From contig CM001633.1 of assembly GCA_000309945.1 (NCBI GenBank), forward strand, positions 2,018,292 through 2,082,291: a stretch of 64,000 bases of DNA, read 5' to 3'. The position numbers and the translations under genes were made by a program. This DNA comes from Leptolyngbyaceae cyanobacterium JSC-12. Its GTDB lineage: Bacteria > Cyanobacteriota > Cyanobacteriia > Leptolyngbyales > Leptolyngbyaceae. The notes under the pieces were generated by a model. That model did not search any database, was not told where the DNA came from, and saw only the letters and a list, made by a program, of their open reading frames with translations. How positions within the stretch are numbered: the stretch's first letter is position 1; the number at the start of each line of letters is the position of its first letter. Below, in pieces: positions 1 through 64,000 of this stretch.

Positions 1-141
1 ACTCAAAAGCGCCGCCCCTATTCTGGCATCCGCATTGATGTAAAAGACGGTCGCCCACCTAAGTTTGTGGTACGACCGTTTGTCTCAGAATGGTTTCAAC
101 GCAAGTGGGAAACCTATGAGATTGAACCTTTCGTGATCTAA
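1..141 (+). CDS. C-terminal end of an unidentified protein (5' truncated by window edge)
   Basis: Frame 1 is open from the first base to a TAA at 139-141 and encodes the last 46 residues of a protein. The tail is basic and aromatic (RRPYSGIRIDVKDGRPPKF, then a Trp-rich stretch ending EIEPFVI). I do not recognise the family and the start lies outside the window. Coding character is supported by the uninterrupted frame and by the stop falling 44 bases before the convergent stop of the next gene. No function is assigned. Confidence 0.5.
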   Translation, partial: TQKRRPYSGIRIDVKDGRPPKFVVRPFVSEWFQRKWETYEIEPFVI

Positions 142-185
142 GTCCCGTCCGGCTCAAGACTCAAAGTTTTCTCCTCAAGTGGGGG

Positions 186-1025
186 TTATCGCATTTGTTG
201 TTCCAGTTCTAGCAGGCGCTGAATGCGGGCTTCTGTGGAAGGATGGGTGGCAAACAGATTGGCAAAGGCTTGCCCAGTTAGGGGTTCAATAATCAGCAGG
301 GGCGAGAACGCAGGATTGCTGTTCATCGGAATTTGGCGAGCACCCATCTCCAGTCGTTGCAGAGCATTTGCCAGAGCACGAGGATTACGAGTCAGTTCTG
401 CAGAACCCGCATCAGCAGCGAATTCACGGGTGCGGGAAATTGCCATTTGCACAATTGTGGCTGCGATCGGAGCCAGGATTGTTAGCATCAAGAGGGCAAT
501 TGGATTGGGGCGATCTTCATCGTTAGAAAAAGCACCGAACCACATGGCCATTTGTGCCAGGTAAGAAATGGCTCCGCCAATGGTGGCAGCAACTGCTTGG
601 GTGAGTGTGTCGCGATTCATAATATGGCTCAGTTCATGAGCAATCACCGCTTCCAACTCATCCGCAGGCATCAGTTGCAAAATTCCCTCAGTAACAGCGA
701 CTGCGGCATGTTGTGGACTGCGACCTGTGGCAAAGGCGTTGACTGCTGGAGTCGGAATCACGTATACAGCTGGAGTTGGAATGCCTGCTCGCTGACTGAG
801 ATTTTCCACCATTTTATAAAGCTCAGGTGCTTGAGCAGGGCTAACGGGTTGAGCACCATAAGCTGCTAGAGCGATTTTGTCTGAGAAGAACCAGGAACCC
901 AAGTTCATCACGGCTGCCATGATCAAGCCCATAAACATTCCGGTTTGACCACCCATCACGCCGCCAATCCAAACCAATAGTCCGGTTAGTAGTGCCAGTA
1001 AGGCAACGGTCTTGATTTGATTCAT
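186..1025 (-). CDS. htpX: HtpX-like zinc metalloprotease (M48 family)
   Basis: Membrane-bound M48 protease that degrades misfolded or damaged membrane proteins. The 279-residue length matches bacterial HtpX. Two hydrophobic segments lie at about residues 5-25 and 28-48, then the zinc motif HELSH at 130-134, a further hydrophobic region near 145-195, and the third zinc ligand region REFAADAGSAEL near 200. The active site faces the cytoplasm in known family members. The ATG at 1025 is preceded by a strong ribosome site (AAGGAGAAG), which fixes the start. The gene is monocistronic here, with about 200 bases of promoter space before the divergent VanZ-like gene. Family assignment is secure; substrates are not visible. 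Confidence 0.95.
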   Translation of the reverse strand: MNQIKTVALLALLTGLLVWIGGVMGGQTGMFMGLIMAAVMNLGSWFFSDKIALAAYGAQPVSPAQAPELYKMVENLSQRAGIPTPAVYVIPTPAVNAFATGRSPQHAAVAVTEGILQLMPADELEAVIAHELSHIMNRDTLTQAVAATIGGAISYLAQMAMWFGAFSNDEDRPNPIALLMLTILAPIAATIVQMAISRTREFAADAGSAELTRNPRALANALQRLEMGARQIPMNSNPAFSPLLIIEPLTGQAFANLFATHPSTEARIQRLLELEQQMR

Positions 1026-1226
1026 CGTCTTCTCCTTGTCGCCAGTTGGGATATCGTTGCCAATTGGCTTTCATATTTCTTTCATTATTATGCGATCGCC
1101 TCTTCCTGATCTGAAATCAGGAAAACTCTACCGAACCAGTACGGTTTTAAGAATTTTGCAAAGTCAAAGGAATTAGCATCAGCGGGAGTGTTATCAACTG
1201 ACGGTTGTCCATACTGAGAGGGCGGA

Positions 1227-1625
1227 ATGTCGTTTCGTTACATGAAATCTTCAACAGTCAAAGCAAATTGGGGCTGGTGGTTCCTGGCTATCCTATTCAC
1301 CATTATTTTTATTGCAATTTTGATTGGTGCTTATACAGGCAACCTCCCACCAGCACTGACCCAAAACGATAAACCAGCCCACCTAATCTTGTACGCGATC
1401 GCCACTTTTTTGGGACACCGAGCTTTTAATCGTCGCCGCATGAGGTTGCTAAATTTTTCCCTAGCTCTATTCCCCACCCTGTTCACCCTCTTCACCGTTG
1501 TTGAAGAAGCCCTCCAATCCCTCTCTCCCAATCGTCGTTTGGACGCGCTTGATCTGCTAATGAGCTTAGTGGGAGTTGCAATCGGGTATGGGCTGGCAGA
1601 ATGGGGCAAGAAAAGCAGGGAATAG
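1227..1625 (+). CDS. VanZ-like membrane protein
   Basis: A 132-residue protein with four hydrophobic segments (about residues 15-36, 48-65, 75-95 and 110-126). The spacing and the motifs NDKPAHLILYAIATFLGHRAF and RLDALDLLMSLVGVAIGY resemble the small VanZ family. The ATG at 1227 follows GAGAGGGCGG, a plausible ribosome site; a second ATG lies five codons in. VanZ-family proteins have been linked to glycopeptide resistance in enterococci, but most bacterial members have no known role. The neighbours give no hint of its job. Confidence 0.75.
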   Translation: MSFRYMKSSTVKANWGWWFLAILFTIIFIAILIGAYTGNLPPALTQNDKPAHLILYAIATFLGHRAFNRRRMRLLNFSLALFPTLFTLFTVVEEALQSLSPNRRLDALDLLMSLVGVAIGYGLAEWGKKSRE

Positions 1626-1692
1626 GGCAGCCCAATCCTCTCTTCCTCCACGCTCCTTCATCCCCCTGCTCTTGAATCTCCTGATTCCCCGC
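1626..1692 (+). repeat. Pyrimidine-rich intergenic tract
   Basis: Directly downstream of the VanZ-like gene the + strand is strongly biased to C and T for about 60 bases. Similar purine- or pyrimidine-biased tracts follow three other genes in this window (about 10493-10552, 20756-20796 and 45410-45517). This looks like a dispersed low-complexity repeat class rather than coding sequence. Confidence 0.4.
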
Positions 1693-1786
1693 ACGGGTAG
1701 TTTATCCTCCGCACTCCGAAATCTGCAAAAAATCGAGTGAATTCAGCCAGTGGCACCCGATTTCTTTATCCTCAAGGCAAACCCCT

Positions 1787-4045
1787 ATGGTTTTCATCCA
1801 AACAAGCCCCCAAGATTTTTCTGATATGGATTTCACTGATTTACTGAGAGAAACGGAAGAACGATTTAGCGATCGCACGCCCATTCGTTTAGATAACTGC
1901 AACAAGCTGAATGCTGGGTTACTCCTCCAGGCAGACAGTCCAGAGCGGGTGGAAAAACGACTTAAACGCTTAGGCTTTGATACTCCAACAGCAAAATTGC
2001 TGGCTGGCAGTGATGTCACGAAGCCACCAACGGCTGTGATCGACACCTCAACATCGCTGAATACCTTTGAGCGCATCCTTGCCAAAAACGATCTGATGGC
2101 AGTCAACTTTTTAGAGCGGGGTGCCAGGGCTGCCCGTCCGGTTGGTCGAATTCGGGTGCGGTTAGCGAATGGCAGTGCTGGCTTTGGGACAGGTTTTTTA
2201 GTCTCACCGCGTCTCTTGCTCACCAATAATCATGTGTTGCCCGATGCTGAATCAGCAGCGTTGAGCCGAGTGGAATTTGACTATCAAGATGGCGTGGATG
2301 GACATCCGCTACAAGCAGTGGTGTTTGATCTAGAACCGACTGTTTTATTTCTCACTGATGCATCGCTCGACTATAGCCTGGTGGCTGTTAAGACGGTTGC
2401 TCAAAATAATATCCGGTTGGATTCTTTTGGCTGGCATCCATTGATTGAAGCGGAAGGTAAGGTCATTATTGGGGAGTCTGTGAGTATCATTCAGCATCCC
2501 AATGGGGAACCTAAGCAGGTTGCCTTGCGAGAAAATTTATTGATTGACGTTTTGCCCAATTTTTTGCACTATCAGACGGATACAGCTCCAGGGTCTTCGG
2601 GTTCACCTGTATTTAATGATCAGTGGGAATTGGTTGCCTTGCATCATTCTGGTGTGCCGAAGCGTAATGCCAATGGTCAAATTTTGAACATCAATGGTAA
2701 CGTATGGCGACCGGAGCAGGGTGAAAATCGGGTTGCCTGGATTGCGAACGAAGGAGTACGGGTTAGCCGATTGATTCAGCATATTAGGAGTCAGCCAGTT
2801 CCAGAGCAAGCTCAACCATTACTCACAGAACTATTTAGCAATCGTCAACCGTCTATTCGCCAACCCGTAACCAACAATAGGGCGCTTACCATTGGTAATA
2901 GTGAGTTGACTCCTGGAACTAGCGAATTACCCAGTTCAGAAATGACTCCTAAGCCAGACTGTTCTTCAACAAACACTGAGCTACAATTGCGAGCGATCGC
3001 CAGCGAGGATGGCAGTGTCACCTGGACAATTCCGCTTCAGGTGAGTGTGCGATTGGGGCAACCGACAACAACAGCATCGATGATTTCTACACTTGTTACC
3101 TCTGTTCCTGCCTCTGCAACCCCCAGTACTGAGCTTCCCCCAGCAGCTATCCCAGTGCCCGTGCTCGAAGTCCCAACGGAGAGCGACTTAAAACAGGCAT
3201 TGAAGGAGTTGAAGACAGCAGCAAAGAAACCCTACTACGATGAAGCCGGCGATCGCAAAAAGCGAGATTCCTACTATCAAACTATTTTGGGCAAGTTAAA
3301 ATCACTCAGTTCCCAAGAGTTGTATCAGGAACTCAGTCATTTAGTAATTCAAACTCATACTAAACGGCTAGCTTATCAACCCAGCAAGTATTTATATCCC
3401 TGGATTGATCTGCATCCCGATTTAAAGATTCGGAGTATTTATTCCGAACAAGTTTTTGAGCCAGAAGCACTGATTCGGGCAGATTTTCAAGTGGCGCAAT
3501 TGCTGGCAACGCGATCTCAGGAACTGCAACTTAAAGAATCCTTCAACCCTGCCCAATTGGTTCAGGAATTGAATGTGTTGGAAGCCAGCCTGCCCTACAA
3601 TTGCGAACACGTTGTGCCACAATCCTGGTTTGCCAAAAAAGAACCAATGCGCGGCGATTTGCATCATCTGTTTGCTTGCGAAACCCGCTGTAACAGTTTC
3701 CGAGGTAACACCCCCTACTTCGATTTTGAAGATTTTGGGACTGCCATCCGCGATAATTGCGGTAAAGTGATTGGCGAAAAATTTGAACCCAACGCTGGCA
3801 AAGGTGCGGTCGCCCGGGCAACACTCTACTTCTTGCTGCGCTATCCTGGCGAAATTAACAAAACCGAACGGGAGTATCAGGAAAGTCGGTTACCGATCCT
3901 GCTGAATTGGCACCGATCCTATCCGGTGAGTGAGTATGAACGACATCGCAATGCTGCCATTTTTGAAAAGCAAGGCAATCGCAATCCCTTGATCGACTTT
4001 CCCGACTGGGTAGATAAGATTGCCTTTCAGCTAGGGCTAGGCTAA
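1787..4045 (+). CDS. Trypsin-like serine protease fused to endonuclease I domain
   Basis: A 752-residue multidomain protein. Residues 1-115 form a helical N-terminal region ending in NDLMAVNFLERGARAARPVG, a segment I associate with cyanobacterial trypsin-like proteins of uncertain role. Residues about 118-335 are a V8/HtrA-like protease with the full triad: His149 in TNNHV, Asp195 in LDYSLVAV and Ser271 in GSSGSPV. Residues 340-460 are a Thr/Pro/Ser-rich linker. Residues about 465-745 resemble endonuclease I: NCEHVVPQSWF near 605-615 and RGDLHHLF with a downstream NSFRGN. No signal peptide is visible, so it is probably cytoplasmic. The start could also be the ATG at 1826 (residue 14); neither has a strong ribosome site. 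Proteolysis joined to DNA cleavage suggests a conflict or cell-death effector, which is inference. Confidence 0.85.
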   Translation: MVFIQTSPQDFSDMDFTDLLRETEERFSDRTPIRLDNCNKLNAGLLLQADSPERVEKRLKRLGFDTPTAKLLAGSDVTKPPTAVIDTSTSLNTFERILAKNDLMAVNFLERGARAARPVGRIRVRLANGSAGFGTGFLVSPRLLLTNNHVLPDAESAALSRVEFDYQDGVDGHPLQAVVFDLEPTVLFLTDASLDYSLVAVKTVAQNNIRLDSFGWHPLIEAEGKVIIGESVSIIQHPNGEPKQVALRENLLIDVLPNFLHYQTDTAPGSSGSPVFNDQWELVALHHSGVPKRNANGQILNINGNVWRPEQGENRVAWIANEGVRVSRLIQHIRSQPVPEQAQPLLTELFSNRQPSIRQPVTNNRALTIGNSELTPGTSELPSSEMTPKPDCSSTNTELQLRAIASEDGSVTWTIPLQVSVRLGQPTTTASMISTLVTSVPASATPSTELPPAAIPVPVLEVPTESDLKQALKELKTAAKKPYYDEAGDRKKRDSYYQTILGKLKSLSSQELYQELSHLVIQTHTKRLAYQPSKYLYPWIDLHPDLKIRSIYSEQVFEPEALIRADFQVAQLLATRSQELQLKESFNPAQLVQELNVLEASLPYNCEHVVPQSWFAKKEPMRGDLHHLFACETRCNSFRGNTPYFDFEDFGTAIRDNCGKVIGEKFEPNAGKGAVARATLYFLLRYPGEINKTEREYQESRLPILLNWHRSYPVSEYERHRNAAIFEKQGNRNPLIDFPDWVDKIAFQLGLG

Positions 4046-4208
4046 GCCTAGTTAGTTAACTCAACAAGCGCGATCGCTTTTCTTCGCCAGATTAGTCTAA
4101 CCTCCAGTCAGTAAACAAAACGCTGACTAAGCGGCGGGTGCAAACGGCTGCGGAAGCGGAGAAGATTTTGCGTAAGGAGTTTGTTTTTTTTGCCGTAGCT
4201 TGAATGAT

Positions 4209-5093
4209 TCATTGAGGAGCAGCGTAGCCAGCAAAAATCCCATTTACTTTGCCTACTTCACGCTGCTCAAACGTAGAGAATTTAACTGATTGGCTCAATG
4301 GCTTAACACCTCGTGTTAGCTGGTGCAACAACCACACATCCTGCGTGTAAACAGCCCCAAACCCGGTCGCTCCCATCCAGGCATCCACCCTGCCCGCTGC
4401 ATATTCTTGAATGTAGGGTTCTTCAAAAATGTTGGTCAGCCAGTCTGCATGCCGCAGCGATCGCTGATTGCCGTCGAAGATCAACACCTCGCCACCCACC
4501 GTCAAAAGCCGAAAACTTTCTCGCAGAATCGCCTTTGCGATCGCAACTGGGGTTTCATGAAATAGCAGCGAAGCCGTCACCAAATCAAACGAGGCATTTG
4601 GAAACCCAGTCCTTTCAGCTTGACCGTGCCGCCATTGGATATCGACTCTGGTTTTATGCGCTTTGTATTCAGCCATAACCAGCATATAGGGAGATAAGTC
4701 CAGCCCAATCACCTCCGAGTCTGGAAATTTTTGTTTTAGCATCAGCGTGGTGGAGCCAGTGCCACAGCCCATATCCAAGATGCGACGGGGTTGCGTCTGG
4801 ATCGCATCCAACAACACCTGCCGCACCAAGTGCTCACTTGGCGGCAACACATAATGCGTAATGGGGTCGTAGGAAACGGCCGCATCGATTGTGAGATAGC
4901 CCCCCTGAATTCCATGAAAATTTTGCTCTTTGTAATAGTCAGGATAGGTCAATGCAGGATTGGTAAGACGCTGGCTAGCTGCTTCCCAATCAATCTCTTG
5001 ATAAAGCCGTTGGATTTCATCTTGATCGATAAGAAAGGTGCGAAATACTGGCGCTAAAAAGCGTTCAAAAATTGTATTAGAGCGAGGAGACAT
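4209..5093 (-). CDS. Class I SAM-dependent methyltransferase
   Basis: A 294-residue protein with a Rossmann-type methyltransferase core. The SAM-binding motif I ILDMGCGTGS is at about residues 105-114, the acidic motif II loop VIGLDLSP lies about 25 residues later, and the motif IV-like region is FDLVTASLLFHET. This matches the Methyltransf_11/25 group. The N-terminal hundred residues are family-specific and may bind the substrate, which cannot be predicted. It is transcribed alone on the minus strand and converges with the protease-nuclease gene. Confidence 0.85.
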   Translation of the reverse strand: MSPRSNTIFERFLAPVFRTFLIDQDEIQRLYQEIDWEAASQRLTNPALTYPDYYKEQNFHGIQGGYLTIDAAVSYDPITHYVLPPSEHLVRQVLLDAIQTQPRRILDMGCGTGSTTLMLKQKFPDSEVIGLDLSPYMLVMAEYKAHKTRVDIQWRHGQAERTGFPNASFDLVTASLLFHETPVAIAKAILRESFRLLTVGGEVLIFDGNQRSLRHADWLTNIFEEPYIQEYAAGRVDAWMGATGFGAVYTQDVWLLHQLTRGVKPLSQSVKFSTFEQREVGKVNGIFAGYAAPQ

Positions 5094-5614
5094 AGCAATC
5101 TCAGGATGAAAGGCTCGCTCCCTAGTCTACTGTGCACCACTCTAAAGAGCGGGCTATCTGCATCACGAAAAGGCTACTAACAAAAGACCCTCAGCCAAGT
5201 GGCTGAAGGCTAGTTTGGTGTGCATGGAGCCGAAATAAATAGGAGTCTTGATTATTGGTTATAGACGGTCGAGATGACCAGAGGATGACGAACCTGTGTC
5301 ATCACTGAAACGATAGAAACGGCAAGCCACGATCGCACCAGATTTTTAGGGCGCTTAGCTGGAAAATGGCGATCGCTCCTGCAACAAATACGTATTTTTA
5401 CGTAGTAAAAATTTTTCATGCAGTTTTTTCTGCATACGTATTTTTCCAGCTTTTTACTGATTCGCGAAGTTTAATCAAAGTTGGCTTTGATTCAGCAGTT
5501 TTGCGCACGATGACAGTCATTCAAATTTTGTAGCTTAGGTTACATAAGCAATTATCTGAGCTTTGGTGCATCAAACAGAAAAGCAAATCGTCTACACCAG
5601 ATAGGTCACTCGAA
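5094..5614. other. Intergenic region upstream of the PEP-CTERM gene
   Basis: No convincing gene. It holds the divergent promoters for the methyltransferase and the PEP-CTERM gene. Visible structure: an imperfect hairpin at about 5188-5209 (TCAGCCA paired with TGGCTGA) followed on the minus strand by a short T run; three TACGTA hexamers at 5389-5440; a direct repeat ATACGTATTTTT at 5388-5399 and 5434-5445; and a small hairpin ATGCAG/CTGCAT at 5418-5435. Confidence 0.6.
5389..5440. promoter_or_regulatory. Operator-like cluster of three TACGTA palindromes
   Basis: The self-complementary hexamer TACGTA occurs at 5389-5394, 5399-5404 and 5435-5440. The first two are spaced exactly 10 bases start to start, about one helical turn. 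The third repeats the surrounding ATACGTATTTTT context. The cluster lies about 175-226 bases upstream of the PEP-CTERM gene. It looks like a regulator binding array; no specific regulator is identified. Confidence 0.4.
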
Positions 5615-6244
5615 ATGAAACTTTCTCTCACCTCACCTTTCTCCTTTTCCGCTGCTGCAGTTGGGCTGGCAGTCGCTTCATCTATTGCTGTTGGCAATCC
5701 GGCTCAAGCATTTTCCTTGGGATGCGCCGCTTCGATTGCAAATGATGTCTCTGGAGCAGTGAGCTGTGGTATCGGTAGCGCGAATCAGGACTCTGTTGCT
5801 CCTAACCGCCCCTTGACAGTGAATCAAGAAAGCTTTTTTGGCTTCAGCGATTGGAAATTTGGTGGCAAGATTGGCGAAACTGCAGGCTATGCTGGCACAA
5901 AGTCAGGGCAAAGTGGCACCTGGAATCTGTCTTCCATCTTGCAGTCTTCCTGGCAAAACGTGATGCTGGTATTCAAGAGCGGCGCGAATACAACCCTGGT
6001 TGGTTACTTGCTAGCCGATGGTGTGACTTCTGGTCAGTGGTCTTCTCCGTTTGAAAAAGGCGTTTTCAACGTTCCCAACACTCGCGATGTTTCCCATATC
6101 AGTGTTTATTATCGGGAGGGGACAAGCGGGAGTACTGGCGGTAACTCAGCAGCGGTTCCCGAACCCGCAACAATGGCAGGTGTTGCTCTAGCTGGGGCTG
6201 GGTTAGCAGCTTACCGTCGTCGCCGCGGTTCTACTAAGGCTTAA
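5615..6244 (+). CDS. PEP-CTERM sorting domain protein
   Basis: A 209-residue exported protein. Residues 1-32 are a signal peptide with a long hydrophobic core ending in an AQA-type cleavage site. The C-terminus has the full PEP-CTERM layout: VPEPATMAG near 181-190, a short transmembrane helix, and the basic tail YRRRRG. Exosortase recognises this type of signal and removes it during export to the cell surface; no exosortase gene is in this window. The middle is Gly/Ser/Trp-rich beta-type sequence with no domain I recognise. The long upstream region with repeated TACGTA elements suggests dedicated regulation. Confidence 0.85.
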   Translation: MKLSLTSPFSFSAAAVGLAVASSIAVGNPAQAFSLGCAASIANDVSGAVSCGIGSANQDSVAPNRPLTVNQESFFGFSDWKFGGKIGETAGYAGTKSGQSGTWNLSSILQSSWQNVMLVFKSGANTTLVGYLLADGVTSGQWSSPFEKGVFNVPNTRDVSHISVYYREGTSGSTGGNSAAVPEPATMAGVALAGAGLAAYRRRRGSTKA

Positions 6245-6520
6245 AACTAAGTTGGTTGCTAATCTAGCATCAATCAGTCACACACTCAAAAATTAGACCC
6301 TGCGATCGCTGCTGCTCTGATTTCAAACAGGATCAAAGCACGGCGATCGCATTTCATGCCTGCTTGTTGATTTGTTAATCATTATGAACCTGTGAAGAGA
6401 ACCTGACCATGCATCTGCCGTAACCCTGAGTTACCTGGTAAACTTCTGTTAAAAAGTTCGGGAAATTCTCATATTGGCAGAATTTCTGGAAGTTTGCCTG
6501 AAGCTGTCGAGTCAATCACC

Positions 6521-7966
6521 ATGCTTGAAGGTTCGATTCTGCATCGGTTGAGGATGGCGCACCAACCAGGGCAGGTTGGTAAGCGTCCGCTTAACTTTGG
6601 CGTGTACTACAAAAACACGTTAGTGGCTTTGTGTCATGCTTTAGAAGATTGCATTTTGCACTGTAAGTCATCCCCTCTGGTTATCACTGCGTTCCAACGA
6701 GGGAAATGGTATTTACAAGAAGCTGATCGCTATGCAGACCTGGCAGCAAAATCTCGACAGGTGGTGATTATGGCAGCGCCTGATGCTGGTTTTGCCGAGC
6801 ATCCCACCAGCCAGCGACCAAATGTAGAACTGGTTACGTTGACTCCAGAAGATCCGGTGGCGCAGGAATGGCACCTAATGATTTTGGCACCAACCTACTC
6901 TGCCATGGTGCTGTGTCAGGAGCTTTTGGCAGAAGATTACGGCAAGCAAGGACACCCTGCGAATGATCTAGAACGTAAGTTTTACGGGTTCTGGACATTT
7001 GAAACCAGTTTGGTGCAGGAAACGATGGAACTGGCGATCGCCCATATTCAGTCGTATAATCCAGCTCTGGCAGAGCAATTAACCAGGCACATCCAAACAA
7101 TTCACCAAACTCAAATAACCGAACGAGATGACCTGAGCACAGTTGTGTCCAAGGTTGTAGATTATCTACAAACCAGTCAATCTGGCTTGGGCAATCATGG
7201 CTCCGTAACCCAGCCTGTCATCGCATCGCAGCACCCTCTGAATATCAACCTGGTTTCTAACGAGGTACAAGCCTTTTTACGCATGGCGCAATTGACTGAC
7301 CAGGCAGATCAGATTAACCCCAATGCCGCCGCAGAAGTAGCGACGCTGGCAGAAGCGATCGGGCAATTTCTTGACCTCCCGGTTTGGCAACTCAATCGGC
7401 TGCGATTAGCAGGATTGTTGCATCGTTTAGCCCCGCTACAGCAATCTCAGCCAGTATTAGAACCAGGCACCTTTGGGCGATACGTTGAGGATGGAACAGC
7501 GCTCGCTCCCAGTTGCCCGCTGGTGCCAGGTGCTCAGGTTGTACGCACAATGCCTCAACTTCGGGCGATCGCAACCATCATCACCCATCAAACAGAACAC
7601 TGGGACGGGACGGGGCAACCAGGCGGTTTAGCTGGAGACGAAATTCCCCTGGAGTCACGAATTCTAGGCTTAGTCGTGGAGTTTCAGCAGTCTCTAGCGC
7701 AACTCCGCCAAGCTCCAGGTCTCAGCCCTGAAACGGCAGCCAACAAAGCATTAGCAAATTGCCAACAAGATCAAAGCAGTCGCTGGGATCCTAAATTAGT
7801 AGATACCCTGGCTCTGTTAGTTAGCGGATTTCAGCAGGGGTTGAGCCTACCCATCAATCTGCCCAAAATCTCTGCTGGACTGTGGCTGGTAGATTCCCAC
7901 TGTGCAGATGATTTGTTTAGCCAATACTCAGACCAATACTCAGAATTGGGAGGAAAGCAGCCATGA
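6521..7966 (+). CDS. DICT sensory domain protein with degenerate HD-GYP-like domain
   Basis: The N-terminal half (about residues 1-200) resembles the DICT sensory domain found next to diguanylate cyclases and two-component proteins. The C-terminal half (about 260-440) resembles an HD-GYP phosphohydrolase: AGLLHRLAPL stands where AALLHDIGK would be expected, followed by HQTEHWDGTGQPGGLAGDEIP, close to the family's HHExxDGxGYPxGL. The HD dyad reads HR, so a catalytic metal ligand is missing and the domain may be a sensor rather than an enzyme. A TTG at 6494 extends the frame by nine residues, but the ATG at 6521 is preferred. The stop overlaps the next start by four bases (ATGA), so the two genes are translationally coupled. 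Confidence 0.75.
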   Translation: MLEGSILHRLRMAHQPGQVGKRPLNFGVYYKNTLVALCHALEDCILHCKSSPLVITAFQRGKWYLQEADRYADLAAKSRQVVIMAAPDAGFAEHPTSQRPNVELVTLTPEDPVAQEWHLMILAPTYSAMVLCQELLAEDYGKQGHPANDLERKFYGFWTFETSLVQETMELAIAHIQSYNPALAEQLTRHIQTIHQTQITERDDLSTVVSKVVDYLQTSQSGLGNHGSVTQPVIASQHPLNINLVSNEVQAFLRMAQLTDQADQINPNAAAEVATLAEAIGQFLDLPVWQLNRLRLAGLLHRLAPLQQSQPVLEPGTFGRYVEDGTALAPSCPLVPGAQVVRTMPQLRAIATIITHQTEHWDGTGQPGGLAGDEIPLESRILGLVVEFQQSLAQLRQAPGLSPETAANKALANCQQDQSSRWDPKLVDTLALLVSGFQQGLSLPINLPKISAGLWLVDSHCADDLFSQYSDQYSELGGKQP

Positions 7967-8613
7967 CAGATGTCCTGCCGTTGCGTGAAACCAAGCAGTG
8001 TCCCGGTGTTGACCTGGAAGAAGCAGACTTATCAGGTCAAGATTTGCAAGGAAGCAATTTGGTAGGCGCACGGCTGATGGGAGCCAACTTGAGTGGGACT
8101 GTGCTCACTGGAGCGTCTTTAGAAGGTGCCAATCTGTTAGGCTGTCAGTTGGTGGGGGCGACTCTGAGGGCAACCCTGATGGGAGCGACCCTGATGCAGG
8201 CAGATTTAACTGAAGCTGACTTACGAGGGGCTAACTTGCGGGGTGCCAACCTAATGCGATCGCGGATGCATAAGGCAACCCTGGCAGGAGCTTTTCTCAA
8301 CGGTGCCAATTTAATGAATGCGAATCTTCAAGGTGCAGATTTACGCGGTGCAGATTTACGCGGTACCAATCTCAACGGCGCGAATCTTCATGGTGCGAAC
8401 TTAATGCAAGCAGACTTGCAGGGTGCGCTTTTGAGTGAGGCAAATCTGGAAGAAGCAACGCTTCAGGGTGCAAATCTGGCAGGTGCCAATTTTGCAGGTG
8501 CTAACCTCCTGTGTGCGGATTTAGAAAATGCCAATTTAGACGGCACTACTCTCGCGGGTGCTTGTCTGGTAGGCACTATTCTGGTAAGCACCATTAAAGA
8601 TGGGGAAACCTAA
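7963..8613 (+). CDS. Pentapeptide-repeat protein
   Basis: A 216-residue protein made almost entirely of A(D/N)LxG-type pentapeptides from about residue 15 onward, for example ANLMGANL and ADLRGADLRGTNL units. These fold into a right-handed quadrilateral beta helix. No signal peptide or second domain is present, so it is probably cytosolic. It starts within the stop of the DICT/HD-like gene (ATGA overlap), which implies co-translation and suggests that the two proteins act together. Members of this fold have varied roles and the repeat does not specify one. Confidence 0.9.
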   Translation: MTDVLPLRETKQCPGVDLEEADLSGQDLQGSNLVGARLMGANLSGTVLTGASLEGANLLGCQLVGATLRATLMGATLMQADLTEADLRGANLRGANLMRSRMHKATLAGAFLNGANLMNANLQGADLRGADLRGTNLNGANLHGANLMQADLQGALLSEANLEEATLQGANLAGANFAGANLLCADLENANLDGTTLAGACLVGTILVSTIKDGET

Positions 8614-8809
8614 TATTCAGGCAGGGGATGGTTTTGCTGGTCTTTCGTTAGCAAGATTGTTCCGATGGAGGATTATGAGGTGTCCAGCCTTCTTTCGTTC
8701 TGGTGAGAAGTGCTGTACTATCCTGACGGCTGATAGAAATAGTCTTTTTACTGAGGCTATAGCATTGTGATCTCAGTAAGCTTCAATAACTGCTAAGTAA
8801 GTACTGCGG

Positions 8810-9931
8810 ATGAAAACCGTTTTCATAATTGATGATGATCACCTGATTCGAGAATCGATTCGAGATTGCTTAGAGGCAAAGGGATTTCGCGTTATTACCG
8901 CAAATAATGGACAAACGGGGATAGAGCTAGCTGGAGAAGTGCTCCCGGATTTGATTTTATGTGATCTTCAGATGCCAGGGCTTGATGGGTACGAAGTGCT
9001 GACGGCGTTACGGGGCAACCCATTAACCGTAGCAATTCCATTTATTTTTCTGACAGGGCGAAGTGACAAATCTGCTTTGCGCCAAGGCATGAATTTAGGA
9101 GCCGATGATTATTTAACTAAACCATTTAGCATTGAAGAGTTGTTAGCTGCAATTGATAGCCGGTTGGCAAGGCAAGAAACCGTGCGATCGCAGTCTCAGC
9201 AGCGGTTGGATGAGTTGCGCCAAAATATTTCTTTATCGCTGCCCCATGAGTTAAAAACACCACTCACCGGAATTTTCACAGCGGTAGAGCTAATGCGGGT
9301 CATTGCTAGCGAAGCAGATCCCTCAGAAATCCTGGAGATTGCAGACACGATTGAAATGTCTGGTCAGAAATTATATCGGCTGATTCAAAATTTTTTATTG
9401 TATGCCAGGTTGGAGGTAGGGGCTTACGATTCGCAGCATCAGGCTACATCGGAAGAGGATGTCACAATGCAACCTGAATTAGTTATCACCAACACTGCTC
9501 TGGAGATTGCCAAGCGAGCTAACCGTTCTGCCAATCTTTACATGGATGTACACAGGGCAACGATCGCGATCTCAACCTTTGACTTAGAAAAAGTGATGAC
9601 GGAGATCCTCGATAATGCCTTCAAATTTTCCATACCCGATACCCCCATCACGGTTAAGAGTTCTGTTGAGGCAGAGCGATACTACATCACAGTCACAAAC
9701 AAAGGGCGTGGCATGACACCTCAGCAAATTGCTGATTTAGGCGGGTATATGCAGTTTAATCGCAGATTTTATGAGCAACAAGGTGTAGGGCTGGGGTTAG
9801 CGATCGCCAAACGATTGGTAGAACTGCGCAAAGGACAACTGACCATTCAAAGTATTCCTGAAGAAACCATCAGTGTTTGTATTATGCTTCCTTGTGTGGC
9901 ATTCGCTTCCAAAGATGCGTTGGAATCGTAG
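8810..9931 (+). CDS. Response regulator receiver-histidine kinase hybrid
   Basis: A 373-residue signalling protein with the receiver at the N-terminus. The receiver (about 1-120) has the acidic pocket in IIDDD, phosphoacceptor Asp52 in LCDLQMPG and Lys104 in YLTKPFS. A HisKA dimerisation helix follows with His146 in SLPHELKTPLTG, then a HATPase domain with an N box (EILDNAFKFS) and G boxes (GRGMTP, GVGLGLAIAK). No transmembrane segment is visible, so the protein is cytosolic. It lies 196 bases after the pentapeptide gene and is probably transcribed separately. The receiver-first order suggests that it accepts a phosphate from another kinase to control its own kinase activity. Confidence 0.9.
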   Translation: MKTVFIIDDDHLIRESIRDCLEAKGFRVITANNGQTGIELAGEVLPDLILCDLQMPGLDGYEVLTALRGNPLTVAIPFIFLTGRSDKSALRQGMNLGADDYLTKPFSIEELLAAIDSRLARQETVRSQSQQRLDELRQNISLSLPHELKTPLTGIFTAVELMRVIASEADPSEILEIADTIEMSGQKLYRLIQNFLLYARLEVGAYDSQHQATSEEDVTMQPELVITNTALEIAKRANRSANLYMDVHRATIAISTFDLEKVMTEILDNAFKFSIPDTPITVKSSVEAERYYITVTNKGRGMTPQQIADLGGYMQFNRRFYEQQGVGLGLAIAKRLVELRKGQLTIQSIPEETISVCIMLPCVAFASKDALES

Positions 9932-10033
9932 AAGCGCTTGAGCAAGCGAGACAGTAACAGTAAAAAAGACAGTAGGGAAAGCAAGAAAGTTTTGAGTAAG
10001 CTGTGAGAAGACTCTAATGGTTTACGATGTTCC

Positions 10034-10492
10034 ATGCAATCGCCCCAAGTATTTGAACAATCAATTCAGATTCATGCCAGTGCTACGGCTGTTGAGCACT
10101 GCATCACCGACCTGACCCTCATGCATCGCTGGCTCAACCCAGCCTTACGTTGTGAACCTGTAGGAGAGTGGTCTACAGAAATCGGTCGGCAAAGTCGATT
10201 TATTATCCAGGTGCCACTATTGCAGCCTTCTCTTAATAGTGTGGTGGTCGAACGAGAACCTGGCTTAATCGTCTGGCAGTTCAAGGGCTTTTTCGAGGGG
10301 CGCGATCGCTGGGAATGCAACCCCGAACTCGACGGCACTCGCCTGGTCAATCGGTTTGAATTCATCATTCCAAACCCAATTGTGCGGTTTGGCTTTGATC
10401 GCTTCGCCGCCAAATGGACTCAGGAAGATATGAAAGCCCAACTTCGCCGCCTCAGGCGCGTGGCAGAAGAAGTGTATCAGATGGGGAAGTAG
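10034..10492 (+). CDS. SRPBCC-fold (START/cyclase-like) protein
   Basis: A 152-residue protein resembling the polyketide cyclase/START-like SRPBCC superfamily. It starts FEQSIQIHASATAVEHCITDL, where families of this fold place the first strand and helix, and ends with a long amphipathic helix rich in Arg and Leu. Such proteins form a deep hydrophobic ligand pocket. Neither the ligand nor the pathway can be inferred from the neighbours. It is followed by a purine-rich tract and converges with the SirB1-like gene. Confidence 0.75.
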   Translation: MQSPQVFEQSIQIHASATAVEHCITDLTLMHRWLNPALRCEPVGEWSTEIGRQSRFIIQVPLLQPSLNSVVVEREPGLIVWQFKGFFEGRDRWECNPELDGTRLVNRFEFIIPNPIVRFGFDRFAAKWTQEDMKAQLRRLRRVAEEVYQMGK

Positions 10493-10552
10493 GAGTCGAA
10501 TGGAGGCAAGGAGAGGAGATGGGAAGGAGGAGGGAGAAGAAGGATCTGCTTT
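10493..10552 (+). repeat. Purine-rich intergenic tract
   Basis: A 60-base stretch dominated by A and G (GGAGG, GAGAGGAGATGGGAAGG, GGAGAAGAAGG) directly after the SRPBCC stop. It is similar in composition to the other purine- or pyrimidine-biased tracts in this window. The frame that runs through it is not protein-like. Confidence 0.4.
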
Positions 10553-10555
10553 CTG

Positions 10556-11377
10556 CTATTCCTCTGGCAAATCTTCCAAAATTTCCCGAATCAGTTGTGC
10601 GTCTTCTGCCATAGGGGAGATCGCAAGGTAGTGTTCAAAGTCCTGGCGAGCAGCTGTATAACGGTTAAGGCGATAGTTAAGGACGCCGCGATCGCGCACT
10701 TCTAGAGCAACTGTGGGAAACAGAAGAAGAATGCGATCCAGGGCATCCAGTGCTTTTTGAAAATTCTTCTGATTCACGTAGATGACTTTGAGGTTAGTCA
10801 GCAAGCGTCCCAAAAACTGACGATTACCCACGGGTTCAATGTATTCTGGGCGCAGTTCTACCCGGCGATCAAACACTTTCACGAGCAATTCTTCGCAGTC
10901 CTGAGTGAATAAAATCTCGCCCTGATTGAACGGATCAACAAACACTTCCATTTCATCCACAGCAGGACGAATCAGAAAATGCCCTGGCATATTAATCCCA
11001 ATCATGGGAAACCCAAGGCGTTGAGCGATCGCCAGATACACCAATGATAAGGTGATGGGAATTCCTGTGCGGCGATCGATCACCTCATTTAAAAAACTAT
11101 TGCGCGGATCATAATATTCGGTGCGGTTACCCGTGTACCCTAAATCAGTAAATAGGTATTGATTAATAGTTTGTAGCACCTTCATCGGATATAACTCATT
11201 CGGCAGACGTTCTTGCACATCAGATGCCATCGTATCCAACGCATTCACATAGTCCTCGATATCCAGTCCTGGATACTCTTCGAGTGCAATATACAGTGCC
11301 GCCCGTTCCAGGCTAATGTCCTCGTCCAGTTGCTGAATTTCCTGGGTAAAAAGCCGTCGTCCTATCACGGATGTCAT
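10556..11377 (-). CDS. SirB1-like protein (transglutaminase-like plus TPR)
   Basis: A 273-residue protein of the SirB1 group. The N-terminal two thirds have the transglutaminase-like core, with RRTGIPITLSLVYLAIAQRLGF, GINMPGHFLIR and VDPFNQGEIL. The C-terminal third is a pair of TPR-like helices (ALDALDRILLLFP, RYTAARQDFEHYLAI). An upstream in-frame start at 11425 is possible, but the ATG at 11377 follows AACAGG and leaves 19 bases after the preceding gene, so I chose it. It sits directly downstream of the CruP-like gene on the same strand and probably shares its transcript. The family is common in cyanobacteria and its biochemical role is unclear. Confidence 0.85.
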   Translation of the reverse strand: MTSVIGRRLFTQEIQQLDEDISLERAALYIALEEYPGLDIEDYVNALDTMASDVQERLPNELYPMKVLQTINQYLFTDLGYTGNRTEYYDPRNSFLNEVIDRRTGIPITLSLVYLAIAQRLGFPMIGINMPGHFLIRPAVDEMEVFVDPFNQGEILFTQDCEELLVKVFDRRVELRPEYIEPVGNRQFLGRLLTNLKVIYVNQKNFQKALDALDRILLLFPTVALEVRDRGVLNYRLNRYTAARQDFEHYLAISPMAEDAQLIREILEDLPEE

Positions 11378-11396
11378 AGCAATACCTGTTGAGTTC

Positions 11397-12968
11397 TTAT
11401 CGCTCGTAGTCCTGCCCAGAACCATATTTCAAGGCATCGAGCCAGCGACGAAAATAATACTGCATCTTAGGCGGGAACACCTCCGCACTCGCCTTAAGTT
11501 TGTTCGCAAGGGGATAGGCAGCAGCATAACCTGCTAGTGCCATGTAATGCATAATCCATTGACTCAGTGCAGGTAACCCCACCTGGGGGATAACTTTCAG
11601 CACCAGTCCAGGATGGCGAATAGAGGTTTGGGTTAAGGTTTGAAACAATGCCGGAAATTGCACCACATCCTGCAAGAAGGGTTTGAGCACTGGATCGCCC
11701 AGTTTCGCCATGTCCTGAAAAATTCCAGCTAACATCTCGTTAATTTGATTAGGCGCAATGGGTTGATTGATTCTTACGCTCATTGCTTTCTGAAATAGCC
11801 AGGTGACGGAGAGGTTGGGTTGATAGGGTTGGATAGCGGCTAAGGCAAGGCGATCGCAGGCATCCACCTGCAACGCCTCATGAATACCCGTTGTCAACCG
11901 TTGCAGATGCCGCACCATCGCCCCAAACCCACCAAAACTCAATGGCGACTGGGCACCGCTACTATCGCCCACAAATACAATCCGATCCCACTGTGGCTTT
12001 AGGGGACTGTTTTGATAGCAGGGAAAGAACCCAAACAACGCTCGTTTGAACTGTAATTGCGCCAGTTCAACCCCTTGATAGGTTGGCAATAGGCGCAGGT
12101 ATTCATCAAACAAGGTTTCCAGGCTAAATCGCTCTGGATGCGCATCCAGGTAGGTAAACAGGTACGTGGTTCTGCCATCCCGCGCTGGAAAGGCTTCCCA
12201 AAAGTACTGGCATTGGTTCTGGATGGGCGTAAAAGAGACAATTAAATCTCCTGTTTTATTGGCGGGAAAGCCCTCCGCACAACTGCCGACGACTAAACAC
12301 ACCGCATCAGGCTTGTGTCCCTGGCGGGCTTGCCGCACAATCGCCGAAAAGTGCCCCATCGCATCGATTGCCAGCCGTGCCCGCAGCACTTGCCCACCTG
12401 CTGTGAGCGTCACCCCATTAGGATGCACCATCACTCCTTCAAAAGCGGTATGTTCTAGCAACTTTCCACCCCACTGCAGAAATCGCTGCTTCAGCGTTTC
12501 CAGCAAAAACACGGGAGCCACTCCGATGTTCAACACGTCTTCTACCCATACTTCTTCACCACCCAAAAAGCAAATACGAGCTGGGTTATATTCCGTTGCG
12601 ATCGCCAATTCCAGTTCTGCCTCAGTCAGCAACCCCAACGTCACGAAAACCTGCAACTCCCGCCGAGAAATATTCCACTCCTGCACTCGTCCACGCAATC
12701 CCCCCCGCTCAATTAATACAACCCGCCATCCTCTCTGCGCCAGTACCGTTCCCACCAAAATTCCTAACGTCCCGCCACAAATCACGACATCCCAATCCAC
12801 CGTTTTCAGCACAGTCTGACTTTCCTGCACCACGGCTGGAATCGGCAAAGCCCCCTCTCGCAAAGACTTCCACAGCCCATCCGCGCGGCGCAAACTGCCT
12901 AAAGCATCATCTGGCAGGGATGACAGAATTTGCTCAGTTACACTTGCGGGTGATTGCCCATTACTCAT
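11397..12968 (-). CDS. cruP: FAD-dependent oxidoreductase, CruP-type lycopene cyclase homologue
   Basis: A 523-residue flavoprotein. The dinucleotide-binding motif WDVVICGGTLGILVG is at about residues 54-68, ending strand two with the acidic VLIERGG. A second FAD-contact region, RIVFVGDSSGAQSPLSFGGFG, lies in the C-terminal half. The segment QEWNISRRELQ is a feature I associate with CruA/CruP carotenoid enzymes, and the length suits CruP better than the longer CruA. CruP paralogues are linked to carotenoid oxidation rather than to lycopene cyclisation itself. The assignment to CruP is from memory of the family and is moderately secure; the flavoprotein call is firm. It is the first gene of a probable two-gene unit with the SirB1-like gene. 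Confidence 0.65.
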   Translation of the reverse strand: MSNGQSPASVTEQILSSLPDDALGSLRRADGLWKSLREGALPIPAVVQESQTVLKTVDWDVVICGGTLGILVGTVLAQRGWRVVLIERGGLRGRVQEWNISRRELQVFVTLGLLTEAELELAIATEYNPARICFLGGEEVWVEDVLNIGVAPVFLLETLKQRFLQWGGKLLEHTAFEGVMVHPNGVTLTAGGQVLRARLAIDAMGHFSAIVRQARQGHKPDAVCLVVGSCAEGFPANKTGDLIVSFTPIQNQCQYFWEAFPARDGRTTYLFTYLDAHPERFSLETLFDEYLRLLPTYQGVELAQLQFKRALFGFFPCYQNSPLKPQWDRIVFVGDSSGAQSPLSFGGFGAMVRHLQRLTTGIHEALQVDACDRLALAAIQPYQPNLSVTWLFQKAMSVRINQPIAPNQINEMLAGIFQDMAKLGDPVLKPFLQDVVQFPALFQTLTQTSIRHPGLVLKVIPQVGLPALSQWIMHYMALAGYAAAYPLANKLKASAEVFPPKMQYYFRRWLDALKYGSGQDYER

Positions 12969-13055
12969 TCCTGATTACCTGCATCAGCTTTAAGTTGAAT
13001 TGCACTCTCAGGTTAACGTGTTTGATGGGAGCATTCCTAAAGCAAGTCAGTATCG

Positions 13056-13069
13056 TGGAATGCATTCCA
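13056..13069. promoter_or_regulatory. Perfect 14-bp palindrome upstream of the ammonium transporter
   Basis: TGGAATGCATTCCA is fully self-complementary and lies 68 bases before the preferred start of the ammonium transporter. It could be a regulator site. It does not match the NtcA consensus GTA-N8-TAC, and no clear NtcA box was found in this short region. Confidence 0.35.
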
Positions 13070-13137
13070 TTCCTTAACGACTAATGGAATATGGATGCCT
13101 GATTCATTCTTGCGTGAAACTATCGCCAGGTAGAGAG

Positions 13138-14619
13138 ATGGAGAGAGTGCAACAATCCACAGTCATCAACAAATCTACGATCATCAACAATAGTGCCAAA
13201 CACCAAAAATTCTATAAACAAATTGTATTGCCGTTTGCTGTTGGTGCCGTTTTAAGTATGAGCACGGCTGGATTGGCAGCGGAACCGGATGCTGCGATCG
13301 CCCCAGCCGATTGGAAAGTGGTTGCTGATACGCTCTGGGTAATTTTGACTGGAATGCTAGTGTTCTTCATGAATGCGGGGTTTTGTATGCTCGAAACGGG
13401 CTTCTGCCGCCGCAAAAACGCCGTTAACTTGCTGGCAAAGAACCTGATTGTGTTTGCCTTATCAACGCTGGCGTATTGGGCCGTAGGGTTTGCCATTATG
13501 TTCGGCGATGGCACACTCTACTGGGGCATGAGTGGTTTTTTCCTAACTGGGCAGGATAATAGTCCAGCCGTGGGAACAGCTTACAGCGGTGTGTTTGACT
13601 CGCTCAGTTGGGCAAGCATTCCGCTGGAAGTGAAGTTTTTCTTTCAACTTGCCTTTGCAGGCACAGCAGCAACGATTGTTTCAGGCGCGATCGCCGAGCG
13701 AGTCAAATTCGTTGCCTTCTTTATCTTCAGCTTATTCCTGGTTGCCTTCGCCTATCCCGTGACCGGACATTGGATCTGGGGCGGTGGGTGGTTGCAAAAA
13801 CTTGGTTTCTGGGATTTTGCCGGATCTACCGTAGTGCATTCTGTTGGTGGTTGGGCAGGTTTAGTTGGTGCGATTCTGCTCGGTCCTCGCCTGGGACGCT
13901 ACAAAAGCGGCATGGGAATTGCTATGCCTGGACACAATCTCGCGATTGCCACGCTAGGCTGCTTTATTCTCTGGCTGGGTTGGTTTGGCTTTAATCCTGG
14001 CTCTACGCTCGCCGCCAACCCGCAACAGATCGGGCACATCATTCTCACCACAAACTTTGCGGCAACGGCGGGAGCAGTCGGCGCAACGCTGGCATCCTGG
14101 TTCTATCTGGGCAAACCTGATCTTTCCATGATTATCAACGGACTGTTGGCAGGACTAGTCGGCATTACGGCTGCCTGTCCTTATGTGGCATTTCCTAGCG
14201 CGGTCATCATTGGTCTAATCGCTGGAGGTATCATCGTGTTTGCAGTGACGTACATTGATACTCACCAGATTGATGATCCGGTGGGGGCGCTGTCTGTTCA
14301 CCTGATTGGCGGCATTTGGGGTACTTTAGCTGTAGGGTTGTTTAGTGTTGGGCCCAATGTTTATTCCTGGTACGGGCAAGACGGCGGGCCGAGTGGCGGC
14401 TTATTCACCACAGGCAACGTTCAGCAGCTACTTATACAGGTGCTTGGCATTGGAGCTGTAGGGCTTTATACCGTCTTGTTTAGCTGGGTTGTTTGGTGGC
14501 TCCTCAAAATGACGATGGGTATTCGAGTCACTCCCACTGGTGAGCAAATTGGGTTAGACATCACTGAGCATGGCATGGAAGCCTATAGTGGTTTTTCAGA
14601 CGATGAATTTGGTGTATAG
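13138..14619 (+). CDS. amt: Ammonium transporter (Amt family)
   Basis: Channel-like importer of ammonium across the cytoplasmic membrane. From the ATG at 13138 it is 493 residues long, with an N-terminal leader ending near AGLAAEP and about eleven hydrophobic helices. Family hallmarks are [26 protein letters not shown] and the pore region [20 protein letters not shown], which contains a conserved pore histidine. An ATG at 13084 adds 18 residues but has no ribosome site, whereas 13138 follows AGGTAGAGAG. No GlnK gene is adjacent. Its 3' end overlaps the convergent GNAT gene by 37 bases. Confidence 0.95.
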
Positions 14620-15113
14620 GGTAATAACCGCCGTCCTACAATTACTAAATCACAAGTGCCATGTTCAAATTCGGCGACTGCGGGTAAGTATCCCCAACGT
14701 TCAAAGCCAAAATTCTCAAATAGTTTGAGACTAGCTTCGTTGGTGGCAAAAATGCACCCTACCAGGTTTTTGATACCCAATTCAGGACTGCGAGCGATCG
14801 CGTGTTGCAGCAGTTTCCGTCCAATCCCCTGCCGCCGAAAGGCGGGTGAGATGTAGATACTAAGTTCAGCAGTGGCATCATAAGCGCGGCGAGCCGAATA
14901 AAACGATTGAAAACCAAGCCAGCCTGCAATTTTGCCGTCACACTCCATCACCCAAAGGGGACGCTTATTGGGCGTGTGGTTGTGAAACCAGGCTAGCCGA
15001 CTTTCCACCGATACCCGCTCCATATCTGCCGTGACACTGCGACAGTCGATCGTGGAATTGTAAATGTCTACAATGGCAGGCAAATCCGCCTCAACTGCAT
15101 CCCGAATCACCAT
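14583..15113 (-). CDS. GNAT family N-acetyltransferase
   Basis: From the ATG at 15113 ([19 protein letters not shown]) this is a 176-residue acetyltransferase. It has the acetyl-CoA pyrophosphate loop [10 protein letters not shown], the beta-bulge region AELSIYISP, and the C-terminal [13 protein letters not shown] typical of phosphinothricin/methionine-sulfoximine acetyltransferase-like members. A longer frame back to 15242 has no family resemblance, so I reject it. The substrate is unknown. The last 37 bases lie inside the 3' end of the ammonium transporter on the opposite strand. Confidence 0.85.
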
Positions 15114-15315
15114 ACTCGTATCAGCCGCACTTTTCAGTATTGGCTGGAAACTACCATAAAGTGGAACTGCGATTGGTTCCTGGCGATCGCTCTGAACCAG
15201 AATAGAAAATTCATTTGACAAACGCTCCTTTCCTCGGCACAATGAAGATCGCCTCTTGAAGAGCGCGCTTTTTCTTAGCCAGATTGCTTCTTAGTAGAGC
15301 GATTGTTGGCAGCGA

Positions 15316-15389
15316 GGGACTGTAGTTCAATTGGTTAGAGCACCGCCCTGTCACGGCGGAAGTTGCGGGTTCGAGCCCCGTCAGTCCCG
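15316..15389 (+). tRNA. tRNA-Asp (GUC)
   Basis: A 74-base cloverleaf: acceptor stem GGGACTG pairs with CAGTCCC, the D arm contains AGTTCAATTGGTTAGAG, the anticodon stem CCGCC/GGCGG carries loop CTGTCAC with anticodon GTC, and the T arm is GCGGGTTCGAGCCCCGT. The discriminator base is G and CCA is not encoded, as is usual in cyanobacteria. Confidence 0.97.
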
Positions 15390-15456
15390 TTTAGTAATCT
15401 TGACGCAGCTTGCTTATTCGTTAGCAAGGCTTGTGACTTGAGGTTTAGATCCAAAT

Positions 15457-15711
15457 ATGAAACGGGTTTATTTCTTTCTGGCAGGAGGAGTCTGTGCGAT
15501 CGCGCTAATTGTAGTTCAATCACTCTGGCATCTGCCCCTTGTCCAAGCGGCTTCAGGTTGCGATAAATCCTATCCCGATGTTTGCATTCCGTCACCGCCG
15601 CCTGATCTGGATTGTAAGGACATCAGCCATCGCAATTTTCGTGTATTGCCGCCTGACCCGCATCGGTTTGATCACGACAAAGACGGCATCGGCTGCGAGA
15701 GAAAGCGCTGA
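15457..15711 (+). CDS. Small secreted excalibur-type calcium-binding protein
   Basis: An 84-residue exported protein. Residues 1-32 form a signal peptide (hydrophobic FFLAGGVCAIALIVV core, cleavage near VQAA). The mature part contains a DxDxDG-type loop ending in Cys (DHDKDGIGCE) and upstream cysteines in CDKS, VCIP and DCKD, which is the excalibur pattern often seen at the end of secreted nucleases. No nuclease domain is attached here. The role is unknown, possibly calcium binding at the cell surface. Confidence 0.75.
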   Translation: MKRVYFFLAGGVCAIALIVVQSLWHLPLVQAASGCDKSYPDVCIPSPPPDLDCKDISHRNFRVLPPDPHRFDHDKDGIGCERKR

Positions 15712-15770
15712 GGGTTGCCAGTTTACCCAGTTGGCGGGCACCCCTGAAAGAGATTCATGCCATTATCTTC

Positions 15771-15791
15771 AATCTCAAATCTTTAATCTGA
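15771..15791 (+). repeat. Heptameric AATC tandem repeat (3 units)
   Basis: Three consecutive 7-base units AATCTCA, AATCTTT and AATCTGA, each starting AATC. This resembles the short tandemly repeated heptamers known in cyanobacterial genomes. Related tracts occur at 31828-31861 and, inverted, at 45381-45409. Confidence 0.5.
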
Positions 15792-15904
15792 GGCATTATG
15801 GTTCGCCCGTTTAAGAAATTCAATTCCCAACTACAATCCAACCCAGCGCTAACATTTTCAATGGTGTAATAGCATGGAAAAGTTGATTATTTGAGAGTTT
15901 TATT

Positions 15905-17353
15905 GTGACAGTTCGCGTTCGCATTGCTCCTAGTCCCACTGGCAATCTGCACATTGGTACAGCCAGAACTGCCGTTTTCAATTGGCTGTATGCTCGTCAT
16001 CATGGTGGTACCTTCATTTTGCGGATTGAAGACACCGATCTGGAGCGATCGCGCCCCGAATTTACCCAAAATATCCTGGATGGCTTACAGTGGCTCGGCT
16101 TGACCTGGGATGAGGGTCCAGTATTTCAAAGCGATCGCCTGTCTCTCTACCGTCCCAAAATCCAAGAACTGCTCGACAAAGGACTGGCTTATCGTGCCTA
16201 CGAAACACCAGAAGAACTGGAGGCTATGCGAGAAGCCCAGAAAGCTAGAGGTGAGGCTCCCCGCTATAACAACAGCCACCGCAATCTCACACCAGAACAA
16301 CAAGCCGCCTACGAAGCAGAAGGGCGAACTGCGGTGATTCGCTTCAAAATTGACGATGATCGCGAAATTGTCTGGAACGACCTGGTACGCGGCACTATTA
16401 CCTGGAAAGGACGCGACCTCGGCGGCGACATGGTCATCGCTCGTGCCTCTTCTGCTGGTGATATTGGACAACCCCTTTACAACTTTGTCGTCGTCGTAGA
16501 CGACATCGACATGGCAATTACTCATGTGATCCGAGGAGAAGATCACATCGGCAACACCCCTAAACAAATCCTGCTCTACGAAGCACTGGGGGCAAAAGTG
16601 CCAGAATTTGGACATACGCCTCTCATCCTCAACCAGCAAGGAGCCAAACTCTCCAAACGAGATGGCGTGACCTCGATTTCTGATTTCCAGAAAATGGGCT
16701 ATATTGCACCCGCCCTTGCTAATTACATGACCCTGCTAGGTTGGACACCTCCCGATGCCACTCAGGAAATCTTCACACTAGAAGAAGCAGCTCAGCAGTT
16801 TAGTTTTGAACGGGTGAACAAAGCTGGAGCAAAATTTGACTGGGATAAACTCAACTGGCTTAACAGTCAATATTTGCACCACATTCCGGCATCCGAACTC
16901 ACTAATCAACTCATTCCCTACTGGAAACAAGCAGGCTATGAATGCGATTGGGATAGCGATCGCCCATGGCTGGAGCAAGTCACTGCTCTAATTTCTCAAA
17001 GCCTTACCCGCCTTGATGATTGCGTTGCGATGACGCGCTATTTATTTGTATCAGACGTAAGCTTTTCGGAAGATGCCCTGAAAAAACTGAAACAAGACGG
17101 CTCGGCTGAAATCGTGCGAGCGATCGCTACTGCCCTACCCAACTACCAACCCCTCACCGAAAGCAACTCCCAAGACCTAATCAAACAAACTGCTAAAGAT
17201 TTGGGACGCAAAGAAGGACAACTCAAACCCATCCTCCGCGCTGCCCTTACTGGAGAAACCAAAGGTCCCGACCTGATTCAATCCTGGCTATTACTCAACC
17301 AACGTGGATGGGATATAACTCGCCTGCAAGCCGCCTTGGCAGCAGTAGCTTGA
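15905..17353 (+). CDS. gltX: Glutamyl-tRNA synthetase
   Basis: Class I aminoacyl-tRNA synthetase charging glutamate onto tRNA. The 482-residue length is normal for bacteria. The HIGH-type motif appears as [17 protein letters not shown] near the N-terminus and the KMSKS-type motif as KLSKRDG near the middle. The C-terminal helical domain handles anticodon recognition. The start is GTG at 15905 ([18 protein letters not shown]); no ATG upstream fits. In cyanobacteria the enzyme also feeds tetrapyrrole synthesis through glutamyl-tRNA, relevant to the bilin genes elsewhere in the window. Confidence 0.97.
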
Positions 17354-17367
17354 AGTTGCCAAGAAAA

Positions 17368-17393
17368 AGCTTGTGTCTGGGCTAACACAGGCT
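17368..17393 (+). terminator. Possible terminator hairpin after gltX
   Basis: AGCTTGTGT pairs with ACACAGGCT (one G-T pair) around an 8-base loop, 15 bases after the gltX stop. A short T-rich stretch follows after a few bases. It is only terminator-like, because the T tract is not immediately adjacent. Confidence 0.3.
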
Positions 17394-17487
17394 TGCCAAT
17401 AGTTTTCTTCGTTCTCACTCTCCCCCTAGAGGAACTCAGCATTTAGCGTTATCGTCATTGAAAACAGCAGTTAAACGTGCATGAGCA

Positions 17488-17979
17488 ATGGCAAGACAAC
17501 AGATGAAAAGGTGGATGTGGATGAGGAATGTGGCAGCGATCGCAGCCATCACAACAATGGTGATTAGTATCAGCCATATACAACTGGCGCATTCCCAGCC
17601 AGCTAACTTAACTCTAAGTCCGCAATTTTCCCCAAACCCGTTGGAATTAAGAGGTAAGGGCGGAGGTTCAGAGGCTGTGAGCGAGATTGTGAGGCAAGCC
17701 ACGACTCCAACTGGACCTTGTACCGGCTTTGCCAGTGCCACGCCCAATCACACGGTTACGCTCAAAGCCTTTTTCAAGGGGCTGAGTGTCGAAGTAGAAA
17801 GCCCGCAGGATACCGCACTGGCAATTCGAGGGCCAGGGGGAGTGTGGTGCAACGACGATTTTCAAGGCAAAAATCCTGGAGTCAGCGGTCAATGGCTGGC
17901 AGGCAAGTACGAGATTTGGATTAGCACTTATGCTAAAAATCAAATTGCTCCCTATGTTCTCAGGTTATCCGAGCAATGA
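17488..17979 (+). CDS. Secreted protein with a pre-peptidase C-terminal-like fold
   Basis: A 163-residue exported protein. A signal peptide covers about residues 1-33 (basic KRWMWMR, then a hydrophobic stretch, cleavage near AHSQP). The mature part has two cysteines likely to form a disulfide (GPCTGF and VWCNDD) and beta-rich motifs such as LAIRGPGGVWCNDD and LAGKYEIWISTYAKN that resemble periplasmic PPC-type beta sandwiches. Function unknown. It converges with the glycosylase gene, leaving only seven bases between stops. Confidence 0.65.
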   Translation: MARQQMKRWMWMRNVAAIAAITTMVISISHIQLAHSQPANLTLSPQFSPNPLELRGKGGGSEAVSEIVRQATTPTGPCTGFASATPNHTVTLKAFFKGLSVEVESPQDTALAIRGPGGVWCNDDFQGKNPGVSGQWLAGKYEIWISTYAKNQIAPYVLRLSEQ

Positions 17980-17986
17980 GCAATTT

Positions 17987-18607
17987 TTACAGTATTGAGA
18001 CAGCAGGGCAATCCTTGAGATACCAACGCCACGGCAAATCAATCCCCTGCGTTAATCCGATGCGGGTCGTTTGAATAAGGCTAAGAGAGCCTGTTTCCAG
18101 TTGGTGCTGAAATTCAGGGGAACGAGGCTCCAGCCAAAGTGATTGACTCAGATACAGGGGATGATTATTTAACTGGCGATCAATCTGTAATGCGCGGCAC
18201 AGTTTCCCCGGTCCAGCAGCAACTCGGTGTGGTTTGGGGTGCTTGACTAAATCAATCCAGGATGGGATGACTTCTAGGTGGAGTGCCCGAATCAGCACAG
18301 CACTGGGTACTGTATCCAAATCCGTGACAATATTCAGACAGTGATACATCCCATAAATCAAATAGACGTAGGTTCTGCCAGGGGGACCAAACATTACCGC
18401 ATTCCGCTCTGTCTTGCGCCGATATGCATGACAAGCTGGATCATCCGGTGTATATGCTTCTGACTCGACGATCGTGCCACGTATCAGTTCTCCCGTGGAC
18501 AGTTGGCGCACCAAAGTACAACCAATCAAGTCTGGGGCAACGATTGTGGCCGGACGAGCAAACCAGTCGGGCTGAATCAGCGAATGATCGTTTGAAAATT
18601 GTTCCAC
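17987..18607 (-). CDS. DNA-3-methyladenine glycosylase (AAG/MPG type)
   Basis: A base-excision repair glycosylase removing alkylated purines. The 206-residue length fits the bacterial AAG/MPG family. The core is recognisable in the catalytic region RGTIVESEAYTPDDPACHAY (active-site Glu in VESEAY), MFGPPGRTYVYLIYGMYHCLN, AVLIRAL and GPGKLCRAL. The start at 18607 is the first ATG of the conserved frame. It is transcribed alone on the minus strand, divergent from the small membrane protein at 18734. Confidence 0.93.
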   Translation of the reverse strand: MEQFSNDHSLIQPDWFARPATIVAPDLIGCTLVRQLSTGELIRGTIVESEAYTPDDPACHAYRRKTERNAVMFGPPGRTYVYLIYGMYHCLNIVTDLDTVPSAVLIRALHLEVIPSWIDLVKHPKPHRVAAGPGKLCRALQIDRQLNNHPLYLSQSLWLEPRSPEFQHQLETGSLSLIQTTRIGLTQGIDLPWRWYLKDCPAVSIL

Positions 18608-18733
18608 AGAAGTTGTTGTAAAAACCTTGAATTGTTAGGATGACAGCAAAATCCGTTTTAAAATGCCTGCAAGCTAAACGGATTCCCGATATCATTTAGC
18701 TTAAGTTATCATCCTCTCAGAGAGAAATTGAAC

Positions 18734-18856
18734 ATGGATGTCAAGTTGATTGTGGTAGTTCTAACAGCTTTGTTTACGGTATCTTGCCTATTTTTTGGCA
18801 CCCGAAATGGTTTCTACGATTCAGATAATTACCACGGAAACGGGTCTGCTCACTAA
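18734..18856 (+). CDS. 40-residue single-pass membrane protein, possibly Psb35-related
   Basis: A very short gene: ATG at 18734 behind AGAGAGAAA, 40 codons, TAA at 18854-18856. The product has one transmembrane helix (about residues 4-21) followed by a conserved-looking polar tail FFGTRNGFYDSDNYHGNGSAH. That tail matches my memory of small cyanobacterial proteins annotated as photosystem II Psb35-related; this is recall, not a search. Evidence for coding is the ribosome site, the helix and the compact tail. If correct it sits in the thylakoid membrane. The surrounding 255-base gap downstream has no other gene. Confidence 0.6.
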   Translation: MDVKLIVVVLTALFTVSCLFFGTRNGFYDSDNYHGNGSAH

Positions 18857-19111
18857 GAAATGAACCCTAAAATTACACTAGGTGATTATGAGAAACTCTT
18901 TTCGCTGAAAGAAAAACTGAGTGTTTTCGCATAGATCGCTCACTGCTTTGCTCGCAACAAAAATCAAGGCAGGTTTGAGTTTAATTTAGTTCGTCATAAC
19001 CCCCTTCTAGCAAGGGTATGCAAAAATCCGTCGAGGTGTTTCATAAAACACCTTATGAAAAGCGTAGGAGGAAGGTTTAGCGATCGCCAGTTATGAGGAA
19101 GTTAAGCAGAC
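18857..19111. other. Intergenic region with a perfect hairpin
   Basis: No gene seen. At 19034-19053 AGGTGTTT pairs perfectly with AAACACCT around the loop CATA. No adjacent T tract follows on the + strand. It lies 58 bases before the GTG of the metallo-beta-lactamase-fold gene, so a role in its leader is possible. Confidence 0.5.
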
Positions 19112-20788
19112 GTGATTGAGCTGGAATGTCTGGCATACGGAGTGGGGCATGCAGATGAAGGAGTCTGCCTAATGCTTCGGCTCGGCCCCTATCGCATTAT
19201 GTTGGACTGTGGACTGACAGACTTATCACCTATTATCAGCCAAACGAAGAAAGGAACTCTTCCAGCCGACCTGGTGTTATGTAGCCATGCTCATGCCGAT
19301 CATGCTCGTGGCTTGCTAGACTTGCACAAAGCCTTTCCTCAGCTTCCCATTTATGCCAGTGAGGTCACCACTCAACTGCTTCCCTTAAATTGGGCAACTA
19401 TTCCTCTCGCTGAACTGCCCTTCTTTTGCCATGCCCTGCCCCTACGAACGCCAGTTGAGTTCTTGGATGGGTTAAGTGCAGAGCTTTATCCATCTGGGCA
19501 TCTACCTGGAGCCACGGCAATTTTACTAACCTACACTCCTCCCACCCCAGCCGAATCTTCCCGCTCCTATACCGTGTTTTACACTGGCGACTTTTTCTTG
19601 TCGAACACCCGGCTAGTAGAAGGTTTACCGCTGGAAGAATTGCGCGGCTCCCAACCAGATGTATTGATTGTGGAAGGGAGCTATGGCACTTCTCGCCATC
19701 CCCATCGCCGTCAGCAAGAAAACCATCTAGCAGATCGGATCAATCGGGCGATCGCCTCTCAGCAATCCATTCTTCTCCCTGCCTACTTAGGCTTAGGGCA
19801 AGAATTACTGGTACTGTTGCGCAGCCATCACTACTTCACTGGACGTGATTTGGATATTTGGGTAGATAGCTCAATTGCAAAAGGCTGTGATGCCTATCTG
19901 GAAATCCTGCCACACCTGCCAACCTCCGTGCAAAACTTTGCGCGGCATCAATCGTTGTTTTGGGATGAGCGGGTGCGTCCTCGTGTGCGTCGTCTTTTGC
20001 CTGACTACCGCTCAGATGTAGCAAACGCCCCCTGCATTGTCCTGACAGATGAAACAACTGATCTGCGGCAATACTATCGCGCCAATCCACGAGAGTGGCT
20101 AATCTTGCGCCCTCAAGAACCCCATCGTCCCGTAGCTCAGGCTGCTGGCAATCCTCGTTCAGCCAACTCTCCACTGACTGAAACTTACTTACTGGCGCAA
20201 CACTGCGATGGACCTGGTACAACCCAACTCATTCACAACCTTCGTCCACAGCATGTTGTGTTTTTCCACGGTTCAGAAACTTACCTCTCTGATCTGACTG
20301 GGTTAGATGAACTTCATAACCGCTATCATCTGCACACCCCGTCTGTTGGCAGTCGGGTGGAATTACCCATTGGAGAAACATTTATTCAGCCAGCTGCTCC
20401 AGAAACGAGCTACGAAGGCGAATTGACTGAATTGGATACGGTTGTGACAATAACGCTACCCAACGCGATCGCGGCCGATCCACGTTGGCGGTTGCTTGCC
20501 GATACAGGTTTAATTGAAGCCCGATGGCAAGGCGATGAACTCATCCTGCGGGGGTTGCCTCAACGAGAACTGCTTCGGCAAGGGAGCGATCGCCTGTTGG
20601 ACTGGATGGATGCCAACTCGCCTCTGCGCAACTGTTGCAATAACTGTCGCCACTATCGCGGACAACGCTGCTGGAACCCAGCATCTCCACTGTTTGAATT
20701 TAGAGTCACCCCAGAAGGTTTTTGCCCAGTGTTCGAATCAGCTCAAACACCACCGGAAGAAGGGAGCGATCAGGAGATGAGGAGATGA
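19112..20788 (+). CDS. Metallo-beta-lactamase-fold hydrolase with C-terminal Cys cluster
   Basis: A 558-residue protein. The N-terminal half is a metallo-beta-lactamase fold with the metal motif SHAHADH at residues 58-64, a further ligand region YPSGHLPGA and the aspartate in FYTGDFFLSNTRL. The order resembles beta-CASP RNA-processing nucleases, with HVVFFHG near residue 385 as a likely late metal site. The last 50 residues carry a cysteine cluster, Cys508, 509, 512, 520 and 538, which could bind zinc or an iron-sulfur cluster. The start is GTG at 19112. It is followed after 125 bases by def. An RNA-processing or related hydrolase is likely; the exact substrate is not shown. Confidence 0.75.
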   Translation: MIELECLAYGVGHADEGVCLMLRLGPYRIMLDCGLTDLSPIISQTKKGTLPADLVLCSHAHADHARGLLDLHKAFPQLPIYASEVTTQLLPLNWATIPLAELPFFCHALPLRTPVEFLDGLSAELYPSGHLPGATAILLTYTPPTPAESSRSYTVFYTGDFFLSNTRLVEGLPLEELRGSQPDVLIVEGSYGTSRHPHRRQQENHLADRINRAIASQQSILLPAYLGLGQELLVLLRSHHYFTGRDLDIWVDSSIAKGCDAYLEILPHLPTSVQNFARHQSLFWDERVRPRVRRLLPDYRSDVANAPCIVLTDETTDLRQYYRANPREWLILRPQEPHRPVAQAAGNPRSANSPLTETYLLAQHCDGPGTTQLIHNLRPQHVVFFHGSETYLSDLTGLDELHNRYHLHTPSVGSRVELPIGETFIQPAAPETSYEGELTELDTVVTITLPNAIAADPRWRLLADTGLIEARWQGDELILRGLPQRELLRQGSDRLLDWMDANSPLRNCCNNCRHYRGQRCWNPASPLFEFRVTPEGFCPVFESAQTPPEEGSDQEMRR

Positions 20789-20913
20789 GGAGATCAGCAG
20801 ACGTTTAGCGCTAAGATAAGTTAAGACGGAATGATTCCGACCTTTAAGGGTTGTGGTAGGTCTGGTTCAAAGGATTTGACTTTTAGACATTTATCAAAGC
20901 GAGTGCCACGTTC

Positions 20914-21480
20914 ATGACTGCTGAGGTTTTAGTTGAGAAGAAGAAGTTAGCAAAGCCACCACTAGAGATTCATCACTTGGGCGATCGCGTATTGCGCCAG
21001 TCAGCAAAGCGAGTTGCAAAAGTGGATGCTGAGATTAAACAGATAATTCGAGAGATGTTGCAGACGATGTACAGTGCAGATGGCATCGGGCTGGCTGCAC
21101 CTCAAGTTGCGGTGCAAAAGCAAATCATTGTGGTGGATATAGAACCCAATGAAGCGGCAAAACCTCCTTTGATTTTGATCAATCCAACCATCATCAAAAG
21201 TAGTCGAGATCTGTCGGTGACTCAAGAAGGATGTTTGAGTATCCCAGGCGTCTATCTCGATGTGAAGCGGCCTTCAGAAGTTGAAGTGTCGTTTAAAGAT
21301 GAAACAGGTCGTCCTCAGCGCTTGAAGGCAACTGGTTTGTTAGCATGTTGCATCCAGCACGAAATCGACCACCTAAATGGAGTCTTATTTGTGGATCGGG
21401 TGGAAAATGCATTACTGCTTGATCAAGAGTTGAAAAAACAAGGCTTCTCATCGAAAGCGGTACAAGCGATCGCTTCCTAA
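20914..21480 (+). CDS. def: Peptide deformylase
   Basis: Removes the N-formyl group from nascent proteins. All three family motifs are present: GIGLAAPQ at residues 57-64, EGCLS with metal ligand Cys107, and QHEIDH with metal ligands His149 and His153 around catalytic Glu150. The 188-residue length is typical, with a slightly extended Lys-rich N-terminus. The gene stands alone on the + strand between the metallo-beta-lactamase-fold gene and a tiny membrane protein. Confidence 0.97.
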   Translation: MTAEVLVEKKKLAKPPLEIHHLGDRVLRQSAKRVAKVDAEIKQIIREMLQTMYSADGIGLAAPQVAVQKQIIVVDIEPNEAAKPPLILINPTIIKSSRDLSVTQEGCLSIPGVYLDVKRPSEVEVSFKDETGRPQRLKATGLLACCIQHEIDHLNGVLFVDRVENALLLDQELKKQGFSSKAVQAIAS

Positions 21481-21588
21481 ATCTCTGATGAAGAATACCT
21501 AAATCGGGTGACGGGGTTCTACCAGTCTGCTTAAATCTTTAGACTAAGACTTTTACTTTTACGCTGATGAATTCAGGAGTGATTACGG

Positions 21589-21783
21589 GTGACTCCAAAA
21601 AGTGGTGCTTTACTGGCAGGTTCATGTGTAGCTGCAATTGCAGCAGTTGGTTGCGTGTTTGAGCTGTCTTCAGGTGAGCCTGATCTAGGAGGGATGGTGA
21701 CTGGAATCATCCTGGTTCTCAGTGTTCCACTGGGTATTCTGTGTTTTGTAGCAGCAGTGCGAGATACCAGGGCAAATCAGTAA
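21589..21783 (+). CDS. Small two-helix membrane protein, unknown
   Basis: A 64-residue protein that starts at GTG 21589 behind a good ribosome site AGGAG (21575-21579, nine bases upstream). It has two hydrophobic helices (about residues 7-26 and 34-58) separated by a short acidic loop (SSGEPDLGG). I do not recognise the family. The ribosome site and hydrophobic pattern support a real gene. Confidence 0.6.
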   Translation: MTPKSGALLAGSCVAAIAAVGCVFELSSGEPDLGGMVTGIILVLSVPLGILCFVAAVRDTRANQ

Positions 21784-21933
21784 CCAAAATCAGTAACATC
21801 GCTACTTTTCCAAATCGCTACTTTTCCAAAAGTATCTAGCTTTTAGCTTTGAAGCATTTGGCAAAAAGCCGATTCTTGCCTGAGCGGATTCATCATTAAG
21901 AGACCTATCACGCTAGTAAGTTACCACCCTACA

Positions 21934-23343
21934 ATGACGGGATCGGAACGATACATTGCATATCTTCGGTTACTACCCAGTTCCACTGGGGCATCCCCCA
22001 AGCAATCCCTCTATCGCTTAACAGGTTCGGCTCAGTTTGCAATTGGCAGAGATTTTCGTTGCCAGATAGCCCTTGATCCAACTGTTTATCGCTCCGTGTC
22101 TCGAAGACACGCCGAAGTTAGCCCCATTCCTGGGTTCGATTCAACTGACGGAATGCAGATCTGGCAAGTTTGCGACTTGAACAGTAGTAACGGCACTTTC
22201 GTCAATGGTATCCGGTTGCAGGGCTGCCAGGTGTTACGGATTGGAGATCGCATCTCACTAGGGCAAAATGGTCCGATATTTGTCTTTGAATACCAAACCA
22301 GCAGCGAATCTCAGCCCGAAGAACCTCGTTATTCTGCCCCCCATTCTCCTATTCCACTATCAATCGACAATCTCTACCCCACTGCTCCGCCCCCTGCTCC
22401 TTCTGCATCCAACCAAGCACTTGATACCGTTAGTCTGACGCAACTATTTCCTATCTTGTCTACCGGGCGGGAACTTACCCGGAAAGCCTACCTATTACCA
22501 GCTGGAACTACCGTTCTATTCGTAGTTTTACTGTTTCTAGCGATTGGGAATTCATCCGTTTTTAATGCGCTGCTAGCAACCTATTTGGCCGGTGCTGCCT
22601 ATTACTTTATCTATCAACTATGCGGCAAGCGAAAGCAATGGTGGATGGTTGCTTCCATGATGGTTGGCACTGCTCTGCTGTTAGTCAGTCCCTTGCTAGA
22701 CCTGTTTATTTTTGTATTTCACCGTCTTCTACCGGGAGATTTAATCAACACCACGGCTCAAACTAATTTTCTGATTCTTCTGATGAAAATGTTTTTTGGG
22801 GCTGGATTAATGGAAGAGTTGCTGAAAGCAATTCCTGTATTAACGGCGGCATGGATCGGTATCTGGTTAAAAACACCTCTGCGTCAAATGGTGGGAGTAT
22901 GGGAGCCGTTGGATGGAATCTTGCTAGGAGCAGCTTGTGCTGTTGGGTTTAGCTTAATGGAAACACTAGGCGTTTATGTTCCGGCAACATATCAATCCGC
23001 TCTAGCATCGGCAGGACAAGATGCCGCCCAACTGGCAGGGTTACAACTGTTGATTCCCCGCGTTCTGGGTTTAGTAGCAGGACACATGGCTTACAGTGGT
23101 TACTTTGGCTACTTTATCGGCTTGGGCGCTTTGCGACGGCGACAACGACGATTAATTTTGGGCGTAGGGCTGCTAACGTCCTCATTGCTTCATACGCTTT
23201 GGAATGCGGCTGGCTTGATCAGTCCAGTTTTCTTGGCATTGATTGGAGGCGTTTCTTACGCATTTCTAGGTGCGGCAATTCTTAAGGCAAGAGCGCTATC
23301 ACCCACACGATCGCAAAATTTCGCAACCCGGTTTTATCAATAA
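21934..23343 (+). CDS. FHA domain-PrsW family intramembrane protease fusion
   Basis: A 469-residue protein. Residues about 20-120 form an FHA phosphopeptide-binding domain, with FAIGRD, SRRHAE and NSSNGTFVNG at the conserved positions. A Pro-rich linker follows, then a multi-helix membrane domain (about 185-460) with the PrsW-family signature EELLK (Glu294-Glu295), FSLMETLGVY (Glu343), and a His in VAGHMAYSGYFGYFIG. PrsW proteins are glutamic-type intramembrane proteases that cleave membrane proteins such as anti-sigma factors. The FHA module suggests control by a phosphorylated partner. It converges on a minus-strand cassette that contains another FHA protein. Confidence 0.85.
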   Translation: MTGSERYIAYLRLLPSSTGASPKQSLYRLTGSAQFAIGRDFRCQIALDPTVYRSVSRRHAEVSPIPGFDSTDGMQIWQVCDLNSSNGTFVNGIRLQGCQVLRIGDRISLGQNGPIFVFEYQTSSESQPEEPRYSAPHSPIPLSIDNLYPTAPPPAPSASNQALDTVSLTQLFPILSTGRELTRKAYLLPAGTTVLFVVLLFLAIGNSSVFNALLATYLAGAAYYFIYQLCGKRKQWWMVASMMVGTALLLVSPLLDLFIFVFHRLLPGDLINTTAQTNFLILLMKMFFGAGLMEELLKAIPVLTAAWIGIWLKTPLRQMVGVWEPLDGILLGAACAVGFSLMETLGVYVPATYQSALASAGQDAAQLAGLQLLIPRVLGLVAGHMAYSGYFGYFIGLGALRRRQRRLILGVGLLTSSLLHTLWNAAGLISPVFLALIGGVSYAFLGAAILKARALSPTRSQNFATRFYQ

Positions 23344-23381
23344 TCTAGTTTTATCAATAATCTAAATTATCAATACTCTAA
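23332..23381 (+). repeat. 17-bp tandem repeat across a stop codon
   Basis: The unit TTTTATCAATAATCTAG (23332-23348) is followed by a copy with one change (23349-23365) and a degenerate 16-base third copy (23366-23381). The first unit contains the last codons and the TAA of the FHA-PrsW gene, so the array begins inside the coding sequence. Confidence 0.65.
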
Positions 23382-23412
23382 AAGTCAGGAACCTCTTTCT
23401 GATCCCTGACTT
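23382..23412. terminator. Possible bidirectional terminator between convergent genes
   Basis: AAGTCAGG (23382-23389) pairs with CCTGACTT (23405-23412) around a 15-base loop, between the convergent stops at 23343 and 23447. No long T tract follows, so termination is inferred mainly from position. Confidence 0.35.
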
Positions 23413-23446
23413 CTGAAAGTTTGATTGCTGACTTTGCCCAATTTCG

Positions 23447-24142
23447 TCAAGTGCTCTGTGAGGTTTGCAATTCGCTGAGAGCATATCGAGCGATCGCTAA
23501 CCCTAACCGAGCCTTCTGAACTTCTGAAAGTTGGTCCCACTCTACCTGAGGAACTTGAGCAATAAAAGCATCTACAGTGCTCGTCATACCACCATTCCGC
23601 ATTTGCACCGCTAGCGGGCGAGCTAAAACATAAAAATCTTCTTCAGTTAAACTAGGGGCTACTTCACGTACACACTGCACTAATTGATCTGCCAGAGTGC
23701 TGGACGCTTCAGAAACAGCTTTTTGCGTATCAGCAACAACCTTTTGCGCTTGTTGGGCGATCGCAACCAGCCAGTTTTGAGGCACTCGCGCAGCAAAGCG
23801 CTCTACCAGGGTTGCCTGCAAGCTAACTGTAGACCAAAGATGGTCAATGCCAGCAAAGAAAGAACGCGAACGACTGACAATTTCTTCTTCCTGCCATCCA
23901 TCGAAAATAGAAGGAAGATCACTCTCAACAAAATATGCTTCTGCCTCCGGCATTAAAGGGTTCCAGGGGTAAGCAATCTTAGCCTTCGGATCTTCTGCAA
24001 CCGTCACCACTCTCTCATCAGACGCTTCACTAATGGTTTGAATAAAGGAGATTCCCTCTGAGGATAGTAAGGCTGCAAAAAAGTCTTGCTCAACCGTTGC
24101 ATCAACCTTTCCTTCATTACCGGAACAGAGTTTTTCTTCCAT
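23447..24142 (-). CDS. Unknown protein encoded next to the CHAT-FHA gene
   Basis: A 231-residue protein from the ATG at 24142, which follows AGGAG by eight bases; an ATG at 24163 is less likely because it overlaps the region upstream of that ribosome site. The sequence is acidic and largely helical, with no membrane segment, signal peptide or motif I recognise. It contains Trp-rich patches (AYPWNPLMPEAEAYF, FDGWQEEE) and a heptad-like region QAQKVVADTQKAVSEASSTL. It lies 122 bases downstream of the CHAT-FHA gene on the same strand, so it may be its partner, regulator or substrate. Confidence 0.65.
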   Translation of the reverse strand: MEEKLCSGNEGKVDATVEQDFFAALLSSEGISFIQTISEASDERVVTVAEDPKAKIAYPWNPLMPEAEAYFVESDLPSIFDGWQEEEIVSRSRSFFAGIDHLWSTVSLQATLVERFAARVPQNWLVAIAQQAQKVVADTQKAVSEASSTLADQLVQCVREVAPSLTEEDFYVLARPLAVQMRNGGMTSTVDAFIAQVPQVEWDQLSEVQKARLGLAIARYALSELQTSQST

Positions 24143-24264
24143 CTCGCGGACTCCTGCATGCACTGAAAAAACAAATCAACTTCGCTGTTGACAATACCTA
24201 CACACTCACGGACGACAGTTTCGGAACCGAAATGAAATTTAGGACAAAAGTCGTGCAGTTCCGC

Positions 24265-25926
24265 CTAAGAACTAGAAGATGGTAGATCATTTGGGCTAGA
24301 AATGACAAATTCCATCGCCTCATTTTGGGTGCTACCAAACTTGATTTGGGTTCCCGGAGTCAATTCGATCTCTTTATGGTGCAGTTTTTGCCAGCCTCCG
24401 TTGCTTAGCATCCAGGTGCCAAAACGAGAAAAATCTTTGAGGAAGTAGCTGAGATGATCATCTCCATCCTGCCCATCCCGGCACAGAATCATTGCATGCT
24501 CACGAGAGACTCCGCTCTCGTCTTCTTTCAAGACCAGGTCGTTTTCTGTACTTCTGCCAATTCGCATCAATCCGCCTCGCACCTCCCAGACTCGACCATC
24601 TTTGAGCGATCGCAAATAGGCAACATGTGTTGGTGGTTCTGGAGGACCAAAGCCAGTTTCGTTCATTTCTAAAGGCTTCAATAACTCCCCATCAAACTCT
24701 GGATGCATATACAACACAGGCAGCGTCCAGGTTTGTTGATTGAATTTGTAGAGTGTTAACAAATGCTGACGCGCTACGGCAACAGCTTGATCGATTGGCA
24801 TCCGTTGCGACAAGGATTGAGCAAACACTTGAATAAAGCTAATAGCTTCGTGATCAGCGATCGGATCTCGCATTGCCAACACCGCTGGCACACCATGATG
24901 AATCAAGACTTCAGCTAAACTGCTACGAGGAATCGGCTGAGCAAGTTTCACGCCTGGAACACATTCCAATCCGTTGCTATCTTCGTAGTGATCTGGTTGG
25001 GCACCCCAACAGGCATTAAAAACAGCTAACTTGACCTGACAACGGGTCAACACCTGTGCCAATTCCGTTCCATTCAGGGTCATATCTGAGCACAGAAAGA
25101 TAACCCCTCCATCGGGTCCTGGCATTCCGTGCCCAGCATAAAACAGCACATTATAAATGCGCTTTTCCAAAGCCTGAATCAGTTCCACTGGAGACGGTTG
25201 AACTAGAGCATCTACCTGACAATTAATTCCTCTAGAAATCCCTATGCTAGAATTACCAGACGTTTTCAGCACCTGAGCAAGGGTTGCAGCTTCTTGCTCA
25301 AGTTTTAGAGTTTGTAAAGTATCGTTAGAAACCCCACTGCCGCTCACGGGGTCAGACGGTTGTCCCAGAACCAGTAAGATTCTTAGGGCATAATCAGACC
25401 GAAGCGGCGGTAAAGAATTCACATCGCTAGTTGTGCGGCTGAACAATACTTGCTGACTGAGAGAAATTGCCTGCCTACCAGGAGCATCTTGCATAATTTC
25501 CCAGGGTAGAGCGATCAGACTAGGATCACGAATTTCGAGCCGAAATCGTAACGGTTTATTTTGTCCTATCGCAATCCCCTGACTTTGATTCAAACTGGCA
25601 ACAATGGCACCATCGAATAACCATTGCCAAAGTTTGACACCTAATGTTTGCATTAGGCGACTGGACATTCCTCCTGTTTGAGCACTTTCCGATAGCATTT
25701 CAGGTGTATTGCCTGGAGCCGTAGGATAGGGAGGCATCCGTCGATTGGAAAACATTTCCTGCCACATCTGCCAAAGTTCGCTGAGGTCATTTGACCAAAC
25801 GCAATCGCGCAACGCTAAACCACCTGGATAGGGGGCATGAGTCACATGAATAGCAAAATGTGCCGCTCCAGTTGTTTGTAACGGAGTGACAGCTAGACTC
25901 AGATCAGGAGTTCCAGATGAAGGCAT
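24265..25926 (-). CDS. CHAT domain (caspase-like) protease with C-terminal FHA domain
   Basis: A 553-residue protein. Residues about 100-400 form a CHAT domain of the caspase/separase clan, with a likely catalytic pair His266 in FYAGHG and Cys306 in FNACWG. The preceding PLRFRLEIRDP and ALPWEIMQD match the usual CHAT N-terminal strands. Residues about 435-540 are an FHA domain with RIGRS at 455-459 and SREHA at 474-478. No TPR repeats or membrane helix are present, unlike many CHAT proteins. FHA binds phosphothreonine, so activity may be controlled by a Ser/Thr kinase, which is not in this window. It is followed by an unknown gene on the same strand. Confidence 0.85.
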   Translation of the reverse strand: MPSSGTPDLSLAVTPLQTTGAAHFAIHVTHAPYPGGLALRDCVWSNDLSELWQMWQEMFSNRRMPPYPTAPGNTPEMLSESAQTGGMSSRLMQTLGVKLWQWLFDGAIVASLNQSQGIAIGQNKPLRFRLEIRDPSLIALPWEIMQDAPGRQAISLSQQVLFSRTTSDVNSLPPLRSDYALRILLVLGQPSDPVSGSGVSNDTLQTLKLEQEAATLAQVLKTSGNSSIGISRGINCQVDALVQPSPVELIQALEKRIYNVLFYAGHGMPGPDGGVIFLCSDMTLNGTELAQVLTRCQVKLAVFNACWGAQPDHYEDSNGLECVPGVKLAQPIPRSSLAEVLIHHGVPAVLAMRDPIADHEAISFIQVFAQSLSQRMPIDQAVAVARQHLLTLYKFNQQTWTLPVLYMHPEFDGELLKPLEMNETGFGPPEPPTHVAYLRSLKDGRVWEVRGGLMRIGRSTENDLVLKEDESGVSREHAMILCRDGQDGDDHLSYFLKDFSRFGTWMLSNGGWQKLHHKEIELTPGTQIKFGSTQNEAMEFVISSPNDLPSSSS

Positions 25927-26053
25927 TTGTAGACGGTATGACGAGATCCAGGCGGATCGATACTCTGTATGATTTTGAATAACAAGTTGTTATACCAGTC
26001 TAGTGCCTGGACGGGATGATGTTGTTAGGAATTTCCACCTCTGAATCGTCTTT

Positions 26054-26449
26054 CTATTTGGAGGTGAGGGCAGCTTGCGCTAGGGTCCAGTCGGGACGAA
26101 GATCACGAGCCTGCCGCAAGTAGGGATGATAAATTTCCACGTGGGGGTTGGGTGTATTGAAGTGGATCAGGAACCGAATACAGCGTTCCAAACTTCCTTC
26201 TACGTGCATTTGTTGGACATCCAGCAGGGGGACGTTTGACCAGTGGGCACGTTCACGAGCGATCGCGGCAGGAAAAATAGCATCCAGGTCGCGGGTTACA
26301 GAGAACGTTACACTCACAATCTCATCCATATCTAACTGATTGTGAATCTCTAGCTCGTCCAAGAGTTCGTTGACTGCCTCTCGAATTGCCTGAACTGAGT
26401 TTTCTGGCACCGTTGTTGCACCACGAATTGCTCGAACTCGCCAACCCAC
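26054..26449 (-). CDS. aroH: Chorismate mutase, AroH type
   Basis: Converts chorismate to prephenate for phenylalanine and tyrosine synthesis. The protein starts WRVRAIRGATTVPENS and continues with VTFSVTRDLDAIFPAAIARE and the active-site region MHVEGSLERCIRFLIHFNT, matching the trimeric AroH family. The frame extends upstream to 26491, but a GTG at 26449 directly follows a perfect GGAGGA ribosome site at a spacing of seven bases and yields the standard family start, giving 131 residues. It lies 129 bases downstream of sppA on the same strand. Confidence 0.92.
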   Translation of the reverse strand: MGWRVRAIRGATTVPENSVQAIREAVNELLDELEIHNQLDMDEIVSVTFSVTRDLDAIFPAAIARERAHWSNVPLLDVQQMHVEGSLERCIRFLIHFNTPNPHVEIYHPYLRQARDLRPDWTLAQAALTSK

Positions 26450-26578
26450 GCTTGTATCCTCCACACGCTTCAGTTGTTGATGATGTCTCAAAACTTTTTT
26501 CCCAAAAACCTGGCTTTACTATTTCTACTCTGATCATGGCTAAAAACCTATCAAACGTCAGCCAAATTGGCAAAACCT

Positions 26579-27418
26579 TTATGGTCTATATAACCAAAGC
26601 GGCAAACCGTTTGTTGAAAGCTCAAATTCCAACCATTCTGCACCAGCGGCAAGCCCCGGCAGCGATCGCAGTTGGTTCATCGAACTGGTCTCTCTGGACA
26701 AAATGCGGTTGAGGAGCGTTTTTTTCTCTTCCAGGGTGAAGCAGCGGGTTTTATCTGGGTCGAGTCCTACCAGTTCTGCAGCCCAACGACGAGCATCTTC
26801 TTCAGTTCCCAGGCGATCTACAATGCCCAACTCCACTGCCTGCTGCCCGGTAAAAATGCGCCCATCAGCAAAGGTTTTCACGGTGTCTACTGCAAGTTGG
26901 CGAGCTTCGGCAACCGTTTGGACAAATTGCTGATAGCTGACATCGATTAACTCTTGCAAAATGTGACGTTCCTGGTCGGTCATTTCGCGATCAAATGCCA
27001 GGATATCTTTATAAGGGCCGGATTTGATCACCTTAAAGGATACTCCCACCCGCTCCAACAGTCGTTCCAGGTTATTCCCTCGCAGGATTACGCCGATACT
27101 GCCAGTAATCGTGCCAGGATTTGCCATGATATATTGAGCACCCATGCCAATGTAAACCCCGCCGGATGCAGAAATATTCCCAAAACTCGCAACAATCTTA
27201 ATTTTCTCCTGAAGTTTTTTCAGCGCCGTGTAGATTTCCTGGGAATCACCGACAGTACCGCCAGGACTGTCAATTCGTAGTAATAGAGCCGGAAATTTGC
27301 GTTCTTCGACTGTTTTCAGCGCTTCCAACACACGTTTTCGGGTAGCACCTGCGATCGCGCCATTAATCTCAATCCGAGCAATTTGTTTACGAAACCGAGG
27401 CTTGATGAGCCAGACCAT
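26579..27418 (-). CDS. sppA: Signal peptide peptidase SppA (short form)
   Basis: A 279-residue ClpP-fold protease that degrades signal peptides after export. The catalytic serine is Ser85 in NISASGGVYIGMGA and the general-base lysine Lys137 in SGPYKDILAF, the S49 dyad. The single-domain length matches the short bacterial form rather than the fused E. coli form. The N-terminus lacks a strong membrane anchor, which is common in the short class. It is probably co-transcribed with aroH downstream. Confidence 0.93.
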   Translation of the reverse strand: MVWLIKPRFRKQIARIEINGAIAGATRKRVLEALKTVEERKFPALLLRIDSPGGTVGDSQEIYTALKKLQEKIKIVASFGNISASGGVYIGMGAQYIMANPGTITGSIGVILRGNNLERLLERVGVSFKVIKSGPYKDILAFDREMTDQERHILQELIDVSYQQFVQTVAEARQLAVDTVKTFADGRIFTGQQAVELGIVDRLGTEEDARRWAAELVGLDPDKTRCFTLEEKKTLLNRILSRETSSMNQLRSLPGLAAGAEWLEFELSTNGLPLWLYRP

Positions 27419-27641
27419 GATGCATCAATTCAATATGAGAACGTAACAGCCTGCCACTCATCCCCATACAACAGAAAATTGAAATTCAGAGGGACTGAAT
27501 GACAAAAGTTATACGCTCTAGTGTGCCTCAAAGATTACAATCTTGCAGCGCTTTAGTATGATACGTTGCTTAACATAAGTACAAGTTTGGCTACACTGGT
27601 ACAAAGAATGTCATGCTATCCCTCTTCTAATCTCACTCCTC

Positions 27642-28712
27642 ATGAACTCTCTCTCTGTCCGTCCTAAGCTGCCTTTCTACTCCTTGCTGCTAATCGCGCC
27701 TTTCTTCTTCTGGGGAACGGCAATGGTAGCCATGAAAGGAGTCATTCCCAACACCACCCCTTTGTTTATGGCAGGTGTGCGGTTAGTTCCGGCTGGGCTT
27801 TTAGTACTAGCAACGGCGATGGTTTTGGGTAGACCTCAGCCCAAAGGATGGGCAGCATGGCTGTGGATAACGCTGTTTGCCCTAGTCGATGGTGCGTTGT
27901 TTCAGGGCTTCCTGGCAGAGGGGTTAGTTCGCACAGGGGCAGGATTAGGTTCTGTGATGATTGACTCGCAACCGATCGCAGTGGCATTCATGGCATGGCT
28001 GCTGTTTGGAGAACACATTGGACTGTGGGGCTGGCTGGGATTAGGAATTGGGATCGCAGGGATTAGTCTGCTGGGCTTGCCCGATGAATGGATTGTGGCA
28101 GTGTTGCAAGGAAAGGTTCCTCTGGATGGGGTACAACTTGGGATCAATCTACTTGTAGACCTGTTTCAGAATGGGCAGTGGTTGATGTTATTGGCATCCT
28201 TGTCAATGGCAGTAGGGACAGTGATTATGCGCTATGTCAGTCGTCATGCTGATCCGGTAGCGGCAACGGGCTGGCACATGATTTTTGGGGGTGTACCACT
28301 GTTTGTAATCTCAGCCTTGACGGAAACTAATCAGCTTACTCACCTAGACTGGTCTAACTGGATAGCAATGAGTTATGCCACAATTTTCGGCAGTGCGATC
28401 GCCTACGGGTTGTTTTTCTACTTCGCAGCTAGCGGCAGCCTCACTAGTCTAAGTTCTCTCACGTTCCTTACCCCAGTCTTTGCCTTGCTATTCGGTAGTT
28501 TGTTTTTGGGCGAAATGCTGAGTCAGATTCAGTGGGGTGGCGTAGCATTAACCTTGGTCAGCATTTACCTGATCAACCAGCGAGACGTTCTCGCCCGAAA
28601 GTTTCAGCAGCTTCAGATGTTCTCTGCTACTCAATCTGTTCAGTTGGCTCAGCCCGATACATCTACCCAAGAGTTAGCGAAGATTTCGGTCAAGCTGACT
28701 AGACAGGATTAG
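27642..28712 (+). CDS. EamA/DMT-family transporter
   Basis: A 356-residue membrane protein with ten hydrophobic helices arranged as two five-helix EamA repeats. Motifs include FFFWGTAMVAMKGV at the first helix, SVMIDSQPIAVAFMAWLLFGE at the end of repeat one and SLSSLTFLTPVFALLFGSLFLGE at the end of repeat two, both classical for the drug/metabolite transporter superfamily. The substrate is not predictable. A 223-base promoter region separates it from sppA. The glycosyltransferase starts 48 bases later and may be co-transcribed. Confidence 0.9.
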   Translation: MNSLSVRPKLPFYSLLLIAPFFFWGTAMVAMKGVIPNTTPLFMAGVRLVPAGLLVLATAMVLGRPQPKGWAAWLWITLFALVDGALFQGFLAEGLVRTGAGLGSVMIDSQPIAVAFMAWLLFGEHIGLWGWLGLGIGIAGISLLGLPDEWIVAVLQGKVPLDGVQLGINLLVDLFQNGQWLMLLASLSMAVGTVIMRYVSRHADPVAATGWHMIFGGVPLFVISALTETNQLTHLDWSNWIAMSYATIFGSAIAYGLFFYFAASGSLTSLSSLTFLTPVFALLFGSLFLGEMLSQIQWGGVALTLVSIYLINQRDVLARKFQQLQMFSATQSVQLAQPDTSTQELAKISVKLTRQD

Positions 28713-28760
28713 GCGCTTGTCAGGCATGATGGAGATCTGACTCATCTTCCTTACCTCCCC

Positions 28761-29849
28761 ATGGTTTATTCATCGCGACCGCTCAAACTCCTGTTTCTCT
28801 CGACATCTGTTGGTCCGTTGGGGTCTGGATTGGGTGGCGGTGTGGAGTTAACGCTGAAAAATATCGTGCGATCGCTGACACACCGAAATCATCAAATAAC
28901 CGTGGTGGCTCCTGCTGGCTCTGTTCTCGAACCCTTCTCCCTGATTGAAATTCCTGGAGATTTGCAACCCACAGCCCAAAGCGAAGGACGAAATGCCTGG
29001 GTAGTCATGCCTGGAAATTCAGTGCTGGCGAATATGTGGGACTACGCCCGCCAGGTACAAACGCAGTACGATTTGATTCTCAATTTTGCCTATGACTGGC
29101 TGCCATTTTATCTCACACCGTTCTTTTCTCGTCCCGTGGCACATTTGGTCAGTATGGGGTCACTGACGGAGGCAATGGATCGGGCAATTGGGCACATCAT
29201 CAATCAGTTTCCCGGTACGATCGCTGTGCATAGCCGCGCTCAGGCACATACCTTTCCCTTTGGCAACCAGTGTGAAGTCATGGGCAACGGATTTGATCTG
29301 TCTGAATACAGGTTTTGCTCCAGTCCAGACAATGTGCTGGGCTGGGTGGGGCGACTAGCACCCGAAAAAGGCTTGGAAGATGCGGTTGCGGTTGCTGAAA
29401 AAACAGGCATTCCCTTGAAAATTTGGGGCATGATGCAGGATGTTGCTTATTGGCACACTATTTGTGACCAGTATCCCGATGCTCCTGTCAGTTATGAAGG
29501 GTTTTTGCCCACGGCTGAGTTGCAGCAAGCATTGGGAAAGTGTCGTGCCTTGCTGATGACGTCGCGCTGGGTAGAGGCTTTTGGGAATGTGGCGATCGAG
29601 GCGATGGCGTGTGGCGTTCCAGTGATCGCCTATGATCGCGGTGGACCTTCTGAAATTGTGCAATCGGGCAAAACTGGCTGGCTGGTCGAACCTGACAGTG
29701 TCAGCAGCCTAATCGAAGCGATTTCCTTGCTCGACCAGATTGATCGCGCTCACTGCCGCGACTATGTTGAAGCTGAATATTCGCTTACTGCGATGGGCGA
29801 TCGCCTCGAAGCCTGGTTTACCAACATCTTGAAACTCAAGAATGAGTGA
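28761..29849 (+). CDS. Glycosyltransferase family 4 protein
   Basis: A 362-residue GT-B glycosyltransferase. The N-terminal domain begins LLFLSTSVGPLGSGLGGGVE, the Gly-rich loop typical of GT4. The C-terminal domain carries LGWVGRLAPEKGLEDAVAVAE and the nucleotide-sugar binding EX7E motif region EAFGNVAIEAMACGVPVIA. It transfers a sugar from an activated donor, probably to a cell-envelope acceptor, with donor and acceptor unknown. It follows the EamA transporter closely. Confidence 0.9.
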   Translation: MVYSSRPLKLLFLSTSVGPLGSGLGGGVELTLKNIVRSLTHRNHQITVVAPAGSVLEPFSLIEIPGDLQPTAQSEGRNAWVVMPGNSVLANMWDYARQVQTQYDLILNFAYDWLPFYLTPFFSRPVAHLVSMGSLTEAMDRAIGHIINQFPGTIAVHSRAQAHTFPFGNQCEVMGNGFDLSEYRFCSSPDNVLGWVGRLAPEKGLEDAVAVAEKTGIPLKIWGMMQDVAYWHTICDQYPDAPVSYEGFLPTAELQQALGKCRALLMTSRWVEAFGNVAIEAMACGVPVIAYDRGGPSEIVQSGKTGWLVEPDSVSSLIEAISLLDQIDRAHCRDYVEAEYSLTAMGDRLEAWFTNILKLKNE

Positions 29850-29938
29850 ACGTGCTCAGTTACCCAGTTTATTGTCAACCCAATCAACAAGATTCTGCAG
29901 GATTTCACAAAAGTACGAGCACAAGCAAATGACCAATT

Positions 29939-30244
29939 ATGTCTATTACCAGTGAACAAATCGCTCGATACCAGCAGCGTACTCGATGGGCGTGGGCAGG
30001 GCTGGCACTTCAACCTGTAGGGTTTCTCATCATGGGTTCTTTTTCTGAACTGGATGCGATGAGCGCTCGAGGCATTACAGGAGTATTCCTGATTCTGTTG
30101 AGCCTTGTCTTGATGAACATTGGCATTTGGAACTATGCCAAATCCAAAGGCTATGGCAATGGCGTGGCGGCTCTTAGCCTACTCAATGCTTACGGTTTGC
30201 TGATTCTGGTGTGTCTACCGAACAGAAATTGTCCCCGTTCATGA
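29939..30244 (+). CDS. Small membrane protein, unknown
   Basis: A 101-residue protein with three hydrophobic segments (about residues 17-34, 46-65 and 75-92) and a basic loop NYAKSKGYGNG. The family is not recognised. The frame starts with ATG at 29939 and lies 77 bases before leuC on the same strand. Confidence 0.6.
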   Translation: MSITSEQIARYQQRTRWAWAGLALQPVGFLIMGSFSELDAMSARGITGVFLILLSLVLMNIGIWNYAKSKGYGNGVAALSLLNAYGLLILVCLPNRNCPRS

Positions 30245-30321
30245 GCTACGCTCGATTGCTCAATCTGCTTGATAAAATGAATATTCGCTAATTTCACACC
30301 ATCTCACCAAAGACAAAATTT

Positions 30322-31731
30322 ATGAGCCAGGGGACGCTGTTCGACAAAGTTTGGGATGCCCACACCGTTGGAATTTTGCCATCTGGACAAACGCAACTGT
30401 TCATTGGGCTGCACCTGATTCACGAAGTCACCAGTCCCCAAGCCTTTGCTATGTTGCGCGATCGCGGATTGAAGGTGTTGTTCCCAGAGCGCACCATTGC
30501 CACAGTAGACCACATTATCCCCACGGATACACGTGCCCGTCCTTTGCTGGATTCGCTAGCAGAAGAGATGATGCAGGCATTGGAAAAAAACTGTCGGGAG
30601 AGCGGCATCACCTTCTATAACGTCGGCTCTGGCAATCAGGGGATTGTGCACGTAATTGCACCGGAACTGGGTTTAACCCAACCTGGTATGACCATCGCCT
30701 GTGGAGATAGCCATACTTCTACCCACGGAGCATTTGGCGCGATCGCCTTTGGAATTGGCACCAGTCAGGTGCGAGATGTATTGGCTTCCCAAACCTTAGC
30801 ACTCTCTAAGCTCAAGGTGCGGCGAGTAGAGGTTAACGGCAGGCTGCGCCCTGGCGTCTATGCCAAAGATGTGATTCTGCACATCATCCGCAAACTGGGT
30901 GTGAAGGGTGGCGTGGGCTATGCCTATGAATTTGCTGGCACCACGTTTGAGGAAATGAGCATGGAAGAACGCATGACCGTTTGCAATATGTCGATTGAGG
31001 GGGGTGCCCGCTGTGGGTATGTCAATCCCGATCAGGTGACGTTTGACTATTTACAGGGACGCGATTTTGCCCCCAAAGGAGCTGATTGGGATAAAGCCGT
31101 TGCCTGGTGGACAAGCATTGCCAGCGATTGTGATGCCCAGTACGACGATGTGGTAGTGTTCAACGCAGAAGAGATTGCGCCAACCGTAACCTGGGGCATC
31201 ACACCCGGTCAGGGTATTGGAGTAAACGAAAAAGTGCCTACTCCTGACCAGATGCCAGCAGATGAACGGGCGATCGCCGAAGAAGCCTACCAGTATATGG
31301 ATTTGCTCCCAGGCACACCAATTGTTGGCACCAAAGTAGACGTTTGCTTCATTGGTAGCTGTACTAACGGGCGGATTTCTGACTTGCGAGAAGCGGCAAA
31401 GGTTGCCCAAGGTCGCCATGTAGCGGAAGGCGTGAAGGCGTTTATCGTTCCGGGTTCTGAGCGCGTCAAGCAACAGGCAGAAGCGGAAGGGCTACACGAA
31501 ATTTTTCAACAAGCCGGATTTGAATGGCGGGAAGCGGGCTGTTCCATGTGTCTCGCAATGAACCCAGATAAGCTTCAGGGACGGCAACTCAGCGCTTCTT
31601 CCTCAAATCGAAACTTCAAAGGACGGCAGGGATCAGCCTCTGGGCGCACTCTGCTGATGAGTCCCGCAATGGTGGCTGCCGCCGCTGTTACAGGACAGGT
31701 GACCGATGTGCGCGAGCTTATCATAGACTAA
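30322..31731 (+). CDS. leuC: 3-isopropylmalate dehydratase, large subunit
   Basis: Leucine biosynthesis enzyme that isomerises 2- to 3-isopropylmalate with a [4Fe-4S] cluster. The 469-residue length is normal. Cluster ligands lie in [10 protein letters not shown] and in the C-terminal [12 protein letters not shown] pair. The aconitase-family region [16 protein letters not shown] is present. The small subunit gene leuD is not adjacent, which is common in cyanobacteria. The gene is followed by a heptameric repeat tract and asnS. Confidence 0.96.
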
Positions 31732-31827
31732 CAGACGCAGATTGATCGCCCCTGTCTTCCAGCAGGTTCTCCTATAATGAGCCAAAGCAGAGCGCTCGGG
31801 AACGCGATCGCGCCTTCATCCATCCTC

Positions 31828-31861
31828 AATCGCAAATCTCCAATCTAATATTCCAAATCCC
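31828..31861 (+). repeat. Heptameric AATC repeat abutting the asnS start
   Basis: Successive 7-base units AATCGCA, AATCTCC, AATCTAA, TATTCCA and AATCCC run up to the base before the asnS ATG at 31862. Four of five units keep AATC in phase. It lies where a ribosome site would normally be, and no Shine-Dalgarno is visible. Confidence 0.5.
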
Positions 31862-33250
31862 ATGACTCGACGCATTGCCGACCTTCTCCGCAACGGACAA
31901 CCCGATGAAATTGTGACTGTTCAAGGCTGGGTTCGCACCAAACGCGAGCAGAAAGAATTTAGCTTTGTGGAAGTCAACGATGGTTCCTCAATGGCAGGGC
32001 TGCAGGTAGTTATAAATCAGGATGTTCCGGGCTATGCCGAGATGATCAAACGCATCAGCACGGGAGCATCTGTAGAAGTTGTGGGGACGCTGGTGGAGTC
32101 TCCGGCAAAAGGGCAGCGAATTGAACTCAAAGCTGATGCAATCAAGGTCTACGGGGAAGCCGATGCCGAAACCTACCCCTTGCAGAAAAAGCGCCACTCC
32201 TTCGAGTTTTTGCGGGATATTGCCCATTTGCGATCGCGTACTAACACCCTCGGAGCCGTATTCCGTGTCCGCAACGCCGCCGCCACTGCTATCCACAACT
32301 TCTTTCAGGAGCGCGGTTTCTTATGGATTCATACCCCCATCATCAGCGCCAGTGATTGCGAAGGGGCAGGCGAAATGTTCACTGTCACAAGCTTTGACCT
32401 GACTAAAGTACCGCTTACTGACGACAAAAAAGTTGATTACAGCAAAGACTTTTTTGGCAAGCAAGCCTACCTCACCGTCAGCGGACAGTTGGAAGCCGAA
32501 ATTATGGCCATGGCATTCTCCAACGTCTACACTTTTGGACCCACTTTTCGCGCTGAAAACTCCAATACTTCACGTCATCTGGCAGAATTCTGGATGGTCG
32601 AGCCAGAAATGGCATTCTGCAACTTACAGGGTGATATGGAACTGGCAGAAGCCTTTCTCAAACACATCTTCAAGCACGTTTTAGAAACCTGCCCGGAAGA
32701 CATGGAATTTTTTAACGAACGCATCGACAAATCGGTGCTGGCAACGGCAGACAACATCATCCACAACGAGTTTGCCCGTGTGACTTATACTGAAGCTATT
32801 TCCTTGCTGGAAAAATCTAGCAAAACCTTTGAGTATCCCGTAGAGTGGGGACTGGATTTGCAGTCGGAGCATGAGCGCTATCTAGCGGAGGAATACTTCA
32901 AAAAGCCTACTATCGTAACGGACTACCCGGCGACAATTAAAGCCTTTTACATGCGGCTCAACGACGATGAAAAAACTGTGGCTGCCATGGATGTGTTGGC
33001 TCCCAAAATTGGCGAAATTATTGGTGGGTCGCAGCGGGAAGAACGCCTAGACGTGCTGGAAAACCGCATCCAATCAGTGGGACTTGATCCCGCCCCTTAC
33101 TGGTGGTATCTGGATCTGCGTCGCTATGGCACCGTTCCCCATGCAGGTTTTGGGCTAGGGTTTGAGCGCCTGGTGCAGTTTATGACTGGGATGGGCAATA
33201 TCCGGGATGTCATTCCATTCCCACGTGCTCCACAAGAAGTGGAGTTTTAG
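31862..33250 (+). CDS. asnS: Asparaginyl-tRNA synthetase
   Basis: Class II synthetase charging asparagine onto tRNA. The 462-residue protein has the N-terminal OB-fold anticodon domain ([25 protein letters not shown]), motif 2 ([25 protein letters not shown]) and motif 3 ([12 protein letters not shown]). Its presence implies direct Asn-tRNA charging. The last 41 bases overlap the convergent DUF1643 gene. Confidence 0.97.
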
Positions 33251-33740
33251 ACGTGATTGCTCTCACTGTTGCATTACGTTTCAGGTAAAGCGGATGGCGC
33301 GGCTGTTGATTTTTAGTTAACCCGAAGCAATAAAGGGATTTGCAGGCTATTAACTGTTCGAGTACTGCCTGATCGCGCCCATAGAGACTGCCCCAATTCC
33401 CCCAGGCAAGCACGATGCGATCCACACGGCGGGCAAACTGCTCTAAATGCAGGTCATTGTCTGATCCAACGGGATCACTGACCTGGCGCAGGAATTTGGG
33501 AAAGGCTGTGCGGTAAGCAAACAAATTTACCACTTCTAAGGCTCCATAGCCCCACGCTCGTGCGAATCCAATACAGCGGCGAATGGTCGGGTCATCGGCG
33601 ATCGCATCTGCCTGACTGGGATTCAGCATCACAAACCCTACCCTCAGCATGGTAGAATCCCACTCTCGCCAGAGAACGTAGCGATATTGTTCCGTCAAAT
33701 CAAAGATGGCACCTGTTTTCACTGATCTTTTGCGCCTCAT
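33210..33740 (-). CDS. DUF1643 family protein
   Basis: A 176-residue protein of the DUF1643 family, recognised by [38 protein letters not shown] and the WGNWGSL region. The biochemical role of this family is unknown. It overlaps the upstream gene by four bases (ATGA), so translation is coupled, and overlaps the convergent asnS 3' end by 41 bases. Confidence 0.85.
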
Positions 33741-34348
33741 CCCAGCGGTTGATTGCCCGGATTCACCGCATGAATAGACTCGCTACCCGATTCTGGAAAC
33801 CCTCGCCGATATGAGGCTTCTTCCGGTTTGCCCCAGCCCAACTGGAGGATCAGTTCCAAGTTGTTAGAGTTGCCCTGCTGGCTTAGGCTTGCCCATTCAG
33901 TCCGCTGCATAATTCGTTCAACATCCATCACCGTTACAGATTGATGAATCTTTCCTCCATTCAGGCTGAGATACAAATCCATTTCAGCCGTCACTTCTCG
34001 CCAAAAATCAAACAAATGTGATCGAGCGGCTTTCAGCAACTCTAAATCTTCGGGTAGGGCGATCAACTGGTCATCCACCTTTGGGAAACGAATCTGCCGC
34101 CCTCGAACAGTGAGAGTTTGCCAAACGATCCCAGAAACATTGTGTTCTCGCTGATACTGATGAACAGATGCCCGAAAATCACTGTAAGCCGCAAACTTTT
34201 GTAAGCCTTCTGAGCGCAGAAATTTATCCAAAAACGGGCTACCAGAAGGGCTAACAGCCAAATTAAGGCGTTGCCCGTTCATACAAGCCTGCCGTTCTTT
34301 TGCCAGGATCTTGATCAATTCCTCTGTACTGTATCTGTGTAACATCAA
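33737..34348 (-). CDS. Unknown protein coupled to DUF1643
   Basis: A 203-residue soluble protein with no signal peptide, membrane segment or motif I recognise. It contains a basic N-terminal helix (EELIKILAKERQACMNG) and a central region HQYQREHNVSGIVWQTLTVRGRQIRFP. It starts at tandem ATG codons (34348/34345) and ends in an ATGA overlap with DUF1643, indicating an operon. Function unknown. Confidence 0.65.
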   Translation of the reverse strand: MMLHRYSTEELIKILAKERQACMNGQRLNLAVSPSGSPFLDKFLRSEGLQKFAAYSDFRASVHQYQREHNVSGIVWQTLTVRGRQIRFPKVDDQLIALPEDLELLKAARSHLFDFWREVTAEMDLYLSLNGGKIHQSVTVMDVERIMQRTEWASLSQQGNSNNLELILQLGWGKPEEASYRRGFPESGSESIHAVNPGNQPLG

Positions 34349-34549
34349 GCAATCCCTGGGTCAACGTGAACCAGTTAAGCGAGGATTACTTCAACGATGC
34401 TTGAAGTGGATTCTGAAACGCTACCTTGAGTATGAACTAGTCTCTCCCAAACTGTCATGTGTCTGTATCACCTTTTTTATTGGGCATCCCTAAACAGGGT
34501 TTTGAGCACTTTAGAGGCAGTTCTGGGAGGAAAGGAGTAATGCAGGCTA

Positions 34550-35152
34550 CTACTTTGCCAATTCCGTACTAATCTCATTGACCGAACGGCGCTTAAGCTC
34601 AATCGATTCAGATCGAGGCAGTAGATCGAATACCTTTCGAAAGGCATCGTCTAGCTGTTCAAAGGGGAGTATCCCAGCGTCATTGAGCACAACGTTGCCA
34701 GCCGCGTCAAATAGAACTGTTTGCGGCACAACGCCTTTGTAATAAAAGCTGGGATCAGTTTTGGTGTTTGTAGCTTGAACAGGCAAGGAATCCACTCTGA
34801 GAGCAATGAAGTCTGCAGCGCGCCCATAAAATGCCTGAAGTTGCGAGATCACAGTGGAATATTGCTTGCAGTCACTGCTGTCGTCTACGTACAACACGAG
34901 CAAAGCGGGGCGCTGCCGTTGAACGGCTTGTTCCAGAGTGTATCTGGGTGGAACTAGGGAGCCGTTTCCGGCGTAAAGGGCAAAGATATCACCATCATAG
35001 CGATCGTCATTAAGCCCCGCGATTGCAGGGGATGGAAGAACCCACGTTACATTACTAAAAACGAGCACCAAAGTGAAGATGAGTCCACCCAACAGGTTCC
35101 AACTTAGAATTCGCTGGATAGAAGGGGGCAAGTGCAACCGGGTAAAGGGCAT
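34550..35152 (-). CDS. Thioredoxin-fold exported/lumenal protein
   Basis: A 200-residue protein. A hydrophobic N-terminal segment (about residues 19-44, with cleavage possible near SPAIAG) targets it to the thylakoid or periplasmic space. The rest resembles a thioredoxin fold (RPALLVLYVDDSSDCKQYSTVI, VPQTVLFDAAGNVV), but the CxxC site is absent, leaving a single Cys in SDCKQY. The layout reminds me of proteins annotated as thylakoid photosystem I accumulation factor; that link is recalled, not demonstrated. It lies alone with a 200-base gap on one side and 293 on the other. Confidence 0.6.
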   Translation of the reverse strand: MPFTRLHLPPSIQRILSWNLLGGLIFTLVLVFSNVTWVLPSPAIAGLNDDRYDGDIFALYAGNGSLVPPRYTLEQAVQRQRPALLVLYVDDSSDCKQYSTVISQLQAFYGRAADFIALRVDSLPVQATNTKTDPSFYYKGVVPQTVLFDAAGNVVLNDAGILPFEQLDDAFRKVFDLLPRSESIELKRRSVNEISTELAK

Positions 35153-35445
35153 AAATCCTGGATTCTAATGTTTTCAAAAGGGGTTTAACTAAACTGGATA
35201 CTTGATTAACCCAATCTAAAATTCTAAAACAAAGTTGTAGCGAGTTTGCTTTAGCCTATGCTAAAACTATACGTAGAGGTAGAGTATGCAGGAATACCTC
35301 TCAGCAGTCTTTTATGACTGGTTCTTTCCCTGATTGTACCTTACTGTTCTCACGCAAACGGCGCGATCGCTGAGTTCCGAGGTCAGTTAGTTCTGCGAAC
35401 TTTATCACAAGATTTTTAGAAACTCTGACTTGAGAGCGTTTTGAC

Positions 35446-35895
35446 ATGACCAACGACACTGTTCCCAAGAAATCGATTCGCAGCCTGGATGATGCCCTAG
35501 AACGTTGCCAAACGTTGGGAATGCGCCTGAGTCGTCAACGTCGCTACATACTAGAACTCCTGTGGGATGCTCAGGAGCATTTATCGGCGCGGGAAATTTA
35601 CGATCGCCTGAATCAGCAAGGTAAAGACATTGGTCATACATCGGTTTACCAAAATCTGGAAGCTCTGTCGGGGCAGGGGATCATTGAGTGTATTGAGCGC
35701 TCTGATGGGCGGTTATATGGGAACATTAGCGATTCTCACAGTCATGTGAACTGTTTAGATACAAATCAAATTTTGGATGTTCATGTGGAACTACCCGAAT
35801 CAATCATCCAGCAGATTGAAGAACAGACAGGCGTTCGGATCACTGATTACCATATTGATTTCTATGGGTATCGGAAACAAGTAGATTCACCGTAG
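35446..35895 (+). CDS. Fur-family transcriptional regulator (FurC/PerR-like)
   Basis: A 149-residue Fur-family repressor. The winged-helix DNA-binding domain covers about residues 15-85 (MRLSRQRRYILELLWDA, LSAREIYDRL, TSVYQNLEALSGQGII). The metal site includes SDSHSHVNCLD. The C-terminal dimerisation domain contains DYHIDFYGYRK. The CxxC pairs that bind structural zinc in most Fur proteins are absent: only three separate cysteines exist. This pattern suits the cyanobacterial FurC/PerR-like group, which responds to peroxide or metals. A 293-base upstream region precedes it. Confidence 0.88.
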   Translation: MTNDTVPKKSIRSLDDALERCQTLGMRLSRQRRYILELLWDAQEHLSAREIYDRLNQQGKDIGHTSVYQNLEALSGQGIIECIERSDGRLYGNISDSHSHVNCLDTNQILDVHVELPESIIQQIEEQTGVRITDYHIDFYGYRKQVDSP

Positions 35896-36074
35896 CTTCG
35901 GGTTCTGGTTGGGCAGGAGCTAGAATCTAAAACCTCAAAGCGTTCCAATCCTGGGTGGAGCCTATACAATGACGGCAACTTCCCAATTGCAGTTGAGGAG
36001 AGCAGGAAGAGTCCTTAGATAGTAGGGATTGTCCAGCGATCGCGGCTGCCACTCAATTTCGAAACGCTGAAGCC

Positions 36075-38225
36075 ATGTCACAACGGGCAATCGATCAATT
36101 TCGTCCCCAACCAGCGTCAACACCACAACAGGTTCAACCTCAGGGGCATCCAGCAACCAGTCCATCGCAGGACATCTCACTGGAGGAAACAATAGATCCG
36201 CCAGCATTGAGCTTACCTTCTTTGGGTGAAAATGGCCATCCTGCATCGGCACAAGGGGGCAGAGATGCTCAATTGGAAACTCAACCTGCGCTGGAGTATC
36301 CCCCATCCTCCTTATCTAATTCTCTAACGGCGGCATCTGCAATGGGTGTGGCAGTTCAGCCTTACCCATCAGTCGCCCACCGCATCAAGCGACGGGTTGC
36401 CCAGAGTGCGAGGTTCCTGGGTGCACCTTTGATCTGGCTGGGGGTTGTCGCGTTTTGCAGTGGAACGGGGTACGCCGCGTTTCACTGGTTATTGACCATT
36501 CCACCCGTTCCGGAGTGCGATCGCCTCTGGTTCTTCTCCTTAGATTCCGACAAACTTTTCTGTGCTGAGAAGGCTGCCCAGTCAGGCACGGCTGAGACGC
36601 TAGTTGCTGGGCTAAAGTTGGTAGACCTTTGGCCATCCAATCACCAACTGGCTCCCCGTGCCACACGGCTCAAGCGAGAATGGTCGAAGCAATTGCTGCA
36701 ACTTGCCAGTGCTAAAGCATTGCAAAATGACCTAGAAGCCGCCATTGAATTGGCAAAAGTCATTCAGCCTGGGAATCCGGTTTATCGAGATGCCAAAAAC
36801 GCAATTTTGGAGTGGGAAAAGCTACGCGATCGCGATTACGTACTCACTGATGTTGTTGAGTCTGCGTTAAAGCGTCACGACTGGCAGAAAGCCGAAGCCG
36901 AACTGCAACCACCTTCTAACCAAATGAGTGAGTATCAACGTCAGCAATTTAACCGATTAAAAGAACGAGTCGTTACTGAGCGGATGGCGTTTAATCAGTT
37001 GCAGCAGTTACGCACATTAGTGCAGGCTCAATCATCTGCCAATTCAGAAACGTTGGGACGGGCGATTCAGTTGGCAGCCCAAATCAACCCACGCAGCTAT
37101 GTGAGTGTGGAGGTGGCCAGGCAAGTTCAGCAATGGAGTCAGGCTCTGGCAAAAATTGCTGAGAACAAACTGAATCAAGGAGATATTCCTGGCGCAATCG
37201 CAGCAGCTCAATGGTTACCAACCACCCTTTCCTTATCGCCCAAGTTGCAGGAATTGGTTTGGGTGAGTCGAGCACAACAGGTAGCCAACCAGCAATCTCA
37301 GCTTTTTTCTTATGATCGCCTCTGGCAACACGCCGCTGCGCTGGCAATGCTGCAACCCATTTCAGCAGACAGCCCACTCTACTCAGCGGCACAGGCTCAC
37401 CGCCTTCAGTTACAAAATCAGGTGCAAGACCTGACTCAGTTGACGCTAGCAAGCACTGTTGCTAAGGTGCCTCAGATCCCAGCTTTGCAATTCGCTATTC
37501 AGATGGCACAGGCGATTACTCCGGATCGCCCCAACCGCATAGCTGCCCAGACGCTAATTGCGGAGTGGCGCAAAGATATTCAACGGGTGGAAGATCGTCC
37601 CTACCTGACACTGGCACAACGGGTTGCTAAAGCAGGTAAAGTCAAAGACTTGCAAACAGCGATCGCCCATGCTAGCAAGATAGCCCTAGGACGTGCACTC
37701 CGACCTGAAGCCCAAGCTGCAATTTTTGATTGGCGACAGCAAATTCAAACCATTGAAGATAAGCCGATTCTAGATCGTGCTCGCAAACTGGCGGAGCAAA
37801 AACGACTTATCGATGCGATTCGAGAAGCTGACAAAATTCCAGTAGGACGTACCCTCCATCCAGAAGCCCAGGCTGCCATTTTGCGCTGGACAAAAATGAT
37901 ACAAACGGCTGAAGATCAACCCATCTTAAATGAAGCGAGAGTTCTGGCGAATCAAGGAAATGTAGGTGCAGCCATTGGGGTAGCATACCAAATCGCTCCT
38001 GGACGAGCACTGTATGAGGCAGCCCAAAAAGAGATTGCAGTCTGGTCTGCTCAACTTGCAGCGGTTCGTCCTTCTCGTCGCTGGAACGAGGAAGCTTGGG
38101 ATAATCGCAGCCGCAATCGCGAACCCACCCCCCAATCCTACGATGCCCCTCGTCGCTGGCAACAAGACCCTGCTCCGGCTTTGCCACCCGAGCCACCCCC
38201 CCCTCCAGAACTCCCCCCACCCTAA
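36075..38225 (+). CDS. Single-pass membrane protein with 52-residue helical repeats
   Basis: A 716-residue protein. Residues 1-100 are low-complexity and Pro/Ser-rich. One transmembrane helix follows at about 115-138 ([22 protein letters not shown]). The bulk is alpha-helical with at least three copies of a 52-residue unit near the C-terminus, built around [20 protein letters not shown], then [20 protein letters not shown] and PxGRxL. The protein ends in a Pro/Glu-rich tail. The layout resembles TPR-like scaffold proteins. I do not know the family. It ends in a four-base tail overlap with convergent radC. Confidence 0.7.
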
Positions 38226-38953
38226 TCGCCTTGAGGTAGTTCATGCCAGAGGTCGGTCGTTTGGCGCAGGCTACGGAAGTCACCGTTACCCAGAATCAGA
38301 TGATCTAGCAGAGGAATGCCGAGCAATTGGGCACCGGAAAGCAGTTGACGGGTGAGATGAATATCTTCTGGGCTGGGTTCTGTGTTTCCAGATGGATGAT
38401 TGTGGGCAACAATCAGGCGCGTGGCTCCCTGTTTAATCACTTCTCGAAAAATATCGCGAGGATGGGCGAGGGTTTCAGTGGCGGTGCCAATGGTAACGAT
38501 ACGGGTGCCCAAGAGGCGATGCTTTACATCCAGCAGCAGTACTGCAAACCGTTCCTGGGCTTGCCACATGAGGTCGTGGCTGAGAGCGGCAGCCGCGATC
38601 GCCGGATCATCGATAACTGTTTGGTCGGCAGGTCGAGCCTGAAATACCCGTCTCCCTAGTTCGATCGCGGCCAGAATACTTGCCGCTTTCGCCTCGCCAA
38701 CACCCAAAATTTGGGTCAACTCACCTACACTGGTCTCTCGCAAAGCCGCGAGGGGATCTTCTTTTCCATTTCCCAATGTCTGTAGAATGTACTGCCCTAA
38801 TCCTACGGCTGACAGTTTTCCTGGCCCTTGCCCGGTAACTAATAAAATGGCTAACAGTTCTGCAGTAGCAAGGTGGCGTGCACCATAACAAATCAGCCGC
38901 TCCCGTGGGCGTTCGGTTGCAGGCATATCCGCAACCCGCAAAGAATAGGTCAT
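38222..38953 (-). CDS. radC: RadC-family (JAMM motif) protein
   Basis: A 243-residue RadC/YicR-family protein. The N-terminal helix-hairpin-helix region includes [20 protein letters not shown]. The C-terminal JAMM metal motif is complete: [15 protein letters not shown]. The original DNA repair assignment of RadC is disputed and the biochemical activity is unproven. The stop overlaps the convergent 716-residue gene by four bases. Confidence 0.92.
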
Positions 38954-39119
38954 AGATGCACACAGATAACTGCAACAACTAAAGGTATAGTTCTGTTATT
39001 CCCCAAGTACTCAATTAACAAACAAACAAAGAAAATCTCTTACGGGACAAACTGTATTGAACAGGCTAAAGTCTGAATCAAGACTGCTTGCTTCGTCTAT
39101 TGTTTGGTTACCACTTGCC

Positions 39120-40274
39120 ATGCGATCGCCGCTCAACTCATCATCAGACTCGTTAGCTCTGCTTCCAGCCTCTCAACAATTCCTCATCCCGCCGTTTGAG
39201 CGGGTTCGGTTCACAGTGCTATTTATTTTGGCAACAGGATTTGGCTGGTTTCTGATCTGGTTTGGGTTGCGCTCAGTTCAAGATCCTCTCATGCCAGCTC
39301 GTGCAATTGAGCGGGGGGTGCTATCTGCTGTGATCACTGGGTTCGTCTTTGGGGTCGTTGTCAGCGCGATGCAGTGGTTGGTACTGCGTCGCTATTTGGC
39401 ACATTGGCGATGGATTCTCGCTGGGACAGTGGGGTATGTTTTGTTGACTGTGACGCTGGAAGTTGGCTGGGGTTGGATTGGGGTTGTGACCAATTCACAG
39501 GCAGTTGTGCATTGGTTCCAACAGCTTTCTCCAGCTGCAGTGGTGTTTGCGGCTGGCGGGCTGAGAGTATGCCTCACGGCGTTATGTGCAGCTTGGTTAG
39601 GGATGACCCAATGGCTATTTTTGCGGCAATATACGCGCTCAAATTTCTGGTGGGTTGGGGTTCCGTCGATCGCAGTGCTGCTTTCATCCAGCTTTACGTT
39701 TCTCAGTGTGTTGCTGTTGACAGCCGGAGTGAGATTGCCCTTAGCGACAAATGTGCTGGCAGCAGGTATTTTGGGTACCACTCAAGCGATCGCGTTTTGT
39801 GCCTTGAAGAAGAAAACCGTTGATGTGCCCCTGGGTGATTGCACTTCTCCTCTGGTAGTAGCCCCCGAAATTTTGGATTATGGGCTGGTTAAGACTTTGG
39901 CACGACAGCTTCAGCGCCGACTGAATATGGCATGGACCAGCGAACATCTGAATGACGATGCATTAACCTATCTAGTTGGGGTTACCCAGAATGGCGCGAT
40001 CGCTGCTTATACGCCGCTTAACTCCCCAGCAGTTGAACAGCTTGAAGAAATTCCATTGCCAAAACTCACTAATGCTGACCAAGCCAAACGCACTAGCAGT
40101 ACAGAACCCCTGGCTCGCTTTGAAGTCATCTTTCTGCCTTCTGGTAGCTTGCAGGTAAATGCCTGGTTGGGAATTCCGCTAACCTGGATTGCCGTTTCGA
40201 TGATGACGGCGGTGTTAATCCTTAGTGCGATCGCAGCTTACTCAATGCCGCAGTCTTCCCTAAACTTGCAATAA
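39120..40274 (+). CDS. Multi-pass membrane protein, unknown
   Basis: From the ATG at 39120 this is 384 residues; a TTG at 39057 would add 21. About six helices cluster in the first 220 residues, followed by a soluble region with an Asn/Asp/Glu-rich surface (residues about 240-345), and a last helix near the C-terminus (AWLGIPLTWIAVSMMTAVLI). The family is not recognised. It precedes the CpcS-type lyase gene by 42 bases on the same strand, so co-transcription is likely. Confidence 0.65.
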   Translation: MRSPLNSSSDSLALLPASQQFLIPPFERVRFTVLFILATGFGWFLIWFGLRSVQDPLMPARAIERGVLSAVITGFVFGVVVSAMQWLVLRRYLAHWRWILAGTVGYVLLTVTLEVGWGWIGVVTNSQAVVHWFQQLSPAAVVFAAGGLRVCLTALCAAWLGMTQWLFLRQYTRSNFWWVGVPSIAVLLSSSFTFLSVLLLTAGVRLPLATNVLAAGILGTTQAIAFCALKKKTVDVPLGDCTSPLVVAPEILDYGLVKTLARQLQRRLNMAWTSEHLNDDALTYLVGVTQNGAIAAYTPLNSPAVEQLEEIPLPKLTNADQAKRTSSTEPLARFEVIFLPSGSLQVNAWLGIPLTWIAVSMMTAVLILSAIAAYSMPQSSLNLQ

Positions 40275-40316
40275 TGAGAAAATTGACCCAGAGGTTTGCA
40301 AGGCGATTACAACGAA

Positions 40317-40862
40317 ATGGATATAGTAGAGTTTTTTGAATTAAGCAGTGGTAAATGGTTCTCCCAGCGCACTAGCCATCATCTTGCCTTCAAGCAATCA
40401 GAGGCAGGAAAGTCTGATTTAGTGATTGAAATGCTAAGCAAAGCAGACCCAGAAGTGATTAAATTGTGCGAGCAATACAGTATTGATCCAGCAACCGCAC
40501 TTTGTGGTGCCAGGGTTACCTGGGAAGGGACGATGGAATGGGATCAAGAAAAACATGCCGGCTCTACTGTGCTAGTGCCTGTGGCAGATTTAGCAAAACC
40601 TAATGAAGGCAAACTGCTGCGTGAAACCGGCTATGCTGAAAAAGCACCCGTTGCTGGGCGGTATGTGATGGGTAGTGATGAAGCTTTAACACTGATTACT
40701 GAATACGAAACCATGTATTCAGAGGAACGGCTCTGGTTTGCCAGTCCCAATCTTCGCCTGCGAACCAGCATTTTGAAACGGTTTGGTGGTTTTAGTATGG
40801 CATCGTTTTGCTCTGAGATTCGTATGGGTGTTACTAAACCTCAGGAACCAACTACAACCTAA
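40317..40862 (+). CDS. CpcS/CpeS-family phycobiliprotein lyase
   Basis: Attaches bilin chromophores to cysteines of phycobiliproteins. From the ATG at 40317 the sequence begins [20 protein letters not shown], the standard start of the CpcS/CpeS (DUF1001) beta-barrel family, and gives 181 residues. Further family regions are [28 protein letters not shown] and [20 protein letters not shown] at 40296 is rejected because it does not give the conserved start. Whether it is CpcS, CpcU or CpeS cannot be decided from motifs alone. The pcyA gene lies about 1 kb downstream, so bilin synthesis and attachment are clustered. Confidence 0.88.
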
Positions 40863-40873
40863 CCAGTCATGAG

Positions 40874-41722
40874 CTATCCCAGCTCACTCCGTTGCCCTGG
40901 CTGAACTACTGCCTTGAGTTTATTGTGGAATTCTGATGAATCATCTGTGTCTGGTGTGAACTGATCAATTGATGGATGAGTTGATAGAAACATTAACCAA
41001 TTGGGCTTGTAATATCGGCTGAATTCTAATCGAAATCGTGGATTTAAAGCCCGAACAGCCAGTCCCGAACTGAGTCCAAACACAACCCCCTCCTTAAACT
41101 GCTTAAACTCCTTAAATTCTCGATTCGTCCTTTCTAGGGGAGGTTCAGACTTGCCATTTTTTCCGGAAATCGCAGATGGGGCGATCGCATTGCAGGGTGC
41201 TTCAGGACTACAAACATTGGTTGTTGAAAGCTCACTCGTGCCTGGCTGCCTATGTTCTACAACAGCATTCTCTGGGCAAGTCAGTGCCAGCTTCAGCGAG
41301 GGAATTTCACTCAGTCGCTCAAGCTGAGACGCTGCTCGAACACTAGGTAACTCCAGTAACATCCTGCGGTAAGACAAAGCTGGTTTACATGGAGGGAGAG
41401 GGATTTTGGTAGATGCGGGTTCCGGCGGACGGGGTAGATTACCACAAACTAATCGCTCAAATTCATGATTGAAATGGTAAACCGGATGTCCACGACGCTG
41501 CCAGATATTGAGAATTTGCTCGACAGAAATTGCTTTGTATCGACCTTGATACAATGCTTCAATAATGGCAGTCGGCAACCACTGAGCGGGGTAATAGTCC
41601 AACCAAATATCAACTTGCTGACTCAGGTTGTATTGCCCTAGCTCAAAGCTATAATGCCGCAATAAATCGACTGCCAGGATTGCAGAAGATTGAGATGCGG
41701 AATGGGTATCTGGCTCTGTCAT
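40874..41722 (-). CDS. Cyanobacterial protein of unknown function
   Basis: A 282-residue soluble protein. The N-terminal 100 residues have a compact helical domain (YNLSQQVDIWLDYYPAQWLP, then VEQILNIWQRRGHPVYHFNHE). The middle is low-complexity and Pro/Ser-rich. The C-terminal part includes LNPRFRLEFSRYYKPNW. No motif is recognised. It lies on the minus strand between cpcS-type lyase and pcyA, both on the + strand. Confidence 0.65.
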   Translation of the reverse strand: MTEPDTHSASQSSAILAVDLLRHYSFELGQYNLSQQVDIWLDYYPAQWLPTAIIEALYQGRYKAISVEQILNIWQRRGHPVYHFNHEFERLVCGNLPRPPEPASTKIPLPPCKPALSYRRMLLELPSVRAASQLERLSEIPSLKLALTCPENAVVEHRQPGTSELSTTNVCSPEAPCNAIAPSAISGKNGKSEPPLERTNREFKEFKQFKEGVVFGLSSGLAVRALNPRFRLEFSRYYKPNWLMFLSTHPSIDQFTPDTDDSSEFHNKLKAVVQPGQRSELG

Positions 41723-41945
41723 AAGCCGCTGTGGCAGCAGGAATGGGGGTGGTATAGAACCCTAAGCAGATTGCAAAACCTCATTGCAGATGTCTCAAGT
41801 GTAATCGAAGATTTGATAGCCTTACCTAATGACTCATTAAAGGGGTGTTCGAGATTGAAACGGGGAGTTTGTAATACTAAACTCAGAATTCAGCGATCGC
41901 ATCTTGATTATGGGTCTAATTTATCTACGGTGACCTTTTGATTTC

Positions 41946-42674
41946 ATGCCTACATCTACGCTACGAGCGCAACTTCATCCGGCGATTCGCCAACTGGCAA
42001 ACACCATCGAATCAGTCTGGCAACAGTACCTGGAACTTTCTCCCTATCCACTTCCGGCTGAACTAGGCTACGTTGAAGGTCGGCTGGAAGGAGAACGCCT
42101 GACGATTGAGAATTGCTGCTATCAAACGCCTCAGTTTCGTAAGTTGCATCTCGAATTGGCAAAAGTTGGAACAGCACTGGATATTTTGCACTGCGTCATG
42201 TTTCCCCAGCCAGACTATGCCCTGCCCATGTTTGGAACCGACTTGGTGGGAGGACGCGGGCAGATTAGCGCTGCAATCGCCGACCTCTCTCCAACCAGCC
42301 GCGATCGCAGCTTGCCAGAAGGTTACCAAACTCAGTTACAGCAACTTCCTGCGACCACCTTTTCCCAACCTCGTGAGTTGCCACCCTGGGGTGATATTTT
42401 CTCCAGTTTTTGTCTGTTTATTCGTCCCACTGGGGCAGAGGAAGAAGCGGCGTTTGTCACACGAGTCAAAGAGTTTTTAGAAATTCACTGCCAGCAGGCA
42501 ATCGCTACAACTCCCACCCCTAACCATCGCACCGAGATCCTGGCAGGGCAGAAGTACTACTGCACTAAACAACAACAAAACGACAAAACTCGTCGGGTGC
42601 TGGAAAAGACATTTGGCGAAGCCTGGGCAAATCACTACATGACAAGTGTGTTATTTGATGTGGTTGAAGAATAG
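41946..42674 (+). CDS. pcyA: Phycocyanobilin:ferredoxin oxidoreductase
   Basis: Reduces biliverdin IX-alpha to phycocyanobilin with ferredoxin, providing the phycobilisome and phytochrome chromophore. The 242-residue length is right for PcyA. Catalytic His82 (in [11 protein letters not shown]) and Asp99 (in [10 protein letters not shown]) correspond to His88 and Asp105 of the Synechocystis enzyme, with the intervening Glu region also present. The following AAIADLSP is also conserved. It lies close to a CpcS-type lyase. Confidence 0.96.
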
Positions 42675-42707
42675 CAGTATTCACTGTGTAAAGGATCTGA
42701 GGTGCTT

Positions 42708-43199
42708 ATGGTTAGATTTGACAAACTTCCATCCTGGTCGTCTAACCCGCACGAACACTACGTGCCTATTCTCTATGAAGGGGAGATTGTTGGATTTTGC
42801 CAACCAACCTATGTAGCTCGGATTCTAGCCACGCTAAACGACGATGAAAAACTGCGGAAGGCATTAAAGCTAGCCTGTTATGACTTGATTTCGCGGGCAG
42901 GGGGCAACCGGACTGAAGTGGAAGACCTGGTACAAAAATATTTAGCGAGAGTTACCCGCCCCAAGCAGGGGACTGCCGCGATCGCCCATTATCTAAGAGA
43001 ACGCCAAGCCGAATTAGACCTGACTGAGGGAGAGTTTACAAAATTTTGCTACACCTTTCGCCTTGCAGCATCAGATCTTGCCAAGATTTACAACGGTGAG
43101 GAACTGGAAAGTCGCCTGCTGATACCACTTTCGCGAATTTTAGGCATGACTGTTGATGAATTGATTGCGGTATGGCAAGGGTCTGAAAGTGAGATGTGA
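42708..43199 (+). CDS. Unknown protein with possible helix-turn-helix region
   Basis: From the ATG at 42708 (five bases after GAGG) this is 163 residues; a GTG at 42702 is possible. The N-terminal half is compact (PSWSSNPHEHYVPILYEGEIVGFC), the C-terminal half is helical with LREQ-like basic runs and LGMTVDELIAVWQ at the end, reminiscent of a Cro/XRE-type domain. It is 33 bases after pcyA, so the two are probably one transcript. No known function. Confidence 0.6.
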   Translation: MVRFDKLPSWSSNPHEHYVPILYEGEIVGFCQPTYVARILATLNDDEKLRKALKLACYDLISRAGGNRTEVEDLVQKYLARVTRPKQGTAAIAHYLRERQAELDLTEGEFTKFCYTFRLAASDLAKIYNGEELESRLLIPLSRILGMTVDELIAVWQGSESEM

Positions 43200-43293
43200 A
43201 CCAAACTTTAACCTGAAGCCAACCTGCTAATTAACTTCCCTTGAGATGGGAGATGTAGTCTAGCCTACATCGCTCCATATTGGACTAGCTACT

Positions 43294-43911
43294 ATGCTTC
43301 AAACAACTGCTCCAAAGGTGCCCCCCCAGCGCGATCTGCGCAACTTTCTTGAGGAGCTTTACCAAGGAAGACATTTACAGGCGTTTCGTGCTGGACAGAC
43401 CATTCCCTTAAATCCTCAAGATATCTGGATTGTTTGCCGGGGCGTTGTTCAACTCAGCACACTCTACCCCAATGGGGATGAAGCGTTGCTGGGATTAGCC
43501 TGTTCCTCCATGCCGTTTGGGTTACCATTATCGCTAATTTATCCCTACCAGGCGGTCGCGCTATCGGATGTGGATCTGATGTGCCTCACCCTGACGGAAG
43601 TGCAGCAATCCCCTGATCTAAGCCAGGAGATTTTTCAACATCTGACTCGGCGGTTACGGCAAGCAGAAGCCATGCTGGCAATGGCGGGTTGTCGGCGGGT
43701 GGAAGAACGGCTACGACAACTGCTACTCCTACTACAAATGGAAATTGGGCAACCCACTGTGGAAGGAACTCGCCTCAATGTGCGCCTCACTCATCAACAT
43801 TTAGCTAGCGCGATTGGGACCACTCGCGTCACTGTCACTCGCCTACTTGGCAAACTTAAGGAGGAAGGCTGGCTTCGGCTCGACAAAGACCGACACATTG
43901 TCCTACTCTAG
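43294..43911 (+). CDS. Crp/Fnr-family transcriptional regulator
   Basis: A 205-residue regulator. The N-terminal cNMP-type beta barrel (residues about 15-110) has a compact form with PNGDEALLGLACSS. The C-terminal winged helix includes NVRLTHQHLASAIGTTRVTVTRLLGKLKEEGWL, the Crp DNA-recognition helix. The cyclic-nucleotide phosphate-binding signature is not clear, so the ligand may differ from cAMP. It converges with the OmpR-family regulator gene. Confidence 0.88.
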   Translation: MLQTTAPKVPPQRDLRNFLEELYQGRHLQAFRAGQTIPLNPQDIWIVCRGVVQLSTLYPNGDEALLGLACSSMPFGLPLSLIYPYQAVALSDVDLMCLTLTEVQQSPDLSQEIFQHLTRRLRQAEAMLAMAGCRRVEERLRQLLLLLQMEIGQPTVEGTRLNVRLTHQHLASAIGTTRVTVTRLLGKLKEEGWLRLDKDRHIVLL

Positions 43912-43920
43912 TTACTCAAC

Positions 43921-44616
43921 TCAAGTTCCTTCAGGTTTGCTAGGCACAGCAAATCGGTAGCCCTTCCCATACACGGTGCTAATTAACGGCACCTCCCCGA
44001 CGGCTTCAATTTTGCGCCGTAGTAGCCGAATTTGGGCGGCAAGGGCATTACTGGTTGGCTTTGTCTCGTCGCCCCACAAGTGTTGATGAATTTGCTCATG
44101 GGTCAGCAATTGATTGGGATAGCGCATTAGATATTCCAGCAGTTGTGCTTCCTTCTCCGAGAGTTCGATTTCGTGTCCAGCCCGGTAGGCAAGTTGGTTG
44201 GCAATGTCTAGCTCTAGATCACCCACACTCAGCCGTTTAGCAGGAGGCTCCAGAGTGGAAGGACGACGCAACAGGGCACGCACTCGTGCCAGTAGTTCCC
44301 GTAACTCAAACGGTTTGACCAGGTAATCGTCAGCTCCAGCATCTAAGCCTTGAACTCGATCGTCAACGGTATCTTTTGCAGTGAGAAACAGCACTGGGGT
44401 CGTGTTGCCCTGCGATCGCAACTGTTGACAAATTTCTAGCCCCGACTGGTGCGGCATCATCCAATCCAGAATGAGCAGGTCATACCGTTGTTGGGTGGCT
44501 AACTGACTACCGCGATCGCCATCATATGCCACATCCACCTCGTAGCCCTCACGAGTCAAAATGCGACTAAGGGGATCGACCATTTCAGCTTCATCGTCTA
44601 CTAAAAGAATACGCAT
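43921..44616 (-). CDS. OmpR-family response regulator, RppA-like
   Basis: A 231-residue response regulator. The receiver has phosphoacceptor Asp51 in LLILDWMMPHQSG and the lysine in DYLVKPFELRE. The DNA-binding winged helix covers the C-terminal 100 residues (ELSEKEAQLLEYLMRYPNQLLT, AQIRLLRRKIE, YGKGYRF). The whole pattern is close to cyanobacterial RppA, which pairs with kinase RppB; no kinase is encoded next to it. The name RppA is a recall and not verified. Confidence 0.9.
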   Translation of the reverse strand: MRILLVDDEAEMVDPLSRILTREGYEVDVAYDGDRGSQLATQQRYDLLILDWMMPHQSGLEICQQLRSQGNTTPVLFLTAKDTVDDRVQGLDAGADDYLVKPFELRELLARVRALLRRPSTLEPPAKRLSVGDLELDIANQLAYRAGHEIELSEKEAQLLEYLMRYPNQLLTHEQIHQHLWGDETKPTSNALAAQIRLLRRKIEAVGEVPLISTVYGKGYRFAVPSKPEGT

Positions 44617-44708
44617 GAAATTTTTGGATTAAAAATTGGCGATTGTAGAACCAAGCATTCAATCAGTTGCTCATCTACAATCTAGGATCACTACTCTAAG
44701 AATCTCTC

Positions 44709-45371
44709 ATGATTACTGTTGCATTGCCTAAAGGTGCTCTTCTCAAAGACACCATTCACCTATTCCAGGCTATCGGGCTAGACTTTAGCGCCTTTTTAGA
44801 CTCATCCAATCGGCAACTCCAGATCACAGATCCTACTAGAACGGCAAAAGCCCTACTTGTACGTGCTCAGGATGTGCCTGTGTATGTGGAATATGGACAG
44901 GCGCAACTTGGAGTTGTGGGCTATGACGTGTTACGCGAAAAAGCCTCTCAAGTGGCTCATTTGGTAGACCTAGAGTTTGGCAAATGCCGTATGTCTGTCG
45001 CAGTGAAGGAGTCAAGTCCTTATCGTTCTGCCTTAGAACTTCCCCTTTATGGACGGGTTGCTTCCAAGTTTGTGCACTGTGCCCGCGAATATTTTGATGC
45101 CCTCGATCTACCTGTGGAAATTGTGCCCCTGTACGGCTCGGTGGAGTTGGGACCAATCACTGGGATGTCAGAAGCGATAGTGGATTTAGTTTCCACTGGG
45201 CGCACTCTGCGAGAAAACGGCTTAGTGGAAATTGAGGTGTTGTTTGAAAGCACCGCCCGACTTATTGCCCATCCCCTAAGTTATCGATTGAATATGAATG
45301 GACTGAACCAGTGGATTGAGCGGGTGCGATCGCAGATTCTGGAATTAGCACAGGTAGGGGAGAGGAGATAA
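44709..45371 (+). CDS. hisG: ATP phosphoribosyltransferase, short form
   Basis: First step of histidine synthesis. The 220-residue length is the short HisG form, which needs HisZ as a regulatory subunit; hisZ is not in this window. Motifs include [25 protein letters not shown] and [14 protein letters not shown] (the PRPP-binding loop). It lies divergently from the RppA-like gene, 92 bases apart. Confidence 0.96.
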
Positions 45372-45380
45372 GAGTCAGGA

Positions 45381-45409
45381 GGATTTGAGATTGCCGATTT
45401 TAGATTGGA
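45381..45409 (+). repeat. Inverted-orientation AATC heptamer tract
   Basis: GATT occurs at 45382, 45389, 45396 and 45403, exactly seven bases apart. This is the reverse complement of the AATC heptamers at 15771-15791 and 31828-31861. It is followed by about 100 bases of pyrimidine-rich sequence (to about 45517). Confidence 0.5.
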
Positions 45410-45500
45410 AGAATTTCCCTATCTCCTATCCCCTATTCCAAATCACCAATTCCCCCATTTCCTCCTCCCCTACCCCTATTTCTCCCTGTCCTCCATTCTC

Positions 45501-45758
45501 CTATTCCGGCATTACATACCGAGTCAAAATGCTCATCACTTCTCCAGAGTTGGGAGCTGGTAATAACGGACTCCATTCTCTGACTTCGGCAAACCTCAGC
45601 CGATGGAGGGTTTGAATTGTCCCCGTTACACCGCGTCGAGAGCCAATAATCAAAATTCGTAACGACTCGCGATCGCTGGGAGGCGTCTCAATCGGCATCT
45701 CAACCGGATTCGAAGCAGACATAGATTCGCTGGCAAACATCAAAAAATTCTTAGGCAT
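45501..45758 (-). CDS. Small cyanobacterial protein, unknown
   Basis: From the ATG at 45758, behind AAGGTGG, this is 85 residues. An upstream frame to 45839 is Cys-rich and lacks a ribosome site, so I reject it. The visible core is SLRILIIGSRRGVTGTIQTLHRLRFAEVREWSPLLP. No domain is recognised. The gene is downstream of hisG on the opposite strand. Confidence 0.6.
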   Translation of the reverse strand: MPKNFLMFASESMSASNPVEMPIETPPSDRESLRILIIGSRRGVTGTIQTLHRLRFAEVREWSPLLPAPNSGEVMSILTRYVMPE

Positions 45759-45916
45759 GATCCACCTTAATAACTCACAACTAAAAAAATGAACGGCATC
45801 CAAACGACAACAGCAATCAGCCAGCGCCAGCTTGATCAATAATCATTGTCAATCTCGATGCTGACAATTTACACGGTAAAGGATTATCTTGTCAATCTGT
45901 TAGTGCCGTGATGAAT

Positions 45917-46399
45917 TCAGTCGGCTTCGTAGGTAAAATTAGCTTTTTCTGCAACCAGCGTTAGATACTTGGAAGAGGCCCGAGTTGGAGCATAAAGTCC
46001 TTTCTCCCATTCACTCACAGTTTGTTGACGCACTCCCAATTCTTTAGCAAGCTCTGCCTGGGTCATGTTCATGTGTTGCCGCAATGCCCGAATCAATTCA
46101 CTATCCCACTGCACCACATCGCCAATTCGCTGTGCTTTGTAGACACTGGGGGGTTTATGAAAGGTGACCTGTTCGGTCGCTAAATCTATAGCTTTCACTG
46201 TAAAACCAGCTTGCATCCAGGCAGAGGCTTGCAATGCTCCTTTGCTGCGATTACTCCACCAAGCACGATTGGTACGGGCAGAGGCGGGCAAAGTAGAGCC
46301 GATCAGCGCTTCAATGTCGGTAAAGGTCAGCGTCACAGGCGATTGCTCACTGCGGCTTAAATAATCATGCAATGCCTGATACTTACTCCCACCCTTCAT
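45917..46399 (-). CDS. DUF7662-like domain plus XRE-type HTH regulator
   Basis: From ATG 46399 (behind GGTGGG) this is 160 residues. The N-terminal half (SKYQALHDYLSRSEQSPVTL, then LPASARTNRAWWSNRSKG) resembles the DUF7662 family. The C-terminal half is a helix-turn-helix of the XRE type (LRQHMNMTQAELAKELGVRQ, then QTVSEWEKGLYAP). Longer starts use TTG and are less likely. It probably binds DNA; the target is unknown. No toxin gene is beside it. Confidence 0.75.
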   Translation of the reverse strand: MKGGSKYQALHDYLSRSEQSPVTLTFTDIEALIGSTLPASARTNRAWWSNRSKGALQASAWMQAGFTVKAIDLATEQVTFHKPPSVYKAQRIGDVVQWDSELIRALRQHMNMTQAELAKELGVRQQTVSEWEKGLYAPTRASSKYLTLVAEKANFTYEAD

Positions 46400-46532
46400 A
46401 ACTATCCCACCCAACAATCATCAGTCTGGAGCGATCGTCAATATCATTTCAAACAAAGCAGCACGCTCATTATAAATGCCTCTTAGATCCGGCAAAATGG
46501 TCGGGTAGCTTCTCAACGCCCTCCTCCCATCC

Positions 46533-48011
46533 ATGGAATGGTTCCTTTCTCAACTTCAAGCCTTTTTCAAGCAAATGGGTGCGGTTTTTTCAGCATCCAT
46601 CTTTGAAATCGGAGGGACTCAATATTCCGCCAACCTGATTGCGACACTGGTTCTGGTTCTGATTGGGGTCTTCTGGATCTCCCAATTCCTCAGCAATCTG
46701 ATTAAACGCGGCTTGCTCGCTCGTCTGATCCCAGAGCGAGGGTCGCGAGAGGTTGTCGCGGCTTTTGTGCGGTACTCATTGACTTTTTTAGGCATCGTGA
46801 TTGTATTGCAAACAGTAGGCGTCAATCTCAGTTCGCTCACCATCTTTGCGGGGGTGTTGGGAATTGGGCTAGGCTTTGGTCTACAAAACCTTGCCAGTAA
46901 CTTCATCAGTGGGTTGACCATCCTGCTGGAACAACCCATCCGGGTTGGTGACTTCATTCAAGTGAATGATCTCCTGGGCACGGTTGAAGACATTTCGATT
47001 CGGTCTACGATGGTGCGCACGCAAGACGGTGTATTTGTGATTGTGCCCAACATCAAATTTGTGGAAAATCACGTTGTAAATTGGAGCTACCGCGACCCTC
47101 GCTGCCGGATTCATATCCCAGTCAGCGTCGAGTATGGGTCTGATGCGGTGTTAATTTCCGAAGCATTGCTGGAAGCTGCCCGCAAGGAACCACGAGTGTT
47201 ATCTGATCCGGCTCCAAGAGTTTGGTTTCGGCAATTTGGTGAAAGTTCCCTCAACTTTGAACTCCTTGTATGGATCGACAAACCAGCTGAGAACGAGCCA
47301 ATTAAAAGTTCCCTAAATTTTTTGATTAACCAAAGTTTTCGATCGCGTGGCATTGAGATGCCCTTTCCTCAGCGAGATTTGTATATTCGCAACATTGAAG
47401 ATTTTGCGCCCTTGTTTCGCACGACGGACGACAATGCATCGTCGGTCAATAACCAGCCCCAACCACCGGAAGCAAGTACCGCGCTGCCAGATAAGCGAAA
47501 ATCCAATCCAGCAACCCTGAACAATCTGACATTGCGTAATTTGCTACGTCGGATCAGTTATTTTGAGCAATGTTCGGATATTGAAATTTTGCAACTTATT
47601 GAATACGGCTATCGGCAAATTTACCCGGCCGACCAGATTGTGTGCGAGGAAGGTGAACCAGGGGATTCGTTCTACATCATTTTGAAAGGGTCGGTGGAAA
47701 TTTTCTCCCGGCGGGTAGAGCAATACATTGCGACGTTAAATGAGGGAGAGTTTTTTGGAGAAATGTCTCTATTGATGGGCATTCCGCGATCGGCAACAGT
47801 AAGAACTCGTGAAGATTCAGTCTTGTTCGTAATTGAACGCAGTGATCTACAGCGGTTGTTAGGCAACCACCGGGAACTTGCTGATCAAATTGCTCAGAAG
47901 TTGGTAGAACGGCAGCAAATGTTGCAGGATATGGGGATTTTGTCCGCATTTTCAGAGGAAACTCCGTTACTGCGTATTCGCAAGCGACTACAAACACTGT
48001 TTGGGATTTAA
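46533..48011 (+). CDS. Mechanosensitive channel (MscS family) with C-terminal cNMP-binding domain
   Basis: A 492-residue membrane channel. Three transmembrane helices occupy about residues 20-140; the last is the pore helix ILGIGLGFGLQNLASNFISG. The MscS beta domain follows (residues about 150-275, VGDFIQVNDLLGTVEDISIRST). A linker leads to a cyclic-nucleotide-binding domain (about residues 340-460) with the signature FGEMSLLMGIPRSATVRT. It opens under membrane tension and its opening may be adjusted by a cyclic nucleotide. It probably heads the deoC-recO-MFS operon. Confidence 0.9.
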   Translation: MEWFLSQLQAFFKQMGAVFSASIFEIGGTQYSANLIATLVLVLIGVFWISQFLSNLIKRGLLARLIPERGSREVVAAFVRYSLTFLGIVIVLQTVGVNLSSLTIFAGVLGIGLGFGLQNLASNFISGLTILLEQPIRVGDFIQVNDLLGTVEDISIRSTMVRTQDGVFVIVPNIKFVENHVVNWSYRDPRCRIHIPVSVEYGSDAVLISEALLEAARKEPRVLSDPAPRVWFRQFGESSLNFELLVWIDKPAENEPIKSSLNFLINQSFRSRGIEMPFPQRDLYIRNIEDFAPLFRTTDDNASSVNNQPQPPEASTALPDKRKSNPATLNNLTLRNLLRRISYFEQCSDIEILQLIEYGYRQIYPADQIVCEEGEPGDSFYIILKGSVEIFSRRVEQYIATLNEGEFFGEMSLLMGIPRSATVRTREDSVLFVIERSDLQRLLGNHRELADQIAQKLVERQQMLQDMGILSAFSEETPLLRIRKRLQTLFGI

Positions 48012-48039
48012 AGATCTGGAATTTGAGTGAAATTTGAGT

Positions 48040-48717
48040 ATGGTGATGGCTTATTCAGAAATTGATATTGCCCCTTTTGTGGATCATGCGTTGTTGGTGC
48101 CCACGGCGACGACTGCCCAGGTCGAACAGTGGTGTGAGGAAGCTGATCGCTTTCATTTTGCGGCAGTATGTGTGCATCCATGCCATGTACGGCAGGCAGT
48201 CAACTTATTACACAATAAACGTCCCAAGGTTTGCACAGTAGTTGGCTTTCCTTATGGGGCAACCACCTCAGCGGTGAAACTATATGAAGCTGCCGATGCG
48301 GTGGAGAATGGAGCGATCGAGCTAGACGTGGTAATTAATATCGGCTGGTTGAAGGAAGGCAGAACTAATGACGTACATCGTGAGATTGCTGAAATTCGAG
48401 AAGAGACCGGGCAAACCGTCAAGGCAATTCTGGAAATGGCATTACTGACGGAGGCTGAAAAGAAACTGGCGGCTGAAATTTGTATGGATGCAGGGGCTGC
48501 TTTTTTGAAAACCAGCACAGGCTTGTATGGTGGGGCAACAGTGGCGGATGTGCGTCTGTTGAAAGAACTTGCTCGCGATCGCGTAGAAATTAAAGCTTCC
48601 GGTGGAATCCGCACGGTGGAACAAGCCCTAGAGTTAATTGTGGCGGGTGCTACTCGAATTGGCACCTCACGCGGTCCCGATTTAGTACGTCAACAAGCTA
48701 GCCTAGAAGAAGCATGA
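48040..48717 (+). CDS. deoC: Deoxyribose-phosphate aldolase
   Basis: Splits 2-deoxyribose-5-phosphate into glyceraldehyde-3-phosphate and acetaldehyde. It has the TIM-barrel motifs [46 protein letters not shown] (Schiff-base lysine) and IKASGGIRT. The frame has ATG at 48040 and 48046 and a TTG at 48034; 48040 is chosen with moderate confidence. The stop overlaps recO by four bases (ATGA). The gap from the channel gene is 28 bases. Confidence 0.95.
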
Positions 48718-49646
48718 GCCGCACTTACAAAGCCACTGGAATTACCCTTAGAAGTATGCCGATGGGTGAAGCCGATCGGTTATTGACCATTTTGACGCGG
48801 GAACATGGGCTGGTTCAGGTAGTAGCGATGGGTGCCCGCAAACACAGTTCCAGCTTATCGGGACGGAGCAGATTGTTTGTATTGAATCACCTGCTAATTG
48901 CCAAGGGGCGATCGCTAGATAAACTGGCTCAAGCAGAAACTGTGGAATCTTATCCAGGACTGTCTCAAGACCTGAAAAAGTTGACAGCCAGCCAGTATCT
49001 TGCCGAATTGTGCTTATGTCAGGCAGTGAGAGACCAACCACAAGAGGAGCTATTTGGGCTAATAAATCAACAGTTCAAACGCCTGGAGCGATCGCCATCA
49101 GAACTGGTTTTGCCTTATCTAGTTGATGCCGTTTTTCAACTGTTAGTGTTGGAAGGTGTAGCTCCTCAAGTATATCGCTGCTGTATGACACAAACACCGA
49201 TACTGCCCAATCTAGAAACTCTTAGTTGGCGAGTTGGGTTTAGTATCCCAGCTGGTGGAGTGGTCACCCTGGAAGCATTACAGCAACTTCAGCAGCACAA
49301 ACCTATGCCCACTCCTAAGTCTGCTCAGGTGCTAGCAACAAGAGAAGCCTCGACCAGTTATTACAGTTCTGGTTCTGGTCAACGCACTGCTCACCTGCAC
49401 CAACAGATATCAGCCATAGAACTGGCAGTGTTACAAGCGATCGCTCAATCAGAACCTCCTCCATCTATGCACTTATCACTAGCTGATTTTGTGAATTTTT
49501 CCACCTGCCATGAAGATTGGCTCTCAGTTGAACGATTGTTGCGCCAGTATGCACAGTATCATTTTGATCAACCGATTCGTTCTGCGGCTTTAATCGATAC
49601 CTGTTTCCTCAGTTCGCCTACTGTTTCTGGAACGCCTGAGTCATGA
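48714..49646 (+). CDS. recO: DNA repair protein RecO
   Basis: Recombination mediator of the RecFOR pathway. The 310-residue protein starts with the OB-fold ([38 protein letters not shown]). The C-terminal half is helical. It overlaps deoC by four bases and the MFS gene by four bases, so translation of the three is coupled. Confidence 0.92.
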
Positions 49647-51373
49647 TGCAACTGCCAAAGCCAAACTTGGAAGCGATGCTGATGTCATCGATCAACTCTG
49701 CAGACTCAGAGGAACAGCTCAGGTCTTTAACTTCTGGCGATCAACCTGCTGCGGATTCCAACCCCCCCCGATCTTTGATACAATCCGCAACAGACCAGTC
49801 GGATATCTGCAACAGAATGGAAAAACCCATACTGTCGCACGATAGCCATAGACGTAACGAGGAGAACGCTCTGCCCATGTTCCGTTCCGAGGAAGAAGCG
49901 TTTGAAGTGAATGAGGAGTTTTCGAGTTCTGCTTTGGCAGCGTCTCTTCAAGTCCGAACGGGCTTAGGGAATTCCTCTCAGTTATTGTTTCCAGATTCAT
50001 CCATCAACGGCGGGGGTGATCTGGAGCCGGAACGCGGATTTTTGCCAGTCCTCAGAAATCGTAACTTTCTGGTCCTTTGGAGTGGGCAAGTTTTTTCTCA
50101 ACTTGCGGACAAAGTTTACCTGGTATTGATGATCGCGCTGATTGCAACCCGCTTTCAGGCAGAAGACCAAACCATCAGTGGGTGGGTCTCTTCGATTATG
50201 ATTGCGTTTACCATTCCAGCTGTGTTGTTTGGCTCGATCGCTGGCGTTTATGTAGACCGCTGGTTTAAGAAAACTGTTCTAGTCGTTACGAACCTGTTGC
50301 GCGGCGGATTTGTATTTTTGTTACCATTTCTGCTCTGGCTTACCAAAGGTTGGGCCCCCTGGTCGGGTTTGCCTGTTGGTTTTTACATCCTGTTAGGAAT
50401 CACCTTTCTGGTTTCCACTCTGACTCAGTTTTTTGCCCCAGCCGAGCAATCAGCTATCCCACTAGTGGTTGAGAAGCGTCACCTGCTGTCTGCCAATTCG
50501 CTCTACACCACAACCATGATGGCATCGGTGATTATTGGCTTTGCTGTGGGCGAGCCGCTGCTGGCGGTGGCTGATATGATCACCGCTAAGTTAGGCTTAA
50601 CTGCCGTGGGACTAGGGAAGGAAATCGTAGTTGCCAGTGGTTACGCGATCGCAGGCTTAATTCTCCTCTTACTCAGAATTAACGAAAAGAATCGAAATGG
50701 GGGTTCCACTACTAATTCTTCAGACAGTAATTCATTACACAATAGCAGAGCTACAGAAGAGCAACCCCATGTATTAGAAGACATTCGGGACGGGCTGAAG
50801 TACCTGGGTCAGCAGCATCGGGTTCGGAGTGCCATGATTCAACTGGTGATCTTATTCTCGGTGTTTGCGGCATTGGCAGTGCTTTCAGTTCGCTTGGCAG
50901 AAGTAATCCCAGAAATCAAATCTTCTCAGTTTGGTTTTTTACTGGCAGCGGGTGGCGTTGGCATGGCGATCGGGGCAGCATTCGTTGGTCAATTCGGGCA
51001 ACGTTTTCGTCATGCTCAGCTCAGTCTTTATGGCTCTCTAGGAATGGCAAGTTCCCTCTTCGGGTTATCGGTCTTCTCCCATCATTTGTTGCCTGCCTTA
51101 CTCCTGATTACCTTTCTCGGTAGTTTCTCAGCTGTTGTGGGAGTACCAATGCAAACCACGATTCAAGAAGAAACGCCTGAAGATATGCGTGGTAAAGTAT
51201 TTGGTCTACAAAACAATGCCATCAATATTGCCCTGAGCTTGCCTCTGGCATTGGCTGGCGTTGCTGAAACCCTTTTTGGTTTGCGGGCAGTTTTTTTGGG
51301 GCTAGCAGCAATGACTGTCGCAGGAGGTGTCTTAACGTGGTACATTTCTCGCACAGGCTTAACAAAGCGTTAG
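49643..51373 (+). CDS. MFS transporter (MFS_3/EntS-like)
   Basis: A 576-residue transporter. The first 135 residues are an unusual hydrophilic extension rich in Ser, Glu and Asn. About twelve membrane helices follow (from residue 136), starting FLPVLRNRNFLVLWSGQVFSQLADK, the typical first helix of this exporter branch. A long cytosolic loop with Asn/Ser-rich sequence lies in the middle. The substrate is unknown. It overlaps recO by four bases at tandem ATG codons. Confidence 0.88.
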   Translation: MMQLPKPNLEAMLMSSINSADSEEQLRSLTSGDQPAADSNPPRSLIQSATDQSDICNRMEKPILSHDSHRRNEENALPMFRSEEEAFEVNEEFSSSALAASLQVRTGLGNSSQLLFPDSSINGGGDLEPERGFLPVLRNRNFLVLWSGQVFSQLADKVYLVLMIALIATRFQAEDQTISGWVSSIMIAFTIPAVLFGSIAGVYVDRWFKKTVLVVTNLLRGGFVFLLPFLLWLTKGWAPWSGLPVGFYILLGITFLVSTLTQFFAPAEQSAIPLVVEKRHLLSANSLYTTTMMASVIIGFAVGEPLLAVADMITAKLGLTAVGLGKEIVVASGYAIAGLILLLLRINEKNRNGGSTTNSSDSNSLHNSRATEEQPHVLEDIRDGLKYLGQQHRVRSAMIQLVILFSVFAALAVLSVRLAEVIPEIKSSQFGFLLAAGGVGMAIGAAFVGQFGQRFRHAQLSLYGSLGMASSLFGLSVFSHHLLPALLLITFLGSFSAVVGVPMQTTIQEETPEDMRGKVFGLQNNAINIALSLPLALAGVAETLFGLRAVFLGLAAMTVAGGVLTWYISRTGLTKR

Positions 51374-51452
51374 AATCCTACGAACAGATTCAAAATTCTT
51401 CAAAGTAGTGCTAAAGTGTTGAGCCGTTAACCCGTCCTTTGTGGCAAACCGA

Positions 51453-52685
51453 ATGCACATTGCTTGGCTTGGAAAAAAATCCCCTTTTTGTGGCAACGTT
51501 ACATACAGCCGGGAGGTAACCACTGCCCTGCAAGAACTTGGGCATCAGGTTAGCTTTTTCCATTTTGCTCAAGATGAACCTGCTCCTGACCACTGGCCCG
51601 AGGTACCTGAGGGACATGAAACGGTTCAAGAAATTTCAATTCCCTACCTGCTGAAGTATCAGATTTACACAATTCCCACGTTGCAATCTCGTAAGGTTCT
51701 CACCCAGGCGTTGCAAGAACTGCGTCCAGATATTGTTCATGCATCGTTGACCCTTTCTCCGTTAGATTTTGCCTTGCCCGAAATCTGCGAAGACTTAAAC
51801 ATCCCACTGGTTGCTACATTTCATCCCGCTTTCGATCGCGAACAGCGTAACCTCAGTGCTCGGACTCAGTATTTGAGTTATCAACTCTATGCACCCTGGT
51901 TAGCAAAATACGATCGCATCATCGTTTTTTCTCGCTTGCAGCGGCGGTTATTGATTCGGCTCGGGGTCCCTCCAGCCAGAGTGGTGGTTATTCCAAATGG
52001 GGTAGACATTAAGAAATATTCCCCTGGCAGTTCCAACTTTAAAGCCGAAATTGGCGCAGAGCGAGTCTTTTTATATCAAGGACGAATTTCCCCTGAGAAG
52101 AATGTGGAGTCTTTGTTGAAAGCCTGGAAACAATCTAGGATGGGAGAAAAGTCCAAATTAGTGATCGTTGGTAATCATGGCGCATTAGCCAATTCACTGA
52201 TGCCATTCTACGGTTCAGAACACGGGATTGAGTGGTTAGGCTTTATTGCCGATGAGCAGCGGCGAATTGAGATTTTGCGGGGAACTGATGTGTTTGTATT
52301 GCCTTCTCTCGTTGAAGGACTATCGTTGTCACTATTGGAGGCGATGGCGTGTGGAGTTGCCTGTGTTGCAACAGATGTAGGAGCAGATGGCGAAGTTCTG
52401 GAGCAAGAAGCAGGGGTTGTCTTGCTGAGAAATCAACCCGTTACAACACAACTGAAAACATTGCTCCCACTCTTGCGCGACCACACTCAGTGGACACAAA
52501 CCCTGGGAACAAATGCCCGACGACGAGTAGAAGAGCGGTACACCCTGAGCAGCAACATTACCAAAGTAGTTGAACTTTATGATGAGTTATTGACAGAGTT
52601 AAAGCCAACGAAACAGATAGGTCACTACTTTCACTCTATGCGCGATCGCTTCAATAACAGCATCTTGCGATCAGAACGGCTTTAA
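51453..52685 (+). CDS. Glycosyltransferase family 4 protein
   Basis: A GT-B glycosyltransferase of 410 residues from the ATG at 51453; a GTG at 51441 would add four. N-terminal features include WLGKKSPFCGNVTYSREVTTALQELGH. The C-terminal domain has LYQGRISPEKNVESLLKAW and the EX7E motif EGLSLSLLEAMACGVACVATDVGADGE. It probably acts on envelope or exopolysaccharide glycans, unproven. An IS has inserted 21 bases after its stop. Confidence 0.9.
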   Translation: MHIAWLGKKSPFCGNVTYSREVTTALQELGHQVSFFHFAQDEPAPDHWPEVPEGHETVQEISIPYLLKYQIYTIPTLQSRKVLTQALQELRPDIVHASLTLSPLDFALPEICEDLNIPLVATFHPAFDREQRNLSARTQYLSYQLYAPWLAKYDRIIVFSRLQRRLLIRLGVPPARVVVIPNGVDIKKYSPGSSNFKAEIGAERVFLYQGRISPEKNVESLLKAWKQSRMGEKSKLVIVGNHGALANSLMPFYGSEHGIEWLGFIADEQRRIEILRGTDVFVLPSLVEGLSLSLLEAMACGVACVATDVGADGEVLEQEAGVVLLRNQPVTTQLKTLLPLLRDHTQWTQTLGTNARRRVEERYTLSSNITKVVELYDELLTELKPTKQIGHYFHSMRDRFNNSILRSERL

Positions 52686-52687
52686 AG

Positions 52688-52705
52688 CACTTCATTGAAT
52701 ATTTT
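52688..52705 (+). repeat. Left half of an 18-bp tandem repeat split by the IS
   Basis: CACTTCATTGAATATTTT. The matching half, CACTTCGTTGCATATTTT (two mismatches), lies at 54170-54187. Removing the IS and one copy of the 6-bp duplication makes them exactly adjacent. Confidence 0.75.
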
Positions 52706-52706
52706 C

Positions 52707-54164
52707 ACACGACTTGGCAAGTTACCCAGAAAGGAAAAAGATAAGCAGAAAATGTAGGAGACGTTAGCCGTAGCCGTATCATGCTGCCCTTTGTCGCTGT
52801 GCCATCGACGATTGCTCAAGAGTTTGGGAAATATCGAGACCTGTTCTGCCGAGGCGCAGGCTTTGAGCAGGTGAGTCGCTATGTGACCGGATTGCTGTTG
52901 AGTGAGAACAAAACCTTGCAAGGGATTGCCGGACAATGGGTAGCAGGTGGGGAGGTCGGCGGACGAAGAGCGATGCACGCAGCGGTGTTTGAGGCGGGCT
53001 GGAGGAGTTCAGAGTTAATGTCCCATCATCGTGCTGTGATAGCCAAAGAGCATCAGGGGCGAGGGCGAGAAGTCATCAGTCTGGATTGGACGCTCAGCCA
53101 TCACGATTGGGGCAAGCAGATCTTTGGGGTGAAGCGATCCTATGATTATGTGGAACATCGGATGAGTTGCTTTCAAACGGTGGTGACGGCGACGATTGCG
53201 AACCGCCACCTAATTGATGGGATTGACGTGGTGGTGCAGTTTCCAGATTTTTCAGTGGCAGAACGGGAGTATCTGAAAGTGACGGCAAAATCCCACTATG
53301 ACGATTTAGACCAAGTGCGAGAACGACTGATTGAGATGTTGCATTATCACAAGAATCGATTGGAGTATCGCAAACGCACCGAGATTGCCGTCGAGATTGT
53401 GCGCCAAGTGGAAGCGGAAGGACAATTTCCCACCGCCGATTATGCGTTTGACAATGGGGTGTTGACTGTTGAGTTAACCACCATGATTGAGTCCGCAGGA
53501 AAACACTGGGTGAGTGAAGTTGAAAGTTCTCGCAACATCTTGTGGAATGACCAATGGCAACGGGTAGATGCGATTGGTTTAGAACTCAGAATCCATCACC
53601 CAGAGAGCTTTCGCCCGATTCAAGTCACTTGCCGCAACGGCGAAACGAAACCGATTTGGGCATTTACCAAAGTCGTGCGCCTCAAGAAGTTTGGACGCAA
53701 GCGATTGGTCATCGTCCACGAGCAAGCAGATTTACAAGACCCACCTCGCTTCCTGCTCACCGATGCGTTGCATTGGGAAAGTGGGCGAGTCATGCAGACT
53801 TGGAGTTATCGATGGTCCTGCGAGGTCTTTCATGAGGTGAGCAAACAGCACACCGGGCTAGAGTCGGCTCAGGTGCGGAACGAGGAAGCGGTCAACCGTC
53901 ACTTCCGTCTTAGTTGCGTGGCGCAGTCGATTCTGCAACGGACTGCCTGTTCTGGCGCACAATCTGAACGATTTGAGTTTGCTCAAGGCAAGCAAACGGT
54001 GGGACAGAAGCTCTATACCCTCACTCGTCAAGCCTTTGATGATTTGCTGCAATTCATTGTGACGCGATGTTCTCACGGACATACAAATGGACAGATTTTA
54101 CAAGCTCTCCTCCCCAGTTGATTGGCGATCGTTTTTTCTACTTCGGTAACTTGCCAAGTTGTGT
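52707..54164 (+). mobile_element. Insertion sequence, IS4-superfamily type (1458 bp)
   Basis: The ends are a 20-bp inverted repeat with a single mismatch: ACACGACTTGGCAAGTTACC at 52707-52726 and the complement of ACACAACTTGGCAAGTTACC at 54145-54164. Both sides are flanked by the direct repeat ATTTTC (52701-52706 and 54165-54170), a likely 6-bp target duplication. The single gene inside is an intact DDE transposase. The near-perfect inverted repeats and the intact gene suggest a recent insertion. The IS subfamily is not named because no search was possible. Confidence 0.9.
52781..54121 (+). CDS. DDE transposase (IS4-superfamily)
   Basis: A 446-residue transposase filling the IS. Likely catalytic acids are Asp102 (LDWTLS), Asp220/Asp224 (ADYAFDNG) and Glu348. 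The sequence YRWSCEVFHEVSKQ around Glu348 fits the IS4-type R-x3-E-x6-K signature (Arg344, Glu348, Lys355). The full-length frame suggests an active element. The start is ATG 52781; a promoter within the left end is assumed. Confidence 0.88.
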   Translation: MLPFVAVPSTIAQEFGKYRDLFCRGAGFEQVSRYVTGLLLSENKTLQGIAGQWVAGGEVGGRRAMHAAVFEAGWRSSELMSHHRAVIAKEHQGRGREVISLDWTLSHHDWGKQIFGVKRSYDYVEHRMSCFQTVVTATIANRHLIDGIDVVVQFPDFSVAEREYLKVTAKSHYDDLDQVRERLIEMLHYHKNRLEYRKRTEIAVEIVRQVEAEGQFPTADYAFDNGVLTVELTTMIESAGKHWVSEVESSRNILWNDQWQRVDAIGLELRIHHPESFRPIQVTCRNGETKPIWAFTKVVRLKKFGRKRLVIVHEQADLQDPPRFLLTDALHWESGRVMQTWSYRWSCEVFHEVSKQHTGLESAQVRNEEAVNRHFRLSCVAQSILQRTACSGAQSERFEFAQGKQTVGQKLYTLTRQAFDDLLQFIVTRCSHGHTNGQILQALLPS

Positions 54165-54485
54165 ATTTTCACTTCGTTGCATATTTTTTTGAGTTGAACC
54201 GTTCTATTTATTAGAACGGTATAGGTTGATGCTGGAAATAGTCAAAATCTGAAGGTCAAACAGCCCCAAAAAGGACACCTCTCTAGCCCATCCACGATCG
54301 CCAATCGTAAAAACTTAATGAAGTGGAGGCTTGATTCTACGGGCTTTCAACAGACTGTGTAACTAGTGTCACACACAGGAGCATAGTGGTATCACTCATT
54401 GAAAGCGATGGGCGTCTCACTTTAGCTCACTAAAACTCACAATCGTACTGAGTTTCTATCACACTGTCAAGCAATAATTTGAATC
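54165..54485. other. Intergenic region after the IS
   Basis: No gene seen. It starts with the right ATTTTC duplication and the right half of the 18-bp tandem repeat (54170-54187). A perfect hairpin ACCGTTCTA/TAGAACGGT with a 5-base loop lies at 54198-54220 and, before the IS inserted, would have been about 50 bases after the glycosyltransferase stop. It has no T tract. The remainder is the AT-rich leader of the next gene. Confidence 0.55.
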
Positions 54486-54525
54486 ATGATTAATCCTATA
54501 AGCCCCCTTAAAGGATTAATCATGA
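54484..54525 (+). promoter_or_regulatory. Inverted repeat enclosing the start site of the large exported protein gene
   Basis: TCATGATTAATCC (54484-54496) is perfectly complementary to GGATTAATCATGA (54513-54525): a 13-bp stem with a 16-base loop. The right arm contains the likely ATG (54522) and part of its ribosome site (AAAGGA), and the left arm contains the alternative ATG (54486). In RNA the stem would hide the start codon; in DNA it could be an operator. Confidence 0.7.
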
Positions 54526-56663
54526 AACCTGAAAATCACTCCATCAATTTACCTAGTGTTGCCCTGATTGCATCCAATACCAACTGTTCTAATGACTCAA
54601 CCAGCCGTTCCATTGTTCCTGCCAAGACAACCCAACAACGCAATGTCAGACTAGCACGGGAAATTGCTAAGCACATGCCCCGTCTGTTGCCCATCATCGC
54701 TTTGATGTCTGCAACTTCAGCACTGGCTATCCCGGTTGAATCGAACTCTGTCTATGGCAAAGGCATGGTTCTACAAACTTCAAATTCTACAGTCCTGCCA
54801 GCGGGTGTTCAATTCACAGGAGTAGAGCACTCCATTGAGAGCGATCGCTTTTTGCAGATTGAAAGTGTAGATCGCTCCAAGCTTACCATCACGACCTGGG
54901 AAACTACCCTGCCCGTTACTTTGCCCAGCGGAAAAGCAGCAACAGCCACCTTCTACGGTTCACCCGACAAGCCGCTAGAAACACCAGGAACAGCGGTTCA
55001 ACGAGGTTTCACCTTGCCAGAAGAGCGAATTACCTTTTCCACCGATCCCGAATTCTTGCGAAATTCAGGACTAAATGGCATCCAACACAACAACGCTTTT
55101 ACAGGGGAAGGACACGGTCCAACTATCAACCCAACTGAGTTCGGCAACGCCCATATTAAAGGCGGAATGACGACCAGCGCCAACTGGATGGTAGTTCGCG
55201 ACCAGGATGGTAAGGTGCTGTTTGAAGGCACTCCTGCCACCTATGGTGCACAACTGTACTGGGATGGCAATGTTGCTCAAATCTCAGATGCAGAAGGATT
55301 AAACATTGGCGAAGGCAACTATCAAACTAACCGGGAAATCACTACTGAAACCACAACCGAGACAACCCAAGAGCAGCGATCAAGGCAAGCGATCGTTGAA
55401 ACCCAACATACCGTACAAGGGCAAAAAACCTGGAGCACCGTCGAGGCTCAACAGCGCACCGAGCTTTCCACCATAACTAAGCCCTTCCAAACCGAAGAAA
55501 CAAGTCGATTTAGACAAACCTTCGGTTCTGACCTCCGCTCCATTTTTCCACTCCACAACGTCGCCATTTTGCATCACGACAAAAATACCCCCAGCAACTT
55601 TTACTTAAAAACTGGTTTCCAACTCTCTGGCGATGTCAGCAATGAAAGCAACCCCACCCTCTCAGGTCAACTGCGGATTCCACTCGATACCAGACGTGGA
55701 ACCTCCAGCTTGAATATTCTGGTGGGCGGAGCACCCCAAAATGATCAACCAGGGCAACCTGATTTTTATGCCTTGCTCTTCGCCCAGCTCAATACGCCGT
55801 TAGTTCGAGTAGTAGACGGTCAGTATAAACCCAGTCGATTTGTGGCAGGCGTTCGATTTGGTGGTGGAGTTTTCCATGTTCCAATCGCAGAACAAGTGAT
55901 TACCCGAACAATTTCAAAATCAGGTCTGGACATTCTGTCTGAACGACAAACTTTCAACGACTTCACCACCACCACTTGGGGGCAAGATTTCACCACCAAC
56001 TTCACGCAACAGGTTGCTAACAACTATGTAGATACCTACCAGGTCAACACAACCATTCGCACACCAGTAACACGAGACATCACCAATCTAGTGGTCACCA
56101 GAACGGATGGTTCTACGTTTACGGCTCCCGGTTATCAAACTGTCTCCGAACAGCGCGGCGACACAGTTAGAACCAGTGCAGCATCACTGCTTGGCTCAAC
56201 GCTGGTAGCATCTACTACAACTATGCAGCCTGGTAGTACCCAATTTTCAGAGGCTCAGGTGCTTTCTCAGCAAACAGCATCGCAACTGGTTGGAGCAGAA
56301 ACAACCAGCCAGCGGGTGGTGCAGGATGTCAGCGTCAAGCAAACAGTCTCTGAAAAGGATGCATGGGGGCATGTGATGTTTATTAACCCCTACTTTGGGA
56401 ATTTTGATCTTGCTTCAATTAAAAAGCCAGGCAGTTTGTTATACGAGATTGGCGGCAATTTTGTCAGAAATTCCCTGTTAGGGAATGTCAGCTACAAAGA
56501 CTCGAATCTTTACCTGACGACCGGAGTACCGCTGTGGAATCCTACCCTATCAGACACAAAAACTGCTGGAACGGGTCTATTGACCATGCGGGCGTATGCA
56601 GTCTATTTGCCGATGACAAATGATGTGAGAGTGGGAGCAGGTTTGCAATTGAGCGGCTTTTAA
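54522..56663 (+). CDS. Large exported protein of unknown function
   Basis: From the ATG at 54522, which follows AAAGGA, this is 713 residues; the ATG at 54486 would add 12. An unusually long basic/Ser-Thr-rich stretch of about 48 residues precedes a hydrophobic signal-like helix (LLPIIALMSATSALAIPV). The mature part is rich in Thr, Gln and Ser with a coiled Thr/Glu/Gln segment (ETTTETTQEQRSRQ) and a beta-rich C-terminal half. It ends in a terminal Phe after alternating hydrophobic residues (VRVGAGLQLSGF), compatible with an outer-membrane beta strand. No domain is recognised. Its start is enclosed in an inverted repeat. Confidence 0.65.
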   Translation: MKPENHSINLPSVALIASNTNCSNDSTSRSIVPAKTTQQRNVRLAREIAKHMPRLLPIIALMSATSALAIPVESNSVYGKGMVLQTSNSTVLPAGVQFTGVEHSIESDRFLQIESVDRSKLTITTWETTLPVTLPSGKAATATFYGSPDKPLETPGTAVQRGFTLPEERITFSTDPEFLRNSGLNGIQHNNAFTGEGHGPTINPTEFGNAHIKGGMTTSANWMVVRDQDGKVLFEGTPATYGAQLYWDGNVAQISDAEGLNIGEGNYQTNREITTETTTETTQEQRSRQAIVETQHTVQGQKTWSTVEAQQRTELSTITKPFQTEETSRFRQTFGSDLRSIFPLHNVAILHHDKNTPSNFYLKTGFQLSGDVSNESNPTLSGQLRIPLDTRRGTSSLNILVGGAPQNDQPGQPDFYALLFAQLNTPLVRVVDGQYKPSRFVAGVRFGGGVFHVPIAEQVITRTISKSGLDILSERQTFNDFTTTTWGQDFTTNFTQQVANNYVDTYQVNTTIRTPVTRDITNLVVTRTDGSTFTAPGYQTVSEQRGDTVRTSAASLLGSTLVASTTTMQPGSTQFSEAQVLSQQTASQLVGAETTSQRVVQDVSVKQTVSEKDAWGHVMFINPYFGNFDLASIKKPGSLLYEIGGNFVRNSLLGNVSYKDSNLYLTTGVPLWNPTLSDTKTAGTGLLTMRAYAVYLPMTNDVRVGAGLQLSGF

Positions 56664-56718
56664 TCCCAAGTTTCCTGTTTCAAACACCCTGTTTCAAACA
56701 GAAAGGTAATACAACTTG

Positions 56719-56751
56719 AGAGAGCTTGAAAAAACAATAATCAAGCTCTCT
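56719..56751. terminator. Hairpin between convergent genes
   Basis: AGAGAGCTTG (56719-56728) pairs with CAAGCTCTCT (56742-56751) in a perfect 10-bp stem, and can extend on both sides with a bulge. It lies between the convergent stops at 56663 and 56784. Position and stability support a bidirectional terminator; the T tract is weak. Confidence 0.55.
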
Positions 56752-56783
56752 TGTTGAACTTGATTGGGTAACTATCCTTTCGG

Positions 56784-57191
56784 TTAGCGGGAACGAATTG
56801 GACCGTTGTAATCTATTTTGGTTGCCCAGCCGTTCACTGCAACGGTTACCACACTTTCGATAGTGGGTTTGACAGCGGGAGCACCTCCATAAAAGGTGAA
56901 GGTCACTGTGCCGTCATTATTTTCAACGAAACGGGTTTGCTCAACGGGACCGTGCATCAAGGCTTCAGCTCGATATACGCGCAAACCGCCATTCCGTTTT
57001 TCTGCGGCTTGCCGTGCATAGTTTTTAGCTCGGTTTAATACAGTGATGGGGTTGCGATAAACTACAGTATGAGTCTGGGTGCGAATTTCTGTACGCTCAA
57101 GGCTGGTCTGGTTGATATTTTGCGCGATCGCAGAAAGAGGAGTTAGGGCAATCATCCCTAAAGCCATACTGGCTAACCAAGGTGTATTCAT
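56784..57191 (-). CDS. Small secreted protein of unknown function
   Basis: A 135-residue protein with a signal peptide (about residues 1-23, cleavage near SAIAQ). The mature part has a basic helical segment (NRAKNYARQAAEKRNGGLRVY) followed by a predicted beta-rich part (RFVENNDGTVTFTFYGG). No family is recognised. It is transcribed toward the large exported protein gene and ends in the shared hairpin region. Confidence 0.65.
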   Translation of the reverse strand: MNTPWLASMALGMIALTPLSAIAQNINQTSLERTEIRTQTHTVVYRNPITVLNRAKNYARQAAEKRNGGLRVYRAEALMHGPVEQTRFVENNDGTVTFTFYGGAPAVKPTIESVVTVAVNGWATKIDYNGPIRSR

Positions 57192-57379
57192 ACAGGCTGC
57201 TTTTCACTAGGGTTGCGTGCACGCTCTTCAGTGTGCCCTTTTAAAATCCTGAGATAACAGCTTTGAATTTGACGAGAGCGCTAAAAACTTTGATAACTTC
57301 CTGCAAAAATAACAGAGGGGCGAGTATTACCCACCCCATCAAGCATCTTAAGTTTCTCAATAATTGGTGCTTGAGCAAA

Positions 57380-57493
57380 TTACAGCCCAAGCTCATTACC
57401 ACGACGATATTGGAGGTACGCCGCGACAAATAGCCCTGCGAGGGTCACCGGAATCAGACCCAGAACAATACCAAGAAGAATGGGTTCGATCAA
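57380..57493 (-). CDS. petG: Cytochrome b6f complex subunit V
   Basis: A 37-residue small subunit of the cytochrome b6f complex, one transmembrane helix. The protein reads [20 protein letters not shown], then [17 protein letters not shown], which is the standard PetG sequence. The start codon is TTG at 57493, preceded by a strong ribosome site AAAGGAG at a spacing of about seven bases; no ATG exists in the frame. It faces the CytM-like gene divergently across 338 bases. Confidence 0.93.
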
Positions 57494-57831
57494 GTTCAGT
57501 CTCCTTTCAATTAACCAGAATTGGATGATAACGACAATGGCTTATTTTTTTAGTATACGGTGAAGCCGCACCACAAAGTGTTGAGCAACCACACACGATC
57601 CATTAAATATGATCCAATCCATCAAATATGATTGATGAGAAAATCTAGCCTATTCAACGAACTAGTGTTGAAAATTATGTATTTTTAAAGCTAAAGCCTG
57701 AGTTTATAGGATCAAATAGTTACATAATTTCGCTTTTTTGCAAAGTTATCTAAACAAGCTCTAAACTACAAGCAGGCTGATATTAATGCCTTTAGCTTTT
57801 TAGTGATCGTCCATTCATTAACTAAGCGCCT
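57494..57831. other. AT-rich divergent promoter region between petG and the cytochrome gene
   Basis: No gene seen. It contains a 19-bp tandem repeat (57598-57635), several T-rich blocks and the divergent promoters for petG (minus) and the cytochrome gene (plus). Confidence 0.6.
57598..57635 (+). repeat. 19-bp tandem repeat in the petG promoter region
   Basis: ATCCATTAAATATGATCCA (57598-57616) is directly followed by ATCCATCAAATATGATTGA (57617-57635), three mismatches in 19. It could be a paired operator; no regulator is known. Confidence 0.5.
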
Positions 57832-58206
57832 TTGGAAAACCAGGTTCTAGATAAGGAGAATTCAGTTCAGCGGATTGTCGTGATTGTAATGGCAGTCTTT
57901 GTTGTTCTGTTGATGTTAACGATTGGTATCCTTGTGTCTCAGCGTATGGAGCCGTACGCTCGTGATGTCCTTGCTTTGAAAGGAAATCCCGTTCAGGGGC
58001 GAGCTATCTTTCAAATGAATTGTGCCGGATGTCATGGGTTTCAAGCTGACGGGCGAGTTGGTCCTAGTTTGTTAAATGTTTCTTCCCGTAAATCCAAAGT
58101 CAGTATTATTCATCAAGTTACCAGCGGGCAAACTCCTCCTATGCCTCAGTTTCAACCGTCTCCCCAAGAAATGGCTGATCTTCTGAGTTATTTGGAAACC
58201 CTTTAG
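57832..58206 (+). CDS. Membrane-anchored c-type cytochrome, CytM-like
   Basis: A 124-residue cytochrome. An uncleaved-looking anchor helix at about residues 14-36 is followed by the haem motif CAGCH at 64-68 and a probable axial Met104 in TPPMPQF. The single haem domain and anchor resemble cyanobacterial cytochrome M, which is involved in photosynthetic/respiratory electron flow. The frame starts with TTG at 57832 (ENQVLDKENS); no better ATG occurs before the anchor helix, so the exact start is uncertain. It is divergent to petG. The cytochrome call is firm; the CytM label is a resemblance. Confidence 0.75.
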   Translation: MENQVLDKENSVQRIVVIVMAVFVVLLMLTIGILVSQRMEPYARDVLALKGNPVQGRAIFQMNCAGCHGFQADGRVGPSLLNVSSRKSKVSIIHQVTSGQTPPMPQFQPSPQEMADLLSYLETL

Positions 58207-58266
58207 ACACTTCATTCAATTCCAGCAGGGTAGACTGGGCTAGTATAGCTGTATTGCGGTTTCTGT

Positions 58267-59448
58267 ATGAATTGTGTTGATTGGTTAGTAGTGGGTGGAG
58301 GAATTACTGGATCTGCACTTGCCTATGAACTGGCAAAGCAGGGGTTGTCCGTTTTGCTGGTGGAACGCCACGCTAACCTTCAGGGAGGAACCCGATTTGG
58401 CTATGGGGGAGTGGCGTATTGGGCAGGAACCACTCAGTTAACTCGCCAACTCTGCGCTGAAGGAGTTGAGCGTCTAAGAGCGTTATCAGAAGAACTAGAC
58501 ACAGACATTGAGTTTCGTGAGCTGGATTTGGTTCTGACAATTGCTCCTGAGGCTGATGTGCAAGCGATCGCTCGCTCTTACACTCACTTTGCTATTCCGC
58601 CCCAGTTGGTGGATGTACACACAGCTTGCGAACTTGAACCATTGCTCAATCCAGTTGAAATCGCTGGGGCATTGACTGTCAAACATGGGCACGTGCATTT
58701 AGGCAAACTGGCCACAGCGTACCGCAAAGCTTTTATGCGCCTGGGAGGAATGGTGCACCTTGGAGAAGTAAGCTCCCTCTTGCGCGATCAAAATCAGTCC
58801 CAGAGGATTATTGGCATTACCTGCGGAGCAGAATCCTTTTATGCCAGTCATGTAGCAATTTGTGCCGGAGCTATGGGGCGGGCATTGTTGAAAACATCTG
58901 GCATTTCAGTTCCGCTTTACTTTACTCATGCTGAACTAATTGAAACTCCTCCGGTACAACTCAAGTTGCGATCGCTGGTGATGCCCGCTGAAACCAAACG
59001 GTTCGAATTGGAGGCGAAAGCGAGCAAAGCCGAGACTGATCACCTGTGGGATGAACCTGGGCACGAGCCAGTGCCGCCGATTCTAGATGCAGGTGCCATT
59101 CAGTTTTTGGATGGGAGCCTACGAATTGGGCAGATGAGTCGTACTCTGACTGATCCAAATGCACAGATTGATGCAGCCGCAAGTGAACAGGCAATGCGCA
59201 ACAAAATCGAGAGACTCATCCCTACCCTCAAAAACGTCCCAGGAATGTGGCATCGGTGCCTGGTATCTTTCAGTCGCGATCGCCTGCCCTTGATTGGGGC
59301 AATTCCAAATCTAGAAGGAGTTCACCTGTTCTCAGGTTTCAGCAATCCCTTAGCCATCACCCCATCTCTTGCCCAACGCTTTGCCAAAGCTGCCGTTGAT
59401 CAGCCCGATGAATTACTTAAACAAATGTCTCCAGGTCGCTTTACTTAA
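58267..59448 (+). CDS. FAD-dependent oxidoreductase (DadA/glycine oxidase-like)
   Basis: A 393-residue flavoprotein. The N-terminus has the FAD-binding Rossmann motif WLVVGGGITGSALAYELAKQ and the ELVE-type acidic residue (LLVERH). The C-terminal half has RDRLPLIGAIPNLEGVHLFSG, typical of D-amino acid dehydrogenase/glycine oxidase-like (DAO) enzymes. The substrate is unknown. It follows the cytochrome gene by 60 bases and may share its transcript. Confidence 0.85.
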   Translation: MNCVDWLVVGGGITGSALAYELAKQGLSVLLVERHANLQGGTRFGYGGVAYWAGTTQLTRQLCAEGVERLRALSEELDTDIEFRELDLVLTIAPEADVQAIARSYTHFAIPPQLVDVHTACELEPLLNPVEIAGALTVKHGHVHLGKLATAYRKAFMRLGGMVHLGEVSSLLRDQNQSQRIIGITCGAESFYASHVAICAGAMGRALLKTSGISVPLYFTHAELIETPPVQLKLRSLVMPAETKRFELEAKASKAETDHLWDEPGHEPVPPILDAGAIQFLDGSLRIGQMSRTLTDPNAQIDAAASEQAMRNKIERLIPTLKNVPGMWHRCLVSFSRDRLPLIGAIPNLEGVHLFSGFSNPLAITPSLAQRFAKAAVDQPDELLKQMSPGRFT

Positions 59449-59602
59449 TTTTACCTAGTTTTACTTAATATCATCTGGTTCTCCAATACCTCGGACAGTT
59501 TTTGTCAAAGTGCCGGAAAATCGTATTCTACGGCTAGCATAGACCCTCACCTTAAATTCCTGTCCTAAAAGGCTATTCAATTAGCCAGATCTAGCTCGAA
59601 CC

Positions 59603-59653
59603 GCCCTCATCCCTTGTGTTCCCTTCTCCCAGAACGGGTTGGGGGATGAGGGC
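59603..59653. repeat. Cyanobacterial palindromic repeat
   Basis: GCCCTCATCCC (59603-59613) is perfectly complementary to GGGATGAGGGC (59643-59653). The inner part contains CTTCTCCCAGAACGGGTTGG. Repeats of this type (CCCTCATCCCCC...) are widespread in cyanobacterial intergenic regions. Confidence 0.6.
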
Positions 59654-59722
59654 AAGCTATCTCAAAAGTGTCCGAACTATTGGTTCTCATAAGTCCTCAT
59701 AAATTTCAGTCACCCAACCAAC

Positions 59723-59750
59723 AAAAACTCCCCAGCGTGAAACTGGGGAG
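59723..59750 (-). terminator. Rho-independent terminator of the porin gene
   Basis: On the minus strand CTCCCCAG pairs with CTGGGGAG around a 7-base loop and is immediately followed by TTTTT. It is 73 bases past the porin stop. Confidence 0.85.
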
Positions 59751-59822
59751 AATGATAAGAGAGCGATGTGAGGAGAAAGGGGATACGACTCTTCGGCTTA
59801 GGAAGTTTAGAAACTAAAAAGT

Positions 59823-61778
59823 TTAGAAACTAAACTGAGTCCGGAAGTTGAACACATAAATGTTCGGGTTGCTATCAAAGTTGTTGGCATTGAAGATCGC
59901 GTAGAATGCAGGCACTACAGCGATATTGTCGTTGATGGGGAAATAGTAGGATGCTTCCAACTCATACATTGTGCCGCCATCCCCTGCACCCGCGGCAAAG
60001 AAACGCCGCCCACGTGTAATATCCATTGGCATCAAGAACGTTACAACTGCCAATGCACCTTTCTTAAACAAATCGGGGAAACCCAGACCTGCCTGGAAAG
60101 ATTGCACATTAACTTTGCGATCAATTGGCTCTAGGTTTATGTCACCGTATCCGTACCGCCCAAAGATACCAAAACCTTTGGTAATTGCCCAATCAAAATT
60201 CACTCCCAAGAAGTGAGCACTAGCAAACTGCAAGCCACCATCACTGGGGAAGTTATTACCAGGTGTGAAAACTGAAAACCCTGGACCTGCATCTAATTGA
60301 CCGTAGGGAATTGGTTCACCCACTGCTCCACCAACCTGACCACCCACTGCTTGCAACCTGGAGTAGTTATACATTAGCCGCAGGTTAAAGGCATTACTGG
60401 GAGAGAACGTCAGTTCAGCCGTTGCGGTATACGTTCCACCAAAAAGCCCAAATCTAGGATCGCTGGACGTGTTGAAACCGGGGACAGCACTGGGGAGAAA
60501 CTCAGTGTTTTCACCTAGGTAGGCAGCCGCAAATCGCAGTTTAGGACTGATATTCCACTCGATTACTGCACCTGAGCCGCGATCGATCGCGTTAGACTGG
60601 GTGCTCCCGATCGAATCAAAACTGCTAGCCCCTGTCAGGAAGAAGGTATAGCGGTTAAAGTCAAAATGGCGATACCAGTTGACTCGTGGACCAACTGTAA
60701 CCGTTACCTTATCACCTAAAGGAAAGCTGTAAAATAGGTCATGAATCACAACCGCAGGGCTACCGTTCTGAGGACTTGCCGATTGATCAGTAAAGGGAGC
60801 ACCAAAGGAGTTGAAAAAGCCTGCTGAAGCAAACTCATTGATAGGTGAAATTCCATTCCCTGCTGAGAGTTGGGTAACAAGATTATCTCTACCCGTAAAG
60901 GAGGTATTGAAAGTCAACCAGGTGAGATAGCTAAAGGTGGATTGTGCGTCGTCAACGGTCAACACAATTGGACGACCTGTGAGAGCATCTCGTCCAGCAT
61001 TTCGAACAAAATTTCCACCCCCAGGTGCTGCTGATGGAGTGCGTCCATCAAACGGAATTGCTTCAAAACGCACATTTTTGTCAAAGCTAGTTGCAGTTGT
61101 GCGGTTAAACCAGACCAATCCGCTTAACTTGGTCGTAGTAGAAAACTGTTGCTTCTCCAGGGTGGCCGTCCGAACGTCTAAGGCATCGATCCGTCCTCGA
61201 AGGGTGGCTAATTCGGCTGCGAATTCTTCTTGCAACCGTTTAACGACTTCTAAATCTTCTTTACGGACGAAGTCTGCCGTAGCAGCGGCAATCAGTTCCT
61301 GAATTTTGTCGAGACAGGCATTGACCCCAGCGGCAAATTCATAGCGGCTAAGAGAGCGATTCCCTCGAAAGGTTTTATCGGGATAACCAACAATACAACC
61401 ATATCGTTCTACCAAGGATTGTAATGCCTGAAATGCCCAATCTGTAGGACTTACGTCTGAAAATTGCGAGACAGACGTTACTTGATCTAAAGCAGCTTCG
61501 GCGGTCTGGCTTGAGCCTGTTTGCAGTTCACTTACTCCTGCAAGCTTGTCCATTCCTGAAGGAGCACTTTCATCTTCAGGAAGTCGCGCTACAAGACTTG
61601 GCAAATCGTTAACAACGACAGATGTTTTACTTGGAAAACTTAAATTACCCTCAGAGACGGTGGATGCAGCGGCATCAAAAGTTAGCAATCCCAACAAAGC
61701 GCCTGACCCGATCGCGGCAACCCATAATCCAACTGGAGCCTTTTGCAAAAAGCTATACAAAGAGTGCATCTTAGCCAT
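59823..61778 (-). CDS. SLH/OprB-type porin (iron uptake porin)
   Basis: A 651-residue outer-membrane protein. After a signal segment (about residues 13-38), an SLH domain lies at about 107-165 (DVSPTDWAFQALQSLVERYG, YPDKTFRGNRSLSRYEFAAG), which binds the peptidoglycan-linked layer. A coiled coil follows (about 170-212, LEVVKRLQEEFAAELATLRG). The remaining 440 residues are a beta barrel with an OprB-like pattern, ending in Phe. This layout matches cyanobacterial iron uptake porins. It is monocistronic and ends in a strong terminator. Confidence 0.92.
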   Translation of the reverse strand: MAKMHSLYSFLQKAPVGLWVAAIGSGALLGLLTFDAAASTVSEGNLSFPSKTSVVVNDLPSLVARLPEDESAPSGMDKLAGVSELQTGSSQTAEAALDQVTSVSQFSDVSPTDWAFQALQSLVERYGCIVGYPDKTFRGNRSLSRYEFAAGVNACLDKIQELIAAATADFVRKEDLEVVKRLQEEFAAELATLRGRIDALDVRTATLEKQQFSTTTKLSGLVWFNRTTATSFDKNVRFEAIPFDGRTPSAAPGGGNFVRNAGRDALTGRPIVLTVDDAQSTFSYLTWLTFNTSFTGRDNLVTQLSAGNGISPINEFASAGFFNSFGAPFTDQSASPQNGSPAVVIHDLFYSFPLGDKVTVTVGPRVNWYRHFDFNRYTFFLTGASSFDSIGSTQSNAIDRGSGAVIEWNISPKLRFAAAYLGENTEFLPSAVPGFNTSSDPRFGLFGGTYTATAELTFSPSNAFNLRLMYNYSRLQAVGGQVGGAVGEPIPYGQLDAGPGFSVFTPGNNFPSDGGLQFASAHFLGVNFDWAITKGFGIFGRYGYGDINLEPIDRKVNVQSFQAGLGFPDLFKKGALAVVTFLMPMDITRGRRFFAAGAGDGGTMYELEASYYFPINDNIAVVPAFYAIFNANNFDSNPNIYVFNFRTQFSF

Positions 61779-61913
61779 CGAACCTCACACCTAATAAAAT
61801 GCTGAACAAATACATCCTCAAAAAGTGGATGGTATCAGAGCCAACCCACTAATTATGTAATCTTAGCCACACCAAGAAAATGAATTTTGGTTCAGCAATT
61901 CCAGCCTTGCTGC

Positions 61914-63446
61914 TTAGGCCAGTTCCGCTTTGATTGAAACGGATTCGACTAAAAAACCCACCAGCCAATCTTTGACGTGGTGGGTCGCGCGGCAGTCATC
62001 TTCGTTGTAAGTAAGGATAGAGTCGAGGTAGGTGCGATCGCCTGTGGAGAGCCATTGGGAATACCAACAGATAGATTGGGCACCGTTGGCTGAGGGGTCA
62101 CGCCAGTTAAATCCCAGCCAGCGGGCGATTGGTTTAAGAGCGTAACTCTCCACAGGCAGCGTTACTAACTGAGTAATGCGTTCGTGCAAATCAACAAAGC
62201 GCGACAGCAGGGGTTTGACCTGATGAGAGGGGGTACTGTAAAGTTTGGCGAGGCGTTCAACCGTTTGTAATTCGTAGGGGCAGAAGTGAAAGATGGGGGC
62301 GTTTGGATACTGCCAAACCAGTTCCAAAAATCGTTCCCATACTTGGACTTCATCCGCTGGTGATTCAGCTAACAGAGGGTAAAATGTCTGGCTATTAGCA
62401 GAGCGATCAACCACTAGGACTCCATGCAAGTATGCCAGGTTTAGACTGGGTTCTGCTTCGATGTCGAAATACAGCTCAACGGAAGCTGTGGGAATCCCGG
62501 ATGCTGCCAGGATGGGATGAGGATAGTAAGAGGACAGTGCCGCCCGATTATTACCTGCAAAGTTTACTCCGGTCACAGACAGGCTCTCTTCTACCAGCAA
62601 TGCCTGATTGTGCAAGGCTGATCGCGCCTGTCGCACAAGCTTATAAGCAGTCTCTCGACCAAAACCAGGTAAAGGTTCCAGGTCTGCTGGGTTGATTTCA
62701 GCCAGCGATCGCACAGTCGTCAAATTCAATGCTTGTAGTTGCAAATAGCGGGTAGGAGTTACGCCTGGTAGCAGCGACAAATGGTAGTCTGATTTAGCGA
62801 TCGTGTGGCAATGGCTCAACCAGTGACATAAGCTGCAACGACTTCGAGCAATGAACACTTCCGGTTCCTGCTGCTGCACTAACATCTGGATGCACCCGTC
62901 CAAAATCTCTTGCATTCGGGGAAGCATTTCCCATAGGTCTACAGAAAAGGTGCCTCGCTCTCGCAACAATAGCCAGGCTTCCTCACACCAGGCTCCCTGC
63001 ACCTCTGCAGCCACAAGTGCGTGAAAGGCGACTGCAATTTGATACTCCATCTTGGGACGTTTGCCCAACTTAATTTCCATGGGAGCATAGAGCCAATCAC
63101 CAAAAAGCGATCGCCCTGGTTGCTTTATCAGTAGATCTGGATTGCTCTTGAGAGTAATGCCGTCGGCAGTTTCGGCTAGTAACACCCCCTGGTAAATTTG
63201 CTCTACCCCTTGTTGCATTAATTCAAGGGTGGCATTGTGGGCAGCTTGCCAATCATCTGGTGTATAGCTTGGCTGAGTGAGATGATGATTTTGAATAAAT
63301 AGACGCTGATGCTCCTGGCTATCTTGAATCAGTTTCAGGAGATACTCATTCGTGGCATCCCGTTGTTCGAGATCCCCATACACATCCAAATAAGCTCTTC
63401 GATGGCAGCGTTGGTAATTGGTTAACTGCTCGGCATCTATCAGCAT
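61914..63446 (-). CDS. TM0106-family RecB-like nuclease with 3'-5' exonuclease-like domain
   Basis: A 510-residue protein. The first 215 residues are a PD-(D/E)xK nuclease: Asp104 in NPDLL, Glu124 and Lys126 in PMEIKLG. Cys14 plus Cys204, Cys207 and Cys213 form a four-cysteine pattern of a Cas4/AddB-like iron-sulfur cluster. A helix-hairpin-helix region (about 225-270) is followed by an RNase H-fold domain (about 320-500) with YFDIEAEPSL and YNEDDCRATHHV. A DNA-repair or RNA/DNA processing role is inferred. It is divergent from the aminotransferase gene at the window end. Confidence 0.88.
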   Translation of the reverse strand: MLIDAEQLTNYQRCHRRAYLDVYGDLEQRDATNEYLLKLIQDSQEHQRLFIQNHHLTQPSYTPDDWQAAHNATLELMQQGVEQIYQGVLLAETADGITLKSNPDLLIKQPGRSLFGDWLYAPMEIKLGKRPKMEYQIAVAFHALVAAEVQGAWCEEAWLLLRERGTFSVDLWEMLPRMQEILDGCIQMLVQQQEPEVFIARSRCSLCHWLSHCHTIAKSDYHLSLLPGVTPTRYLQLQALNLTTVRSLAEINPADLEPLPGFGRETAYKLVRQARSALHNQALLVEESLSVTGVNFAGNNRAALSSYYPHPILAASGIPTASVELYFDIEAEPSLNLAYLHGVLVVDRSANSQTFYPLLAESPADEVQVWERFLELVWQYPNAPIFHFCPYELQTVERLAKLYSTPSHQVKPLLSRFVDLHERITQLVTLPVESYALKPIARWLGFNWRDPSANGAQSICWYSQWLSTGDRTYLDSILTYNEDDCRATHHVKDWLVGFLVESVSIKAELA

Positions 63447-63574
63447 GACTTCAAGTTAGCAGGAAATTGGAATCATTGCAGTGTTTTGCAACAACAAACA
63501 GTGGACAAACGAGAGTGCAGCGACCGAATCCTGCTAGCTTAAGATGCAGGGTTTCCACAGAGTATAAATTTTTT

Positions 63575-64000
63575 ATGACTGGCACCTCTTCCACCTCCGT
63601 TTCCATTGAAGCGCTACGGCAACAGTTTCCGGCGCTGCAAAACAAAGCTTATTTCAACTACGGAGGACAGGGACCAATGCCGCAGATAGCACTAGATGCG
63701 ATCGCCCAATCGTTTCAAACAATACAGCAATATGGACCATTTTCTGGAAAGGCGGGGGTATTGGTAACACAGGAAGCCGAGTTGACCCGCGGAGCGATCG
63801 CCCAGGAACTCAATGTCTCACCAGAAACCATTACTTTGACAGAAGATGTAACTGTAGGCTGCAATATCGCCATGTGGGGAATTGACTGGCGTTTGGGGGA
63901 TCATTTGCTGCTGTCAGACTGTGAGCATCCTGGCATTGTGGCGGCAGCTCAAGAAATTGCTCGTCGCTTTGGGGTGGAAGTGAACATATGCCCCTTGCAA
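63575..64000 (+). CDS. Class V aminotransferase/cysteine desulfurase-like protein (3' truncated)
   Basis: The first 142 codons of a PLP-dependent enzyme, from ATG 63575 to the window edge. Family features are FNYGGQGPMPQIALDAI and EDVTVGCNIAMWGIDWRLG and DCEHPGIVAA, typical of class V enzymes such as cysteine desulfurases. The active-site lysine lies outside the window. Confidence 0.85.
   Translation, partial: MTGTSSTSVSIEALRQQFPALQNKAYFNYGGQGPMPQIALDAIAQSFQTIQQYGPFSGKAGVLVTQEAELTRGAIAQELNVSPETITLTEDVTVGCNIAMWGIDWRLGDHLLLSDCEHPGIVAAAQEIARRFGVEVNICPLQ

What the first reader, a model, noticed from the sequence alone, without database searches (positions are those of the whole stretch)
54484..54525. 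13-bp perfect inverted repeat hiding a start codon
TCATGATTAATCC and GGATTAATCATGA flank a 16-base loop. Both possible ATG codons of the downstream gene lie in the arms and the ribosome site is in and beside the right arm. The structure could silence translation until melted, for example by temperature, an sRNA or a ribosome starting at the first ATG, or be a DNA operator.
Basis: partly seen in the sequence, partly recalled or inferred. Interest (0 to 1): 0.6.

Follow-up and report, generated by a model that had tools for sequence, protein, structure and literature searches.

The report
Hairpin hiding a gene's start signal
In a Leptolyngbya-like cyanobacterium, a strong palindrome shared with one close relative covers the ribosome site and start codon of an unknown, probably exported protein; it most likely acts as an RNA hairpin that holds back translation, an ordinary kind of control on an unusual gene.

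Summary
The inverted repeat is real and larger than described: two 19-nt arms (54484-54502, 54507-54525), 18 of 19 positions complementary with one A.A mismatch, around a CCCC loop. It is not chance: 20 shuffles of 464 kb of this genome gave at most 16 of 19 pairs. As RNA it buries the Shine-Dalgarno sequence (54510-54515) and ATG 54522 of a 713-aa orphan gene. ATG 54486 is not the main start: in the one relative with the hairpin it is out of frame. That relative (same genus, 78% protein identity, synonymous sites near saturation) keeps at least 32 consecutive nucleotides unchanged, the longest identical run in about 2.6 kb aligned, in a different gene neighbourhood. Its ATG lies 4 nt further out, so the feature common to both is the buried ribosome site. 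A more distant homologue (65%) lacks the hairpin. Best reading: a lineage-specific cis-acting hairpin limiting translation initiation. A thermometer is unlikely (predicted melting 85-90 C, no destabilising bulge as in hsp17). A DNA operator or promoter element is not excluded: two sequences give no covariation and no transcript start is known. New member of a known kind; modest interest.

The parts
54484..54502 (+). left arm of the hairpin, TCATGATTAATCCTATAAG; covers the Shine-Dalgarno sequence when folded
54503..54506 (+). CCCC loop
54507..54525 (+). right arm, holding the Shine-Dalgarno sequence and the start codon
54510..54515 (+). Shine-Dalgarno sequence AAAGGA; five of six bases paired in the predicted stem, A54511 in the A.A mismatch
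   Evidence: sequence; mean unpaired probability 0.177 at 37 C
54522..54524 (+). start codon ATG of the gene; paired here, displaced 4 nt outwards in the relative G002
54486..54488 (+). upstream ATG in the left arm; in frame here (12 extra codons), out of frame in G002 (by eye 16 codons, overlapping the start of the main frame)
54522..56663 (+). 713-aa orphan protein, hydrophobic signal-like stretch at residues 52-69 (by eye), C-terminal Phe; 78% identical to G002, 63-65% to G015; dN 0.133, dS 1.59 against G002
54433..54455 (+). upstream dyad AAACTCA-N9-TGAGTTT (AAACTC-N11-GAGTTT kept in G002); possible regulator site
   Evidence: seen by eye
54442..54470 (-). sigma-70-like match TTGACA-17-TACGAT on the minus strand, with a counterpart in G002 (TTGACA-17-TAAATT); reads away from the gene; number of matches not clearly above the shuffles

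Best explanation
A cis-acting mRNA hairpin at the translation initiation region. If the transcript starts at or upstream of 54484, the leader folds into a 14-bp stem, an A.A mismatch, a 4-bp stem and a CCCC loop, which buries AAAGGA and, in this genome, AUG 54522, so initiation is rare. Translation then needs opening from outside (a 30S subunit standing by on the A/U-rich stretch just upstream with S1-like help, a helicase, an RNA-binding protein or an sRNA), or takes place before the stem forms. Shown: the repeat's presence, non-randomness, single exact copy, position over SD and ATG, and nucleotide-level conservation in one congener. Predicted: the RNA fold. Inferred: that the left arm is in the mRNA, that it represses, and what opens it.
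For: Predicted stem and burial of SD and AUG; beyond chance; ties for strongest of 310 sampled starts. G002 keeps an identical run of 32 nt (54486-54517) and, after a 4-nt indel, another 19 (54518-54536; the indel can also be placed later, which lengthens the first run); the longest run elsewhere in the aligned 2.6 kb, coding sequence included, is 23, while synonymous sites are near saturation (pS 0.66, dS 1.59). Read from ATG 54486, eleven further codons are identical in G002, third positions included, so the constraint is on nucleotides. The main ATG is the right start: the N-terminal frame is open in three species and G015 has AAGGAG and ATG at the corresponding place. In both hairpin-bearing genomes the SD is predicted to stay buried. 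The gene is under purifying selection (dN 0.133 against dS 1.59), so it is not a dead gene.
Against: No transcript data. The two cores are identical, so there is no covariation; the window's outer three pairs are not kept as such in G002, which can form other outer pairs around a one-base bulge in some folds. In G002 the AUG is mostly free (unpaired 0.84 at 37 C). The homologue G015 has an open start region (-3.1 kcal/mol) and the third genome of the genus (84% complete) has neither gene nor core, so the control is not needed by the family. A stem of about -20 kcal/mol would be expected to silence translation almost fully. A transcript start inside the palindrome would remove the left arm and leave the SD about half free.
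Confidence: 0.55

Rival explanations
1. DNA-level element: the palindrome is an operator or promoter core. TATAAG (54497-54502) would be the -10, transcription would start near 54509-54510 with a leader of about 12 nt that begins with the Shine-Dalgarno sequence, and a regulator would bind the two arms, each holding the self-complementary box GATTAATC, 26 bp centre to centre.
For: Explains conservation of the loop and mismatch as well as of the stem; the upstream block 54431-54483 is 79% identical and, by my count in the printed sequences, lies at the same distance from the element in both genomes (14 nt from TCAAG to ATGATT), as promoter parts do; transcripts starting at 54495 or later leave SD and AUG about half free.
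Against: The promoter scan gives no plus-strand match in either genome; TATAAG lacks the final T and has no fitting -35 by eye. The exact paired box GATTAATC-N(6-34)-GATTAATC occurs once in the genome, so no regulon of exact copies. Arms nearly meeting at a 4-nt centre are more typical of an RNA hairpin than of a repressor site (general knowledge).
Confidence: 0.25
2. 5'-terminal hairpin with a start codon at the very 5' end: transcription from a weak promoter (AATAAT 54473-54478 as -10, the AAACTCA dyad centred about 41 nt upstream of the start) begins at about 54484-54486, and a ribosome that starts on the 5' AUG 54486 without a leader opens the stem for the main start.
For: The positions of AATAAT and the dyad fit an activator at about -41 (by eye); ATG 54486 is kept in both genomes although its A is unpaired in some of the G002 folds.
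Against: The -10 is weak in G002 (AAAAAT, by eye); no plus-strand promoter match by the scan; the peptide read from ATG 54486 is fused to the main protein in one genome and ends out of frame in the other; AUG 54486 is itself paired in the predicted folds of transcripts that start at 54484 or 54486.
Confidence: 0.08
3. RNA thermometer of the hsp17 type.
For: One hairpin holds both the ribosome site and the start codon, as in hsp17 (PMC4477652, abstract and passages).
Against: The predicted stem is still formed at 80 C and loses its stability at 85-90 C; hsp17 has a destabilising 1x3 bulge and an apparent Tm of 46 C, and the mutant with the bulge replaced by a base pair 64 C. The product matches no heat-shock family in Pfam or NCBIfam. 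The growth temperature of this organism is unknown.
Confidence: 0.03
4. By-product of palindrome-making mutation (template switching between arms), kept without regulatory role.
For: The window's arms match each other over a longer perfect stretch than those of G002 (14 against 11 nt), as arm homogenisation would give; template switching is described as a maker of RNA hairpins (PMC8794818, abstract and outline).
Against: The shared core is the longest identical stretch of the locus at near-saturated synonymous divergence, which neutral persistence does not explain.
Confidence: 0.07

Closest known systems
Cis-acting hairpins that sequester the translation initiation region of bacterial mRNAs (general class, from general knowledge)
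   Same: SD and start codon in one stem; expected effect is low initiation unless the stem is opened
   Different: opener unknown; stem unusually long and nearly perfect; found here in two genomes only
hsp17 RNA thermometer of cyanobacteria (PMC4477652, abstract and passages)
   Same: short single hairpin with ribosome site and start codon in the stem, in cyanobacteria
   Different: hsp17 has a 1x3 internal bulge and an apparent Tm of 46 C; here one A.A mismatch, predicted melting 85-90 C, and an unrelated gene
Operator palindromes at promoters (general class, from general knowledge)
   Same: large inverted repeat just upstream of a gene, at fixed distance from another conserved dyad
   Different: no plus-strand promoter match at the site, single exact copy, arms separated by 4 bp only

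Membership tests
Translation-initiation-blocking hairpin | SD and/or start codon paired in a stable stem | tested here: met
   (prediction); in G002 SD paired, AUG largely free
Translation-initiation-blocking hairpin | whole stem present in the transcript | not testable with these tools
   no transcript start data; promoter scans inconclusive
Translation-initiation-blocking hairpin | pairing kept through compensatory changes | tested here: inconclusive
   only two sequences, core identical; the window's outer three pairs not kept as such in G002
Translation-initiation-blocking hairpin | disrupting the stem raises translation | not testable with these tools
   needs a reporter assay
RNA thermometer | stem melts near physiological temperature, usually through bulges or weak pairs | tested here: not met
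   by prediction only, compared with hsp17; growth temperature of this organism unknown
Riboswitch or other curated RNA family | match to an Rfam model | tested here: not met
   0 matches at E up to 1 in 52500-58000
Intrinsic terminator | G+C-rich stem followed by a T run | tested here: not met
   0 found on either strand in 54160-54620
Dispersed repeat or mobile element (REP, MITE) | several copies in the genome | tested here: not met
   1 exact copy in G000; 34-nt core with up to 3 mismatches once each in 2 of 388 genomes
Leader-peptide translational attenuator | upstream leader ORF with its own ribosome site, separate from the main frame | tested here: not met
   ATG 54486 lies in the stem, has no SD by eye and is in the main frame in one genome but not in the other
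Leader-peptide translational attenuator | alternative pairing of the hairpin arms | tested here: inconclusive
   with the left arm present the arms pair with each other in the folds; without it (start at 54495 or later) the window's right arm pairs with coding sequence at about 54564-54575 (-9.1 kcal/mol); the G002 counterparts fold weakly (-2.9 to -6.3)
DNA operator | palindrome bound by a regulator at a working promoter | tested here: inconclusive
   no plus-strand promoter match; exact paired box unique in the genome; binding not testable

The most novel reading that the evidence does not exclude
The transcript begins exactly at the hairpin, so the mRNA carries a 5'-terminal stem whose first codon is an AUG; a ribosome that starts there without a leader opens the stem for the main start. 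In one genome the upstream frame is fused to the protein, in its congener it is a separate overlapping peptide: a start-switch read from the 5' end.
Probability: 0.06. Interest if true: 0.55.

Novelty: new member of a known kind. Interest (0 to 1): 0.3.

Why it matters
A near-perfect stem over both SD and AUG should almost abolish translation of a gene that selection clearly maintains. If it is transcribed, something in these cyanobacteria must open a stem of about -20 kcal/mol on demand, and this short element would be a convenient reporter to find it. If it is not in the transcript, it marks a dedicated operator for an uncharacterised, probably exported protein.

Tried and rejected
Rfam scan: nothing. 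Repeat or mobile element: rejected, single copy. Terminator: rejected. Thermometer: disfavoured by prediction. Upstream ATG as main start: rejected on G002. In 386 phylum genomes 2 matched, the own genome and G623 with one weak partial match (E 5.7e-4), not followed up. Structure of the product: AlphaFold2 on two sequences gave mean pLDDT 26.6, useless, so no fold search was run; the PDB sequence search gave one match at E 0.7, taken as chance; Pfam gave none; NCBIfam one weak match (E 0.04) far below its cut-off. The first hairpin background count was spoilt by runs of N and redone without them. Literature searches (listings only, apart from the three papers cited) were not aimed at this gene, so I make no claim that it is absent from print.

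Full report
What is there. The window is part of a single 5,530,391-bp contig. At 54484-54525 lies a 42-nt hairpin sequence: arms 54484-54502 and 54507-54525, 18 of 19 positions complementary, one A.A mismatch (54498/54511), loop CCCC. Predicted RNA energy is -20.2 kcal/mol, z -8.67.

Chance. In 464,000 bases of this genome two distinct hairpins of 19-nt arms and loop 3-6 reach 18 pairs, this one and one in L024; one more with 17 pairs lies in L022. Both others lie between ORFs of 100 aa or more. Twenty shuffles of the same DNA reach at most 16. Among 310 ORF starts (ORFs of 150 aa or more, my own start rule) the fold of this start region ties with one other for the most stable, -21.0 against a mean of -7.2, sd 3.8. 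The exact repeat occurs once in the genome.

Which start is used. SD AAAGGA 54510-54515 and ATG 54522 give a 713-aa protein. ATG 54486 is in frame here, but in G002 a 4-nt insertion between the right arm and the main ATG puts it out of frame. G015 (same family) starts at the corresponding place with its own AAGGAG. So the upstream ATG is not the start of the conserved protein, and eleven identical codons after it, third positions included, speak for constraint on nucleotides, not on a peptide.

Conservation. Proteins of the window and G002 are 78% identical; synonymous sites are near saturation (pS 0.66, dS 1.59) and dN is 0.133. Nucleotide identity, gaps counted, is 56.8% at 54300-54380, 63.5% at 54381-54430, 79.2% at 54431-54483, 85.4% over the element 54484-54525 (the loss being the indel and the outer left arm), 62.6% at 54526-54700 and about 76% in the rest of the gene. 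The run 54486-54517 is identical (32 nt), followed after the 4-nt indel by 54518-54536 (19 nt); no other run in the alignment exceeds 23. Codons 2-5, just after the hairpin, belong to the kept stretch. The neighbours differ: an IS701-like transposase on the left and a 135-aa minus-strand ORF on the right here; a 481-aa ORF (6-phosphogluconate dehydrogenase by its look) and a 485-aa transporter-like ORF in G002; a glycosidase-like and a dehydrogenase-like ORF in G015 (the names for G002 and G015 are from inspection only, not searched). So leader and gene keep together in the two congeners although the surroundings differ.

Against. The core with up to 3 mismatches is in 2 of 388 class genomes. 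The family itself is in 3 of 388 and the same 3 of 42 in the order. A third genome of the genus, G001 (84% complete), has neither. G015 has no hairpin (start region -3.1 kcal/mol). Two sequences with identical cores give no covariation; the window's outer three pairs are not kept as such in G002, which makes other outer pairs around a bulge in some folds. In G002 the AUG is mostly free and only the SD is buried.

Mechanism. With the transcript start at 54484 or upstream, SD (mean unpaired 0.177) and AUG (0.001) are closed at 37 C in the window; with the start at 54495 or later they are about half free, the right arm then pairing weakly with coding sequence at about 54564-54575. The whole question thus turns on the transcript start. 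The promoter scan shows no plus-strand match in either genome; on the minus strand there are three in the window region (shuffles: mean 0.9, sd 0.8) and one in G002 (0.7, sd 0.8), one pair of which corresponds, so this may be chance. By eye there is a conserved dyad AAACTC-N11-GAGTTT, and the distance from the conserved block to the hairpin is the same 14 nt in both, which would suit promoter parts. I hold the mRNA hairpin most likely (0.55) because both SD and AUG fall in a tight, four-base-loop stem; a DNA operator or promoter core comes next (0.25). Heat opening is unlikely: the predicted stem lasts to 80 C, whereas hsp17 has an apparent Tm of 46 C and a destabilising bulge (PMC4477652, abstract and passages). 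Stability figures are predictions with default parameters.

The product. 713 aa, a signal-like hydrophobic stretch after about 50 residues (by eye), C-terminal Phe, no Pfam family at E up to 1, no usable fold. An outer-membrane or surface role is a guess from the sequence.

Verdict. A real, selected element of a known kind with an unknown trigger, in a narrow lineage. Novelty: new member of a known kind. Interest 0.3.

Noticed in passing
52708-54163: IS701-like element (446-aa transposase, NCBIfam IS701 E 1.9e-27 but below its cut-off) with about 33-nt inverted ends (82% complementary), flanked by an 8-bp direct repeat TATTTTCA (52700-52707, 54164-54171), upstream of the gene (exact ends read by eye).
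   Followed up: partly
54522-56663: Orphan 713-aa probably exported protein, found in 3 of 388 genomes of the class sampled, in a different gene neighbourhood in each.
   Followed up: partly
54442-54470: Minus-strand TTGACA-17-TANNNT match with a counterpart in the congener, although there no minus-strand ORF of 80 aa or more lies between the upstream 481-aa ORF and the gene.
   Followed up: no
54199-54221: Perfect 9-bp hairpin ACCGTTCTA-TTTAT-TAGAACGGT between the insertion element and the gene, seen by eye.
   Followed up: no
54120-54132 and 54294-54306: 13-bp perfect inverted repeat GATTGGCGATCGT, one copy at the end of the transposase frame, the other between the element and the gene.
   Followed up: no
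56716-56755: Inverted repeat with an A-rich loop between the convergent genes, possibly a shared terminator, seen by eye.
   Followed up: no
L040: A weak partial match of the protein family (profile 521-610, E 5.7e-4) in a distant genome, G623, inside a 964-aa open frame.
   Followed up: no
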